The position numbers and the translations under genes were made by a program. The notes beneath the pieces are model-generated. The model saw only the letters and a program-made list of their open reading frames with translations. It did not search any database and was not told the origin of the DNA. Positions 1 through 32,154 of a stretch of DNA of 32,154 nt are shown piece by piece. The stretch lies in the IMG/VR virus record IMGVR_UViG_3300048672_000375, positions 1-32,154 of that record. One strand, 5' to 3'. The stretch's first letter is position 1. Each line of letters opens with the position of its first letter. Origin of the DNA: a virus.

Positions 1-742
1 AACTGTTAATTTTAGCTACTTTAATTCAGTTGATGCTAACAAATCAAATGCGATTGATTGGAGCGATAAACTAGACGTTACCGAACTGCCAACTATTCAA
101 TACGCAATTGATGGTTACAGCCAAAATAACTTATTAAATTATGAAACTGATGACAATGATAGTGAGTTAAGAAAAGCTGTTAATTATGGTCAAGGAACTT
201 TGTTTTGCAATAATCTAAATTTAGAAAAAACAAGCGAAGTTTTTAAAAGTAAATTTGCACCAATAACAAGAATTCCAGCACTAAAAGAAACTCCAACAAT
301 TCAAGCGTTTATTCAACTATGGCAAAGCGAAGACAACGGAGTTACATTTAGAACGCAATCGGTTAAACCTCGAATAGCTTATATAATAAGGGGTGAAACA
401 TTTACTATACATGGCAATGACCACGAAATCGGAGGGGGTAGTGGTGCAAGCAATACAGGGTTAAGCGCAGGAGTTTATTTTCAAGATTTAGAGTTTGCAG
501 GCTCACTAATACCGAAGCACTACAACATTGTTGTAAATATGTTAAATAGCCCTTATTTTTTAAATGCAAATTTCTTTTTAAAAGTAAAAGATTATAACGA
601 AATTGATTTTACAAAACCTATATATTTGGAATGTGTAATTAAAGGATTTGGAAATATTAAAGGCTACTTTTACTGCAATGAAATAAAGCAATTTAAAATA
701 AACAGATACGAAACAACAACAGTTGAATTAATTAAAATATGA
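1..742 (+). CDS. Tail structural protein, C-terminal part (gene crosses the window ends)
   Basis: The frame is open from position 2 with no start codon, so this is the 3' part of a gene. Position 1 completes the codon left unfinished at 32154, and the frame matches the partial gene at 31505, giving a 463-residue protein if the ends join. The C-terminal half has a glycine-rich patch (GGGSG) and mixed beta-like composition, with no catalytic motif. It lies directly before the tape measure gene, and the joined protein resembles, from memory, large tail proteins found next to tape measures in Bacteroidota phages. The stop overlaps the next start (ATGA). Tail-tip or distal-tail function is inference. 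An ATG-less internal start at TTG 200 is not needed. Confidence 0.7.
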   Translation, partial: TVNFSYFNSVDANKSNAIDWSDKLDVTELPTIQYAIDGYSQNNLLNYETDDNDSELRKAVNYGQGTLFCNNLNLEKTSEVFKSKFAPITRIPALKETPTIQAFIQLWQSEDNGVTFRTQSVKPRIAYIIRGETFTIHGNDHEIGGGSGASNTGLSAGVYFQDLEFAGSLIPKHYNIVVNMLNSPYFLNANFFLKVKDYNEIDFTKPIYLECVIKGFGNIKGYFYCNEIKQFKINRYETTTVELIKI

Positions 743-876
743 GCAAGAATAAATTGAGTTTAATTAAGGTTTATGTTTCACCAGAAACAAAAGAAAAAGT
801 ATTTAAAAAGTATGGCAATCGTGAGGTTAGCTATGCTTTGAATAAATTAATTCAAAAGGAGTTAAAGAGTAAATAA
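739..876 (+). CDS. Small protein, possible ribbon-helix-helix fold (45 aa)
   Basis: A 45-residue frame starts at ATG 739, overlapping the upstream stop (ATGA), and ends one base before the tape measure start, so it is translationally coupled on both sides. Residues 8-18 (LIKVYVSPETK) look like a short beta strand followed by a helix, and the C-terminal half (SYALNKLIQKEL) like a second helix. That is the size and order of an Arc/CopG-type ribbon-helix-helix domain. Position inside the tail operon is odd for a DNA-binding protein, so a small tail chaperone is an alternative. Function is unproven. Confidence 0.55.
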   Translation: MSKNKLSLIKVYVSPETKEKVFKKYGNREVSYALNKLIQKELKSK

Positions 877-877
877 A

Positions 878-3259
878 ATGGCAGATACTACTGAAAAAAT
901 TATATTTAGCGTTCAAATTGACCAGTCCGATGCAATCGCAAAAGTAGCAGGATTGACTAAAGAAATTAATTCGCTAAAGGAAGCAAACAATAAGCTAGCG
1001 AAAGCCGAAGGCGATAATACAAAGGCAATAGCTGAGAACAATATATTAATCCAAGCAGCTACAACCGAGCGAAGCAAAACGAATAAAGCTATTTTGGCAA
1101 GTGTTGAAGCCTTTGGCAAGGAAGCTAAAAGTATTGACGATGCAAGAACGGCAGTCAAGCAGCTAACTATTGAACGAAATAAACTAGACTTAAGCACCGA
1201 TGCAGGCAAAGCAAAACAAAAAGAGCTAAATGCAAGTATTGACCAACATAATAAGTTTATAAAAGAGAATGTAGACCAATATCAACAACAAAAAATAAAT
1301 ATTGGTAACTATGCAGGTGCTTTAAAAGATTTAAAACTAGATTTAAAAAGCGCAGAGGGTGAAATGGTACACCTTGCACAAACATTAGGCCGTACAAGTT
1401 CAGAATATCAAGCAGCCGCAAAAAGGGCAGCCGACTTAAAAGACATAATAAAAGATACAAAAGAGGATTTAAAGGCAAGTCAAGGTGAAGGCTTTGAGCG
1501 TTTGGGTTCAACCATTGAGGGACTAAAAGGTTCTTTGATGGATTTAGATTTTGCACGTGTAAAAGAGCAAATAAACCAATTACATGAAATTTCAAAAACT
1601 ACAACCTTTGCAGGAATGATTGGCGGAGTGGGCGGTTTGGGCGCAAGTTTAAAAACATTGGCCACAACAATTTTAACTAATCCTATTTTTATATTGGCAG
1701 CAGTTGTTGGGGGAGTTGCAGTTGCTTTCAAAGGATTTTATGATAGTTTAGATGCTGGCAAAGAAATTTTAAAAATTGGTAAAGAAAGTGTATCAAATTT
1801 AAAAAATCAATATGATGAATTAGCGCAAAGTATGCACGATGCAGCTATTGAAAATGATATTTTAACTGGCAAAATTTCAAAAGGAACTGGTGATAGATTA
1901 AAAAATCAAGATAAATTTAAGCAAGAATATTTAAAAATTGTAAAGGCGGCTAGTGATGAAGAGAAAAAAATAATGGATGCAGCGGCAAAAGAACGTGAAG
2001 AGGACGGATTTAAAGGAACTAAAAACTTAATGGATAGATTGGGTTTTGAAACTGCAACAACTAAAGCATCATCGGAATCAATATCAGCAATTGAAAAACA
2101 AAAGCAAGAAAATATTTTATTGCTAAGAAAAAAATATTCATTAGAAAACACAAATATTGAAATCGAAACAACAACAACTATTAAAGAAGAAAACAAAAAA
2201 AAGCATGACGATTTTATAAGAAAAGAAAATGAAAAAATTGCAAAAAGAAATGAAACAGCTAAAAAAATAGCTGAAATAAATAACAAAGAACAAGATGATA
2301 TAGCGGCTCAAATTGATAGAGAAAGAGAAACACAAAATGCAATTGATAATAAAAAATATAATGATGCAAAAACTTTTATTGAAAAGACCTTTAAAAATGA
2401 AGAAATAGCAAGAATAAATGCCTTAGATAAAAATTTAAGTTTAGAAAAAAATAATTTACAGCAAACTGAAAAATTAAAAAAAGATTTTGCAAAACAACAA
2501 TTAGTAGCTAAAGCGTCACAATTGGCAGCAATGATTCATTTAGAGAAAGAAAACTTTAAAGATGCCGAATCAATGGAAGTAGAATTGGCTAATTTGAAAA
2601 TGCAAATAAATCAATCAGCTATTGAAGATGAACAAAGTATGGCTAATGCCAAAGCAGCTATTAATCAAAGTACATTAAATGCAGCACAAAGTTTATTTGA
2701 CCAAACAGCAACGCTAGCAGGCAAACAAAGTGAAGTAGGCAAAGCAGCAGCAGTAGCAAGTACAACTATTAATACATATGAAAGTGCCACAGCCGCATAT
2801 ACAGCTATGGCAAAAATTGACCCTTTTATATTAGCCCCTTTAGCAGCAGGATTAGCTGTTGCAGCAGGATTAACGAATGTAGCCAATATAATGGGAGTTA
2901 AGGTAGGTGGAGCAGCTGCGGGGGGTGGAGATTTTATGACTAATGGACCTACTATGTTATTAGTTGGAGATAATCCTGGGGGAAGAGAAAGAGTAACAGT
3001 TGAACCAATAAGCGGAAAAGGTCAAACTACAATTAATCCTAATAGCGGTTTAGTAGCAATGGCAGGCGGTGGCAGTTTAACTACTAGTGGCTATGGTGGA
3101 TTCGCTGAAAGAAATAGTGGCTTAAAAACAATGATTGACTATAACCAACTTGCAAAGGCAATCGCAAAACAGCCAGCACCAATTTTACAACTAAGTGAAT
3201 TAAATAAAAAACAAAGTGATTTAGAAGTAGTCCAAAAGAAAATTAATTTAAGTGTATAA
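878..3259 (+). CDS. Tail tape measure protein
   Basis: At 793 residues this is the longest gene, as usual for the protein that sets tail length and helps DNA ejection. Long charged helical stretches suitable for coiled coils cover roughly residues 15-240 and 340-620. Hydrophobic segments lie near residues 265-286 (PIFILAAVVGGVAVAF) and about 640-670 (PFILAPLAAGLAVAAG), the usual tape-measure pattern. The C-terminal 120 residues are glycine-rich. It begins 1 nt after the small gene at 739 and is followed at once by a strong terminator, so it closes the tail operon. If tail length follows the common rule of about 0.15 nm per residue, the tail would be near 120 nm (inference). Confidence 0.88.
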   Translation: MADTTEKIIFSVQIDQSDAIAKVAGLTKEINSLKEANNKLAKAEGDNTKAIAENNILIQAATTERSKTNKAILASVEAFGKEAKSIDDARTAVKQLTIERNKLDLSTDAGKAKQKELNASIDQHNKFIKENVDQYQQQKINIGNYAGALKDLKLDLKSAEGEMVHLAQTLGRTSSEYQAAAKRAADLKDIIKDTKEDLKASQGEGFERLGSTIEGLKGSLMDLDFARVKEQINQLHEISKTTTFAGMIGGVGGLGASLKTLATTILTNPIFILAAVVGGVAVAFKGFYDSLDAGKEILKIGKESVSNLKNQYDELAQSMHDAAIENDILTGKISKGTGDRLKNQDKFKQEYLKIVKAASDEEKKIMDAAAKEREEDGFKGTKNLMDRLGFETATTKASSESISAIEKQKQENILLLRKKYSLENTNIEIETTTTIKEENKKKHDDFIRKENEKIAKRNETAKKIAEINNKEQDDIAAQIDRERETQNAIDNKKYNDAKTFIEKTFKNEEIARINALDKNLSLEKNNLQQTEKLKKDFAKQQLVAKASQLAAMIHLEKENFKDAESMEVELANLKMQINQSAIEDEQSMANAKAAINQSTLNAAQSLFDQTATLAGKQSEVGKAAAVASTTINTYESATAAYTAMAKIDPFILAPLAAGLAVAAGLTNVANIMGVKVGGAAAGGGDFMTNGPTMLLVGDNPGGRERVTVEPISGKGQTTINPNSGLVAMAGGGSLTTSGYGGFAERNSGLKTMIDYNQLAKAIAKQPAPILQLSELNKKQSDLEVVQKKINLSV

Positions 3260-3287
3260 AAAAAGCCCTCAATGTCGAGGGCTTTTT
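3260..3287. terminator. Bidirectional rho-independent terminator
   Basis: A perfect 11-bp stem (AAAAAGCCCTC / GAGGGCTTTTT) with a 6-nt loop lies between the convergent tape measure gene and the reverse-strand lipoprotein gene. The A-run on one side and T-run on the other let it act in both directions. Confidence 0.9.
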
Positions 3288-3289
3288 AG

Positions 3290-3607
3290 TTATCTATAAA
3301 ATAAAGTATTGCTATAACGCAAGTGGTTTAAATCAATTTCGTATGAGTACTCTACACCACCAATACTCATTCTATTTAGTGGCAACAAATAAAATTTACT
3401 TTGTTTTACCGTTCCTTTATTTGCCCCTTGCAGAACTCTTAAAGTACGTGTACTATCAGCTGTATTGAATGTCTCTTTAAAAAACCTTTTTGATTCGGTT
3501 TTACTATCATACCAATCGCCATTAATAGTTACTATTGGTGTTGTGTTTTCCTTCGTGCAACTTACTACCAATCCAAGTAGTAAAATTGCTATTATTTTAT
3601 TTTTCAT
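3290..3607 (-). CDS. Small lipoprotein, candidate host-surface (moron) gene
   Basis: The only convincing gene on the reverse strand. The 105-residue product has a lipoprotein signal peptide: a basic start, a hydrophobic core at residues 5-15, and a lipobox ending at Cys17 (LVVSC). The mature part (about 88 aa) is polar with aromatic residues near the end and no recognised motif. It has its own promoter and terminator and faces against the late operon. That is the hallmark of moron genes, which act on the host envelope, for example in superinfection exclusion (inference). Lipid attachment at the cell envelope is well supported; the specific function is unknown. Confidence 0.75.
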   Translation of the reverse strand: MKNKIIAILLLGLVVSCTKENTTPIVTINGDWYDSKTESKRFFKETFNTADSTRTLRVLQGANKGTVKQSKFYLLPLNRMSIGGVEYSYEIDLNHLRYSNTLFYR

Positions 3608-3611
3608 TTTG

Positions 3612-3667
3612 CAAATATAATTTATGGTACCATATTTACAAGTTAAAAATAATCGGTATTAGTTTTG
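3612..3667. promoter_or_regulatory. Divergent promoter region with a 12-bp palindrome
   Basis: Reverse strand: -7 box TATATTTG (3612-3619) and TTG (3639-3641) separated by 19 nt drive the lipoprotein gene, with the start codon only 4 nt past the -7 box. Forward strand: TAGTTTTG (3660-3667) fits TAnnTTTG and lies 4 nt before the GTG of the protease gene; no clear -33 box is seen for it. The perfect palindrome TATGGTACCATA (3623-3634) lies between the reverse -33 and -7 boxes and could be an operator. Confidence 0.65.
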
Positions 3668-3671
3668 TATT

Positions 3672-4862
3672 GTGAAAACTGCAAAAATAGTAATTGATAA
3701 AAATATAGGTGAGAAAGATTTTTTCGCCCAAATGTTTGGTGATATTGCTACTACATTTAGTAGTTCTGATATGTCAGAGTTTTTAAATGACAATTCAGAT
3801 GCTACTAATATTGAAGTTGAAATTCGCAGCGATGGTGGTTCAGTTACTCAAGGGTTTGAAATTTACGACTTGTTAAAAAACAGTGGTAAAGTAATTAAAA
3901 CAATCGCTTATAAAGCTAATTCAATAGCTACTGTAATATTCTTAGCAGGAACTGAAAGAGTAATTACAAAAAACGCTCAATTCGTAATTCATAATCCGTT
4001 TATTGACCCTATGAATTTAGGTTATAGTGGATTAACAGCTGAGGACTTACACGCAATCGCAGATGATATAAAGCAATGCGAAAATAAAATTTTCAATCTT
4101 TACAAAGAGGTTTTAGCATTAGACGCAAATAGTGAAATTGAGGTTAAAAACTTAATGGCAGCTGATACTGATTTAACAGCCGATAACGCTTTAAAATATG
4201 GATTTGCAACATCTATTATTAACGGTGGCGAAACTCAGTTAAAAGCACTTAAAAATACTGCGTACTCAAGTAAAATAGCAGCGCTATTAAAAGATAAAAA
4301 CAACAACAACAATAACATGGATAATAAAGAAATCAAAAGCCAGTTAGACAAATTAGCAGGCAGCTTGAAAAATTTATTTAAGGTTAATAACTTAAATGAA
4401 AATGGTGAGCCAATAGCAGTACAAAACAGTACAGCAACGGCAGCCGATGGAACTGTAATGTATTTCACCGAAGGAGCTTTGGCAGTAGGAGTTGCAGTAT
4501 TTTCAGACGAAGCAATGAGTACACCTATTGCAGATGGTACTTATGTAGTAGATGGTCAAGATGTTTCAGTAAGTGCTGGTTTAATTGCGCAAATCGAAAC
4601 TATCGAAGATGCAAAAACTAAGTTAGCTAATTTGGAAACTGAAAATTCAACTTTAAAAGCTGAGTTGGAAAATTTAAAGGCTGAAAATGCAGCGGTGCAA
4701 GCAAGTAACGAAACAATCGTAAACGAGTTAAAAACTTTTAAAACAGAATTTGAAAACTTGAAAAAAGTAATTCCAAATGATGTGAAGAATTTAAAAGATT
4801 TGCCAGCAGCAGAATTAACACCAGCGCAAAAACATTTACAAAATCGTAAAAAATTTAACTAA
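3672..4862 (+). CDS. Head maturation protease (ClpP/S14-like) fused to a scaffold domain
   Basis: Residues 1-185 look like a ClpP-fold prohead protease. Visible are the oxyanion-strand motif RSDGGSV (52-58), a serine in KANSIATVIFLAG (Ser84) and a histidine in QFVIHNP (His107), spaced as in S14 proteases. After an asparagine run (near 210-215) the C-terminal half has a small beta-rich segment (about 245-310) and a coiled coil (about 320-375), as in capsid scaffolds. The start is GTG 3672, just after a -7 box. An internal ATG at 4317, following the Asn codons, could yield a separate scaffold protein as in lambda C/Nu3; no strong ribosome site supports this. It precedes the capsid gene as expected. 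Confidence 0.82.
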   Translation: MKTAKIVIDKNIGEKDFFAQMFGDIATTFSSSDMSEFLNDNSDATNIEVEIRSDGGSVTQGFEIYDLLKNSGKVIKTIAYKANSIATVIFLAGTERVITKNAQFVIHNPFIDPMNLGYSGLTAEDLHAIADDIKQCENKIFNLYKEVLALDANSEIEVKNLMAADTDLTADNALKYGFATSIINGGETQLKALKNTAYSSKIAALLKDKNNNNNNMDNKEIKSQLDKLAGSLKNLFKVNNLNENGEPIAVQNSTATAADGTVMYFTEGALAVGVAVFSDEAMSTPIADGTYVVDGQDVSVSAGLIAQIETIEDAKTKLANLETENSTLKAELENLKAENAAVQASNETIVNELKTFKTEFENLKKVIPNDVKNLKDLPAAELTPAQKHLQNRKKFN

Positions 4863-4864
4863 CA

Positions 4865-5017
4865 ATGAATAAACTAATCAAACCAATTAATCCTTTTGGC
4901 AATGGCTGCGAGCCAATTTCGGAATGTAACGATGCTATAAAAGAATGGCTTATCGAAACTGGCAAAGCAACCGAAGCCGACTTTGTTTCAAAATCTAAAA
5001 AAGACAAATCAGAATAA
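4865..5017 (+). CDS. Small conserved-position protein before the capsid gene (50 aa)
   Basis: The frame opens at ATG 4865, two bases after the protease/scaffold stop, and its stop overlaps the capsid start (TAATG). This tight coupling argues for translation. The 50-residue product has two cysteines (GCEPISEC), a helix-like middle (NDAIKEWLIETGKATEADF) and a lysine-rich tail. No family is recognised. The location suggests a minor head or assembly protein, which is inference. Confidence 0.6.
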   Translation: MNKLIKPINPFGNGCEPISECNDAIKEWLIETGKATEADFVSKSKKDKSE

Positions 5018-6216
5018 TGAAAAAAATAATCGCAATAATCGCAATAGCCATGTTTGGCTTAGTTCTATCTTTAGGACTTCAATCAATTGGAATGAGTAAT
5101 GTTAATTCAATTGTAACTGGGTTTGCACTTTCGTTTTTACTTACAATTGTAAATTCAGAAGCACGTAGACAATCTAAATTAAATGGTACTGCTTATGCAA
5201 TTACCTTCACTGGCCCTACATCTTTTACAGACGAGGTGTATGAGCAATTTTTAACCGAATTATATTTTATTAATCAAACTGTAGGTAAAAATTATGTTCG
5301 CTTTTTTGATGGAATAAAAGGCAGTGGGCGTATTCGTGCATTAACAGCAACAGTAGCAAGTCAAGCATATAGCAATAGCCCAACAGCAAGCGGTTCAATG
5401 GGCTTGCAAGAACGTTTGGTTATACCTGAAAAAAGAGAGTTTTTTGACACGTTCGATTATGAAACTATTAGAAACACAGCAGGTTCAGTAGATATACCAG
5501 CAGGTGCAGCAAATATTACTCAAGACCCTTTTACGCAAGCCGCAATGGGTATCGTAATGGGTAAGGCCTCAAGAACAGTTGAATCAGAATTTTGGAATGG
5601 TGCAAAAAGTGCAACTAAAACAGCGGTTGCAGCATTAACAGCAGGTACTGCACAAAATGCAGTAGGCGCAGCAGAACAAGCTTATGTAGCAGCCGCACCA
5701 ACTAGTTATGTTGATGGTGTATTAACTAAATTAATATATAGTGATGCAACAACTCCCGGTACGTTTTCAGTAGGCGCGCGTATTAAAGTTGCAGGAACTA
5801 CACTAAGTTCTTCAAATATTAAAGACGAAACAGATAAGGTTTATGCTCAGTTCCCTGATGAATTATTAAATGATGTCGAAGCAATGCAAAACGCTAAAAT
5901 ATTTATGCCAATGAATTGTAAAAAATTCATTCGTCAATATAATAACAATCCTTTAGCGTTTAAAGATGCTTTCACAATTGAAGGTGATAATTTCAGTTAT
6001 TTAGGTATTCCAATTGCTTTTGTGCCACTACCTAACAATTCAATGATAGGCGGTAACTCACAAGATTTTGTTTGGGCTACTGATTTAGTAAGTGATTTTA
6101 ACAATGCAATTGTAGATAAATTACCAGCACCAGCTAAGAATTTCTATTATGAAATTATCTACACTTTAGAAAGTTGGATTTTCTACCAAAGTGCTAAAGT
6201 AGTTTACGTAGGATAG
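5017..6216 (+). CDS. Major capsid protein
   Basis: A 399-residue protein following the protease/scaffold gene, with an alanine- and glycine-rich body and the length and position of an HK97-type capsid protein. Its N-terminus is unusual: residues 4-21 and 30-46 form two strongly hydrophobic segments, the first resembling a signal peptide. Cleavage by the upstream protease near residues 46-55 (NSEARRQSK) could remove them during maturation (inference). The ATG overlaps the previous stop and a strong terminator follows, consistent with a highly expressed gene. Capsid identity rests on context and general character rather than a specific motif. Confidence 0.78.
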   Translation: MKKIIAIIAIAMFGLVLSLGLQSIGMSNVNSIVTGFALSFLLTIVNSEARRQSKLNGTAYAITFTGPTSFTDEVYEQFLTELYFINQTVGKNYVRFFDGIKGSGRIRALTATVASQAYSNSPTASGSMGLQERLVIPEKREFFDTFDYETIRNTAGSVDIPAGAANITQDPFTQAAMGIVMGKASRTVESEFWNGAKSATKTAVAALTAGTAQNAVGAAEQAYVAAAPTSYVDGVLTKLIYSDATTPGTFSVGARIKVAGTTLSSSNIKDETDKVYAQFPDELLNDVEAMQNAKIFMPMNCKKFIRQYNNNPLAFKDAFTIEGDNFSYLGIPIAFVPLPNNSMIGGNSQDFVWATDLVSDFNNAIVDKLPAPAKNFYYEIIYTLESWIFYQSAKVVYVG

Positions 6217-6241
6217 TTTTAATTTTTAATAACCAAAATTT

Positions 6242-6274
6242 AAAGGGTGGTGAACAAATCATCACCCTTTTTTT
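6242..6274 (+). terminator. Rho-independent terminator after the capsid gene
   Basis: A 12-bp stem (6242-6253 with 6259-6270, including one G-T wobble) closes a 5-nt loop ACAAA and runs into a T-tract. It lies in the 79-nt gap between the capsid gene and the putative tail tube gene and probably tunes their relative expression. Confidence 0.85.
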
Positions 6275-6295
6275 ATAAAAACAATATTCAATAAA

Positions 6296-6895
6296 ATGGC
6301 AAGTTCAAATTCATGTAACCAATTATTAACAGCAAATCAAATAGCTAGTTGTAATGGTTTAAAAAAAGTAGGTGGTATTGATGGAACTGTTTATGTTGGT
6401 TTTAGATCTGACATAGCAACATTAGTATTAGGAACAGATGGCGAAATTTCAACCTTTACCCTTACAAGTGGTAAGAAATTAAGCAAGTTTGGGGGTAATA
6501 AAGAACAACACGCAGTAACATGGGAAAGCGTACCAATGAAAGGTAAAGCAATGTATAAGCACATGGCTAATTTCTTTTTATACCCATATTCGCAAGCTGA
6601 TGTTAAGCAATTAGAATATTTAATTAGCAGCGAAAGAATGTTTGCGATTTATGTAAACTTAGCAGGTCAAGTTAAAGCAATAGGTATTGATATTGATCCT
6701 ATTTACTCAGGTGATTTTGTGAGTGAAAGAGGGCTAAAAGTAACAACTGCGAAATATCAAGAAGGTGTAACTTATGCAGCTGATACATGGTGCGAAGTTC
6801 CAATGGAAGGTGTATTTTGGAACGCTCCAAAATTATATAAACCTAGCGCAACTTTAGCTACTAATATTACGGAGTTAGACGGCCTTTCGTACTAA
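6296..6895 (+). CDS. Putative major tail (tube) protein
   Basis: A 199-residue protein with little charge bias and many predicted strands, separated from the capsid gene by a terminator and so likely expressed as its own abundant unit. The order (capsid, then this gene) and size fit a siphovirus tail tube subunit. Residues 58-105 (LTSGKKLSKF to FFLYPYSQ) and 112-140 resemble, from memory, major tail proteins of Bacteroidota phages; no single diagnostic motif is present. A second frame continues past the stop for about 70 codons (see next entry), as in tail proteins with optional C-terminal domains made by frameshifting. Confidence 0.6.
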   Translation: MASSNSCNQLLTANQIASCNGLKKVGGIDGTVYVGFRSDIATLVLGTDGEISTFTLTSGKKLSKFGGNKEQHAVTWESVPMKGKAMYKHMANFFLYPYSQADVKQLEYLISSERMFAIYVNLAGQVKAIGIDIDPIYSGDFVSERGLKVTTAKYQEGVTYAADTWCEVPMEGVFWNAPKLYKPSATLATNITELDGLSY

Positions 6896-7100
6896 CCCCA
6901 ACTTAGTACAACTAAGCTTAAGTGGCGATTTCTCAGACCCATTTAATGTTTACTATTTTGGGGTATTAGAAGTAGGTACTGTTTTGTATTATAATTTCGA
7001 TACAACTTCACCAGTTGCAAGTGGCTTTTATTTTGATATAAATTCAAACGAATATCAAACAAATTCGAGTGGTGTTATTACCACTATAATACCAGCGTAA
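6879..7100 (+). CDS. Probable +1-frame extension of the tail tube gene, no start codon
   Basis: The +1 frame relative to the upstream gene is open from 6879 (just after TAG 6876-6878) to TAA 7098-7100. It has no ATG, GTG or TTG near its beginning; the first TTG is about half-way along. The sequence looks coding: a beta-rich, Tyr/Phe-rich domain with the segment GFYFDINSNEYQTNSSGVIT near the end. Its stop overlaps the next start (TAATG), as for translated neighbours here. CTTT at 6884-6887 and the stop context TAC-TAA-C are candidate +1 slip sites. Alternatives are a broken gene that lost its start or a sequencing error. Confidence 0.55.
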   Translation, partial: TAFRTNPNLVQLSLSGDFSDPFNVYYFGVLEVGTVLYYNFDTTSPVASGFYFDINSNEYQTNSSGVITTIIPA

Positions 7101-7408
7101 TGACAATATACGATGTTAATAATTGGAGTGAGTTGTTTAATAAATACGAGCAACTCACTTTAATAAAATTATGTCAAAGTTGTTGGAGTGATAAAGTAAA
7201 AGTTTTTAACTATTTTCGCATAAAAGAAATGGCAAAAAAAGACGTAAAAAAAGATGCAAATATTTACAGTTTCAAACCTGAGTTTGAAGATTGTCAAGTT
7301 CAAATTAAAGATGTAAATTTAACGATAACAAAGGAAAATTTAACAGCTGAAATAGTAGAAAAATATTTTAAAAATGAGCCTAGTCTTATGGCTTTAATCA
7401 ATGAGTAG
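7100..7408 (+). CDS. Hypothetical protein in the head/tail operon (102 aa)
   Basis: The start ATG 7100 overlaps the stop of the preceding frame and its end overlaps the portal start by 8 nt, so it is part of a coupled operon. Residues 1-40 are aromatic-rich (NNWSELFNKYEQL, CQSCWSD). Residues 44-55 form a lysine-rich turn, followed by a charged C-terminal half. An internal ATG at 7229 (MAKKDVKK) is an alternative start that would remove 43 residues. No family is recognised; the position suggests a small structural or assembly protein. Confidence 0.65.
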   Translation: MTIYDVNNWSELFNKYEQLTLIKLCQSCWSDKVKVFNYFRIKEMAKKDVKKDANIYSFKPEFEDCQVQIKDVNLTITKENLTAEIVEKYFKNEPSLMALINE

Positions 7409-8732
7409 AAGGTTTCGCATAATACAAAACAAAGTAACCGAAATAACCAAACAAAGAACTGGTTTAAAAAGGTTTATTTATGGTGAAAAAGATAACTTAC
7501 CTAATGTATTATTGCGCTCAATAAATGATAGTGGAACTGCTACTAATTGCGTGCGTGCAATAGCTTCATTCGTGCAAGGCGAAGGATTTATAAACGAGCA
7601 AGCACAAAATTTTAGAGTTAATCGTTATCAAAACGGCAATCAATTTTTATCTGAAATAGCACAGCCAGTATCAATTTTTGAGGGATTTGTATTGCGTATT
7701 TTAGTTGATATGAGCGGTAATATTGCAAGTATCTATAAAGTAGGTTTAAAGGAAGTTCGCAAAGATGTAAACGGTAAAATACGTTGGAACCCTAGAATGG
7801 GCGAAAGCGACTATTTAAAAAGTGAAGATAGATATTTAAACGAGTTTGACCCATATTTGACAACTCAGCAAAGAGCGCAAGCAGTTAGAACTGAATTAGT
7901 AGAATGTGGCGAACAGGTAGGTACTATTTTTTATCCATTTAAATCAAAAGAATTTGATTTTGGGGACATTTATCCGATACCTGACTGTAACAGTGGGTTA
8001 GAAGATATTCAAAGTGATGCTAGTTTACAAAGACTTGAAAAACGCAATATTACAAAGGGTTTTAAGCCAAACGTAAGTATTGCTATGGGTGGTAAATTAG
8101 ATGACCAAAACCCTGACGAATACGGAGTAACTGAAGCTGATGCTTTTGATGAAACAATCAAATCATTTATAGGTGACGAAGCCGCAAGTGTTATGCTTTT
8201 AGAAGGTCAAACACCTGAAGCAATTCCACAAATTACAATATTCCCACTAGCTGAGATGCTAGATGGTGTAGACAAAGCACGTTTAAGAGTTGCAAATGCT
8301 GTATGTAGACATTTTTCAGTTCCACCAGTAATGATAGGACTTGAAGCGGCTACAATACTTGGCAATGCGCAAGCTATTTATAATAGTTTGAAAATGTTTA
8401 TGCTCATGATTAAGAGTAGACAACAGCTAATTATAGAAGCCTTTACAGTGCTTTGGCCGCAGGTAGATTGGTCAATTAAGCAATTAAATATTTACGATTA
8501 TCTGCCAAGTGAAGTACTTGCAGTTCTAACCCCTGATGAATTAAGGTTATTAGGCGGTTATCCACCACAAGAAACTAAAACCACAACTTCGCAGGAATTG
8601 TTAATTAATTCGCTAAATAGTTTAAGTCCATTAGTTGCGAATAAAGTTTTAGAAAGTTTAAGCGAAGAGGAGATAAGAGGGTTAGTAGGATTAACTGGAG
8701 TAAAAGGAGGAGTACCAAATGCCACAACTTAG
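7401..8732 (+). CDS. Portal protein
   Basis: 443 residues, the usual length for a portal, the dodecameric ring at the capsid vertex through which DNA passes. The N-terminal part (YGEKDNLPNVLLRSINDSGTATNCVRAIASFVQGEGF, about 26-63) resembles the start of Bacteroidota phage portals. Residues about 305-345 (FSVPPVMIGLEAATILGNAQAI) match the conserved segment in which a proline pair and glycine precede the stem and crown. It starts within the end of the upstream gene. Unusually the gene follows the capsid and tail tube genes rather than lying next to the terminase at 27301. Confidence 0.87.
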   Translation: MSRRFRIIQNKVTEITKQRTGLKRFIYGEKDNLPNVLLRSINDSGTATNCVRAIASFVQGEGFINEQAQNFRVNRYQNGNQFLSEIAQPVSIFEGFVLRILVDMSGNIASIYKVGLKEVRKDVNGKIRWNPRMGESDYLKSEDRYLNEFDPYLTTQQRAQAVRTELVECGEQVGTIFYPFKSKEFDFGDIYPIPDCNSGLEDIQSDASLQRLEKRNITKGFKPNVSIAMGGKLDDQNPDEYGVTEADAFDETIKSFIGDEAASVMLLEGQTPEAIPQITIFPLAEMLDGVDKARLRVANAVCRHFSVPPVMIGLEAATILGNAQAIYNSLKMFMLMIKSRQQLIIEAFTVLWPQVDWSIKQLNIYDYLPSEVLAVLTPDELRLLGGYPPQETKTTTSQELLINSLNSLSPLVANKVLESLSEEEIRGLVGLTGVKGGVPNATT

Positions 8733-9213
8733 TAAAGCAGAATTAGCAAGTGTAGTTGAGCAATTGACTACCAATATTGAGGACCGTTTAATCAATCCTC
8801 ACATAAAAAAAACGATTGAAATTAGTTTTGAGGGCTTAATTTCAGATGACTTAGTTGCAGCATTAGTAGCACTTAGTTTGACCGATAATACAAAGCCTGA
8901 ATTAATTATTTTTTACAATAACTATTTTAAGCAAGTATGGTCATATCTAGCCTATATCCGATTGCTTACATGGCATGGCAGAAACGTTACTCAATTTGCT
9001 ATTAGCACAGTAATTGACGATACAACTCAGCAAGTAAGTGACAAAGCAAGGGCTACAATGATAAGCAATACCGAGCGAGATAGTCAAGTTTACATAAATC
9101 GTATGTTAAATGAATTAAAAGCAAAAAATTATACATTTGACAATATTAATTTTTCAAAAGTTTCACCAATAACAAAGCCACGTAATCGGTTCGGAATACG
9201 TGCAATAAAATAA
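8719..9213 (+). CDS. Putative head-tail connector or head completion protein
   Basis: A 164-residue protein immediately after the portal and overlapping its end by 14 nt. It has a clear Shine-Dalgarno sequence AGGAGG (8705-8710), 8 nt before the ATG, rare in this genome and suggesting a demand for independent initiation. The sequence is largely helical with conserved-looking tryptophans (VWSYLAYIRLLTWHGRN, residues about 72-90) and a basic tail. Order after the portal suggests an adaptor between portal and tail; no motif confirms it. Confidence 0.55.
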   Translation: MPQLSKAELASVVEQLTTNIEDRLINPHIKKTIEISFEGLISDDLVAALVALSLTDNTKPELIIFYNNYFKQVWSYLAYIRLLTWHGRNVTQFAISTVIDDTTQQVSDKARATMISNTERDSQVYINRMLNELKAKNYTFDNINFSKVSPITKPRNRFGIRAIK

Positions 9214-9214
9214 A

Positions 9215-9454
9215 ATGCCAAGTCAAACAAAAGCACAAGTATTAACTGGGTCGCAAGTAGCATTAACAGCACTTCCAACCAATGGATTAACTTTAATAAA
9301 TTCAACAACTGCTAATTTATCATTCGTGGTTAATGGTGGCGATACAGCTACTTTATTAAGCGGCCAAGGAATTGAATTAGATGTAAACAATGCTAGCCAA
9401 GTTACAGTTAGCGGTACTGGTACAGTTAGTTATATAGTTAATAAAGCTATCTAA
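9215..9454 (+). CDS. Small beta-rich structural protein (79 aa)
   Basis: A 79-residue protein rich in Thr, Val, Ser and Gly with alternating hydrophobic residues, for example NLSFVVNGG, ATLLSGQGIELDV and VTVSGTGTVSYIV. This suggests a compact beta sandwich. It starts 1 nt after the upstream stop and its last base is the first base of the next start (TAATG). Such small proteins are often capsid decoration or fibre-attachment subunits; here that is inference from composition and neighbours. Confidence 0.6.
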   Translation: MPSQTKAQVLTGSQVALTALPTNGLTLINSTTANLSFVVNGGDTATLLSGQGIELDVNNASQVTVSGTGTVSYIVNKAI

Positions 9455-10281
9455 TGAAATTCTTAAATAAAAGGCTTCGCAAAAGTGGCGAATTGATGCC
9501 ATTTTATAACGGATTATCGGCCGAAACTCTAGCATGGCAAACTAACATCGTGGCTAATGGTGGTACAATTAGCGCAGCAACGTTAAAAATTATTAACGAT
9601 AACTTTTTTGTACCAGCTAAAGCAAATGGCAACATACTAACTAACTTAGATAGGTTAAATCTATATGCAGGATTGCTAGGATTTGAAATAGCAGCACGTA
9701 CTAATTTAATTAAATCAGCCCACTATGTAACACCAGTTAGTTCACCAACTTTTGACAACAATGGGTATAAGTCAAGTGGTACAAGTTACCTAGATTTAAA
9801 CTACATACAATCAACGCAATCAGTAACCTTAACTCAGAATAGTGCTAGTATTGGAGTGGTGGTTAAAACGCCAAGTTATGCAGCATTAACAAGAATGATT
9901 GGTGCAACGGGTTCAACAAGTAGAGCTACCTATTTAGTAAGGCAAAATACACCTTCATTATTAGCAGGTGTAAATACACTTGATGGTGCAATTGCTAATA
10001 CTAATACAGTTGCGGTTGGTAATGTATTTTTTGAAGCAATTAGGAATAATAGCACACAGGTCACAACTTTAATAAATGGTGTTTCGGTAGTTACTTCACA
10101 AGCTAGTAATGCAACGCTACCAAATGTTTCAGCATTTGAATTAACTATGAACAACAACGGAACTCCACAAGGGGCATACGATACAAATCCGCATTTATGT
10201 AGTTGGCATGGTTCTGCTAATTTAGATAGGGCAGCGTTAAGAACAATTTTAACTAATTTATTCACAGCTTTAGGAGTATAA
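9454..10281 (+). CDS. Fibre-like protein with a predicted lectin-type beta domain
   Basis: 275 residues. The first 75 or so are helical and contain NGGTISAATLKIINDNFFVPAKANGNILTNLDRLNLYAGL, a pattern I recall from virion-associated proteins of Bacteroidota phages. The rest (about 85-275) is Ser/Thr/Asn-rich with repeated strand-like segments (SGTSYLDLNY, SASIGVVVKT) and ends with SWHGSANLDRAALRTILTNLF. The whole resembles a concanavalin/laminin-G-like domain and could bind host glycans. It lies at the end of the structural genes before lysis. Host-receptor binding is inferred. Confidence 0.6.
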   Translation: MKFLNKRLRKSGELMPFYNGLSAETLAWQTNIVANGGTISAATLKIINDNFFVPAKANGNILTNLDRLNLYAGLLGFEIAARTNLIKSAHYVTPVSSPTFDNNGYKSSGTSYLDLNYIQSTQSVTLTQNSASIGVVVKTPSYAALTRMIGATGSTSRATYLVRQNTPSLLAGVNTLDGAIANTNTVAVGNVFFEAIRNNSTQVTTLINGVSVVTSQASNATLPNVSAFELTMNNNGTPQGAYDTNPHLCSWHGSANLDRAALRTILTNLFTALGV

Positions 10282-10283
10282 TT

Positions 10284-10490
10284 ATGGAAGTATTATTGGC
10301 AACCGAAGAACAAAAAAAGCAACTTGAAGGCACTTACGAAAATGGGGCAATCCTTCAATTTGTGCAGGACATTAATAACAATTGGGTGGTTAATGATAAC
10401 GTGCTGAATGATGGAAATTATAAAAGTATATTTGACCAATTAAACGAGTTAAATAGAATACCATTTATACCAAAAGAAGATAAATTTTGA
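10284..10490 (+). CDS. Small hypothetical protein downstream of the fibre gene (68 aa)
   Basis: Starts 2 nt after the fibre-like gene. The sequence begins MEVLLATEEQKKQLEGTYE and contains a WVV strand and a helix (IFDQLNELNR). No membrane segment or signal is present. It may be a fibre-assembly accessory or a minor virion protein because of its position, which is a weak argument. Confidence 0.6.
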   Translation: MEVLLATEEQKKQLEGTYENGAILQFVQDINNNWVVNDNVLNDGNYKSIFDQLNELNRIPFIPKEDKF

Positions 10491-10512
10491 ACCTTAAAAA
10501 TAAAGAACAAAA

Positions 10513-10758
10513 ATGACAATCAACGAAATTTTAATCGAAGAAATCAAATCAAAATCAGCACTAGCAAGTAAGGCAATTGACTTATATGTGGAGTATGGGT
10601 ACAGTATCAATTTTACCGACTTAAACGTACCTCAATCGGGTGGAGATGGTGTACGAGTTGAGTTAATAATCAACAACGAAATCACTGCAACTTCATGGTG
10701 TCAAACCATAACAGAAATGGTAGCATATTTTGAAAGCCAATTAAGTGTATTAGTGTAG
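10513..10758 (+). CDS. Hypothetical protein (81 aa)
   Basis: An acidic 81-residue protein beginning MTINEILIEEIKSKSALASKAI, with a helix, then strand-like stretches (GVRVELIINNEITATSW) and a C-terminal helix. It is preceded by a 22-nt gap and followed after 1 nt by the membrane protein gene at 10760. No family is recognised. Confidence 0.6.
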   Translation: MTINEILIEEIKSKSALASKAIDLYVEYGYSINFTDLNVPQSGGDGVRVELIINNEITATSWCQTITEMVAYFESQLSVLV

Positions 10759-10759
10759 T

Positions 10760-11050
10760 ATGATGGTAGAACTCCAACCCTTAATTAACACAGCATTTGG
10801 CATTGTTTCAGCTGTTGCTGTTTGGTTTTTCGCTCGAGTTCAAGACCATGAAAAACGAGTACAGAAAATTGAAGATTTGCACACACAAGGAATTGACGAT
10901 CTGAAACAAGATTTAAAAGAAATTGAAATCAAATTTGACAAGATGCAGGACACGTTAAATGATTTGACTTTAAAAATAAATAACAAAAGTTATAATGATA
11001 ACGATTTGGCTATGGCAATTAATTCACTTATAAAAAAAATTGACAATTAA
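10760..11050 (+). CDS. Membrane-anchored coiled-coil protein, holin-type candidate
   Basis: 96 residues with one N-terminal transmembrane segment (about 8-25, LINTAFGIVSAVAVWFFA) followed by a basic turn and a long amphipathic helix (about 28-78) suited to a coiled coil. The layout resembles haemolysin XhlA-type lysis accessories or an antiholin. Two ATG codons in a row (10760, 10763) open the frame. It is joined without a gap to a second small membrane protein and then the lysozyme, which places it in the lysis cassette. Confidence 0.6.
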   Translation: MMVELQPLINTAFGIVSAVAVWFFARVQDHEKRVQKIEDLHTQGIDDLKQDLKEIEIKFDKMQDTLNDLTLKINNKSYNDNDLAMAINSLIKKIDN

Positions 11051-11251
11051 ATGAAAACAATTTTATACAAATACAAGTCAGAGATTAGCACCTTTGCAGG
11101 GCTATTGGTAGCGGTTGGAACTGCTTGGTCAACTATTGATTTTAGTACCTTTATTTTTTCAACAGATTGGCACAAATTAATTATACCAGCTATGATTGCA
11201 ATCGGTGGTTATGTAACTAAGATTAATGTTGAACGTGATGAAAATAACTAA
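11051..11251 (+). CDS. Putative holin
   Basis: 66 residues with two hydrophobic segments (about 13-28, FAGLLVAVGTAWSTID, and 43-56, KLIIPAMIAIGGYV), a basic start and a charged tail. This is the size and topology of a small holin that opens the inner membrane for endolysin release. It abuts the upstream membrane gene and overlaps the lysozyme gene. Which of the two membrane proteins is the actual holin cannot be settled from sequence. Confidence 0.65.
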   Translation: MKTILYKYKSEISTFAGLLVAVGTAWSTIDFSTFIFSTDWHKLIIPAMIAIGGYVTKINVERDENN

Positions 11252-11693
11252 AACAAGTAAACAAGGAATTGACTTAATAAAGTCGTTTGAGGGGCTAAAG
11301 TTAAAGCCTTATTTATGTAGCGCAAAAGTGCCAACTATTGGCTACGGAACTACTATTTATCCAAATGGGCAAAAAGTTAAATTAACTGATGCAGCTATAA
11401 CAGAACAAACAGCTGAAGTATATTTGGCACATGATTTAATATACTTTGAAAAGAATGTTGATGCTTATACAACTGATGCAGTAAATCAAAATCAATTTGA
11501 TGCGCTTGTTTCCTTCGCCTATAATTGCGGAGTTGGGAATTTAAAGAGTTCAACTTTATTAAAAAAAGTAAACTTAAATCCTAGTGACCCAACTATAAGC
11601 AATGAGTTTTTAAAGTGGAATAAAGCCGCAGGAAAACCATTAAAAGGATTAACCAATAGGCGAATAGCTGAAGCTAGTTTATACTTTAAATAA
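11238..11693 (+). CDS. Endolysin, T4-type lysozyme (GH24 muramidase)
   Basis: The product cleaves the glycan strands of peptidoglycan. Counting from the chosen ATG 11238, the catalytic pattern Glu-8-Cys-5-Thr is visible: Glu18 in KSFEGLKLKPY, Cys27 and Thr33 in PTIGYGT. Cysteine replaces the T4 Asp20, a known GH24 variant. Further family marks are DALVSFAYNCGVGNL and GLTNRRIAEASLY at the C-terminus. Length (151 aa) is typical. ATG 11226 is an alternative adding MLNV; 11238 gives the usual short lead. There is no signal peptide, so export needs a holin. Confidence 0.92.
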   Translation: MKITKTSKQGIDLIKSFEGLKLKPYLCSAKVPTIGYGTTIYPNGQKVKLTDAAITEQTAEVYLAHDLIYFEKNVDAYTTDAVNQNQFDALVSFAYNCGVGNLKSSTLLKKVNLNPSDPTISNEFLKWNKAAGKPLKGLTNRRIAEASLYFK

Positions 11694-11728
11694 TCTTTGA
11701 ATTTTCACATCGAAATAAAAAGTAAATT

Positions 11729-11755
11729 AGCCTTGCATATTGTAGGGCTTTTTTA
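11729..11755 (+). terminator. Terminator after the lysozyme gene
   Basis: An 8-bp stem with two G-T wobbles (11729-11736 with 11742-11749) and loop ATATT is followed by T-residues. It ends just where the next promoter begins. Confidence 0.65.
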
Positions 11756-11765
11756 TTTATCTTTG
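11733..11765 (+). promoter_or_regulatory. Bacteroidota-type promoter for the spanin operon
   Basis: TATCTTTG at 11758-11765 fits the -7 consensus TAnnTTTG exactly, with a possible TTG at 11733-11735 (spacer 22 nt, longer than in other promoters here). The first start codon (11770) is 4 nt downstream, implying a leaderless or nearly leaderless mRNA. Confidence 0.55.
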
Positions 11766-11769
11766 CTGA

Positions 11770-11889
11770 ATGGATAGTGTAGATTTAGAAAGAGCTAGAA
11801 TAGTGGCTATAATCAAAGAAAAACACGCTAAAAAAGAACGTGAGCAAAAGGAACGATTAACCGAAAAACATAAACCAAAAAAGAAATGA
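11770..11889 (+). CDS. Small charged helical protein (39 aa)
   Basis: A 39-residue, very lysine/glutamate-rich frame (REQKERLTEKHKPKKK at its end) begins 4 nt after a -7 box and overlaps the spanin candidate start by ATGA. Coupling and promoter position support translation. No function is recognised; it may mainly serve to couple translation of the next gene. Confidence 0.5.
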   Translation: MDSVDLERARIVAIIKEKHAKKEREQKERLTEKHKPKKK

Positions 11890-12302
11890 AAAAACTATTA
11901 TTCGCCTTACTATTATTGTCAAGTTGCTACACAAAAAACCAAGCTATTGAAAAATTTTGTAACAAAGATACAATCCAAGTTTCAACCATAATTCATGATA
12001 CAATTATTATTGATAGTGTTCAAGTTGATACAGTTTTTAACGAAAGTGTCGATTCGGTTTTTATTACTAAAGATAAAATTGAAATTCGATATATAAAAAA
12101 GTATGGCAAAATTTACTTAGAAGGCAAATGCAAAGGTGATACAGTATTCTATACAAAGGAAGTATTTATAAATGCACCAGTACATACAAAAAAGCTACCA
12201 TGGTATAAACAGTTAGCTGCTGATTATTGGTGGATACTTCCATCATTGGTAATAATTATTATTTTGCGAGCGTGGTTTATTCAATATCAAAATAAAAAAT
12301 AA
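11886..12302 (+). CDS. Unimolecular spanin candidate (lipoprotein plus C-terminal membrane segment)
   Basis: 138 residues with a lipoprotein signal whose lipobox ends at Cys14 (LLSSC) and a single C-terminal transmembrane segment (about 115-132, WWILPSLVIIIILRAWFI). Between them lies a region of repeated strand-like D-T-I/V motifs (HDTIIIDSVQVDTVF) and a segment rich in K, Y and G. A protein tethered to the outer membrane by lipid and to the inner membrane by its C-terminus is the design of u-spanins such as T1 gp11, which fuse the two membranes at lysis. Location just after the lysozyme supports this. Confidence 0.72.
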   Translation: MKKLLFALLLLSSCYTKNQAIEKFCNKDTIQVSTIIHDTIIIDSVQVDTVFNESVDSVFITKDKIEIRYIKKYGKIYLEGKCKGDTVFYTKEVFINAPVHTKKLPWYKQLAADYWWILPSLVIIIILRAWFIQYQNKK

Positions 12303-12303
12303 T

Positions 12304-12843
12304 ATGAGTAAGTTTAAAGAATGGTTTGAAAATAATTTAATTGTTGGTGGCTTCCCTCATGAAGATAATAGACAGTTTGATATAAATGAGTTTGACTATG
12401 TAATTAATGTGTCAGATGAATATTATAATAGCCATCATTTGCTATTAATTTCAAATAATATTAAGTCTTTTTGGTTTCCGATGAACGAAGCTAAAAAAGA
12501 TATTGGTTTAAATTCTATTTATGGCGCAATGGTTATCTTATTTCAAGCCGAAAAAACAAATAGTAAAGTTTATTTACATTGTCACGCAGGGGTTAATAGA
12601 AGCCAAACAGTAAGGGCTGCTTATTATTACATGAGAACAGGTAATCAGTATTTACCGGAAAGTAAAAGAGGGTTTATAAATCAATTATATGCCAATTGCT
12701 CACGTGGTTATTTACCACCAATGGCCGAAATGGAAAAGTTTTTAAACGGGGTAGGTATTAAACTAAACTCTGATTTGCAAAAGCGAAATCTAATGGGTGG
12801 TATGCTTGACGATATAAAAATAAATTCAATAAATAATTTTTAA
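12304..12843 (+). CDS. Dual-specificity / tyrosine phosphatase-like protein
   Basis: 179 residues carrying the signature HCxxGxxRS as HCHAGVNRS (92-100), in which Cys93 would be the nucleophile and Arg99 would bind phosphate. Upstream, LIVGGFPHEDN and YVINVSDEYY fit the start of the dual-specificity phosphatase fold, with a candidate general-acid region at WFPMNEAKKD (57-66). It starts 1 nt after the spanin candidate and is followed by a strong terminator, so it is expressed late. Substrate could be a host phosphoprotein, phosphorylated nucleotide or RNA end; the sequence does not say. Confidence 0.78.
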   Translation: MSKFKEWFENNLIVGGFPHEDNRQFDINEFDYVINVSDEYYNSHHLLLISNNIKSFWFPMNEAKKDIGLNSIYGAMVILFQAEKTNSKVYLHCHAGVNRSQTVRAAYYYMRTGNQYLPESKRGFINQLYANCSRGYLPPMAEMEKFLNGVGIKLNSDLQKRNLMGGMLDDIKINSINNF

Positions 12844-12862
12844 CTAGGTATTTAGTTTAACT

Positions 12863-12894
12863 AAGCCCTTAAATTAAGTTTTGAGGGCTTTTTT
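12863..12894 (+). terminator. Rho-independent terminator closing the late region
   Basis: AAGCCCT (12863-12869) pairs with AGGGCTT (12884-12890), extended inward by one wobble and three A-T pairs, followed by a T-run. It separates the late genes from the early promoter at 12959. Confidence 0.88.
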
Positions 12895-12958
12895 ATTGCA
12901 CTTTATAAAAAATATTTGTATGATTTATAGTACGTTACAAAATAATTTAAAATAATAT

Positions 12959-12988
12959 TTGGTATTACTGAAAGTATTACTACATTTG
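12959..12988 (+). promoter_or_regulatory. Early promoter 1 with paired GTATTAC operator boxes
   Basis: TTG (12959-12961), a 19-nt spacer and TACATTTG (12981-12988) form a Bacteroidota-type promoter. The spacer is filled by two copies of GTATTAC (12962-12968, 12974-12980) separated by 5 nt. The same arrangement recurs at 14754 and 23165, there written GTAATAC, the complement. The first start codon lies 24 nt downstream. Confidence 0.8.
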
Positions 12989-13012
12989 TAAGGCAATTAA
13001 GGCACAGAAAAT

Positions 13013-13309
13013 ATGAATATTTTAACAATAAAAGATGCAGAAAATTACTTGAAATTTAAACAAGTTTATTTTAAAAAAGAAGTTTGTAATATTGATTTTC
13101 AAACACAATTCGAAGCTAATAGAGTACATAATTTACTTCAAATAAATATTGAAGAAGTAAGAAAAAATATTTATTGTTTAAACATTAATAGCGAAAACCA
13201 GTGCGCATTTATTTATAAAGAATGTTCAAAACTTGAACTTTTTGCATGGATAAAAGTAAATTTTATTCCAATTAATGAACTAATTGAGTATTGCAATCAA
13301 GTTTTTTAA
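13013..13309 (+). CDS. Early hypothetical protein (98 aa)
   Basis: First gene after early promoter 1. The 98-residue product is rich in Asn, Ile and aromatic residues, with three cysteines and an alternation of helices (NILTIKDAENYLKFKQVYF) and strands. No motif or membrane segment is seen. First-gene position suggests an early takeover function, which is inference. Confidence 0.6.
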   Translation: MNILTIKDAENYLKFKQVYFKKEVCNIDFQTQFEANRVHNLLQINIEEVRKNIYCLNINSENQCAFIYKECSKLELFAWIKVNFIPINELIEYCNQVF

Positions 13310-13330
13310 AAAAAAACAAACCAACTAACC

Positions 13331-13522
13331 ATGAAAGTACAAATATTTTTAGAAGACAAAGAAAACGATTTGTGGCGAGGTAAATTACTCGCTACAATCC
13401 AAGTAGAACCGATTGAGGGTTACTCAGATCGAGAAGTAGTAAACAATGCCATTAAACCAGTTAAAAATTGGCTTATGGGGATTTATAACAGCAGCCTAAT
13501 AGTTGCAATAAGTGAGGATTAA
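13331..13522 (+). CDS. Early hypothetical protein (63 aa)
   Basis: A 63-residue protein starting MKVQIFLEDKENDLWRG with likely beta strands and an acidic end. It follows the first early gene by 21 nt and is followed by the helix-turn-helix candidate 4 nt later. No family is recognised. Confidence 0.55.
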   Translation: MKVQIFLEDKENDLWRGKLLATIQVEPIEGYSDREVVNNAIKPVKNWLMGIYNSSLIVAISED

Positions 13523-13526
13523 AACC

Positions 13527-13763
13527 ATGAAACTAGAAAAAAAAATAAAAGACAGATTACTAGCTGACAATGCAGCTACATGCAGAATTGCAATCAAAAT
13601 GAATTGCAGCCAACAAAATATTATCAAGTTGATTAGAACCGATAGTAGTAAGCTATGTGAGTTAAACTATGCAGCATTAATAAAAGAAACTTTAAAGCTA
13701 AATCCAAAAGCAAAAATTTATGTAGAAACTAAAAAGGCCGCAATTAAGCAGCCTTTAAAGTAG
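13527..13763 (+). CDS. Small helix-turn-helix-like protein, candidate regulator
   Basis: 78 residues from ATG 13527; a GTG at 13512 would add five residues but lies inside the previous gene. Residues about 15-40 (ADNAATCRIAIKMNCSQQNIIKLIRTDSSKL) read as helix, turn, helix with the spacing of a Cro-like DNA-binding motif. The rest is basic (KAAIKQPLK at the end). Encoded directly behind early promoter 1, it is the nearest candidate for the factor that binds the GTAWTAC boxes, but nothing proves this. Confidence 0.6.
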   Translation: MKLEKKIKDRLLADNAATCRIAIKMNCSQQNIIKLIRTDSSKLCELNYAALIKETLKLNPKAKIYVETKKAAIKQPLK

Positions 13764-13777
13764 AAATAAAAAAATAT

Positions 13778-14014
13778 ATGGAAAACATCTTTACATGGGC
13801 AAAATTAGTAAAAGTTTCTAATAATGCAAGGAAAATCGAAACGCCAAAGGTTTCAAGAATTGAGCAGTTAAAAAATCGATACGAAAAATTATTACGATTG
13901 CGTGACTATTCAATTGACGAAAATAATATTTTCAAGAAAAAACAAGCTGACTTATTAGTCAATCGAATTACAATTACTTTAAATTTAATAACACAGCCAA
14001 GGACATGGAACTAA
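13778..14014 (+). CDS. Early hypothetical protein (78 aa)
   Basis: A basic, mostly helical protein (SRIEQLKNRYEKLLRLRDYSI; LVNRITITLNLI). It ends overlapping the next gene by 10 nt. No family is recognised; charge and helicity are compatible with a small host-interaction protein. Confidence 0.58.
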   Translation: MENIFTWAKLVKVSNNARKIETPKVSRIEQLKNRYEKLLRLRDYSIDENNIFKKKQADLLVNRITITLNLITQPRTWN

Positions 14015-14256
14015 TCAAACGAACAATAATAACTCCACAAAGTGAGAATTTAAGCCCTATAACAGTTAGCCTACAGCGCAACGATATAGGCGAGTATATG
14101 GTAGTAACCACTCAAAATTTGGGCAAAGATACTAGCGTTGCTTATAGTTCTAATTCAACTGTAGCCAAAGAATGGTACTCAGAAAAAATAGGGGAAAGCA
14201 AAAAAGCACTTATAAGTATGGAAATTGGATTTAAAATTTTAGAGCATGGAAATTAG
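14005..14256 (+). CDS. Early hypothetical protein (83 aa)
   Basis: Starts inside the end of the previous gene and overlaps the next by 11 nt. The sequence has two beta-like parts (PITVSLQRNDIGEYMVVTTQ) and a C-terminal helix. No motif is recognised. The chain of overlaps from 13778 to 14714 shows that these genes form one operon. Confidence 0.58.
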   Translation: MELIKRTIITPQSENLSPITVSLQRNDIGEYMVVTTQNLGKDTSVAYSSNSTVAKEWYSEKIGESKKALISMEIGFKILEHGN

Positions 14257-14485
14257 AACTATCATACAACTAACCTACAATATTCGCAGGTGTTTATCTG
14301 AAATTCAAGAACGCCAGGAAGACATTGCAGCACTACACCACAATATTGAAATATCAAACATGAGTGACGATTTGTTTTGTGCGAATAAATCCAGGTATGC
14401 GAAAATAATTGAAAAGGAAAAGATTATTGAGTTACAAAAACAACAAATAAGGCAACTAATTAAACAACTAAATGAGCAAATATAA
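14246..14485 (+). CDS. Early coiled-coil protein (79 aa)
   Basis: Almost wholly helical with a heptad-like C-terminal stretch (EKIIELQKQQIRQLIKQLNEQI), so a dimeric coiled coil is likely. Overlaps both neighbours. Function unknown. Confidence 0.57.
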   Translation: MEIRTIIQLTYNIRRCLSEIQERQEDIAALHHNIEISNMSDDLFCANKSRYAKIIEKEKIIELQKQQIRQLIKQLNEQI

Positions 14486-14714
14486 ACCCACCATCGAAGA
14501 AATCAGCGAAAATAGGCGACAACGGGAGGAAATGGCCGCCAAAGTTGAAAGTAAAAAAGAAATTTACGACAATTTAAAAGTTATTTGTAATCGTGACAAT
14601 AGTACTGAAAAAGACTATGCAGCCTTAGCAGTTGCACGTATTGAGTGGCATGATGTAGCATTGGAAAATGAAAGATTTATTGCAGCCCTTTACGATAAAA
14701 AAAATTTTAATTGA
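14472..14714 (+). CDS. Early hypothetical helical protein (80 aa)
   Basis: Last gene of the first early operon. The protein is highly charged and helical (EEISENRRQREEMAAKVESKKEIY) with a central CNRDNSTEKDYAAL segment. It overlaps the upstream gene by 14 nt. No family is recognised. Confidence 0.57.
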   Translation: MSKYKPTIEEISENRRQREEMAAKVESKKEIYDNLKVICNRDNSTEKDYAALAVARIEWHDVALENERFIAALYDKKNFN

Positions 14715-14753
14715 TTGATTTCCAGTATTATTTAAAATAATTTCATTTTTATT

Positions 14754-14783
14754 TTGGTAATACAATTAGTAATACTATATTTG
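14754..14783 (+). promoter_or_regulatory. Early promoter 2 with paired GTAATAC operator boxes
   Basis: TTG (14754-14756), a 19-nt spacer holding GTAATAC twice (14757-14763, 14769-14775), and TATATTTG (14776-14783). Geometry is identical to the promoters at 12959 and 23165. Transcription would serve the recombination genes; the start codon is 23 nt downstream. Confidence 0.82.
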
Positions 14784-14806
14784 TATCACAATAAACGGAA
14801 AAAATT

Positions 14807-15142
14807 ATGAAAACTACATTTGAAAAACAAGAATTTAACCAAGATTTTGACCATCAATCAGAAATTATTAAAATGTTTAGCGAAATGGGTTACAATAAAA
14901 TTAATGTTGAGACTTGCTTAACAAACGGTTTAAGTCACTATGTTAGATTAACTATTGACGTTTTAAACGCAAAAAATTTATGGTGTGATATGTATATAAA
15001 TGACAATAATACAACTGACATTACAGTAAGAATTAGTGACCATAGTTCTAATTTAAGTAGATTTGGTGCAGTTGGAAATAAAATGGACATGAGACATTTT
15101 AAAAAATTAATTCAATCAGGAGCAATAGCAAACATTAACTAA
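14807..15142 (+). CDS. Early hypothetical protein, first gene of the recombination operon (111 aa)
   Basis: Directly behind early promoter 2. The 111-residue product begins MKTTFEKQEFNQDFDHQSEI and has a central beta-like region (HYVRLTIDVLNAKNLWCDMYIND) and a basic tail. No motif is recognised. It precedes the ERF recombinase by 23 nt. Confidence 0.6.
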   Translation: MKTTFEKQEFNQDFDHQSEIIKMFSEMGYNKINVETCLTNGLSHYVRLTIDVLNAKNLWCDMYINDNNTTDITVRISDHSSNLSRFGAVGNKMDMRHFKKLIQSGAIANIN

Positions 15143-15165
15143 TTTTTGCAACACAATAACGAAAT

Positions 15166-15792
15166 ATGGAAAACATAGCAAAGGCTATTATAGCCGTAAT
15201 GAAAGAAGTAAAAGGAATGGAAAAAAATTCCAGAGTAGGAACTGGTACAAATACTTACAATGGCACAAAAGACCAAGATGTAAAAGAGGTATTTAATGAA
15301 GCAATGGCAAAAAATGGGCTATGTATTCTGCCTATTTCAATTGAGCCAAAAATTCAAATTGATAGGTGGAACGAAGAAACTCAATATGGATTAAAGCCTA
15401 AACAAAGCATCACAACCGAAGTAAACACAAAATATTTATTGTTGCATGAAAGTGGCGAAAGTGTACAAATAGCAGGTTATGGCCAAGGTATCGATAGTCA
15501 AGACAAGGGAGCAGGCAAAGCAACAACATATGCACTTAAAAACTGTTTACTTTACACCTTTTTAACTCCAGTTGGTAAGATTGATGACACCGACACAACA
15601 CATAGTGAGCAAATACCAACACCACCAATAAAAAAAGAATATCCCCCAAATGATTTACCATGGATAACTGACAAGCAAGTTGATACAATGGTTGAAAGAA
15701 TTAAAGCAGGTGAACAAGGGATAATTGACAAAGCAAAAGCAGCCTTTAAAATTTCAAAAGCAAACATGGAAAAATTAATTAACGCAAAATAA
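15166..15792 (+). CDS. erf: ERF-family single-strand annealing recombinase
   Basis: 208 residues. The ERF signature appears at 104-132: a glycine-rich turn (GYGQGIDSQDKGAG) followed by KATTYALKNCLLYTF. These proteins form rings on single-stranded DNA and anneal complementary strands in phage recombination and circularisation. The C-terminal 50 residues are a proline-rich linker (PTPPIKKEYPPNDLPW) and a small helical domain, as in other ERF proteins. Its stop shares bases with the next start (TAATG), coupling it to the partner gene. Confidence 0.88.
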   Translation: MENIAKAIIAVMKEVKGMEKNSRVGTGTNTYNGTKDQDVKEVFNEAMAKNGLCILPISIEPKIQIDRWNEETQYGLKPKQSITTEVNTKYLLLHESGESVQIAGYGQGIDSQDKGAGKATTYALKNCLLYTFLTPVGKIDDTDTTHSEQIPTPPIKKEYPPNDLPWITDKQVDTMVERIKAGEQGIIDKAKAAFKISKANMEKLINAK

Positions 15793-16259
15793 TGGAAACA
15801 GCAATAAGTACACTAAGCCAATTACCCGAAACAAAAAAGCAAATTGAAACATTTGCTTACTCATTAGAGCAAGGTTTAAATAATGGACAAATAGTAGCAA
15901 GCGACTTGCTAAGGTTTCAAAAAGCAATGGAAAAGGTATTTGAGAAAATCAAACCTACATTAATTGAAAATGCTTTAAATGAAATTTCGCAGTATGAAAA
16001 AAACACAGTTATTAAAGGTAGTGAATTTTCAATTGTTGAAGCAGGAGTTAAATACGATTACAGTAATTGTAATGACATTGAATACAATACTCTTAACACT
16101 CAATTAGAATGCCTTAAAAGTACTCTAAAAGATAGAGAGACGTTTTTAAAATCAATTAAAGAACCTTTGCAAATGATTGACGAAACAAGTGGCGAAGTTT
16201 ACACAATTTACCCCCCTAAAAAAACAAGTTCCACAACTTTAAAAGTAACATTTAAATAA
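15792..16259 (+). CDS. Recombinase-associated protein (155 aa)
   Basis: Coupled by TAATG overlap to the ERF gene and to the DnaA-like gene. Helical N-terminal half, then a motif AGVKYDYSNCNDIEYNTL (about 87-104) that I recall from proteins found with phage recombinases in Bacteroidota. No catalytic motif is visible. A helper of annealing or replication is inferred from constant neighbourhood. Confidence 0.6.
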   Translation: METAISTLSQLPETKKQIETFAYSLEQGLNNGQIVASDLLRFQKAMEKVFEKIKPTLIENALNEISQYEKNTVIKGSEFSIVEAGVKYDYSNCNDIEYNTLNTQLECLKSTLKDRETFLKSIKEPLQMIDETSGEVYTIYPPKKTSSTTLKVTFK

Positions 16260-16642
16260 TGACACCAACATTTAACATTTACAAGGCTGCTGTGCAATAT
16301 CAGCAGCCAAAGGTAACCAACGATAATTTAATTATTATCAAAATAAAAGAGGTAATTAGAGAGGTTACTGGAGTTAGTTTTGAGCGAATTAACCAGCCAA
16401 CTCGAGAACGACAAATAATGTTTTCAAGGCAATTGTATCATTTCTTATGTCGCAAGTTTACAAGTCAATCACTAAAATATATCGGTAGTTTAACAACTCG
16501 AAATTATGACCATAGTACGGTTATTAGTTCAATTGAACAGATTACTTACATTATTGATTTAAAACATCGTTCGGATAATTACCCAAAAGTTGAAAGTGCT
16601 ATTTTGCGATTAACTGCTTATACCGGAAAGAAAATTTTATAA
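16259..16642 (+). CDS. DnaA domain IV-like DNA-binding protein
   Basis: 127 residues matching only the C-terminal, DnaA-box-binding domain of the bacterial initiator DnaA. Residues 49-65 (REIQIMFSRQLYHFLC-like helix) and the signature SLKYIGSLTTRNYDHSTV (71-88) correspond to the helix and the GxRDHSTV loop of domain IV. The AAA+ ATPase domain is absent. It may mark the phage origin or compete with host DnaA for its boxes (inference). The stop codon lies in the left arm of the first large inverted repeat, where the inserted region begins. Confidence 0.8.
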   Translation: MTPTFNIYKAAVQYQQPKVTNDNLIIIKIKEVIREVTGVSFERINQPTRERQIMFSRQLYHFLCRKFTSQSLKYIGSLTTRNYDHSTVISSIEQITYIIDLKHRSDNYPKVESAILRLTAYTGKKIL

Positions 16643-16768
16643 CGTATTGCAGATTGCCGAAGGTGGCGAAATCGAAGCACTAAACTTGATTAAAATATAA
16701 ATGTTAAACCGAAGCAAAACAGTTGATATTAGCACTAAACCGCCACTTTTGGCAAGGTGCTGTTATAT
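16638..16768 (+). repeat. attC-like inverted repeat A
   Basis: Left arm 16638-16668 (TATAACG... GCCGAAGGTGGCG) and right arm 16741-16768 (CGCCACTTTTGGCAAGG... GTTATA) pair imperfectly across a central region of about 70 nt. The GTT core is at 16762-16764. The left arm contains the stop of the DnaA-like gene, so the element sits exactly at a gene end. Confidence 0.75.
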
Positions 16769-16794
16769 GCTGTGCTTCTCTAATTTTCAATAGT

Positions 16795-17136
16795 ATGGCA
16801 AAGACAATTAAATTACAAGAACTTAATAGACAATATGAATTTGTCTGCAATGAATGGGTGCAAAAGTTTTGCAATAAACAACAAATTGAATTTGATGGAT
16901 GGGTAGGTAATGAAGTTGGAGGAATAGCATCATTTGTTTGCCAATTCTATTTTAATTTATCTGATATTATTTTGGACTTAAAAACAAAGCAACCAAAAGG
17001 ATTGATATTGGAATGGCAAAGCGATGGTGTAGATTTTAATATAATTAATGATAACCAACAACATATAAATTACAAATCTTATACAATGGGATTAAGATAT
17101 AATCAACTAAAAAATGAAAATAATGGAGCAGTATAG
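16795..17136 (+). CDS. Cassette 1 hypothetical protein (113 aa)
   Basis: ATG 16795 is chosen because the upstream extension of the frame to 16723 is made of repeat A sequence. The protein (MAKTIKLQELNRQYEFVC...) is aromatic-rich with WVGNEVGGIASF, then DIILDLKTKQPKG and EWQSDGVDFN. I recall similar small proteins from phages and mobile regions of Bacteroidota but know no function. It overlaps the second cassette gene by 23 nt. Confidence 0.7.
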   Translation: MAKTIKLQELNRQYEFVCNEWVQKFCNKQQIEFDGWVGNEVGGIASFVCQFYFNLSDIILDLKTKQPKGLILEWQSDGVDFNIINDNQQHINYKSYTMGLRYNQLKNENNGAV

Positions 17137-17464
17137 AATACAGCAAATTGCTAAATCATACCCAAGTTTTAAGCCTGAAATAGTTGCTTATGGAGACCAG
17201 ATACTTTATGAAATGGAAATGGATTTAAAAGCTATGGTTCAAGCTATTTCCTATTTGTCGGAATATATTGAGTATCGAAAAAGCATAAGAGATACACATA
17301 CTTTTGGAGATAATACTTGCAACCAAGCATTAGAATTATTGATTAAAAGAGTGTCAATTTATAGTTGTCCTAACAATAAAAAGGAACAGTTTAAAACAAA
17401 AGCTAACTGTCCGCTTAAAGAGAATTGTAAATGGTTGCAGGATGTCGCACAGCATAGCATATAA
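17114..17464 (+). CDS. Cassette 1 second hypothetical protein (116 aa)
   Basis: Begins within the end of the first cassette gene; ATG 17123 is an alternative start. The C-terminal third contains four cysteines (IYSCPNN, NCPLKENCKW) that could bind zinc. The stop TAA is part of the left arm of repeat B (AGCATATAAC), as is common for genes in integron cassettes. No family is recognised. Confidence 0.65.
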   Translation: MKIMEQYRIQQIAKSYPSFKPEIVAYGDQILYEMEMDLKAMVQAISYLSEYIEYRKSIRDTHTFGDNTCNQALELLIKRVSIYSCPNNKKEQFKTKANCPLKENCKWLQDVAQHSI

Positions 17465-17550
17465 CGTTATCGGGCTTGGCGAAGGTGGGCTTGTAGGATG
17501 CTCAAAGTTTGCAGGATGTGTCTGCCCACTTTTGCCAAACCCGTGTTATA
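17460..17550 (+). repeat. attC-like inverted repeat B
   Basis: Left arm 17460-17490 (TATAACG... GGGCTTGGCGAAGGTGGGC) pairs with right arm 17524-17550 (GCCCACTTTTGCCAAACCC... GTTATA). The loop is 33 nt. The outer AAC/GTT pairs are separated from the inner helix by unequal unpaired bases (longer on the left), giving the asymmetry typical of attC. GTT core 17545-17547. Confidence 0.8.
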
Positions 17551-17590
17551 GGCAGTAGGATTTTTAGCAGAATGTTTAATCAAAGCACTA

Positions 17591-18426
17591 AAGAAAAAAA
17601 AGAAAAAAAGAGGGATGGAAATAAATAAAATATACAACGAAGATTGTTTGCTAACTATGGAAAGGTTAGAACCAAACTGTATTGATGCAATACTTACAAG
17701 CCCACCATACAATACAAGCAGAAAAGGAAGTAGTTTAAATGGTGCTTGTGCAAATGTGAGATACGATGAATTTAACGATTGCAAAACAGATGATGAATAC
17801 ATTGCTTGGACTATTGACATATTTAAAGGCTACGACAAAGTATTGAAGCAAAACGGAGTGATTTTATACAACCTTTCATATTCAAGTGAAAATACACATT
17901 TGATGTGGCTTGTAGTTGCGGAAATAATGAAGCAAACAAACTTTTTAGTAGCTGACAATATCATTTGGAAAAAGCCAAGCACAAGCCCGAATAGTTGTAG
18001 CCCAAACAAACTTACAAGGATGTGTGAATATGTATTTGTTTTTTGCAGAAAGAATGAATTTGAAACTTTTTCTTGTAACAAAGAAGTAAGCTCATTAAGA
18101 ACAACAGGACAAATTGCTTACAAAAATTACTCAAACTTTTTAACTGCAAAAAACAATGATGGCTCAAATGATATTCATAAAGCAACTTTTAGTAGTGAAC
18201 TTGTGAGAAAGCTATTATTACTTTATGTGAAAGAAGGAAGTTTAGTTTATGATAGCTTTATGGGAACAGGAACAACAGCAGTAGGATGTTTAATTGAAAA
18301 GATGAACTACATAGGAAGTGAGATAAGCCAAAGATATGTTACAGATGCAAACAAACGAATTGAAGTATATGCTAACCAACCATCATTATTTTAAAAGTGC
18401 GGTGGGCTTTTTTTCTTTTTTTTCTT
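17591..18426. repeat. Perfect 20-bp inverted repeat flanking the cassette 2 methyltransferase
   Basis: AAG-A8-G-A7-G at 17591-17610 is repeated exactly, inverted, at 18407-18426 (C-T7-C-T8-CTT), just outside the methyltransferase gene. The run lengths match exactly, which makes independent low-complexity origin less likely. A transcript of the gene could close into a panhandle. Confidence 0.6.
17615..18394 (+). CDS. DNA methyltransferase, N4-cytosine/N6-adenine (beta-class) type
   Basis: 259 residues. Catalytic motif IV is TSPPYN (28-33) and the S-adenosylmethionine motif is DSFMGTGTT (213-221); motif IV before motif I is the beta-class order. The SPPY form is most common in N4-cytosine enzymes but also occurs in N6-adenine ones. 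No endonuclease gene is adjacent, so this is an orphan methylase, plausibly protecting the phage from host restriction. It is the only gene of cassette 2. Start ATG 17615 follows a purine tract (AGAGGG). Confidence 0.88.
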   Translation: MEINKIYNEDCLLTMERLEPNCIDAILTSPPYNTSRKGSSLNGACANVRYDEFNDCKTDDEYIAWTIDIFKGYDKVLKQNGVILYNLSYSSENTHLMWLVVAEIMKQTNFLVADNIIWKKPSTSPNSCSPNKLTRMCEYVFVFCRKNEFETFSCNKEVSSLRTTGQIAYKNYSNFLTAKNNDGSNDIHKATFSSELVRKLLLLYVKEGSLVYDSFMGTGTTAVGCLIEKMNYIGSEISQRYVTDANKRIEVYANQPSLF

Positions 18427-18464
18427 CCACAAATGTTGAAACGAAGAACGTCTGCCCTATTGCC

Positions 18465-18597
18465 TATAACGGTATCGGGCTTGGCGAAGGCGGGGATTTT
18501 AACCACAAAAGTTTAATAGAATGACAGAAGATAATACAACCACGAATGTTGATTTGGAAAACGGAAGCCCCGCTTTTGCCAAACCCGTGTTACCCGC
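18465..18597 (+). repeat. attC-like inverted repeat C
   Basis: Left arm 18465-18495 (TATAACGG... GGGCTTGGCGAAGGCGGGG) and right arm 18568-18593 (CCCCGCTTTTGCCAAACCC... GTTA) pair around a 72-nt loop. The inner arms are nearly the same as in repeat B, with a compensating change (GTGGGC/GCCCAC to GCGGGG/CCCCGC). GTT core 18589-18591. Confidence 0.8.
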
Positions 18598-19270
18598 AGT
18601 GCTTCCTTTCGTTAATGAAGTGGCTTGCATTGATTGGGAAGAGGGGATTAAGCAGGTTTTTGATAATACGATTGACCTTGTATTAACAGACCCGCCCTAT
18701 GGGATGGCATACCGAAGCAACCGAAGAAAGGAGAAACATAAAAGTATCCAAAACGATACCGATTTAGACTGGTTGGGTGATTGGTGCAAGGAACTAAAAA
18801 GGGTATGCAAACACGAAGCCCACCTTTATATTTTTTGCAGTTGGCACAATATTGATGTTTTTAAGCAAACATTAGGGGCGTATTTCAATGTTAAAAATAT
18901 TTTGGTATGGGAAAAGAATAATCACGGTAGCGGTGATTTACTTGGTGATTACGCCCCGAAATATGAACTGATTATATTTTGTAGCAATGGAAGCAAAAAA
19001 TTAAATGGTGGGCGAAGTAGCAACGTGATAAAATGTGCAAAGATGCCAACCGATAATCACCCAACCGAAAAGCCAACAAACCTACTAAGGCACTTGATAG
19101 AAAAAAGCACCAACAAAGGCGATTTAGTTTTGGATACTTTTGCTGGTAGTTTTTCAACTGCAAGGGCTTGCAAAGAAATAGGGCGGGATTTCATTTGTTT
19201 TGAAGTCGAACCCGAATATTGTCGAACCGCTAAAAACCTGCTTAATGGTGTGTCAGTGTCGCTGTTTTAG
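18521..19270 (+). CDS. DNA adenine methyltransferase (DPPY type)
   Basis: From ATG 18521 the frame is 249 residues. Motif IV is TDPPYG (56-61) and the S-adenosylmethionine motif is DTFAGSFST (205-213), a divergence from the usual DPFAGSGTT; motif order is beta-class. HPTEKPTNLLRHLI (about 186-199) is a family hallmark before motif I. The first 26 residues are encoded by repeat C; an in-frame GTG at 18599 lies just inside the cassette and is the likelier native start (223 aa). The gene has more G and C than its neighbours. No partner endonuclease is seen. Confidence 0.85.
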   Translation: MTEDNTTTNVDLENGSPAFAKPVLPAVLPFVNEVACIDWEEGIKQVFDNTIDLVLTDPPYGMAYRSNRRKEKHKSIQNDTDLDWLGDWCKELKRVCKHEAHLYIFCSWHNIDVFKQTLGAYFNVKNILVWEKNNHGSGDLLGDYAPKYELIIFCSNGSKKLNGGRSSNVIKCAKMPTDNHPTEKPTNLLRHLIEKSTNKGDLVLDTFAGSFSTARACKEIGRDFICFEVEPEYCRTAKNLLNGVSVSLF

Positions 19271-19297
19271 CATTGCGGGTAACTCGTATATATACGA
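19269..19297. repeat. Cassette 3 right end and 14-bp palindrome
   Basis: 19269-19283 (AGCATTGCGGGTAAC) is the inverted copy (14 of 15) of the cassette 3 start at 18589-18603. Where the other cassettes continue into a large attC-like arm, here the perfect palindrome TCGTATATATACGA (19284-19297) follows and phage genes resume. Confidence 0.6.
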
Positions 19298-19314
19298 AAC
19301 AAAAAGGATAAATA

Positions 19315-19536
19315 ATGATTACAGTATCAGTTAATTATATAGTTGTTTGGGAAATACCAAATACACCCTATAAATTTACACAAGAGGGTATATGTATTAA
19401 TTGCCAACGCTGTAAAATCCTAAAAAAAGTAAGCAAAAACGGAGCTATTGGCTATAATTTAAATTCAAAATTTTACCCACTAAAAAAAGTGCGATTAATG
19501 CTAAAAAAAATTGAAAATAATAAAATACCATTTTAA
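19315..19536 (+). CDS. Small phage protein resembling NUMOD-type modules (73 aa)
   Basis: Sequence WEIPNTPYKFTQEGICINCQRCKILKKV... NLNSKFYPLKKV has the strand pattern of the small modules often attached to HNH endonucleases and also found alone in Bacteroidota phages. Two cysteines are close (INCQRC). It lies between the cassette array and the NinG region. DNA binding is a guess. Confidence 0.55.
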   Translation: MITVSVNYIVVWEIPNTPYKFTQEGICINCQRCKILKKVSKNGAIGYNLNSKFYPLKKVRLMLKKIENNKIPF

Positions 19537-19797
19537 ATGATTGACTTAAAACAAACAGTGAACTTAAAACAATTTGATACGTATTTTGAACCATTACTAA
19601 TTGATGTAATTGATTTTGAAAGTAAGGATTTGATACACTCAAAAACAAGCATACCAAAAGTAGCAAGATTACTAAATATTCAAAGTAGGGTTATTCATAA
19701 CTTTTTAACTCGTAAATCTAAAAGAGGATACTACGAGAATTTAACAACTAAAAAACGATACATTTTTAAAATAAGCAAAAATGAAAGTAAAACCTAA
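19537..19797 (+). CDS. Hypothetical protein with possible helix-turn-helix (86 aa)
   Basis: Starts immediately after the preceding stop and overlaps NinG by 17 nt. Residues about 38-60 (SIPKVARLLNIQSRVIHNFLTRKS) have the spacing of a helix-turn-helix, followed by a lysine-rich strand region. Function unknown; a small DNA-binding protein is plausible. Confidence 0.55.
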   Translation: MIDLKQTVNLKQFDTYFEPLLIDVIDFESKDLIHSKTSIPKVARLLNIQSRVIHNFLTRKSKRGYYENLTTKKRYIFKISKNESKT

Positions 19798-20395
19798 AAA
19801 ATGTAAGCATTGCGCTAAGTTATTTACACCAATTAGAAGTAGTTTAGAAGTGGCTTGTTCAAGTAATTGCGCTATTGAATTAGGTAAGTTAAAGCCTATT
19901 AAAATAAGTAAGCAATCGCAGTTAGAACCATTAAAAACTATTTCAGATTATCGAAAAGAATTGCAAACTAAAATAAATTTGATTGTTAGGCTGATTGATT
20001 TAAACCACATTTGTATTAGTTGTGGCCAAAAGCCAAACAAACCATTTGCAGGCCACTATCATGCAGTAGGTAGTAACGAAAGTTTAAGATACCATTTATT
20101 AAATATTTTTGTTCAGTGTATGCGCTGTAATGGCTTTAATGGTGGTATGTTACTAAATTATGGCAAAGGATTAAAAGAAACTTTTGGAGCTACTTTAAAA
20201 GATTACTGCGAAAACTTTTTAGTAAGTGAATACAAGTCAATAAAATTAAACCAAAACGACTTAAAAGAAGCAAGTCGCAAAGCAACCGAAATAATCAAAT
20301 TTTTACAATTAGAAAATAGAGAATACGATACTAGAGATCGTATTATATTGAGAAAACAATTTAACAAAATGCTAGGAATTTATGAAACCATTTAA
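19781..20395 (+). CDS. ninG: NinG/Rap-like recombination nuclease
   Basis: 204 residues with two cysteine clusters of the NinG family. The first is CKHC...CSSNC (Cys8, 11, 26, 30). The second is CISCG...GHYHAVGS...CMRCN (Cys78, Cys81, His92, His94, Cys113, Cys116), an HNH-like zinc site. In lambda the homologue (Rap) promotes resolution of branched recombination intermediates. Here it follows the ERF module after the inserted cassettes, so the insertion may have split one recombination region. It overlaps both neighbouring genes. Confidence 0.83.
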   Translation: MKVKPKKCKHCAKLFTPIRSSLEVACSSNCAIELGKLKPIKISKQSQLEPLKTISDYRKELQTKINLIVRLIDLNHICISCGQKPNKPFAGHYHAVGSNESLRYHLLNIFVQCMRCNGFNGGMLLNYGKGLKETFGATLKDYCENFLVSEYKSIKLNQNDLKEASRKATEIIKFLQLENREYDTRDRIILRKQFNKMLGIYETI

Positions 20396-20633
20396 AAACC
20401 AAACAGCAGTAATTTTAGATAGCCTAATTAAGCAAAAAAACATCAGCGAAAGGGACTTTAACTACAACGGATTTAGGGCTAGATTAAGCGAATTAAGGCA
20501 GCTAATACCTATTGAAAGCAAGCAAGTAAATTATGTTAATGAGTTCGGACACCCAAGCTATTACAAACAGTATTCTATCAGTAAAGAAAACAAATCACAA
20601 GCGAAAAAATTACTCAAAAAATTAAATAAATAG
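20382..20633 (+). CDS. Small winged-helix-like protein (83 aa)
   Basis: Overlaps the NinG gene by 14 nt. Residues 6-45 (NQTAVILDSLIKQKNISERDFNYNGFRARLSELRQLI) suit a winged-helix core, with a wing strand near YYKQYSI and a lysine-rich end. Such proteins accompany phage recombination genes and probably bind DNA; this is inference. Confidence 0.6.
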   Translation: MKPFKNQTAVILDSLIKQKNISERDFNYNGFRARLSELRQLIPIESKQVNYVNEFGHPSYYKQYSISKENKSQAKKLLKKLNK

Positions 20634-20663
20634 TTTGCTTTTAAGCAAAATAACTTATATTTG
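20634..20663 (+). promoter_or_regulatory. Promoter overlapped by an inverted repeat operator
   Basis: -33 TTG (20635-20637) and -7 TATATTTG (20656-20663) with an 18-nt spacer. A 7-bp inverted repeat TTTGCTT-TT-AAGCAAA (20634-20649) covers the -33 element, so a dimeric repressor could block it. It lacks the GTAWTAC boxes of the other early promoters. Confidence 0.72.
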
Positions 20664-20667
20664 CACT

Positions 20668-20776
20668 TGTATTAAATAGTTGAGGTCGAAGCCAACTATT
20701 AACTAAATCAAACTTTCACATAAGTAAAAGTATAGATTAAACCCCCTTTTAGCTTCGACCTAATTGGGGGTTTTTT
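20668..20776 (+). ncRNA. Structured leader or small RNA with complementary loops
   Basis: Between the promoter at 20656 and the T-run ending at 20776 no gene fits. Hairpin 1 has stem AATAGTTG/CAACTATT (20675-20682, 20693-20700) and a 10-nt loop AGGTCGAAGC. Hairpin 2 is the terminator whose loop contains GCTTCGACCT (20752-20761), the exact complement of loop 1. The two loops could form a 10-bp kissing pair, or alternatively unfold the terminator. RNA ends are estimates. Confidence 0.65.
20739..20776 (+). terminator. Terminator inside the leader RNA
   Basis: AAACCCCC (20739-20746) pairs with GGGGGTTT (20766-20773), followed by TTT. The large 19-nt loop carries the sequence complementary to the upstream hairpin loop. 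It lies 19 nt before the start of the next gene, the position of an attenuator. Confidence 0.8.
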
Positions 20777-20795
20777 CATTAACTAATTATTAATT

Positions 20796-21098
20796 ATGAA
20801 TTACGAAAAAATGCCATTTGGTAAATTTAAAGGCACTTTAATTACAGATTTACCCACAAACTACATTGCATACGCTTTAGAAGAATTTGAATTACCTGAT
20901 GAATTAACTGGTAAACTTAAAGATGAAATATGCGAAAGACTTTATTTATTTCCTCAATCAAACAAATCTGAAAAAACTTTTAAAGATGTTTTTAGAAAAC
21001 TAGCTATTAAGTACCACCCCGACAAAGGAGGTAGCGGTGTTGAAATGAAAGTATTGAATGAATTTCGTGATTTATATTACATTGATATTCCATTTTAG
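20796..21098 (+). CDS. DUF3820-like domain fused to a DnaJ-type J domain
   Basis: 100 residues in two parts. Residues 4-30 (EKMPFGKFKGTLITDLPTNYIAYAL) match the small MPFGKxKG module (DUF3820-like). Residues 61-92 (TFKDVFRKLAIKYHPDKGGSGVEMKVLNEF) match helices II and III of a J domain with the HPD motif at 74-76. J domains recruit and activate Hsp70 (DnaK), so this protein may bring host DnaK to replication proteins, like lambda P and DnaJ (inference). It is the first gene behind the leader RNA. Confidence 0.72.
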   Translation: MNYEKMPFGKFKGTLITDLPTNYIAYALEEFELPDELTGKLKDEICERLYLFPQSNKSEKTFKDVFRKLAIKYHPDKGGSGVEMKVLNEFRDLYYIDIPF

Positions 21099-21100
21099 TT

Positions 21101-21730
21101 ATGAGGAAAGCATTTAATTTTTTTCGCAGCTATTATGATGTAGCTTCTGAGTTATCCGATAAAGATAGATTAGCTTTTTACGATGCTTTGATTTTAGAGC
21201 AATTTACTGGCAAAAAAACCGAATTAAAAGGACTTGCTAAGTTTGCTTACATTTCACAAAGTCACTCAATAGATAGTCAAACTAGAGGTTATAATGATAG
21301 ATTAAAAAGAACTGATATTCAAGAAGATGAAAAAATATTTTTAGGTTCTGTGGCAGGGTGTGTGGCAGGGGGTGTGGCACAAGAGAAAGAGGAAGAGGAA
21401 GAGAAAGTACAAATAAGTATTGCTTCGCAAATTGATTTTGATAAATTGTTGGAATATTTTAATAAGGTTACAAATAAAAAATTTAAATCTATTCCTGATA
21501 AAGCAAAAAAAGCATTTAATGCAAGACTTAAAGAGGGCTATACAAAAAACGAAATAATGCAAGCTATTTTAAATTGCAGCCAAGATGAGTTTCATTTAAA
21601 TAATCCTAAATACTTAACACCCGAATTTATAAGCAGACCCGACAAGTTTGTTAAGTACTTAAATTCAGAACCGACAGAACAGAAAGTAATTGACACTAGA
21701 AACCCTAAAAACTTACCAATTATCTACTAA
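21101..21730 (+). CDS. Replisome organiser-like protein (phage C-terminal domain type)
   Basis: 209 residues. The N-terminal part (about 1-75) is helical (FFRSYYDVASELSDKDRLAFYDALI). A linker with a small valine/glycine repeat and an acidic run (EKEEEEE, about 96-102) follows. The C-terminal domain (about 113-190) contains LLEYFNKVTNKKFKSIPDKAKKAFNARLKEGYTKNEI and YLTPEFISRPDKFVKYL, the conserved C-terminal domain of many phage replication initiators. It couples to the helicase by TAATGG overlap and likely loads it at the origin. Confidence 0.78.
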   Translation: MRKAFNFFRSYYDVASELSDKDRLAFYDALILEQFTGKKTELKGLAKFAYISQSHSIDSQTRGYNDRLKRTDIQEDEKIFLGSVAGCVAGGVAQEKEEEEEKVQISIASQIDFDKLLEYFNKVTNKKFKSIPDKAKKAFNARLKEGYTKNEIMQAILNCSQDEFHLNNPKYLTPEFISRPDKFVKYLNSEPTEQKVIDTRNPKNLPIIY

Positions 21731-22713
21731 TGGCAGTTATAACACGATTATTCGATATTAACGAAAAGGTTTTAAAACTGCGAGAAAATAGCACTGATGA
21801 GTTATTAAGTACTGGATTTAAAACACTTGACTTGCTTTATATGGTTAAGCCTACCAACACAACTATAATTTATGGTTATCCTAAAATGGGCAAAACCGAA
21901 TTTTTATTTCAATTATTAATTAGTTTGAGTTTAAATTATGGTAAAAAACATTTGATTTATAGCCCTGAAAGTGGAAGTAGTGAGGAAATTTATGCAGCTA
22001 TTATTCATGGTTTAACTGGTAAAACATTTGATAAACGATACCACAACTACATAACTGAAGCAGAATATTACAGAGTTCAACCATTTGTGCAGGAACACTT
22101 TATAGTTGCAGAAGACACCGATGAGCAAGGTTTGAATTTTGACGAGTACATAAAACTTGTAAAGCAATGTAAAAAAGATTTTGGAATACATACAAGCACT
22201 ATTGACAATTGGAATGACATTGAGCATGAGAATTATACTAATGTTTCGGACTACTTGAAACGTAAATTACCCAAGTGGAACAAACTTGCATTAAGCCAAA
22301 AAATACATTCGTTTTTAATTTGCCACGCTAAAAATCCAATAGGTTTAAAAAATGGTGAGTTACCAAAAGCACCAACACCATATGAGATTGATGGAGGGGC
22401 TGCATGGCTGCAAAAGGCTTACAACATGATTTGTATTAATCGTGAGTATGTAGAGTTAAATGGTAGTGTTCAACTAGGCAACGAGGTTGATGTAATAATC
22501 CAAAAAGTTAAACCTAGAATAGTTGGTAAAACTGGCACTTGTAAACTCGATTATGATTGGTTGCGAAAGTGCTATTCAGAAACTTATGACGGACAAATCC
22601 ATCAAATTGGAAGTCCATTTAAGGAAAAATATAAAGCACCTGAAAAACCAAAAGAGCAACCAATTCAAAGCTCAATAAATTTAAACCAACCATTTGAAGA
22701 TGCACCATTTTAA
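21730..22713 (+). CDS. RecA-fold replicative helicase/ATPase
   Basis: 327 residues. Walker A is GYPKMGKT (49-56); a Walker B-like strand is TSTIDNWND (about 156-164), and SFLICHAKNP (about 195-204) corresponds to the sensor region of DnaB/RecA-like ATPases. The DnaB N-terminal domain is absent, as in other short phage helicases. The C-terminus ends FEDAPF, resembling the acidic tip by which single-strand-binding proteins recruit partners. It follows the organiser gene directly. A DNA-pairing ATPase is the main alternative. Confidence 0.8.
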   Translation: MAVITRLFDINEKVLKLRENSTDELLSTGFKTLDLLYMVKPTNTTIIYGYPKMGKTEFLFQLLISLSLNYGKKHLIYSPESGSSEEIYAAIIHGLTGKTFDKRYHNYITEAEYYRVQPFVQEHFIVAEDTDEQGLNFDEYIKLVKQCKKDFGIHTSTIDNWNDIEHENYTNVSDYLKRKLPKWNKLALSQKIHSFLICHAKNPIGLKNGELPKAPTPYEIDGGAAWLQKAYNMICINREYVELNGSVQLGNEVDVIIQKVKPRIVGKTGTCKLDYDWLRKCYSETYDGQIHQIGSPFKEKYKAPEKPKEQPIQSSINLNQPFEDAPF

Positions 22714-22716
22714 GCC

Positions 22717-23121
22717 ATGAACACAAAAGAATACAACGAACTGAAAGCACAAACGGAATACATTAACTCTTTGCAAAAACAAGATTACAAAGATTTAAAA
22801 GAATTGATGTATAAATTTTGCAACTTTGCAAATATTCAAACCACAAGCGAACCATGTTATGCCAATTTATGGGCTTTAAATAACTTTATAGAGGATTTTG
22901 AAGCTAAAACGATACAAAGTATAGGAGAACGGAAAATAAGCGCAGAAAACCACCTTAAAACGCTTTACGATATTCAAAGCCAGTATGGTAAGTATTATTT
23001 TGAAAGCATAATTTACAGAACTAAAGTTCAAGAATTGCAATCCGATGTGCTAAAAATGAGTAAAAAAATAGCCGAATTGCAATCCGAAAACAGTAAACTA
23101 AAAAAGTTAAATGAATTTTAA
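22717..23121 (+). CDS. Coiled-coil hypothetical protein (134 aa)
   Basis: Three bases after the helicase gene. The C-terminal 40 residues (VQELQSDVLKMSKKIAELQSENSKLKKL) form a leucine-zipper-like coiled coil with two repeats of the segment LQSxxxKMSK/ELQSENSK. The rest is helical with two cysteines. It ends the replication operon. No family is recognised. Confidence 0.6.
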   Translation: MNTKEYNELKAQTEYINSLQKQDYKDLKELMYKFCNFANIQTTSEPCYANLWALNNFIEDFEAKTIQSIGERKISAENHLKTLYDIQSQYGKYYFESIIYRTKVQELQSDVLKMSKKIAELQSENSKLKKLNEF

Positions 23122-23164
23122 AAGCCTAATTACTAGCAAGTTAAAAAATAAATAAACTTTTATT

Positions 23165-23194
23165 TTGGTAATACAAATGGTAATACTATTTTTG
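23165..23194 (+). promoter_or_regulatory. Early promoter 3 with paired GTAATAC operator boxes
   Basis: TTG (23165-23167), a 19-nt spacer with GTAATAC at 23168-23174 and 23180-23186, and TATTTTTG (23187-23194). The layout is identical to the promoters at 12959 and 14754; the first start is 22 nt downstream. Confidence 0.82.
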
Positions 23195-23216
23195 CCCTCA
23201 GATAATAAGAAACAAT

Positions 23217-23342
23217 ATGACAACATTTAACGAAAAACTAACAATTGAGCAAGCTACTGAATTAATTCAACTTAGAAATTATAACTATCAAATAAAAAAA
23301 AACAGAGTAATAGAAAAACTTTTAATATTAAAAACAATTTAA
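23217..23342 (+). CDS. Very small early protein (41 aa)
   Basis: ATG 23217 lies 22 nt after early promoter 3. The 41-residue product is helical and basic (NYNYQIKKNRVIEKLLILKTI). Position as the first frame behind a strong promoter supports translation; no function is known. Confidence 0.5.
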   Translation: MTTFNEKLTIEQATELIQLRNYNYQIKKNRVIEKLLILKTI

Positions 23343-23346
23343 ACAA

Positions 23347-23496
23347 ATGAAAAAATTTGCAAATGGAATGGCTGAAATGCTATTATTTAAATCAGTTACC
23401 AATATGCCTAGATTTATGGAAATATCTTTTGGAATATTTGGATGGCTTCAAATAGCTTTAATTTTTTATTCACTAACCAAAATAATTTTTAGTTAA
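23347..23496 (+). CDS. Small membrane protein (49 aa)
   Basis: Starts 4 nt after the previous stop. It has one strong hydrophobic stretch (about 26-47, ISFGIFGWLQIALIFYSLTKII) after a basic, methionine-rich start, so it is probably an inner-membrane protein. An early membrane protein may alter host entry or signalling; this is inference. Confidence 0.52.
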   Translation: MKKFANGMAEMLLFKSVTNMPRFMEISFGIFGWLQIALIFYSLTKIIFS

Positions 23497-23499
23497 ACA

Positions 23500-24264
23500 A
23501 TGAACTACAAAATACGCATAACAGACGAAAACCAAGCTATTGTTAAGAGAATAGCAGATGAAAATGGAATGAATAAAAAAGGATTTCATTTTACTGAATT
23601 TCAATGGTATTATATTATTAAAGAAAATGAATTTTGGACGAATATGTTAGAAAACGATTATCCCGAACTAACCACAGAACAATTTATAGCCATGTTTGAT
23701 AAAAAAGAAACCGAACTAGACAAATGGCTAAGAGAAACTAAGGCAAAGAATTTGAGTATTCAAGAGTTAAATATGTTGATAGAGAACAGTGATGAATATA
23801 TTTACTATGAACTAAAAGGAGATAGTATTCCTGAAAAAGCGGAAATTTTATTCAACCAATGGAACAATCAAACCGAAGAAAGCCCGAAAGTCGAACCCGA
23901 ATGGCAGCCAAAAAGAGGTGATAGAGTTTTAGTTTGGAATGATATTTTCAAGCAAAACGAAAAAATATATTTTGAAAAAATTGGCAAAAATTATCTTGTA
24001 ATGGATGAATACGAGTATCAAAATTTTGCATTAGGACTTTGTTTTGTTTTGGAACAATACCCAAACATGAAACCACTACCAATAGAACAGCCGACTGAAA
24101 CCGACTTTAAAAGTAAGGTTATTGAGTTGATTGAAAAAAGAATTGAAATTTGTGTTGAGTCAATTGAGGAATATAAAAACGAAAATAAATTTTATGCTGC
24201 CGAAGTTTGGAAAAATTGTAAAATAGAAAACCAAGAAATTTTAAAACAAATAAAACAACTATAA
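23500..24264 (+). CDS. Phage hypothetical protein with a W.PKRGDRVLVW-type domain (254 aa)
   Basis: The N-terminal 130 residues are helical and acidic. The middle (about 130-195) contains EWQPKRGDRVLVWNDIFKQNEKIYFEKIG, a beta-barrel-like segment I recall from phage early proteins of Bacteroidota that recurs in many contexts. The C-terminal 50 residues are a charged coiled coil. Residues 11-35 (NQAIVKRIADENG) resemble a short recognition helix. Function unknown. Confidence 0.62.
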   Translation: MNYKIRITDENQAIVKRIADENGMNKKGFHFTEFQWYYIIKENEFWTNMLENDYPELTTEQFIAMFDKKETELDKWLRETKAKNLSIQELNMLIENSDEYIYYELKGDSIPEKAEILFNQWNNQTEESPKVEPEWQPKRGDRVLVWNDIFKQNEKIYFEKIGKNYLVMDEYEYQNFALGLCFVLEQYPNMKPLPIEQPTETDFKSKVIELIEKRIEICVESIEEYKNENKFYAAEVWKNCKIENQEILKQIKQL

Positions 24265-24587
24265 TGATCGCAACACCTGACATATACGACAAGCATACAA
24301 TGAACACTTTAAATGCTTACTTTCATTTAATAGCTGCTTGCAACTACTTAGATTTACCAATTAGTGACCGAAAGATATTCACTAACCAAGCATTCATGAA
24401 ACAAATGATTTCAACACGCAAAGAAGCCAGGATATTTATTACTGAAATACAAAAAGCCTATCAAGCATCTGGAATTGACATTAAATCAATCGAAAAAGAA
24501 AGCGAAGTAGTTTATAATGCTATGGAAATAATGGAGCAAATGACTGACAAGCTCGACATTAAACCGATAATAAAAGTAAAATTTTAA
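24264..24587 (+). CDS. Hypothetical protein (107 aa)
   Basis: Shares the stop/start overlap with the gene before it. A helical protein (NTLNAYFHLIAACNYLDLPISDRKIF; ARIFITEIQKAYQASGIDI). No motif or membrane segment. Likely in the same transcript as the genes from 23217. Confidence 0.58.
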   Translation: MIATPDIYDKHTMNTLNAYFHLIAACNYLDLPISDRKIFTNQAFMKQMISTRKEARIFITEIQKAYQASGIDIKSIEKESEVVYNAMEIMEQMTDKLDIKPIIKVKF

Positions 24588-24598
24588 AAAACATTAAC

Positions 24599-24606
24599 TA
24601 AATTTG
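24599..24606 (+). promoter_or_regulatory. Possible -7 box before the ParB/glycosylation operon
   Basis: TAAATTTG fits TAnnTTTG and lies 4 nt before ATG 24611. No TTG is found at the expected -33 distance, so it is weaker than the others. Confidence 0.4.
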
Positions 24607-24610
24607 CAAC

Positions 24611-24796
24611 ATGGAAATAAAAGGAAAACTAATTTACTGCACTAAACACAAACAAAATTATTTTGTAAGTGTAGAAAACAACGACTTTATAAAATTGGTA
24701 TCAACTCGAAAAGATGTCGTTATGGACCAGCTACAATTTAGCAGGCCGTATTTTTTAGATTTGGTTAAACATGGTAAGTTAATAATAAGTAAGTAA
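24611..24796 (+). CDS. Hypothetical protein (61 aa)
   Basis: A small basic protein (IYCTKHKQNYFVSV... LVKHGKLIISK) whose last base is the first base of the ParB-like start (TAATG). It may be the first gene of the modification operon. Residues about 12-30 look like a beta hairpin. No family is recognised. Confidence 0.55.
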   Translation: MEIKGKLIYCTKHKQNYFVSVENNDFIKLVSTRKDVVMDQLQFSRPYFLDLVKHGKLIISK

Positions 24797-25371
24797 TGAA
24801 AATAGAAAAAGTAAAAATATCGGAAGTAAAAAGTAATCCAAACAATCCGAGAGTAATTAAAGATGACAAGTTTAAAAAGCTAGTTCAATCGGTTAAAGAA
24901 TTCCCTCAAATGCTTGAAATTAGACCAATAGTAGTAAATGATGAAATGATTGTTTTAGGTGGGAATATGCGATTAAAGGCTTGCATAGAAGCAGGATTAA
25001 AAGAAGTTTCAATAATCAAAGCAAGTGAATTAACACCAGAGCAACAAAACGAATTTATTATTAAGGATAATGTCGGATTTGGTGAGTGGAATTGGGACGA
25101 TTTAGCGAATGGGTGGGACGATGAAAAATTAGTTGAATGGGGTTTGGACGTCCCAAGTTTTGCAAGTGAAGTTGATTATTCAATATTAGATAATGATGAT
25201 GTTAGCAGCCAACTAGCGGATATGACTAATGGAGTAAAAAAAGCTATACAGATTGAATTTGAAGCTGAATACTATGAAGAAGCCTGCGAACTGGTAAAGT
25301 TTTGGAGAAGTCAAGGTGATGTAGGTTATATGATTTTGCAATATTTAAAAGCTGAAAAAGAAAAATTATGA
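24796..25371 (+). CDS. ParB-like nuclease-fold protein
   Basis: 191 residues. The N-terminal domain shows the ParB/sulfiredoxin fold signatures: NPNNPR (13-18), a helix with VKEF, and LGGNMRLKACIEAGLKEV (about 54-71). Next comes the segment DNVGFGEWNWDDLA (about 91-104) and an acidic C-terminal part. In phages such domains commonly travel with DNA-modification genes rather than plasmid partition, and here it overlaps the glycosyltransferase gene by 4 nt. It may bind or nick DNA in the modification process (inference). Confidence 0.83.
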   Translation: MKIEKVKISEVKSNPNNPRVIKDDKFKKLVQSVKEFPQMLEIRPIVVNDEMIVLGGNMRLKACIEAGLKEVSIIKASELTPEQQNEFIIKDNVGFGEWNWDDLANGWDDEKLVEWGLDVPSFASEVDYSILDNDDVSSQLADMTNGVKKAIQIEFEAEYYEEACELVKFWRSQGDVGYMILQYLKAEKEKL

Positions 25372-26099
25372 TTTGTTTTATTCCAACAAAAAGTAGATTA
25401 AATACTAAAACTTATAAACTTTTTGAAGAAGTTGGTATAAAAGTTTTTCATTTTATAGAACCGCAAGAAATTGAAAAATACGAAGTTCCAAACAAAATTT
25501 CTATTTTAGAAAATAATAAAGGTATAGGTTATGTAAGGAATTTTATGCTTAATTATGCACGAAAAAATAATTATGAATGGGTTTTAATTTGTGATGACGA
25601 TGTTATCTCTTTTGGTATTTACAATGGCAAAACAATAAAACAAGATGCTTCAATTTGGTTTAAAATATTAGACAAAGCAAAGAAGCTACCATTTGAATTA
25701 ATAGGAATAAATTATACTCAACACGCTTGGCACGAAAAGGCAAGTTATTCTATAAATAAAAAATTTGCAGAAGTATGTGTATTGATGAATGTATCAAAAA
25801 TTAAATGGAATTACAGACCTGAATTTAATTTAAAAGAAGATAGAGATTTTGCTTTACAAACAATTAAAAACGGAAATGGCATTTTAAGATTTAACCATTA
25901 TTGGTTTTCTTGCCCTAATGTTGGTTCAAACGTTGGAGGGTTGCAAGATGAATATAAACAAAAAAAAGACGAAGACTCAGCAAAAAAAATGTGTTATGAG
26001 TGGCATCCTTTCGTTGCATTACAAAAGAAAGGGGATAGAGTAGATATGAAAACAGATATTAAAGGCTTGGCAAATCACTATAAAAAAACAGTAAAATGA
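25368..26099 (+). CDS. GT-A glycosyltransferase of the TET-associated type
   Basis: 243 residues with a nucleotide-sugar-binding fold. ICDDDV (75-79 region, Asp76-78) is the DxD-type metal motif. Upstream GIGYVRNFML (52-61) matches the acceptor/RN motif of TET-associated glycosyltransferases. FNLKEDRDFALQTI (153-166) supplies the conserved ED. The family is known from phages that add sugars to hydroxylated bases. It overlaps both the ParB-like and dioxygenase genes by 4 nt. Target would be a hydroxymethyl base in phage DNA (inference); a protein or wall target is possible. Confidence 0.75.
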   Translation: MICFIPTKSRLNTKTYKLFEEVGIKVFHFIEPQEIEKYEVPNKISILENNKGIGYVRNFMLNYARKNNYEWVLICDDDVISFGIYNGKTIKQDASIWFKILDKAKKLPFELIGINYTQHAWHEKASYSINKKFAEVCVLMNVSKIKWNYRPEFNLKEDRDFALQTIKNGNGILRFNHYWFSCPNVGSNVGGLQDEYKQKKDEDSAKKMCYEWHPFVALQKKGDRVDMKTDIKGLANHYKKTVK

Positions 26100-26887
26100 A
26101 AAGAATTGATTTAATACAAATAGAACACAATACAAAAATAGGTGATGTGTGCGAATACAAAGAGCCAAATGTAACAGAAGATTGTATATTTTATGCAGAT
26201 GGCGAACCAATAGGATTTTATCTTACAAAAATGCCTGAAAAGATGTGTAAACTTGCAGATTTGGCAAATGCAGAATTTAGAAGTAAGAATGTAAAAAAAA
26301 CATTATTAACAAGAAGAACAGGCGATGGAATAGATGAAAAAACAGGAAACTTTAAATATAAAAATGAAGTTGAGCAGTTAAGTGCAATAATTGGTAGTAT
26401 ACCACCAAAACCTCATATGTCAAGACCATATCCATCAATTTCAAGCGTTCATTTAAATAAAAAATCGGAAACATTTATTAAAGCTATGTTATTACTTGCT
26501 AAAGAAAGCGAACAGCTTATAAAAGAATTACTACCAAAACAATACCAACAACAAATTGAATTATTTAAAGATGTTAATGAAAAATGGAGATTTGCAAATC
26601 TATTCACAAGCTCAATTTCAAACTATAATATTTCAGCACCATTTCATCGTGATACAAGAAATATAGTTGGAGCAGTAAATGTAATCATTTGTAAAAAATT
26701 CAATTCAAAAGGTGGTGATTTACATATTCCTGATTACAATGCTACAATAGGGCAAAAAGACAATTCAATATTAGTTTATCCAGCTTGGCGAAATATGCAT
26801 GGTGTTACACCAATTATACCTACATTTGAGGGTGGATATAGGAACAGTTTAGTATTTTATCCGCTTAAAGCATTTAAAGGATTATAA
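26096..26887 (+). CDS. TET/JBP-family 2-oxoglutarate, Fe(II) dioxygenase
   Basis: 263 residues. The double-stranded beta helix shows the iron facial triad His184 and Asp186 (PFHRDTRNI) and distal His235 (MHGVTPI), and the 2-oxoglutarate-binding Arg249 (GGYRNSLVFYPLK). Also visible is SKGGDLHIPDYN (204-215). The segment NYNISAPFHRD matches the TET/JBP family, which oxidises 5-methylcytosine or thymine in DNA. The N-terminal 160 residues are helical and may be a DNA-binding part. The gene overlaps the glycosyltransferase, suggesting the oxidised base is glycosylated. Confidence 0.85.
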   Translation: MKRIDLIQIEHNTKIGDVCEYKEPNVTEDCIFYADGEPIGFYLTKMPEKMCKLADLANAEFRSKNVKKTLLTRRTGDGIDEKTGNFKYKNEVEQLSAIIGSIPPKPHMSRPYPSISSVHLNKKSETFIKAMLLLAKESEQLIKELLPKQYQQQIELFKDVNEKWRFANLFTSSISNYNISAPFHRDTRNIVGAVNVIICKKFNSKGGDLHIPDYNATIGQKDNSILVYPAWRNMHGVTPIIPTFEGGYRNSLVFYPLKAFKGL

Positions 26888-26890
26888 CAA

Positions 26891-27256
26891 ATGGCATACG
26901 ATAAACAAAAGATATTTGAACAAGCAAAAGAAGTAACAGTAAAACACAAATTGTTTTTTATTGAAGATATTGTAGCGTTTTTGCCTTGCGACAAAACAAC
27001 TTTCTACCGTTTTTTCGAGCCTGAAAGCAACGAATACAACGAACTAAAAGAATTACTTGAACAAAATAGAGTAATGTTAAAAGTTTCAATGAGGTCAAAA
27101 TGGTATACTTCAAACGCTCCAGCTTTACAAATGGCTTTAATGAAACTAATTGCAACGCCTGAGGAGTTACGAAAATTATCAATGACACACGTTCAAACAG
27201 AGGAATTTGAAAAACCAATATTTAAACCAATTGATTTGGATGTTGAAAATAGCTAG
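26891..27256 (+). CDS. terS: Putative terminase small subunit
   Basis: 121 residues just before the large terminase. A helical N-terminal part with a DNA-binding-like pattern (DIVAFLPCDKTTFYRFF, about 25-42) and a C-terminal part MRSKWYTSNAPALQMALMKLIATPEELRKLSM (about 67-100) resemble small terminase subunits of Bacteroidota phages, which recognise the packaging site. The stop is 44 nt before the large-subunit start. Identity rests on position and resemblance. Confidence 0.7.
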   Translation: MAYDKQKIFEQAKEVTVKHKLFFIEDIVAFLPCDKTTFYRFFEPESNEYNELKELLEQNRVMLKVSMRSKWYTSNAPALQMALMKLIATPEELRKLSMTHVQTEEFEKPIFKPIDLDVENS

Positions 27257-27300
27257 AATGGCTAAAACATTGGTATCCGCTCGGTGAGCAAATCGCACTT

Positions 27301-28470
27301 ATGCTAATAGAAACAACAGCACAAAAGAAAATAAGTAAGCTAAAAAAAAGAATAAGGATAGTGCAGGGAGGAACTTCGAGCTCTAAGACCTTTAGCATAC
27401 TCCCTTTGCTTATTCAGTACGCTTGGCAATGTCCTAAATCTGAAATTAGTGTTGTGAGCGAAAGCATACCACATTTAAAACGTGGTGCAATTCGTGATTT
27501 TTTAAAGATAATGGATTGGACTGGCAATTTAAATTATAGTAGATGGAACAAATCAAGTTTGACCTATCATTTTGCAAACGGTTCGTTTATTGAATTTTTT
27601 AGCGCAGACCAGCCAGACAAACTAAGAGGAGCAAGGCGTGACATTCTATTTATTAACGAGTGTAATAACGTAGCATTTGAAAGCTATCAGCAGTTAGCAA
27701 TTAGGACAAAGAAATTTATTTATTTGGATTATAACCCAACTAGCGAGTTTTGGGTGCATAGTGAACTATCCGGTGAAATTGATAGCGATTTTATTATTTT
27801 AACTTATAAAGACAATGAAGCCTTAGCACAATCAATTGTAACCGAAATTGAAAAGGCAAAAATAAAAGCACAGACTAGTGAATATTGGGCTAATTGGTGG
27901 AAAGTTTACGGACTTGGCCAAGTAGGCAGCTTGCAAGGTATTATTTTTGACGATTGGAAACATATTGACAATATACCAAATGAGTCTAAATACTTAGGTA
28001 CTGGAATTGATTTTGGATATACCAATGACCCCACAACAATAATAGACTTATATCAATTAGGTAATGATATTTATTTAGATGAACAGATGTATTTAACCAA
28101 TCAAACAAATAATGACATAGCTAAATTTTTAAAGTCAAAACAAAATAAAGGGTTAAATGTGGCTGATAGTGCAGAACCCAAATCAATCAAAGAAATTAGT
28201 TTGCAAGGGGTCAATATAGTTGGAGCTGCAAAGGGTCCCGATAGTATTAAAAATGGAATTGATTTACTTAAAAGATTTAATGTTCATGTAACTAAAAGAA
28301 GCCTTAACATAATCAAAGAGCAGCGCAATTATAAGTGGAAAACAGATAATGAAAACAAGGCCACAAACCAGCCGATTGACGCATTTAATCACACAATGGA
28401 TGCAATTAGATATATTGCAAGCCACGTTTTAAAAACTAATGTTTACAGTCGTAAAGCACGTATATGGTAA
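27301..28470 (+). CDS. terL: Terminase large subunit
   Basis: 389 residues. ATPase: Walker A GGTSSSKT (23-30) and Walker B with catalytic glutamate DILFINE (114-120). Nuclease: Asp237 in GTGIDFGYTNDPT, Asp289 in NVADSAEPKSI, and Asp360/Asp367 in DAFNHTMDAIRY, the expected RNase H-like order. The motor packages DNA and cuts the concatemer. The frame is open upstream to 27253 without a standard start, so ATG 27301 is chosen; it gives the normal spacing before Walker A. Length is typical. Confidence 0.92.
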   Translation: MLIETTAQKKISKLKKRIRIVQGGTSSSKTFSILPLLIQYAWQCPKSEISVVSESIPHLKRGAIRDFLKIMDWTGNLNYSRWNKSSLTYHFANGSFIEFFSADQPDKLRGARRDILFINECNNVAFESYQQLAIRTKKFIYLDYNPTSEFWVHSELSGEIDSDFIILTYKDNEALAQSIVTEIEKAKIKAQTSEYWANWWKVYGLGQVGSLQGIIFDDWKHIDNIPNESKYLGTGIDFGYTNDPTTIIDLYQLGNDIYLDEQMYLTNQTNNDIAKFLKSKQNKGLNVADSAEPKSIKEISLQGVNIVGAAKGPDSIKNGIDLLKRFNVHVTKRSLNIIKEQRNYKWKTDNENKATNQPIDAFNHTMDAIRYIASHVLKTNVYSRKARIW

Positions 28471-29153
28471 AAATAATAATCAACAAAAAAGAAAACTACA
28501 ATTTAAGGATTGATTTTGAAAATTTAACTTTTGGTGAGTTTTTAGAGCTGCGAAAGCTAAACAATACCGAAAACAGAACAATAGGTCAATTATCAATTTT
28601 AGCGAAGATGCCAATAGAATTAGCGCAAAAGCTAAATGAATATAAGATTGAACAGTTAAAGCCTTTTTTAGAGTTCCTACAAGATACTGAAACAATCAAA
28701 TGCAAGCCATTGAGCGAAGAAATAACTGATATTAAAGTAGGCAATGAAACATGGCATAAGATTGAGCAAGTAAAGATGCTTTTAAAAGACGTTGAGCCGA
28801 TGGACGTGGCCGATAAAATAGTTTCAATATACCTACCAATTGATATAAAAACAATGTTAATGCCAGAAGCTATATCTATTGTAAATTATTTTTTTACTGA
28901 AATAAAAGAATTTTTTGCTAAATTTGTAAGGCTGAATGATTATAAGCCTGATAATGATGAGTTAATGGCTGGTGTTAAGCAATTAGATTACTTAGGTTAT
29001 GTGAACACTTTAGATGCTTTAGCACAAGGTAACTTACTTAATTATGATGGTATTTTAAATACTAATGCTGATACTGTATATACTAAGTTATTAAAGGACT
29101 TTGAAACTAGTGAATTTGGCAAAAGATTAAACAAATTAAAGGCGAATAAATGA
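28464..29153 (+). CDS. Putative tail assembly protein (229 aa)
   Basis: Overlaps the terminase end by 7 nt. The N-terminus (KENYNLRIDFENLTFGEFLELRKL) resembles tail assembly chaperone-like proteins in which a strand precedes LTxxEF/LELRKL helices; the rest is helical and acidic. It precedes genes for tail completion. No catalytic motif is present. Chaperone activity is a low-confidence inference. Confidence 0.5.
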   Translation: MVKIIINKKENYNLRIDFENLTFGEFLELRKLNNTENRTIGQLSILAKMPIELAQKLNEYKIEQLKPFLEFLQDTETIKCKPLSEEITDIKVGNETWHKIEQVKMLLKDVEPMDVADKIVSIYLPIDIKTMLMPEAISIVNYFFTEIKEFFAKFVRLNDYKPDNDELMAGVKQLDYLGYVNTLDALAQGNLLNYDGILNTNADTVYTKLLKDFETSEFGKRLNKLKANK

Positions 29154-29569
29154 CATACGAACAAACCATTGAACTTTTAAGAACTACGGCCGAAAGTGTC
29201 GCACCTACTGGAACTTTTGTTTTTGGGAAAAAAGCTGATGCAAGTTTGATAAGTCAAACAACTGCATTTCCTTTAATTTGGCTTGCACCATTTAGAGAAC
29301 AAACCGACCGATTAAAAGGCAATATAAGTAGGTCAATTGTACTTGTGTTCTTGTCCCAAGATACCACTAACTACACCGAAGCTGATAGGGAAAATTTAAT
29401 TCAAGACGCTTGGCAACTAAAAGAGGATTACATGATTGCTTTAAACAACACAATACCAAAAGTAGCAGCATATTTAAACGAAATTGCAACTCCTGAGTTT
29501 ATGCAGTTGAGCGGTTCGGTAAGTGGGTATAGTGTTCAATTTACCTTACAATCAAAAACACCTTGTTAG
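29150..29569 (+). CDS. Putative tail completion / neck protein (139 aa)
   Basis: Contains PLIWLAPFREQTDRLKGNISRSIVLVFLSQDTTN (about 45-78) and a conserved-looking end (FMQLSGSVSGYSVQFTLQSKTPC). The mixed alpha/beta pattern fits small neck or tail-terminator proteins. Starts within the end of the previous gene. No specific motif. Confidence 0.52.
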   Translation: MTYEQTIELLRTTAESVAPTGTFVFGKKADASLISQTTAFPLIWLAPFREQTDRLKGNISRSIVLVFLSQDTTNYTEADRENLIQDAWQLKEDYMIALNNTIPKVAAYLNEIATPEFMQLSGSVSGYSVQFTLQSKTPC

Positions 29570-29572
29570 GTT

Positions 29573-29635
29573 ATGCCTACAAGTGAACAACCAACACAAG
29601 CTCCACCAATAATTCAACAATATGGCTCAAAATAA
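29573..29635 (+). CDS. Possible tiny proline-rich peptide (20 aa)
   Basis: ATG 29573 lies 3 nt after the previous stop and the 20-residue frame (MPTSEQPTQAPPIIQQYGSK) overlaps the next gene start. Spacing fits translational coupling, but the size makes chance likely. Confidence 0.28.
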   Translation: MPTSEQPTQAPPIIQQYGSK

Positions 29636-29900
29636 AATTACAAAGGACATCGAAAAAAAGTTAAGTGTTATAGCTAGTCATCTACCATTAACTACTTATG
29701 GTGTAAAAAAGCACGTTTATAAACGCTTAAATGATAAGGTAGTTGAAAGAACTACAATAGGCGAAAACTTGCATAAAGTAAACCACAAAAACCGACTTAA
29801 AACAGTTTTTAAGGATAGTGGAATTGAAGGAGTAAGGCAGTACATAAACGAGGTTAAGGAATTAACCGAAAGTAAAGTTGATATAGCAGTAAGTTTATGA
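29622..29900 (+). CDS. Small structural-region protein (92 aa)
   Basis: Basic, helical protein with NHKNRLKTVFKDSGIEGVRQYI (about 49-70), a motif I recall from small proteins near tail genes of Bacteroidota phages. Its last bases overlap the next gene. Function unknown; a minor tail or assembly factor is plausible. Confidence 0.55.
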   Translation: MAQNKITKDIEKKLSVIASHLPLTTYGVKKHVYKRLNDKVVERTTIGENLHKVNHKNRLKTVFKDSGIEGVRQYINEVKELTESKVDIAVSL

Positions 29901-30376
29901 CAATTTTTGAACAACAACTATTTGAGCAATTAGCTGAGGACTTTATAAGTCAAGCTAGGGTGGCAATTAAAACTAAACCTATTCCACGCAAAACAAAGGC
30001 GCAAGGCGAGTTTAGTTCGGTTGTCAATGCAAGTGGAAAGTTGGCTGATAGTTTACGTTCTGAAATTACTGAGGATGAAGTTAGAGTTTATGCACTTGCT
30101 TACATTGATAATTTGATTTATGGTCAAGCACCAAGCCGAGTTGAAACAAGTGTTTTTGAAATTGAAAACTGGATGATTGACAAAGGACTTGAATTCAATG
30201 CAGTATCAGTTTTAAATAATTTACAGCAATATGGAAACTCAATTTTTCAAAAGTTTCAAGGTGCAAATAGTGGGCTACTTGAAGACATTGATTTGACAAG
30301 CCACATTGAAAAAATAAAAGAGCAATTAATTTTAAAGAAAATAACCGAAATAACCAATGCCAATAACAGTAACTAG
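29897..30376 (+). CDS. Putative tail/neck protein, HK97 gp10-like (159 aa)
   Basis: Contains VVNASGKLADSLRSEITEDEVRVYALAYIDNLIYGQAPSRVE (about 42-83). The pattern of a GxLxxSI/LR turn followed by strand and Y-I-YG-x-x-P is that of gp10-like neck proteins. C-terminal half is helical. It overlaps the next gene by 20 nt. Probably part of the tail joining or completion complex (inference). Confidence 0.55.
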   Translation: MTIFEQQLFEQLAEDFISQARVAIKTKPIPRKTKAQGEFSSVVNASGKLADSLRSEITEDEVRVYALAYIDNLIYGQAPSRVETSVFEIENWMIDKGLEFNAVSVLNNLQQYGNSIFQKFQGANSGLLEDIDLTSHIEKIKEQLILKKITEITNANNSN

Positions 30377-31505
30377 CGCACCTGCTATAATTAGTTCAGT
30401 CGCTGATAATATTGAATATGAATTAACCATTAGCCCTTTAAATTCAGCTGATACCTTTATTACAGTAACTGGTTCTACTCCTTATGGATTAGTAATTTTT
30501 CAAATAACGAACGATGTTGGATATACTAGCCCTACTTTAGCAGTTGGCAAAATAATATACGTTACAACTACTGGCAATTATAGGGGTTCTCATGTTATTG
30601 TTGAAGTAATTGATGCAGTTACATGTGTAGTAAATACCTTAGTAAATGGCAGTGCAACACTTGATTATGATGTTTTTGATAACTTTAATTTAGACTTATA
30701 TGAACTACCTGATTTGTCGCTAGGTACTGCAATTGCTACTATTGCGACTTTAAAAGGAATACCAAAAAATGACAATATAAAGTATAATGTATCTGAGTCT
30801 TTAAGGGGTGTTTTAGGCGATAGTAAACGTAGTATAATGTTTGGTATAGGCCAAAGCAATATAAGTTTGTATGGTAGTAGTTGCGCAGTAAATAGCGCAT
30901 TAACATTAAGTAAAATTAACGGACTGTTTGCAACTAATTTAACAACTGTAGAAACTGCAAGCACACTTATATTTTTTAAAGGATTTAAAACCTTTGTTAG
31001 TAAAACATTAGTGGAAGATACCTTTTTAAATGTTAAAAGGCAAATAAACGACATATCAGTATTTACAATGGGTAGCACTTATTCGGGTGTTATTTTAGGA
31101 ACTCAATCTGTTGAAGTAAATGATGGGTGTTTTAAAGATGGTTTAAACATTGTTTATGTTAATCAAGCTGGTGGCCTTCGCAACTATGTTGTTTACAATG
31201 ACATTGGTATAAGTTTAGATTTTGATAATGATACTACTTTTAAAGATAGTAGTTTAAACGTTAAATCAATACAAAATCAATCGTTTAAAACATATTCAGT
31301 AAGCACCGAAAATATTAGAACTTCGCACGCTGAAACGATTGAACAAATGATTTCTTCGCCTTTTACATGGATTGAAGTTGATGGTGTTTTAAAACCTATT
31401 GTAATTGAAAAAAAATCAATCTTACTTTATCGAAGTTACAACGAAGCTATTAATTTAGCTTTTGATTTTAGACTTTCTGAAACAATTCAAAGCCAAGTTT
31501 ATTAA
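30357..31505 (+). CDS. Tail protein, beta-rich (382 aa)
   Basis: A largely beta protein with repeated strands (YELTISPLNSADTFITVTGSTPYG, YRGSHVIVEVIDAVTCVV) and a C-terminal YRSYNEAINLAFDFRLSETIQSQVY. No catalytic motif is seen. Its stop overlaps the next gene (TAATG), so it and the following junction-crossing tail protein are coupled. A role in the tail tip or baseplate region is inferred from neighbours. Confidence 0.58.
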   Translation: MPITVTSAPAIISSVADNIEYELTISPLNSADTFITVTGSTPYGLVIFQITNDVGYTSPTLAVGKIIYVTTTGNYRGSHVIVEVIDAVTCVVNTLVNGSATLDYDVFDNFNLDLYELPDLSLGTAIATIATLKGIPKNDNIKYNVSESLRGVLGDSKRSIMFGIGQSNISLYGSSCAVNSALTLSKINGLFATNLTTVETASTLIFFKGFKTFVSKTLVEDTFLNVKRQINDISVFTMGSTYSGVILGTQSVEVNDGCFKDGLNIVYVNQAGGLRNYVVYNDIGISLDFDNDTTFKDSSLNVKSIQNQSFKTYSVSTENIRTSHAETIEQMISSPFTWIEVDGVLKPIVIEKKSILLYRSYNEAINLAFDFRLSETIQSQVY

Positions 31506-32154
31506 TGAAAATAACTATAAATGATATTGAAGTTGATGCGATAGTTGATAATGACATTGCGCTGACTAAGTCAGTTAATAAAATGCAATCTTTAAGTAGT
31601 CGCAATGGCTCATTCAGTACTGAAATTGAAGCAGGATTAAGCACTAATAACCGACAATTAACAGCCAATAGTCAATCAACTGATAGTGTAACTAATTTCC
31701 CTTACTCAGTTAATTTGTGCGAAATTGAAGCGCATGGATATAATGTTATGCAAGGCTTTGCTACACTTGAGGAAACAAGCGCAAACTATAAAATAAGGGC
31801 TTTTGGTGAACTTTCAAATATCTTTGATTTAATAGGTGATGCGAAACTAAAAGAGTTAAATTTAGATTATTCTAATGGTAGCGCAATAAATCACATTTGG
31901 AATTATGCAAACGTAATAGCAAATAGAAATAACACTTGGCAAAGTGGATTTATTTATCCTAATATCAATTATGGCAAGTGGGACGACAAGCAAGTAAAGG
32001 CATATTGGGAAGACTTGTACCCTTCAATTTTTTGCAAGTATTTGTTTTTACGAATATTTCATTCAATAGGATATGCAGTAAGTGGCGAATTTTTAACAAA
32101 CGATTTATTTGAACGTGAAATTTTGCCAATGGTTAAGATACCTAGCACCCCTGA
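31505..32154 (+). CDS. Tail structural protein, N-terminal part (continues at position 1)
   Basis: Starts at ATG 31505 in overlap with the previous stop and stays open to the last base, ending two bases into a codon that position 1 completes. Residues about 158-200 contain FIYPNINYGKWDD, then DLYPSIFCKYLFLRIFHSIGYAVSG, a segment I recall from tail proteins beside tape measures in Bacteroidota phages. Together with 1-742 it gives 463 residues. Tail-tip or distal-tail role is inferred. Confidence 0.68.
   Translation, partial: MKITINDIEVDAIVDNDIALTKSVNKMQSLSSRNGSFSTEIEAGLSTNNRQLTANSQSTDSVTNFPYSVNLCEIEAHGYNVMQGFATLEETSANYKIRAFGELSNIFDLIGDAKLKELNLDYSNGSAINHIWNYANVIANRNNTWQSGFIYPNINYGKWDDKQVKAYWEDLYPSIFCKYLFLRIFHSIGYAVSGEFLTNDLFEREILPMVKIPSTP

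Follow-up and report, generated by a model that had tools for sequence, protein, structure and literature searches.

We find a gene order, ParB-[slot]-TET-TerS-TerL, that by sequence comparison appears to be a fixed frame across distant phages and to be new. The slot between the ParB-like gene and the TET/JBP-family dioxygenase gene appears to be swapped, holding a TET-associated glycosyltransferase (TAGT), an FkbM-type methyltransferase, an AADT/kinase set, or nothing. We conclude that the frame is very probably a cassette for post-replicative DNA hypermodification that forms part of the packaging locus. DNA hypermodification, which an initial annotation had given as the likely purpose, gains support from the TET/JBP membership of the dioxygenase and from the TET-associated glycosyltransferase; judged from families and models it is well supported, and it is already a known kind of system.

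We infer a catalysis in two steps. The dioxygenase would act on a pyrimidine that is part of phage DNA, hydroxylating its 5-methyl group to give a 5-hydroxymethylpyrimidine, and the TAGT would then add a sugar onto the new hydroxyl. The ParB-like protein may bind phage DNA and recruit the modification enzymes to the concatemer before the adjacent terminase packages it. The ParB-TET slot would be a cargo position, whose tailoring enzyme is exchanged among phages, probably under host restriction pressure, and the modification would have a protective role, presumably as resistance to restriction.

The dioxygenase and its gene neighborhood

The window, i.e., the whole stretch of DNA analyzed, spans all 32,154 bases of one IMG/VR virus record. 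Its two ends fall inside one ORF family and the genome is hence near complete; a related record (L004:9621-11546) matches the window end at residues 6–135 and the window start at residues 411–640. The record therefore appears to be cut within one long structural ORF family, at window positions 1–742 and 31507–32154. Host assignment by a scan of bacterial genomes yielded only three MAG contigs.

On the plus strand, a 191-residue protein with a ParB/Srx-like N-terminal domain (24796–25371) is followed by the 243-residue TAGT (25368–26099) and by the 263-residue TET/JBP-family 2-oxoglutarate/Fe(II) dioxygenase (26096–26887). As initially described for 24796–26887, the three genes overlap, with plus-strand ATGA start/stop overlaps at 25368–25371 and 26096–26099, which supports an operon structure. 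These overlaps mark the left and right junctions of the slot, respectively, as read from the sequence and from relatives, in which other genes are found at the left junction. The cassette unit continues 3′ on the same strand into a 121-residue TerS-like protein (26891–27256), then into the terminase large subunit TerL (27301–28470; Pfam Terminase_3C 4.9e-21, Terminase_3 4.6e-11). The protein at 26891–27256 had no family match in Pfam and PHROGs and is called small-terminase-like by its position between TET and TerL in relatives. The ParB-GT-TET triple was found again in dozens of independent contigs, which excludes chance.

The dioxygenase matched Pfam Tet_JBP (PF12851) at 6e-9 and 35.8 bits, above the curated cut-off of 34.9. 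A profile search with 17 diverse phage TETs as query matched human TET2 at 1.3e-5 and NgTet1 at 0.002. In an AlphaFold2 model calculated from an alignment of 55 relatives (pLDDT 84), the best structural match was TET2 (Z 17.3, 243–244 residues, 3.4–3.6 Å), followed by NgTet1 (Z 16.0), CcTet (14.8), CMD1 (14.4), FTO (13) and AlkB-type enzymes (11). The HxD...H...R residues by which the initial annotation had recognized the family, i.e., H184/D186, the distal H235 and the 2-oxoglutarate arginine R249, are shared by all TET relatives (159/159). From sequence and model we conclude that the product of 26096–26887 is a genuine TET/JBP-family member, predicted to oxidize a 5-methylpyrimidine.

PHROGs places the dioxygenase in phrog_6059, labeled 'queuine tRNA-ribosyltransferase', which looks like a misannotation. 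Many phage records give this label to TET/JBP proteins (NC_020847.1 CPAG_00035 and many mycobacteriophage gp2), and the ParB gene of Prochlorococcus phage MED4-184 is annotated as 'DNA methylase'. Such queuine and 'DNA methylase' labels on phage TET and ParB genes are probably propagated misannotations.

Frame conservation and slot exchange

We surveyed 163 loci with related TETs. Upstream of TET, ParB was found in 148 of them, and downstream of it, TerL was found in 130; a contig edge cuts off many of the loci in which either was lacking. The slot held an FkbM-type methyltransferase in 95/163 loci, TAGT-type glycosyltransferases in 45, TAGT together with a P-loop kinase in one, a GATase-GNAT-AADT-kinase set in three, and in another three a 301-residue protein, GT-like by eye, which had no Pfam, NCBIfam or PHROG match. 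It was empty in nine loci and truncated in seven. Contents other than that of the window were all tailoring-type enzymes wherever they could be assigned. The glycosyltransferases of related cassettes fall into ten classes, some just 14–25% identical to the window enzyme. The commonest slot gene, the FkbM-type methyltransferase, is found at L002:16431-17132 and in most related IMG/VR loci; should it O-methylate the hydroxymethyl group, a 5-methoxymethyl pyrimidine would result.

Exchange of the slot gene is seen most directly between close relatives. The TETs of the window and of L004 are 93% identical as proteins and 85.5% as DNA, and their ParB genes are 72% identical as DNA, with unrelated slot genes in between (49% after forced alignment). 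Different slot contents were found in a third of 48 TET pairs with more than 90% identity. On the TET tree we counted 31 slot changes, against a mean of 38 and a minimum of 34 after shuffling; on the ParB tree there were 32, against a shuffled mean of 34.4 and a minimum of 29. These counts agree with frequent exchange, though the trees are weakly resolved, with 25 of 73 inner branches open, and we hence rely on the pairwise comparisons instead.

Prochlorococcus phages MED4-184 and MED4-117 have the same ParB-[slot]-TET-TerS-TerL order with an FkbM-type methyltransferase in place of the TAGT (ParB-FkbM-TET-(small)-TerL), and their TET is 49% identical to that of the window. Actinophage TETs are about 26% identical, and a TET alignment that included them was too diverse as a scan query. 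Their genomes mostly open with ParB-TET, and tailoring genes, then the terminase, usually come next; the tailoring gene thus stands after TET in actinophages, whereas it precedes TET in the window. Mycobacteriophage TET homologues of the Cooper/Nigel gp2 type show the ParB-TET-TerS-TerL order, and their ParB and terminase neighbors were reportedly noted around 2009. Nigel and KayaCho have ParB-TET and no tailoring gene. Acadian has a TAGT, too (ParB-TET-TAGT-hyp-TerS-TerL; TAGT 6.5e-38), Wooper has ParB-TET-AADT-5hmU-type kinase-hyp-terminase (AADT 1.4e-25, P-loop kinase 9e-59), and in LilMcDreamy an AADT and an aspartyl-hydroxylase-like protein follow ParB-TET. Kozie carries TET and AADT ahead of the terminase. 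In two Arthrobacter phages ParB-TET is not at the genome start: in Kharcho it is found with a kinase beside the terminase, and in Prairie away from the terminase with an annotated deacetylase and a glycosyltransferase that weakly matches TAGT.

Thymine and 5-methylcytosine as candidate bases

Phage TET systems have been described as cytosine pathways that start from a phage C5-methylase (Burke et al. 2021 PNAS; Pyle et al. 2024 Cell Rep). This C5-MTase/TET/GT pathway likewise joins a phage TET/JBP dioxygenase to a linked glycosyltransferase. Compared with that pathway, the window genome is without a C5-methyltransferase, has a leucine for the cytosine-N3 contact and has the fixed ParB-terminase frame with its exchangeable slot. 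The initial annotation had taken methylated cytosine as the substrate, and this part of it did not hold up. We consider it about an even chance that the TET substrate is thymine, as in base J; 5-methylcytosine is a weaker candidate, and another methylated base or target is less probable again. What favors thymine over 5-methylcytosine is its constant presence, together with the lack of an encoded C5-methylase.

Cytosine would be reached through the host, i.e., a host C5-methylase would make 5-methylcytosine, TET would oxidize it to 5-hydroxymethylcytosine and the TAGT would glycosylate the product. We regard this route as possible, though doubtful. The characterized phage pathways reportedly act on cytosine, and some hosts carry C5-MTases, but a route that relied on methylation by the host would be fragile in phages of Prochlorococcus, Mycobacterium, Gordonia and Microbacterium alike. 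For M. smegmatis the literature on host 5-methylcytosine is conflicting (PMC4938668).

Phage-encoded C5-methylation also speaks against the cytosine route by its distribution. The C5-cytosine methylase family (PF00145) is absent from the near-complete window genome and was found in 0/14 complete phages with related TETs. Among 61 related IMG/VR records it was absent in 50 and present in 11, five of which (L011:1593-2267, L065:3831-4499, L060, L062 and L006) have a small C5-MTase of a type mostly seen apart from TET. A phage C5-MTase missed by Pfam was considered as well; a divergent form of about 220 residues with the motif SPPCPSHS occurs in five related records and is absent from the window. 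This small family is common without TET, with a TET near one of 80 loci. In the survey of 80 ParB loci, C5-MTase took the place of TET in the ParB slot, and in no case did the two share it. Across IMG/VR, at least 598 stretches match the small C5-MTase, mostly with no TET nearby. Thymidylate-synthase homologues were absent from 36 records, and there was hence no sign of pool-level hydroxymethylation of that kind.

Residues around the base bear on the same question. Enzymes acting on 5-methylcytosine contact N4 by Asn or Asp (TET2 N1387, NgTet1 D234, CMD1 D350) and cytosine N3 by His (TET2 H1904, NgTet1 H297), and CcTet and CMD1 reach O2 through Arg (PMC7854593, PMC11040006). In the window TET, the N4 contact is kept as N189, matching TET2 N1387 as the cytosine route would have it, but the His contact is replaced by Leu257, a correspondence to H1904 that was set by profile alignment. 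N189 is kept in 158/159 TET relatives, and at the position of L257, Leu is found in 158/159 and Arg in one; actinophage TETs have Leu there, too. Thymine O4 can be served by an amide, and thymine N3-H would accept no hydrogen bond from His. By sequence, N189 would be compatible with cytosine or thymine, and the pair of N189 and Leu257 would fit thymine, short of proof. P12024L-type TETs have Asp and Arg at these positions, as in the 5-methylcytosine enzyme CMD1, and we considered them for a correlation of active-site residue with C5-MTase. C5-MTase was absent there save for one small-type match, and the comparison did not discriminate. The Leu257 argument is hence not decisive, since TETs with Asp/Arg are also without C5-MTase.

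For thymine, there are two known systems to compare. The base J pathway of kinetoplastids (JBP1/2 and JGT) also uses a TET/JBP dioxygenase and then a glycosyltransferase, with no need of a C5-methylase. In contrast to base J, the present system is of phage and not protist origin, neither a JBP DNA-binding domain nor JGT was identified, and thymine activity is hypothetical. The second is thymidine hypermodification by 5hmdU kinase and AADT in phages ViI, M6 and phiW-14. AADT and 5hmU-type P-loop kinases, which belong to thymine hypermodification (PMC6449724), recur in the cassettes of relatives, whereas the window cassette has a glycosyltransferase instead. Moreover, 5hmdU is incorporated at replication in ViI, M6 and phiW-14 (PMC6449724), whereas the window TET would make it on DNA. 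A large, globally spread phage group keeps TET and tailoring enzymes without C5-methylase, which makes the use of thymine by phage TETs now testable.

The ParB-like protein and the glycosyltransferase

The initial assignment of a ParB fold to the first gene was borne out. Its product matched Pfam ParB_N at 1.9e-6 and 28.2 bits (cut-off 26.3) and Spo0J (1vz0) in the PDB at E 5e-4, and it scored 25.4 with NCBIfam parB_part, far below the cut-off of 58.5. To 80 ParB relatives with at least 1.8 kb of downstream sequence we could assign a DNA-modification module in every case (80/80): TET at 61, a fusion of ParB to an N6/N4-MTase at nine, C5-MTase at five, Mom at three, and DpdA-like, QueC and GTP cyclohydrolase genes at two. 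L336, L338, L342, L345 and others are loci with Mom, the ParB-N6/N4-MTase fusion, DpdA and queuosine genes or C5-MTase instead of TET. From these sequences the ParB-terminase interval appears to be a general DNA-modification slot.

As a control that was not selected by ParB, we took 58 related-terminase loci with at least 2.5 kb of upstream sequence. ParB and module were both present in 28 and both absent in 19; four had ParB and no module, seven a module and no ParB. A module was thus found at 28/32 loci with ParB versus 7/26 without (Fisher p 3e-6, which overstates the certainty, as close contigs recur and the loci are not independent samples). When read from sequence, three of the four loci with ParB and no recognized module had unassigned enzyme-like genes, with a glycosyltransferase without TET at two and an ATPase with a GNAT at one; the fourth had a PAPS-reductase-like protein. 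About 1 kb upstream of TerL in L457 and L458, a ParB gene precedes a glycosyltransferase with a DDD-like motif, and no TET lies before the terminase. In L431, upstream of TerL at 5001, the PAPS-reductase-like protein stands beside a second ParB-like gene, and a sulfur-based modification is possible.

Gene order suggests that ParB may be the shared DNA-targeting partner of the modification enzymes. The slot would also serve as a finding aid, in that any enzyme there is a candidate DNA-modifying enzyme; candidates flagged in this way include the FkbM methyltransferases, unassigned proteins and glycosyltransferases without TET. Tentatively, we propose a phage counterpart of base J, with TET/JBP thymine hydroxylation and TAGT glycosylation, on a terminase-linked ParB platform with modules exchanged wholesale (TET plus tailoring, C5-MTase, Mom, 7-deazaguanine, N6/N4-MTase). 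If this is true, the ParB-like protein would serve phages generally as the subunit that directs DNA modification to its target when packaging takes place.

The modification might instead be a packaging mark or regulate the terminase, with ParB and the base mark defining the packaging substrate, and give no protection against restriction. TerS/TerL adjacency is constant across distant phages and ParB is there even when the slot is empty, both of which speak for such a mark. We nevertheless find it rather unlikely, because slot chemistry varies freely among phages with near-identical TETs, as expected of counter-defense and not of a specific recognition mark, and terminase relatives without ParB or module exist.

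The glycosyltransferase (25368–26099) matched Pfam TAGT (PF20691) at 6.1e-15 and 56.1 bits, above the curated cut-off of 27.5. This family takes in the beta-glucosyl-HMC-alpha-glucosyltransferases of T-even phages, and the PHROGs family of the protein, beta-glucosyl-HMC-alpha-glucosyltransferase, agrees with Pfam. From the two motifs named initially, DDD (residues 76–78) is invariant across the GT alignment, and RN (GYVRNF) is kept among close relatives alone. One of five structure models reached a pLDDT of 84.6, the remaining four staying below 70. It has a GT-A fold; many sugar transferases matched at Z 12–14, all of them generic GT-A enzymes, with no DNA-specific enzyme among the structural matches. 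Because the fold matches are generic, we base the DNA assignment on the TAGT family match and the TET linkage, which separate the enzyme from those for sugar polymers. Close homologues adjoin TET in 39/39 loci. Sequence evidence thus supports a TET-associated glycosyltransferase, predicted to transfer sugar to hydroxymethylated DNA. Action on cell-surface or capsid glycans by a merely co-located enzyme would suit the generic structural matches but is very improbable given the TAGT match, the constant TET neighborhood and the translational overlap with TET. At the level of sequence families, neither of the outcomes that the initial annotation had named as contrary was found, i.e., a glycosyltransferase grouping with cell-wall enzymes or a dioxygenase outside TET/JBP.

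Elsewhere in the window, two adjacent genes (17615–18394 and 18521–19270) encode N6/N4 DNA methylases with TSPPYN and DPPYG motifs. That TET oxidizes an N-methylated base made by these two PF01555 enzymes (demethylation or N6/N4-hydroxymethyl chemistry), as the action of its relative CcTet on 6mA might suggest, is the least probable reading, since PF01555 was found in just 6/36 related records and the 6mA-excluding residue (Asn1387/Asp234/Asp350) is Asn here but Gly in CcTet. A further window protein (12304–12843) has an HCHAGVNRS motif and resembles dual-specificity phosphatases.
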